In this document: positions 1 through 13,111 of the stretch, one piece after another
Layout: each line of letters starts with the position of its first letter
Numbering within the stretch: position 1 is the first letter of the stretch
From: a bacterium
Lineage (GTDB): Bacteria > Lindowbacteria > 2-12-FULL-62-27
Direction of reading: 5' to 3'
DNA length: 13,111 nucleotides
Assembly: GCA_016202645.1 (NCBI GenBank)
Contig: JACQOF010000040.1
Span: 1 to 13,111 of the forward strand
Program-made: the position numbers and the translations under genes
The notes under the pieces: model-generated
The model's database searches: none
What the model was told of the DNA's origin: nothing
Seen by the model: the letters and a program-made list of their open reading frames with translations, nothing else

Positions 1-85
1 ACGGCTGGCCCAGCTCATTGCCATCGTGGGCAGGCCAAAGGCGAAGCCATTCTCAAAACAGCAAAAAGCAATTATGCAAGCCTGA
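1..85 (+). CDS. C-terminal fragment of an unidentified protein (partial)
   Basis: An open frame enters from the left edge (codons counted from base 2) and reads 27 residues before a TGA at 83-85. The readable tail contains LAQLIAIVGRPKAKPF and ends KQQKAIMQA. The stop codon itself falls inside the first AAGCCTGACCCC repeat, so the repeat may have supplied the end of this protein. I do not recognise the family. A transposase or a DNA-binding protein is possible because such repeats often flank transposase genes, but nothing in the 27 residues proves it. It is the only plus-strand coding candidate, and an open frame this short could be chance. Confidence 0.25.
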   Translation, partial: RLAQLIAIVGRPKAKPFSKQQKAIMQA

Positions 86-234
86 CCCCCCTTGTGCCCC
101 TTGTGTTTGCAAGCCTGACCCCCTGACCCCCACTCCTTTTCATCAAGTATTCCTCTAGGCTCTCGGCCAGAGCTGGGGAGCTTGCGAAGAGTATTAGAAA
201 CGTGATGGTAAGAGCAGTTTCCTTTACTTAGCAT
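72..234 (-). pseudogene. decayed ORF with a signal peptide, cut short by repeats
   Basis: On the minus strand an AAGGAGAT Shine-Dalgarno sequence sits just ahead of an ATG at 234-232. The frame from that ATG gives a protein-unlike translation. Dropping one base near 222-227 gives MLSK followed by ETALTITFLILFASSPALA and ESLEEYL, a textbook Sec signal peptide with an ALA cleavage site. That second frame then runs into the GGGGTCAGGCTTGCA repeats, reads GVRLA twice, and stops at a TAA at 74-72. I read this as the start of a secreted protein gene with a one-base frameshift, truncated after about ten mature residues. Function unknown. The ribosome site plus signal peptide argue against pure chance, but the evidence is short. 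Confidence 0.3.
76..131. repeat. GCAAGCCTGACCCCC direct repeats (REP-like)
   Basis: The 15-mer GCAAGCCTGACCCCC occurs at 76-90 and again at 109-123, and a shorter CCTGACCCCC follows at 122-131. The spacer holds two CCCCTTGTG-type copies. GGGGTCAGGCTTGCA (the reverse complement) is a kind of dispersed repeat seen in many bacterial genomes, often near small Y1-type transposases; that link is from general memory and is not shown here. Confidence 0.6.
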
Positions 235-295
235 TTTCTATCTCCTTGGCTGCCTACATTCGGCGTCAGCTATATGCCATAGTTGAACTGAGCCG

Positions 296-1405
296 TCACT
301 GTTGGAGACCTTCCTGACGGAGTTCAGCCTTGGACCCAAGGAATGCCCTCCAGCGCTCGAGTGTGCGTGCGGACGGGTCGTGAACGACGACTCGGGCGGC
401 GCCGGAGTTGAGACGGAGGATGAGCGGCAGTAGGAGCGTGCGGGCGGCATAGTCGCTTGCGGGAAGGCTGTAGCCTATGATCTCCACAAAGTTCGCGCGC
501 CATAGGTGCGCGGATGCCAGCGTCTAGATGTCGGCAAGCATAGGATGTGCAAAATGTTTTAAGAAGGAGGGGTACACCATGACGAGGTCGCTAGGCGAAT
601 AGTCCGTCGGTTCATGAGCGTCTCGGAGAGGAGTCGAGACATCGAGAAGTGGGAATGTGAACCCGGCGAGATACTCTGGTCCATCAAAAAAGAAGCGATC
701 ATTCAATCTCCGCCAACCGTATGAGCCGTGGAGCTTTAGTACAACAACCTCAGATGGTGGCGCTGAGCGCGCCGGTATTGAGTGTTTGATGCCGTTCTCG
801 GAATCGTGAACCAGCTGGCGCGGGAATCCGTAGCCGTCAGCCGGGTACCAGCGCCCATCTTCCGCAAGGGTTCTCTCCACCAAGGTATCCCAGTTGAAAG
901 TGATTACGGCATCGCCGCGAGCCAACGTGCTGAGGTGCCTGCGTAGGTAATCCCGTTCGGTTCGGGTTCTATTGCTGTCGTCGTGATGGCGAAAGGAGAA
1001 GAACCAGTCCAGACACTCGACAAGGTGGGCCCTGGCGGCCCGCGCCTCGCTCAGGATCGCGCGGCCCGCGGAGGAGAAGTACGCCTGAATGCCTTCGACA
1101 GTCGACTCTCCGGTGTTCTGGTGATGGCGGATGGCTCCGACGGTCCGAAATTCGTCCTCGAACTCCGCGGCGGCATCGAACAGGTCTGGTAGGGAAAGGA
1201 CGATCTCAGGATTCGAGCAAGAGCAAACAACCTCCAGTGCCGTGGGGAAGGCGCCCAGGAACGTCTCCCACCGTTTCCATGCTTCTTGAAACTGAACGGA
1301 CGCAGATCTGGACGCCTCCTCCCTCATCCGCGGCAGCAGTTCTTGAGCAGCCGGATACCCGGCTGGGCAGGAGGCACCTGCTCCTAAGATCAAGACGCTG
1401 GTCAT
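296..1405 (-). pseudogene. SIR2-like NAD-binding domain protein, interrupted by an in-frame TAG
   Basis: The reading frame starts at ATG 1405-1403 and shows the SIR2-like family signature. It has an N-terminal Rossmann glycine motif (LGAGASCPAGYP, residues 7-18), FNWD at 170-173 and LKLHGS at 223-228 with the likely catalytic His226. A TAG at 526-524 (codon 294) stops the ORF, giving 293 residues. The same frame stays open beyond it to a TGA at 298-296 and encodes the expected last motif IIGYSLPASD, so full length would be 369 residues. The residues around the stop read HPMLADI-stop-TLASAHLWRANFVEIIGYSLP; the family usually has Trp there, so TGG to TAG is the simplest explanation. Standalone SIR2-like proteins are common NADase effectors in anti-phage systems; that role here is inferred. 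The start lies 13 bases after an attC core, behind a CGGAG ribosome site. The 293-residue form might still be made, but it lacks part of the fold. Confidence 0.8.
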
Positions 1406-1418
1406 TCTTGTGTCTCCG

Positions 1419-1478
1419 GCCTAACGCTCCCGTTCACCAGCCGCGAGCGAGTCGGACTGGTGGACCGGGAAGTTATGC
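1419..1478 (-). other. integron attC-like recombination site
   Basis: Read on the minus strand, this 60-bp element has the attC plan. R-double-prime is GCATAAC (1478-1472), then spacer TT and arm CCCGGTCCACCAG. A 16-base centre forms a short CCG/CGG stem with an ACTCGCTCG loop. The returning arm is CTGGTGAACGGG, then spacer AGC, then core GTTAGGC (1425-1419). The outer boxes pair 6 of 7. The inner arms pair with one mismatch and one unpaired base, like the extrahelical base that sets attC polarity. The core is followed after 13 bases by the SIR2-like ATG, and the element begins 60 bases after the stop of the secreted-protein gene. Both distances fit cassette architecture. No integrase or attI is visible in the window. 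Confidence 0.75.
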
Positions 1479-1538
1479 GGCCGGTCTTCATGGTCGGCGG
1501 TGAATTGCCGCATGCTCGTCCGCTTCTCGCGTGCCGGC

Positions 1539-1988
1539 TCATTCCTCGAACGGTTGCCACTCATGAACTTCGTATTGTGTCCCGTCGTCCAGTCGGCGCT
1601 TCAAAGTGATGAGCATCCATGTGTCGCCGATGTCGGTGTCAATGAGAAAGGTGTGTCGCGCTGCTATCCCGGACGTGAATATCTGGAAGCGCGGGCGAGA
1701 CGGGTTTGGGATCGATGGCCGGTCAAAGACGCGAAGCTCTTCCCACGAAACACCATCATCTTTGGTCTTGACCAAGAGCGCGACACGACCGGAAAAGCGG
1801 TCGAGGCGGAAAGTCCACTTCGCCGCGAGTTGGGACTGCACGATCTCGAACCGGCCGTCCGGCGGAGCAGCGGACCATTGGTGGACGCCGGTAGGCGTCT
1901 GCTGCGCGGTGGCGGGTGCGGCAAAGCACGCGACCACGAGCCACAGACCAACCACGCTTGGAAGCTGGCCTCTCGTCTCCCCGTTCAA
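1539..1988 (-). CDS. secreted protein of unknown function with an internal duplication
   Basis: The ORF encodes 149 residues. The start is TTG at 1988-1986 with AGGA just upstream; an in-frame TGA at 2012-2010 rules out a longer ATG form. Residues 12-28 (VVGLWLVVACFAAPATA) form a Sec signal peptide, with likely cleavage after Ala28, so the product is exported. The mature part holds two similar segments at 46-73 and 100-127, each following RF(E/Q)I, then Ser, AA(K/R), TF, D, G and L. This suggests a small beta-rich repeat fold. I do not recognise a named family or any catalytic motif. Its stop is followed after 60 bases by the attC-like site, so it may be the body of an integron cassette. No clear attC precedes it. 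Confidence 0.65.
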   Translation of the reverse strand: MNGETRGQLPSVVGLWLVVACFAAPATAQQTPTGVHQWSAAPPDGRFEIVQSQLAAKWTFRLDRFSGRVALLVKTKDDGVSWEELRVFDRPSIPNPSRPRFQIFTSGIAARHTFLIDTDIGDTWMLITLKRRLDDGTQYEVHEWQPFEE

Positions 1989-2087
1989 CGTGATCCTCGC
2001 GACCGGCTCTCAGTGCTCGGTTCAGTGCGAACTACTGTCGGAGCCTGCATCATCGATCGGCCGCAGCCGCAATGGCTCAAAGTGAAC

Positions 2088-2210
2088 TCATATCAACCAG
2101 TCGTCATATTCACCGGGCAGTTTACCCAGCAGGAGCGCCGGGCGCAGCTTCCCTCCCTCCAAATCGATCTGGGGAAACCGAAACAGAACGACCTGGCCGG
2201 CTTGTTTCAT
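2088..2210 (-). pseudogene. truncated PemK/MazF-family toxin
   Basis: The ATG (2210-2208) overlaps the antitoxin stop as ATGA, the usual arrangement for a toxin translated by coupling to its antitoxin. The 40 residues (MKQAGQVVLFRFPQ at the start, KLRPALLLGKLPGEYDDWLI at the end) match the N-terminal beta-sheet of PemK/MazF-type endoribonucleases, including the GxVVLFxFPxxD and KLRPALxL signatures. These toxins are normally about 110-120 residues long. Here a TGA at 2090-2088 follows WLI, where the family continues with a CMISSQ-type strand, and the next bases in any frame do not resume the family clearly. The C-terminal two thirds are therefore gone, probably by a deletion or by junction with the neighbouring accessory sequence. 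The fragment is unlikely to cleave RNA. Confidence 0.75.
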
Positions 2211-2434
2211 GAGAATATTGCCTTCAAGTCCGAAACGGTGTAGGTCGGAGTATCTTCCTCTTCCATCCCGCGCATGGCATAGGTCAGTGACAAATCCGAC
2301 CAGGTCCGCTCTTCCTGAAGAAGAGTGTTGCCTTCCACCTTGGCCAGAAGATACTCGACAAAGTCAAGCACTTCGGCCTGCAAGGCAGCGGGTAGCCTTT
2401 GAACGTATTGTTGAATTTTCTCGGCAATCACCAT
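2207..2434 (-). CDS. DUF2281-family antitoxin-like protein
   Basis: This 75-residue protein begins MVIAEKIQQYVQRLP and continues LQAEVLDFVEYLLAK, the conserved helical core of the DUF2281 family, followed by an acidic tail with SLTYAMRGMEEED and YTVSDLKAIFS. The ATG at 2434-2432 has a strong GGGAGG ribosome site. Proteins of this family are encoded just before PIN or MazF/PemK-type toxins, and here a PemK/MazF fragment overlaps the stop by four bases. The expected role is to bind and neutralise the toxin through its C-terminal tail and to repress its own promoter. Because the toxin is truncated, this looks like an orphan antitoxin. The gene itself appears intact. Confidence 0.8.
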   Translation of the reverse strand: MVIAEKIQQYVQRLPAALQAEVLDFVEYLLAKVEGNTLLQEERTWSDLSLTYAMRGMEEEDTPTYTVSDLKAIFS

Positions 2435-2895
2435 CGTACCCTCCCGTAGTGACCCATTGTCCGGGTTGTCTTCTATTCTACCTCAAAAGGTACTGAGCTG
2501 TGCACCCGGAGTGAGGGCGGAAGCTGGTTCTGAGTGGAGAAACTGCACAGGGACCATTTGGAAAGCTGCAGAGGGACAGGAGGAAAATCCTTGATCCATG
2601 CTCGGTTCTCTGGCAGTGAGGCTTGGTATCAAATGTAGGTCTACCGGTTCCGACTTCGAATATTTTAATCGCTCATCATCCGGCGGCACAAGGAGTTTTT
2701 CGGCCTCCAGAACAGCTCCCAAGCCCCCCGAGCCTTGTTGCTGTCTGTCTCGCGTCAGGCCGCCTTTGCCGGCCGGCCTCCCATCTACTTGCCGAACAGC
2801 ATCCGGACAACCGAGAGGGAACTTGTCTTGTGGTCGCGGGCTTTGTACGGACCAAGGGCTGACGCCAAACGAGGTTACCTATGCAAGGGGCTCAG
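2435..2895. other. gene-free stretch between kdpD and the antitoxin, with element relics
   Basis: No credible gene lies in these 461 bases. The part near 2536-2578 has two imperfect repeats 23 bp apart, GGAGAAACTGCACAGGGACC and GGAAAGCTGCAGAGGGACA, which resemble the multiple terminal repeats of IS21-family elements. Around 2842-2885 a plus-strand frame reads GLTPNEVTYARG, similar to the tail of some DDE integrase/transposase proteins, but the rest of such a protein is not recognisable. No response-regulator sequence (kdpE) is present and no clear hairpin terminator follows kdpD. I interpret the stretch as debris from old insertions. Confidence 0.4.
2475..2504 (-). promoter_or_regulatory. possible promoter of the toxin-antitoxin pair
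   Basis: On the minus strand TGCACA (2504-2499) and TAGAAT (2480-2475) are separated by 18 bp and lie about 40 bp upstream of the antitoxin ATG. The -10 matches the sigma-70 consensus 5 of 6 and the -35 matches 4 of 6. This is a weak, pattern-only call. Confidence 0.25.
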
Positions 2896-5604
2896 CTACG
2901 GGAGCCTGGGCATCTCCGGCGGGGTCTCTTTTGCCGGCAGCGTGAAGCGGAATACGGCGCCGCCGCCCGGGCGATTCTCGGCCCAGATCTTGCCGCCGTG
3001 GGCCTCGACGATCGCCCGGCAGATGGCGAGGCCCAAGCCCACCCCTCGACTGTCGCTAGTCTGGCCCCGATAGAACTTGTCGAATATGCGCTGCGCCTCG
3101 CCGGGTCCGAACCCCGGCCCCCGGTCGGCCACCTCCACCAGCACGGCGGCGTCGGTCAGGGACGCGGAGATGTCGATTCCACTCCTCACCGGGGTGTACT
3201 TGAGGCCATTATCCAGAAGGTTGATGAAGACCTGCTCGATCAGGGTGCCGTCGATCCGGACGAGCGGCAGATCGGCGGGCACGTGGATGTTTATCGGATG
3301 ATCGCGGAACCGCTTCCCCATCCGGGCCAGGGCCGTGCCTACGACTTCCTCCAGCGGATGCCAGTCCTTCTTTACCGGGAGCGCGCCGGCCTCGATCCGG
3401 GTCATGTCGAGGAGGTTGCTGACGAGGCGGTTCAGCCGTTCCGCCTCGTCGACAATGGACTGCAGCAGGTCTTGCCAGGTTCCGCGCTGGAAGTGTGTCC
3501 CGTTCTCCAGCAGGCTGCCGGCGGCTCCCATGATCGTGGTCAGGGGCGTCCGGAGGTCGTGGGAAATCGAGCTGAACAACGCGTTCCGCAGCCGTTCCGC
3601 CTCGGCCCTGACCTGGGCCTGCTGCGCCGCCTCCGCGAGCTGGGCGCGTTCGATGGCCAGAGCGGCCTGGTTTGCAAACGTCTCCAACAGGTGCAACTGC
3701 TCGGGATCGGCAAACGCGTGCGGGTTCGAGGGCTTTATCCCGAGGACGCCGACAATCCCCTGCGAGGCGATCAGGGGGATATAGAGCGCCTGGGCGCCCG
3801 GGAGAGTCTCCGTTTCCAGGCCGGCTATCTGCCGATGCTCGAACACCCATTGGCCGACCGCGCCCTCGTCCGCGTCGATTTCGAACGGAGCCGGGTGCGC
3901 GGCTCCCTGGACGAGGCCGCCTTCCGTCCTGGGGAGCAGGATAACGACCTGACCGGCGAACACCTCGTGGATGTGCCGGGCGGCGGTCCGCATCAGGGTT
4001 TCGGCGCCTCGCGTGCCGGCCAATTCCCGGCTCAGGTCATACAGGGCCGCCGTCCGCCGCTCGCGATGCCGCGCGGCGTCGGCCTGCCGGCGGATGCGCA
4101 CCGTGAGGCTGCTCACCACGATCGCCACCACAAGCATCACGGCGAAGGTGACAAAGTATCGCACGTCGCTGACCGCGAAGGTGAAGCGCGGCGGCACGAA
4201 GAAGAGGTCGAAGGCCGCGACGCTGAGGATTGACGTCAGGATGGTGAAGGGGCGGCTGAGCCGTGGGGCGACCAGCACCGTACCCAGCAGGTACACCATG
4301 ATGATGTTCGATATTTCGGAATACGGGAACATCACCCACGCCAGGGCCGTACACAGTCCCACCGTCCCTGCCGCCCACCCGAGCTGCCGCCAGTGGGTCG
4401 GTCGGGTGGGCCGACCGGCGCGCCGAGGCGAGGGCTCGCCTTCTTCGCCGCGGATGACGTACACGTCGATGCCGCCGCTGCGCCGGATCAGCTCGTCAAC
4501 CGCCGAGCCGGAGAGGATCTCTCTCCAGCGGGGCCCCGCTGGTTTGCCCACGATGATCTTGCTGACGTTCCGCGCCTGGGCGTACGCCAGGATCTCCTCG
4601 GTGACGCTCTGGCCGCTGAGCGTAACCGTCTGCCCGCCCAACTGCTCGGCGAGGCGGAGCGTTCTTGCCAGACCCTCGCGGTCCGTCTCAGACAGGCGCA
4701 CGTGATCCGGCGTCTCGACGTAAACGGTCATCCATTCGGCATGCAGGCGGGCCGCCATCCGGCGGGCGGCGCGCACCAGCTTCACCCCCAGCGGTCCGGC
4801 CCGGACGCAGACCAGGAGCCGTTCCGCGGCGGGCCACGTCCGGTCGATGGCGTGATCCCGCATGTAGGCCTGCATCTGCTCGTCCACGCGATCGGCCGTC
4901 CGCCGGAGAGCCAGCTCGCGCAGCGCGATCAGATTCCCCTTGCGGAAGAAGTTGCGAATGGCCTCCCGGGCCTGCTCCGGCACGTAGACCTTGCCTTCCT
5001 TGAGGCGCTGGAGGAGTTCTTCCGGAGGCAGGTCAACCAGCTCCACCTCGTCCGCCCGTTCGAGAACGGAGTCGGGGACCGTCTCGTGCACCCGGACTCC
5101 CGTGATCTGGGCGACCACGTCGTTGAGACTCTCCAGGTGCTGGACGTTGAGGGTGGTATAGACATTGATCCCGGCCTCGATGATCTCCTGGACGTCCTGC
5201 CACCGCTTCGTGTGGCGGGAGCCGGGGGCGTTGGTGTGGGCAAGCTCATCCACCAGGATCAGAGCCGGACGCCGCGCCAGGGCTGCGTCCAGGTCGAATT
5301 CCTTGAGGATTGTGCCGCGGTACTCGAGGGGGCGGCGGGCGAGGATCTCGATCCCCTCGAGGAGCGCCTCGGTCTCCGCCCGCCCGTGGGTATCCACCCA
5401 GCCCGCCACGACGTCCATGCCCTCGGCTCGACGCGCGTGGGCGGCTTCGAGCATGGCGTACGTCTTGCCCACGCCCGCGGCGGCCCCCAGGAAGACCTTC
5501 AGCTTGCCGCGGGTCTGCCTGGCCTCCTCCTCCTTGACGCGGGCGAGGAGGGCATCGGGATCGGGGCGGTGCTCGTTGCGTGCCGAATTTCCAGGTGAGG
5601 ACAT
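2896..5604 (-). CDS. kdpD: osmosensitive K+ channel sensor histidine kinase KdpD
   Basis: KdpD senses low K+ or salt stress and phosphorylates the response regulator KdpE to induce the kdp operon. With the start at ATG 5604-5602 the protein has 902 residues. The N-terminal KdpD domain has a Walker A GAAAGVGKT (about 40-48), GWVDTHGR and a DELAHTN motif (about 119-125). A universal-stress-protein-like domain (about 260-385) follows. Four membrane helices lie between about 410 and 500, then a GAF-like domain (about 520-655). The kinase core has H-box SISHDLRTP with phospho-acceptor His682, N-box NLLDNGLKYTP, DRGPGFG and GVGLGLAI. The upstream ATG at 5622 is rejected because AAGGGG before ATG 5604 makes a proper ribosome site; this start lies one base after the kdpC stop. 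The usual partner kdpE does not follow. Confidence 0.95.
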   Translation of the reverse strand: MSSPGNSARNEHRPDPDALLARVKEEEARQTRGKLKVFLGAAAGVGKTYAMLEAAHARRAEGMDVVAGWVDTHGRAETEALLEGIEILARRPLEYRGTILKEFDLDAALARRPALILVDELAHTNAPGSRHTKRWQDVQEIIEAGINVYTTLNVQHLESLNDVVAQITGVRVHETVPDSVLERADEVELVDLPPEELLQRLKEGKVYVPEQAREAIRNFFRKGNLIALRELALRRTADRVDEQMQAYMRDHAIDRTWPAAERLLVCVRAGPLGVKLVRAARRMAARLHAEWMTVYVETPDHVRLSETDREGLARTLRLAEQLGGQTVTLSGQSVTEEILAYAQARNVSKIIVGKPAGPRWREILSGSAVDELIRRSGGIDVYVIRGEEGEPSPRRAGRPTRPTHWRQLGWAAGTVGLCTALAWVMFPYSEISNIIMVYLLGTVLVAPRLSRPFTILTSILSVAAFDLFFVPPRFTFAVSDVRYFVTFAVMLVVAIVVSSLTVRIRRQADAARHRERRTAALYDLSRELAGTRGAETLMRTAARHIHEVFAGQVVILLPRTEGGLVQGAAHPAPFEIDADEGAVGQWVFEHRQIAGLETETLPGAQALYIPLIASQGIVGVLGIKPSNPHAFADPEQLHLLETFANQAALAIERAQLAEAAQQAQVRAEAERLRNALFSSISHDLRTPLTTIMGAAGSLLENGTHFQRGTWQDLLQSIVDEAERLNRLVSNLLDMTRIEAGALPVKKDWHPLEEVVGTALARMGKRFRDHPINIHVPADLPLVRIDGTLIEQVFINLLDNGLKYTPVRSGIDISASLTDAAVLVEVADRGPGFGPGEAQRIFDKFYRGQTSDSRGVGLGLAICRAIVEAHGGKIWAENRPGGGAVFRFTLPAKETPPEMPRLP

Positions 5605-5605
5605 G

Positions 5606-6181
5606 CTACCCCTTGAGGGCATCCAGGGCGAGGTTGAGCTTCAAGACGTTCACCCTTGGCTCGCCCAGAATTCCAAACTGACGGCCTTCCACGTGCCGCT
5701 CCACGAGACGGCGAACGGCCTCCTCGGCAAGGCCCCGCGCCTTGGCCACGCGCCGGACTTGATAGAGAGCGGCGGCCGGGCTGATATCGGGATCGAGACC
5801 GCTTCCGGACGCCGTGACCAGGTCCACCGGGATGGGCGCGGTGTTTCCGGGATCCGCAGCCCGCAGGGCATCAATACGACCTTGTACCGCCTTTTGCAGG
5901 TCCGGGTTCGTGGGTCCCAGGTTCGAGCCCGTGGAAGCGCCGGCGTTATTGGGGAACGGCGAGGTGGCCGAGGGGCGGCCCCAGAAGTACTTGGGGTCGT
6001 CGAAGGGCTGTCCGATGAGAGCCGATCCCACGGGCCTCCCGTCCTTCAGGATCAGGCTGCCGTTGGCCTGCCGGGGGAAGAGCACTTGAACGATCCCGGT
6101 CACCACCGCCGGGTAGATCAAACCCGTCAAGACCGATAACAAAATCAGGGAAACGATTGCCGGTCGAAGAACCTTGAGCAT
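5606..6181 (-). CDS. kdpC: potassium-transporting ATPase subunit KdpC
   Basis: KdpC is the single-span subunit that stabilises the KdpFABC K+-importing complex and helps nucleotide binding by KdpB. The 191-residue protein has one N-terminal membrane helix (about residues 7-34, [21 protein letters not shown]). Family landmarks are [20 protein letters not shown], the [18 protein letters not shown] segment, the [20 protein letters not shown] block, and a C-terminal [11 protein letters not shown]. Length is normal for the family. Its ribosome site AAGGAG lies on the TAA stop of kdpB, so translation is probably coupled, and kdpD begins one base after its stop. Confidence 0.96.
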
Positions 6182-6192
6182 TGTCGCACTCC

Positions 6193-8265
6193 TTACACGA
6201 ATCTCAGCGCCACCAGGATCATGTCAATCACCTTGATCCCGACGAAAGGGATGATGATGCCACCGACCCCATAGATCCACAGGTGACGGCGGAGCACCAG
6301 CGCCGCCCCCAGGGCCCGGTAGCGCACGCCGCGCAGGGCGAGCGGAACGAGCGCGATGATGATCAAGGCGTTGAAAATGACCGCCGACAGAATGGCGCTT
6401 TGCGGCGTGGCCAGGTGCATGATGTTCAGCGCGTTGAGGGCCGGATAGGTGGAGGCAAAAGCCGCCGGGATGATCGCGAAGTACTTGGCGACGTCGTTGG
6501 AGACGCTGAACGTCGTGAGCGCCCCGCGCGTCATCAAGAGCTGCTTGCCGACCTCGACCACCTGCATCAGCTTGGTGGGATTCGAATCCAGGTCCACCAT
6601 GTTCCCGGCTTCCTTGGCGGCCTGGGTGCCGGTGTTCATCGCCACCGCGACGTCCGCCTGGGCCAGGGCCGGGGCGTCGTTCGTGCCGTCCCCGGTCATC
6701 GCCACCAGGCGGCCTTCCGCCTGAATCCCGCGGATGAGCTTGAGCTTGTCCTCGGGCGTCGCCTGGGCCAGGAAATCGTCCACGCCCGCCTCGGCGGCGA
6801 TGGCCGCCGCGGTCAACGGGTTGTCGCCGGTGATCATGACGGTCTTGATGCCCATGCGGCGCAACTCGGCAAACCGTTCCTTGATCCCCCCCTTGACGAT
6901 GTCCTTGAGCTGGATCACGCCCAGGGTCTTCGCACCCTCCGCCACCACCAGCGGCGTGCCACCCTCCTTGGCAATCCGATCAACGACGGTCCGGGCATCC
7001 CGCGGGAATTCACCTCCCAGGCCCTTGACATACGTCTCGATGGCATCCGCCGCCCCCTTGCGAATCTGGCGGCCGTCCAGGTTGACGCCGCTCATGCGCG
7101 TCTGGGCGGAGAACGGGACGAAGGTGGCACCCAGCTTCTCGAGGTCGCGTTCTCGGATTTTGTACTTCTCCTTGGCCAGCACGACGATGGAGCGGCCCTC
7201 CGGGGTCTCATCCGAAAGGGAGGCGAGCTGGGCGGCGTCGGCCAGCGCGGATTCCGCCACGCCGTCGATCGGTATGAAGGCCGCCGCCTGGCGGTTCCCG
7301 AGGGTGATGGTGCCGGTCTTGTCCAGCAGAAGCACGTCCACGTCACCGGCGGCCTCCACGGCGCGTCCGGACATGGCGATCACGTTGGCCTGGATCATCC
7401 GGTCCATGCCCGCGATTCCGATCGCGGAGAGCAGGCCCCCGATGGTGGTCGGGATCAGGCACACCAGCAGGGCGACCAGCACGGTGACCGTGATGGGGGT
7501 TCCCTGACCCGCGGCCTTGACACTGTAGAATGAGTAGGGCAACAGCGTGGCGCAGGCCAGGAGAAATACGATCGTCAGGCCGGCCAGGAGGACGTCGAGG
7601 GCGATCTCGTTGGGGGTCTTCTGGCGCTTGGCGCCCTCGACGAGGGCGATCATGCGATCGAGGAACGCCTCGCCGGGGTTCGCCGTCACCCGGACGATCA
7701 GCCAGTCGGAGAGGACCTGGGTGCCCCCGGTGACCGAGCTGCGGTCGCCGCCGCTCTCGCGGATCACAGGCGCGCTTTCGCCGGTGATGGCGGCCTCGTT
7801 CACGGAGGCGATGCCCTCGATGACCTCGCCGTCGGCCGGGATGAAATCCCCGGCCTCGACCAGCACAAGATCGCCCTTGTGTAGCGTCGTACCGGGAACC
7901 ACGGTGAATGCCGCCCCGCGCTCGGGCCGGGGGAGGCGCTTGGCCTGAACGTCCCGGCGGGCCTTCCGCAGGGAGGCCGCCTGGGCTTTGCCGCGGCCCT
8001 CGGCCATCGCCTCGGCGAAGTTGGCGAAGAGCACGGTGAACCAGAGCCACACCGACACGGCCAGGATGAATCCCGCCGGCGCCTCGCCCTTACCGATGAG
8101 CGCTTGGAAGAACAGGAGGGTCGTGAGGATGGACCCCACGTACACCACGAACATGACCGGGTTGCGGACCTGGCGCTTCGGCGTCAGCTTCCGGAACGAA
8201 TCAATGATCGCCTGCCGCACGATCGCCGGATCGAACAGTGGGCGTGCTTTCGCTTGACTACTCAT
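6193..8265 (-). CDS. kdpB: potassium-transporting P-type ATPase, catalytic subunit KdpB
   Basis: KdpB hydrolyses ATP to drive K+ through KdpA in the inner membrane. The 690-residue protein carries the complete P-type ATPase set. This comprises TGES at 161-164 (its Ser corresponds to the inhibitory phosphoserine site of E. coli KdpB), the phosphorylated Asp315 in DKTGTIT, KGA at 403-405 and TGDN at 479-482. TGDGTNDAP lies at 524-532. The membrane motif [21 protein letters not shown] follows the second pair of helices. Length agrees with E. coli KdpB (about 680). The ATG at 8265 lies 16 bp after the kdpA stop with an AGGA ribosome site. No sign of damage is seen. Confidence 0.97.
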
Positions 8266-8281
8266 TGGAGTTTGTCCTCAC

Positions 8282-10090
8282 TTACTTCATGGCAAGCATC
8301 TGAAGATGCTCGACGATGGGGCCGAGGGCCAGCGCCGGGAAGAACGTGAGCGCCCCGACGAGGATCACCGTGCCGATCAGCAGGACCACGAACAGGGGCG
8401 TGTGCGTGGGGAGCGTCCCCGCGCTCGCCGGGACGATCTTCTTTTGCGCCAGGGACCCGGCAATGGCCAGGGTCGGAATCGCCAGCCAGTACCGGGCGAA
8501 CAGCATCGCGAACCCCAAAGCCGTGTTGTAAAAGGGAGTGTTCGCTCCCAGGCCGGCAAAGGCGCTGCCGTTGTTGTTGCCCGCCGAGGAGAAGGCGTAC
8601 AGCACCTCGCTGAACCCGTGGGCCCCGGGATTGAAGATGGTGGCTTTGCCGCCGACGGCCACGACCGCGATCGCAGTTCCGATCAGCACGACCGCGGGAG
8701 GGATCAGGATGACGAGCGCGGACATCTTCATCTCGTACGCCTCGATCTTCTTGCCGAGATATTCGGGGGTGCGGCCCACCATCAGGCCCGCGATGAACAC
8801 GGCAATGATGGCGAAGACCAGCATGCCGTAGAGCCCCGACCCCACGCCTCCATAGATCACCTCGCCCAACTGCATGAGCCACATGGGCACCAGGCCGCCG
8901 AGGGGTGTGAAGGAGTCGTGCATGGAGTTGACCGAGCCGTTGGAGGCGGAGGTCGTCGCCGTGGCCCACAGGGCCGAGTTGGCGATGCCGAACCGCACCT
9001 CCTTGCCTTCCATGTTGCCGCCGGAGTGCAGCCCGGACGCTTGCTGGTCGATGCCCAGCTTGGCCAGGATTGGATTCCCGGCCTGCTCAGAGACGGCAGC
9101 AACGCCGAGGAGGGCCACGAAGACGATGGTCATCGCCGCCAGCACGGCCCATCCTTGGCGGGTGTCCTTGACCATCACACCAAAGGTGTAGCAGAGGGCC
9201 GCGGAGATCACGAGGATGGCGAGCAGCTCCAGGAAGTTTGACAGCGGCGTCGCGTTCTCGAAGGGATGAGCCGAGTTCACGTTGAAGAAGCCGCCGCCGT
9301 TGGTCCCCAGCTGCTTGATGGCGATCTGGGAGGCGGCGGGCCCCACCGCCAGAACTTGCTCGGTGAGCGCGGACTTCTTGGTCTGCGGCCGGCCCTTTTC
9401 ATCGAGCACGGGTTTCCCGTCCGGAGTCGTGACGGGCTCGTCGTAGCTGGTCTGCTGGACGACGTTGACTTTCGCATAGGCGCCGAAGATCTGCACCACG
9501 CCCTGGGAGACCAGCACGACGGCCAGGATGAGCGCCAGGGGCCCCAGGATGTAGAGGGTCGTGCGGGTGAGATCCACCCAGAAGTTGCCGATGGTCTGGG
9601 CCGATCGGCGCGCCAACCCGCGGATAAACGCCACGAGCGTGGCCATACCGGCGGCGGCCGAGACGAAGTTCTGCACCGTGAGGGCCAGCATCTGGGTCAG
9701 GTAGCTCATCGTGGTCTCGCCGCCGTACCCCTGCCAGTTGGTGTTGGTCGCGAAACTCGCGGCGGTGTTGAAGGATGAATCCGGAGAGACGGCGCCCAGC
9801 CCCTGCGGATTCAGCGGCAGCACGTGCTGCAGTCTCTGGAGGCCGTAAACGACCAGCAGTCCGGCGAAATTGAAGAGCAGCATGGCGATGGCGTACGTCT
9901 TCCAGCTCATTTCCTGGTCGGGGCGGACGCCGGAGAGCCGATAGATGAGGCGCTCCAGCGGCCCGAGGACCCGGTCCAGGCCGAACGGCCGGCCTTCGTA
10001 CACGCGGGCCATGTAGGCGCCCAGCGGCTTGGCCAGGGCGAGGAGAACCACCACATACAGGACGAGTTGCAGGATACCGTTCGCGGTCAT
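8282..10090 (-). CDS. kdpA: potassium-transporting ATPase, K+-selecting subunit KdpA
   Basis: KdpA is the channel-like subunit that binds and translocates K+. The 602-residue protein has the four selectivity-loop regions of the superfamily: [13 protein letters not shown] (about 115-127), [19 protein letters not shown] (261-279), [20 protein letters not shown] (380-399) and [14 protein letters not shown] (501-514), among about ten membrane helices. It is roughly 45 residues longer than E. coli KdpA. Part of this is an insert rich in charged residues at about 218-240 ([19 protein letters not shown]) in the loop before the second filter. The start is ATG 10090, overlapping the kdpF stop as ATGA and preceded by GGAGG. 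A longer open frame to 10279 only re-reads kdpF and the upstream ORF out of frame and is rejected. Confidence 0.96.
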
Positions 10091-10179
10091 GAAAGAACCT
10101 CCGGCTTGAGGAGCGCGATCACCAGATAGATCAGCAGCCCGATCGCGACAATTCCGCCGAGGATGTACAATCCCGTCAT
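10087..10179 (-). CDS. kdpF: small membrane subunit KdpF
   Basis: This 30-residue ORF starts at ATG 10179 and reads [14 protein letters not shown] followed by [16 protein letters not shown]. It is a single hydrophobic helix with the LxxYLVxALLxPE pattern of KdpF (29 residues in E. coli). KdpF sits in the KdpABC complex in the inner membrane and stabilises it, probably by lipid-like packing against KdpA. It has a GGAGGCGG ribosome site shared with the tail of the preceding ORF, and its TGA overlaps the kdpA ATG by four bases, indicating coupled translation. It is easily missed because of its size. Confidence 0.92.
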
Positions 10180-10188
10180 TGCCGCCTC

Positions 10189-10269
10189 CTACACGCGCTC
10201 GCAGAGCTTGACGAACGCCCAGGACAGAGCAAAAAAGACCAGGACCAACCCCAGATACATCACGTCCAT
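10189..10269 (-). CDS. 26-residue single-span membrane protein leading the kdp operon
   Basis: An ATG at 10269-10267, preceded by a strong GGAGGTG ribosome site, opens a 26-codon frame ending in TAG at 10191-10189, ten bases before kdpF. It encodes [19 protein letters not shown] followed by VKLCERV: a hydrophobic helix with a short acidic N-terminus and a charged C-terminus containing a Cys. Similar tiny ORFs with a WxxVxLCxRx end occur ahead of kdpF in other bacteria, as I recall, usually annotated as hypothetical. Position and ribosome site support translation as the first gene of the operon. A role as an extra Kdp subunit or regulator of complex assembly is inference. Confidence 0.75.
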
Positions 10270-10339
10270 CGTCGAACACCTCCGTGCGGTTTGCGCACTC
10301 TCAACGGGCAATTCCTCCTTCCCGCCCCTTCCCGCAATC

Positions 10340-10416
10340 AACGTAAGCTGCGATCGAATCGGGGTCAAATCAGGAAGGCGTCAAAATCGGGGAGATGGGC
10401 ATCAAGAACCCGTCAA
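10340..10416 (-). promoter_or_regulatory. candidate kdp control region with 16-bp direct repeats
   Basis: In the 167-bp gap before the operon, the minus strand has TTGACGGGTTCTTGAT (10416-10401) and TTGACGCCTTCCTGAT (10384-10369). They match at 13 of 16 positions and are 32 bp apart, about three helical turns, so a dimeric regulator could bind both on one face. Just downstream a possible sigma-70 promoter has TTGACC (10368-10363), a 17-bp spacer and a weak TACGTT (10345-10340). Binding by KdpE would be the obvious idea, but the sequence does not prove it. Confidence 0.35.
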
Positions 10417-10436
10417 GATAGGGTCGGAGGGAGTGG

Positions 10437-11261
10437 TCAGGGGCGGCCCTCTATGCGGCGGAGGATACGGGTCAGGATGGCGTCTATGAGGCGCGGGGAC
10501 AGGGCGTTCAGGATGATGCTCAGGCGCAGCCAGGCAAACGGGAGAACTTCAGCACGGGGACGCCGGGCGCAGCGCACGATCGCTTCGGCGACCCGGGTGG
10601 CTGGTTGAATGGGTCCCAGGCCGGTATAAGGTCTCTCCATTTTGTTCACGAGGACAGCAAAAAATTCGGTTTGCGTGCGCACCGGGAAAACCGTGCTCAC
10701 CTGGATTCCGCTGCCCGCCAGCTCGACGCGCAGGGACTCCGATAATCCGACGAGAGCGTACTTGCTGGCGCTGTAAGCTCCGGCGAATGGTATAGCTCGC
10801 CGTCCTACGGAAGAAGCCACGTTGATGATGTGACCGTACCCGGCGCGTCGCATGAGGGGGATCACTTCCCGCATGGCGTGAAACGCTGCAAAGGCGTTGA
10901 CGGCGAAGATATGCTCCATCTCCTGCGGGGTGGTCTTCTCCAGGGGGGCGGCCAGGCCGAAGCCGGCGTTGTTGATCAGGATCTCCAGTCTTCCGAAGTG
11001 CTGGTGGACTTTGTGGATCATGTTCCGCACCTGAACCGGGTCCGCAATGTCCGCCGGCACGCATAGAGTCTCACAGCCCAGATGATCAAGTTCGGAGGCA
11101 AGCTCCTCCAGGAGGTGTCGGCGGCGGGCCGCCAGAGCAAGGCGGGCTCCGTGGCGGGCAAAAGCCACGGCCGTCTCCCGGCCGATGCCGCTGGAAGCAC
11201 CGGTGATCAGGACAACCTTCCCTTGCAGGGAGCGGGGGGAGCGCCGGAACCAAAGGCTCAT
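10437..11261 (-). CDS. short-chain dehydrogenase/reductase (classical SDR)
   Basis: This 274-residue protein is an NAD(P)-dependent oxidoreductase of the classical SDR family. Visible motifs are the cofactor loop TGASSGIG (20-27), AAR at 44-46, NNAG (97-100), and the catalytic tetrad Asn122, Ser150/151, Tyr163 and Lys167 (YSASK). The C-terminal 60 residues are hydrophobic and basic (WLRLSIILNALSPRLIDAIL), suggesting membrane association. The substrate cannot be predicted. The ATG at 11261 overlaps the TGA of the Smr gene as ATGA and has no good ribosome site of its own, so it should be translated by coupling. An upstream extension to 11387 lies inside the Smr gene and is rejected. Confidence 0.93.
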   Translation of the reverse strand: MSLWFRRSPRSLQGKVVLITGASSGIGRETAVAFARHGARLALAARRRHLLEELASELDHLGCETLCVPADIADPVQVRNMIHKVHQHFGRLEILINNAGFGLAAPLEKTTPQEMEHIFAVNAFAAFHAMREVIPLMRRAGYGHIINVASSVGRRAIPFAGAYSASKYALVGLSESLRVELAGSGIQVSTVFPVRTQTEFFAVLVNKMERPYTGLGPIQPATRVAEAIVRCARRPRAEVLPFAWLRLSIILNALSPRLIDAILTRILRRIEGRP

Positions 11262-11971
11262 CGGGGCTTGAAGTGGTGGAAGCGGGATTTTCGCAGCAAC
11301 ACGTAGACTGCTCCACTCCCGCCGTCGCAGGGCCTGGCCGTGGCGAAGGCGAGTACGTGGCGGGCCAAACGGCCACGGCTGAGCCACAGTTTGACCTGCT
11401 CTTTGAGGACCGGCCTGCCGTCGGGAGAATTGAGCCCGCGGCCGTGGACGAGGAGAAGACAGCGGTCTCCGCAGCGGACCGCCTCGTCGAACAGGGTCAG
11501 CACGGCTTTGTGAGCCTCTTCGACTGTGAGCCCGTGCAGATCCAGGTGCCTTTGCACCGAGTAGTCCCCGCCGTGAAGCCGTTGGGCCAGGCGCGGGTCA
11601 ACGCCGGGGGCGATCCCTTCCATGTACTCCGGTGTGTCCTTGAGCCGGAACTCCCCTTTGCCCGCCACCAGATCCGATAGTGTCGCAAGGACCTCGGATT
11701 CCTCGGAATTGGCGCGGGGGGAGGGCAGGAGTGGGGGAGGGCTTTTCTCGACGCGCTCCGGTCCTCGGGAAGTGATGGGTTTCACGTCGGCCATGGCCCT
11801 CTGGAAGAAAAGGGAGTCCTCTTCTTCGGGCTCTGGAGGCTTCCTGGAGGAGGGTGGCTGGGGAGATGGACGCGTCCGGCTTTCCCGGGACTGCTTTTTG
11901 CGGAGCTTGCCGAGAGCCTCAAAGGGGGAGGAAAAAGGATCCTGCTCCGGCCTCTGCCTTTTGGAACTCAT
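11258..11971 (-). CDS. Smr-domain protein (YdaL-like, possible nuclease)
   Basis: The product has 237 residues from ATG 11971, chosen over a GTG at 11995 because a GGAAGGGGGG ribosome site precedes it. The N-terminal 90 residues are low-complexity, rich in Pro, Ser, Arg and Glu, and probably disordered; they include the LFFQRAMADVKPI stretch typical of this group. After an FRLKDTPEYMEGIAPGVDP linker, the C-terminal Smr domain (about 140-230) has LDLHG (143-147), LLVHGRGLNS (173-182) and GGSGAVYVLL. Smr domains of MutS2 and YdaL type nick or cleave DNA or RNA, so a nucleic-acid role is likely but the substrate is unknown. It is the first gene of a two-gene unit with the SDR. Confidence 0.9.
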   Translation of the reverse strand: MSSKRQRPEQDPFSSPFEALGKLRKKQSRESRTRPSPQPPSSRKPPEPEEEDSLFFQRAMADVKPITSRGPERVEKSPPPLLPSPRANSEESEVLATLSDLVAGKGEFRLKDTPEYMEGIAPGVDPRLAQRLHGGDYSVQRHLDLHGLTVEEAHKAVLTLFDEAVRCGDRCLLLVHGRGLNSPDGRPVLKEQVKLWLSRGRLARHVLAFATARPCDGGSGAVYVLLRKSRFHHFKPR

Positions 11972-12005
11972 CGCTGCCCCCCTTCCTTCCCGCACTGGAG
12001 CTGAG

Positions 12006-12035
12006 ATGATAGCAAATCACCTCCTTTCCTGGCAA
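12006..12035 (-). promoter_or_regulatory. sigma-70-type promoter for the Smr-SDR unit
   Basis: The minus strand shows TTGCCA (12035-12030), an 18-bp spacer and TATCAT (12011-12006). Each box matches the consensus 5 of 6. Transcription would begin near 11999, about 28 bases ahead of the Smr ATG. The upstream terminator after pal supports a new transcription unit here. No such strong promoter is seen before kdp. Confidence 0.55.
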
Positions 12036-12133
12036 ATAGGTTCGGCCCGGGCGCGAGGATCTAGGAAGTCGCTCGTTTTCGCGGAAAGTCTTGAGGAGAA
12101 ATGGTGGAAGGCCGGAACAGAGTGAGCCGGAGG

Positions 12134-12174
12134 CCAAAAAAGAAGAGGGGAGGGAAAGTGTTTTCCCTCCCCTC
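12134..12174 (-). terminator. intrinsic terminator after pal
   Basis: On the minus strand, GAGGGGAGGGAAA (12174-12162) pairs perfectly over 13 bp with TTTCCCTCCCCTC (12157-12145) across a four-base loop, followed by TCTTTTTT. It begins nine bases after the pal stop, and it ends the tol-pal transcript before the Smr promoter. Confidence 0.92.
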
Positions 12175-12182
12175 TGGAGCGT

Positions 12183-12740
12183 TTAGTTGGCTTGTTCTGA
12201 AAATTCAGCGCGCCGGTTTTTGGACCAGATCGCCTCAGTGTGCCCCTCGACCAGGGGGCGCTCTTCACCATAGCTGATCGTATAGATGCGGGAGGGATCC
12301 ACGCCCAGAGACATGACGAAGTCCCGGGTGGCCAGAGCCCGCTGCTCGCCCAGGGAGAGATTATACTCCATCGTTCCGCGCTCGTCCGCGTGCCCTTCGA
12401 TGCGGATCACGAGCTTAGGATTTTGTTTGAGCCAATCCGCATTTTTCCTGAGGACTTCTTTGGACTCTTCCGTCAGTTGGGCTTTGTCGTATTCAAAGTA
12501 GATCCTCTGCAAGGATCCGCTTTCCACAAAAACGAGGCCGCGGCCGCCTCCCATTGTGCGGCTGCCGTCGGATTCGAAACTCCTGCCGCTGCCGTCGGAT
12601 TCGAGACTCCTGCCGCTGCCCCACGAGTCCTGATCCCCCATAGTGCCGCCGCGCTTTGCCTGAATCGAGGTGCTGCTGCAGCCCGCAGCCAGGACCAGGA
12701 CTCCCACGATTGCCATCAACCAAAACATTCTTCTCTTCAT
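12183..12740 (-). CDS. pal: peptidoglycan-associated lipoprotein Pal
   Basis: Pal anchors the outer membrane to peptidoglycan and works with TolB in the Tol-Pal system during cell constriction. The 185-residue precursor has a lipoprotein signal ending in the lipobox LAAG-Cys21. A Gly/Ser-rich linker follows (about 30-68) and contains a duplicated GSGR-SxESD unit. The C-terminal OmpA-like domain (about 75-182) has IYFEYDKAQLT, the peptidoglycan-binding block IRIEGHADERGTMEYNLSLGEQRA, VMSLGV, YGEERP and NRRAEF. The ATG at 12740 has a strong GGAGGAGG ribosome site. It follows tolB by 41 bp. The usual next gene cpoB/ybgF is absent, and a terminator comes instead. Confidence 0.95.
   Translation of the reverse strand: MKRRMFWLMAIVGVLVLAAGCSSTSIQAKRGGTMGDQDSWGSGRSLESDGSGRSFESDGSRTMGGGRGLVFVESGSLQRIYFEYDKAQLTEESKEVLRKNADWLKQNPKLVIRIEGHADERGTMEYNLSLGEQRALATRDFVMSLGVDPSRIYTISYGEERPLVEGHTEAIWSKNRRAEFSEQAN
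12564..12617 (-). repeat. 27-bp tandem duplication inside pal
   Basis: Two adjacent 27-bp copies (12564-12590 and 12591-12617) differ at one base. They encode two nine-residue units of the type GSGRS(L/F)ESD in the linker between the lipid anchor and the OmpA-like domain. The length is a multiple of three, so the frame is kept. Confidence 0.9.
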
Positions 12741-12781
12741 CTCTACCTCCTCCTATGTTGAGTTTCGGACTTGTTTGTTTC

Positions 12782-13111
12782 TTAACGACTCGCCGCCATT
12801 CCTCCTTTCCGGTCGCTAGGTTTGTCCGGGACGCCCTTTAGGGCATGCTCGCTGGAAACGGCCCGCGGAGACCAGACCGGGCTTGTCGCCCTACGCGTGT
12901 AGGTCAAGCGCCGGATTCCGGAGCCGTCCATGTGCATTACATAGATGTCTGGACCACCCGATCTGGTGGAGCTGAAGACGATGTGGCGTCCATCGGGCGA
13001 CCAGCTCGGGTGCTCGTTGTTCCCTGCTCTGGAGGTAAGTTGGAAAAGCTCCCCGCTTTTCATATCCAGGACAAAGATGTCAAAGAACCCTTGCTTGCGC
13101 ATGGAAAGGGC
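12782..13111 (-). CDS. tolB: Tol-Pal system protein TolB, C-terminal part (partial)
   Basis: The frame is open to the right window edge and gives the last 109 residues. Two beta-propeller blades of the TolB/PD40 type are visible: FFDIFVLDMKSGELFQLT, then EHPSWSPDGRHIVFSSTRSG, then PDIYVMHMDGSGIRRLT, then TSPVWSPR. TolB is the periplasmic partner of Pal. The final 25 residues (after VWSP) are charged and not propeller-like. The stop lies 41 bp before pal, so the two genes form one unit. The N-terminal domain is outside the window. Confidence 0.88.
   Translation of the reverse strand, partial: ALSMRKQGFFDIFVLDMKSGELFQLTSRAGNNEHPSWSPDGRHIVFSSTRSGGPDIYVMHMDGSGIRRLTYTRRATSPVWSPRAVSSEHALKGVPDKPSDRKGGMAASR

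Follow-up and report, generated by a model that had tools for sequence, protein, structure and literature searches.

The window analysed here, a stretch of 13,111 bp, is one whole contig (C11) of the fragmented draft genome G000, with no sequence to the left of position 1. An attC site was found 1.4 kb from the contig edge, on the same strand as both of the genes that flank it. The gene of a predicted secreted protein lies upstream of the site and a SIR2-like gene lies downstream, with its ATG shortly beyond the R' box. The following features were assigned, with the basis of each given in brackets:

1419..1478, minus strand: complete attC site, R''-L''-loop-L'-R' (covariance model R1, 30.5 bits, E=9.6e-6, model positions 1-52)
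1472..1478, minus strand: R'' box GCATAAC (sequence and alignment to the R'' of the model)
1419..1425, minus strand: R' box GTTAGGC, a full match to GTTRRRY (sequence and alignment to the R' of the model)
1426..1471, minus strand: L'' and L' arms, with the spacers TTCCC/GGGAGC closed and a terminal loop of 9 nt (DNA fold and spacer comparison)
1539..1988, minus strand: gene of a 149-aa predicted secreted protein, whose cassette would own the attC (open reading frame; signal-like N terminus by reading)
296..1405, minus strand: SIR2-like gene, its frame interrupted by TAG at 524-526, which leaves 293 aa open (524-1405) (PADLOC SIR2, Pfam, homologues L092 and L093)

The SIR2-like product was recognized by the PADLOC SIR2 model (E=3.2e-9) and scored just below the cut-off of Pfam SIR2_2. 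GAGAS, TFNWD and LKLHGS motifs were found in its sequence, and the protein may have NAD-dependent activity. Its homologues in two other genomes (L092 and L093, about 38% identical) align past the TAG, and the frame in the window runs on to a TGA at 296; barring a sequencing error at the TAG, the gene is therefore truncated or otherwise broken. Beyond the full frame there are about 290 bp of contig without a detectable attC. A stretch behind the frame's true end (252-310, minus strand) was considered as a decayed attC and rejected, as it gave at most 3.3 bits and a fold z of -0.95, no better than shuffles. The 149-aa secreted protein had no Pfam or NCBIfam match, and searches of two relatives and of 80 genomes from an integrase-rich phylum found no homologue of it. 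No homologues of either gene were found in plasmids or viral contigs, and in the other genomes searched the homologues of neither gene lay beside an attC. At 2088-2434, on the minus strand, the gene of a DUF2281 protein (2E-7) is followed by a 40-aa frame that, by eye, resembles the truncated start of a PemK/MazF-type toxin. This frame had no Pfam match; the two together are possibly a broken toxin-antitoxin pair adjoining the cassette region.

The earlier note on this DNA had described an attC-like site with GCATAAC and GTTAGGC boxes at 1419-1478 and had asked for a covariance-model search of the window and of at least 50 kb to its left; such flanking DNA does not exist, the window being the whole contig. 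Since Rfam, at its gathering thresholds, gave no match in the window, we built our own attC model. For this purpose, plasmid integrons and the genomes of an integrase-rich phylum supplied attC sites, and 36 sites of canonical layout were aligned after their loops had been trimmed. The site of the window was left out of this home-made model, R1, which is not the model of IntegronFinder. In the structure imposed on R1, 90% of the cells pair and 11 of the 16 pairs vary on both sides; slid controls drop to 22-45%. The training sites were picked by attC rules, so this support indicates a sensible model rather than an independent proof of the structure. Because cmsearch with the filters off missed longer-looped sites that were found in default mode, both modes were used.

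R1 gave a significant match to the site over its full length (1-52) on the minus strand, with 30.5 bits and E=9.6e-6. The same site scored 15 bits on the plus strand, and the next-best match in the window reached 8.3 bits. Over the whole nominal bin G000, the E-value of the site was 0.0021. Integron sites in the same search, many of them members of the training set, mostly scored 27-52 bits, and the maximum in 86 kb of control DNA searched with the filters off was 19.4 bits. No match at E<=0.1 was obtained in 12 of 15 other genomes, the best 150 first-look candidates per genome being scored. In a rule-based scan, the site scored 18, and first-order simulated DNA gave 4 such sites in 1.54 Mb. 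By the covariance model, the attC-like element of the earlier note at 1419-1478 is thus a true attC.

Read on the minus strand, the 60-base element has the order GCATAAC-TTCCC-GGTCCACCAG-...-CTGGTGAAC-GGGAGC-GTTAGGC, where L'' lies inside GGTCCACCAG and L' is CTGGTGAAC. The R'' and R' boxes pair at 6 of 7 positions, and R'' departs from the RYYYAAC-like consensus at one position. Folded as single-stranded DNA, the site reached -18.2 kcal/mol (z -2.6), and only 1 of 200 shuffles was as good or better. The arms had been described as pairing with one bulge and one mismatch. The mismatch, one G.A, is there, but the fold has two bulged bases, C and T, which lie 6 nt apart in the R''-L'' arm. The bottom strand thus offers an extra-helical G and, as the second extra-helical base, an A. 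An extra-helical G is absolutely conserved on the attC bottom strand, and a second extra-helical base, usually T, occurs at a described spacing (PMC2727003); in the window site the spacing is as described, but the base is A instead of T. Since the extra-helical bases belong to the R''-L'' arm, the minus strand is the attC top strand, and the owning cassette lies upstream on the minus strand. This assignment agrees with the strand of both flanking genes, and the spacing to both is typical.

The spacers of the site are complementary, a feature that the earlier note did not contain. Four nucleotides of TTCCC can pair with GGGAGC (TCCC/GGGA), and this is the longest run among the 48 sites compared (47 others); some accepted attC sites likewise show spacer pairs in the predicted fold. 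Pairing of the central spacer of VCR lowered integration/recombination (PMC2727003). The window site is a good attC by sequence, but with its closed spacer it would probably be a poor substrate for recombination.

Searches of 1-560 and 1960-2900 with the filters off yielded no second attC, and R1 gave none elsewhere on the contig, so the proposed cluster of attC sites did not hold up. The reported lack of an integrase was confirmed, TIGR02249 giving no match on the contig; a complete integron, which needs an intI gene with attI beside the array, is thus not present there. GTTGAAC at 1983-1989 is a weak candidate for a cassette start, and no attC lies ahead of it. In the filters-off search of 1960-2900 with R1, the DNA upstream of this gene showed no identifiable cassette boundary for the secreted protein. 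The proposal that both genes were moved as cassettes can be accepted in part. For the secreted-protein gene, the orientation of the site fits. For the SIR2-like gene, such a movement is suggested by the complete R' before its ATG, and against it stand the missing attC after the gene, the in-frame stop, and four homologue loci in four other genomes, around which no attC was found.

The origin of the contig was examined by comparison with other genomes. Positions 12020-13111, at the right end of the contig, are 99.45% identical across 1,092 bp to positions 1-1092 of contig C165 of genome G032, which does not belong to the nominal family, and C165 carries on with tol genes past the matched stretch. 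The Pal protein encoded in the window shares 99% identity with a G032 protein, and its best match inside the nominal family has 37% identity. At the other end of the window, positions 29-88 encode, as read by eye, the C-terminal tail of a transposase-like protein, RLAQLIAIVGRPKAKPFSKQQKAIMQA, which is followed by the 16-nt repeat TGCAAGCCTGACCCCC. A stretch of 42-60 nt similar to this tail was present in two G032 contigs and nowhere else in G000. Judged by these sequence matches, the contig is probably DNA of the G032 species that was mis-binned in G000; conversely, the G032 contig may be the misplaced one. The case calls for caution, because with a contig apparently mis-binned the assignment of cassettes to organisms in draft genomes can be wrong.

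In G032, three more scattered attC matches (34.0, 27.8 and 22.2 bits) were found on different contigs, and two of them adjoin genes such as those of a protein with an FRG domain and of a GIY-YIG protein. The 34-bit site (L112 9924-9983) is a lone attC in the interior of the 38-kb contig C48; no other match was present in the 20 kb read around it. No integrase was found in G032 at E<=1e-40, a threshold at which integrase fragments would be missed.

The nominal bin G000 also has R1 matches on contigs C106, C40, C3, C128, C47 and C5, and it carries two broken integron-integrase genes, one on C128 (internal deletion) and one on C106 (C-terminal part only). These remnants were considered as the source of the window site and dropped after the contig had matched another genome; as the contig is likely mis-binned, they should not be credited to this organism. 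On C128, the integrase pseudogene (L010 444-1102) is oriented like the two cassettes with attC sites that come after it, the first of which codes for a Shedu SduA-like protein. On C106, one strand of L011 1062-2374 holds the C-terminal integrase remnant (2054-2374) and then the gene of an Mrr-type restriction endonuclease with an attC at its end (L011 1062-1129). Other attC-bearing contigs of G000 (L086, L087, L088 and L016) carry defence-like genes: FRG domain, SduA_C, HNH endonuclease and GmrSD. In L016, two neighbouring open reading frames of exactly 575 aa each (1767-3494 and 3605-5332) lie on either side of an attC, and only the second gave a GmrSD_N match.

We conclude, with a probability of about 0.75, that the window holds a genuine integron-cassette attC with no integrase beside it, i.e., a SALIN, as a remnant in a bacterial genome. 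The three scattered attC matches in G032, the genome most like the contig, together with the lack of an integrase there at 1e-40, were counted in favour of this reading. The secreted-protein cassette would owe its place to a past integron integrase, in the lineage or in a donor, which recombined the bottom (plus) strand, in its folded form, at G^TT of R'. Right behind R', the SIR2-like gene was probably the next cassette, and its own attC would have been lost since. Loss of the integrase and of the remainder of any array would then have left the lone attC. What is seen now is probably a decaying, immobile cassette remnant. The site itself is probably inert: it has a closed central spacer, no accompanying integrase was found, and the adjacent SIR2-like frame ends prematurely.

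As the contig edge lies only 1.4 kb to the left, the site could instead be the last visible attC of a longer array, either a CALIN or a complete integron, cut by the contig end. The window is a whole contig ending near the site, the perfect GTTAGGC R' with the SIR2-like gene straight behind it looks array-like, and other attC matches occur both in the nominal bin and in G032. On the other hand, no attC is detectable behind the SIR2-like gene despite the sequence available beyond its full frame, the solitary site on G032 contig C48 indicates that lone sites occur there, and the left contig end is the transposase-like tail that recurs in G032, with no attC. A longer array is therefore unlikely. 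It is quite improbable that an integrase placed just one cassette at a secondary, non-attI site next to a resident SIR2-like gene. The single attC and the SIR2-like gene without one of its own would agree with such an event, but R' is a complete GTTRRRY pairing with R'' at 6 of 7 positions, which a secondary site need not supply, and no cassette start complementary to R'' (TTATGC) was found upstream of the secreted-protein gene. We regard as very improbable the broader proposal that single attC sites scattered through this lineage, the window site with its closed spacer among them, are more than decay, being landing marks of cassettes that brought defence-like genes singly into the chromosome, where they were then locked; the genes in question are the SIR2-like gene here and, at other G032 sites, those of an FRG and a GIY-YIG protein. 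An ordinary intergenic hairpin (a terminator or repeat palindrome) that resembles an attC by chance would account for the stable stem and for the alternative flank pairing GGCC/GGCC predicted on the minus strand, but it is extremely unlikely, as no T-run or terminator-like site was found, the sequence is unrepeated in the genome, the score lies well above the control maximum, and the strand, bulges and spacings are right.

The integron cassette SALIN, as the preferred reading, can be compared with systems described before. By default, IntegronFinder 2.0 reports a CALIN when at least two attC sites are present, with the note that a lone site may also be genuine (PMC9024848). The term SALIN denotes a single attC lacking an integron-integrase and is used in PMC9229058, which reports 115 orphan cassettes in Shewanella, and in PMC12690207. 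Within the 13.1-kb contig there is exactly one attC and no integrase nearby, so by current usage the site is a SALIN and not a CALIN, with which it shares an attC without an integrase; nor does the contig hold a complete integron. Like other SALINs, it has one attC, a neighbouring open reading frame in matching orientation and a contig without integrase. It differs in coming from a poorly sampled lineage and in its closed spacers, and its singleness holds for the assembled draft sequence only. Remnants in Treponema phagedenis likewise keep attC and cassettes without intI; they were read as integron loss, and the related species in that case keep integrons (PMC3607928). Anti-phage activity of integron cassettes has already been published for Vibrio (reviewed in PMC12409362), so the SIR2-like neighbour fits that picture and is no surprise. 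A class 1 integron attC at the blaVIM-2/aac(6')-IIc junction (L026 6905-6976) has the identical R'' GCATAAC and R' GTTAGGC, and shares with the window site one extra base in L'' and the C before R'; it differs in the loop and arms, and complementarity between its spacers is lower, with a run of 3. A lone attC remnant without an integrase is thus an already known kind, to which the window site adds one case from a poorly sampled lineage with almost no sampled relatives.
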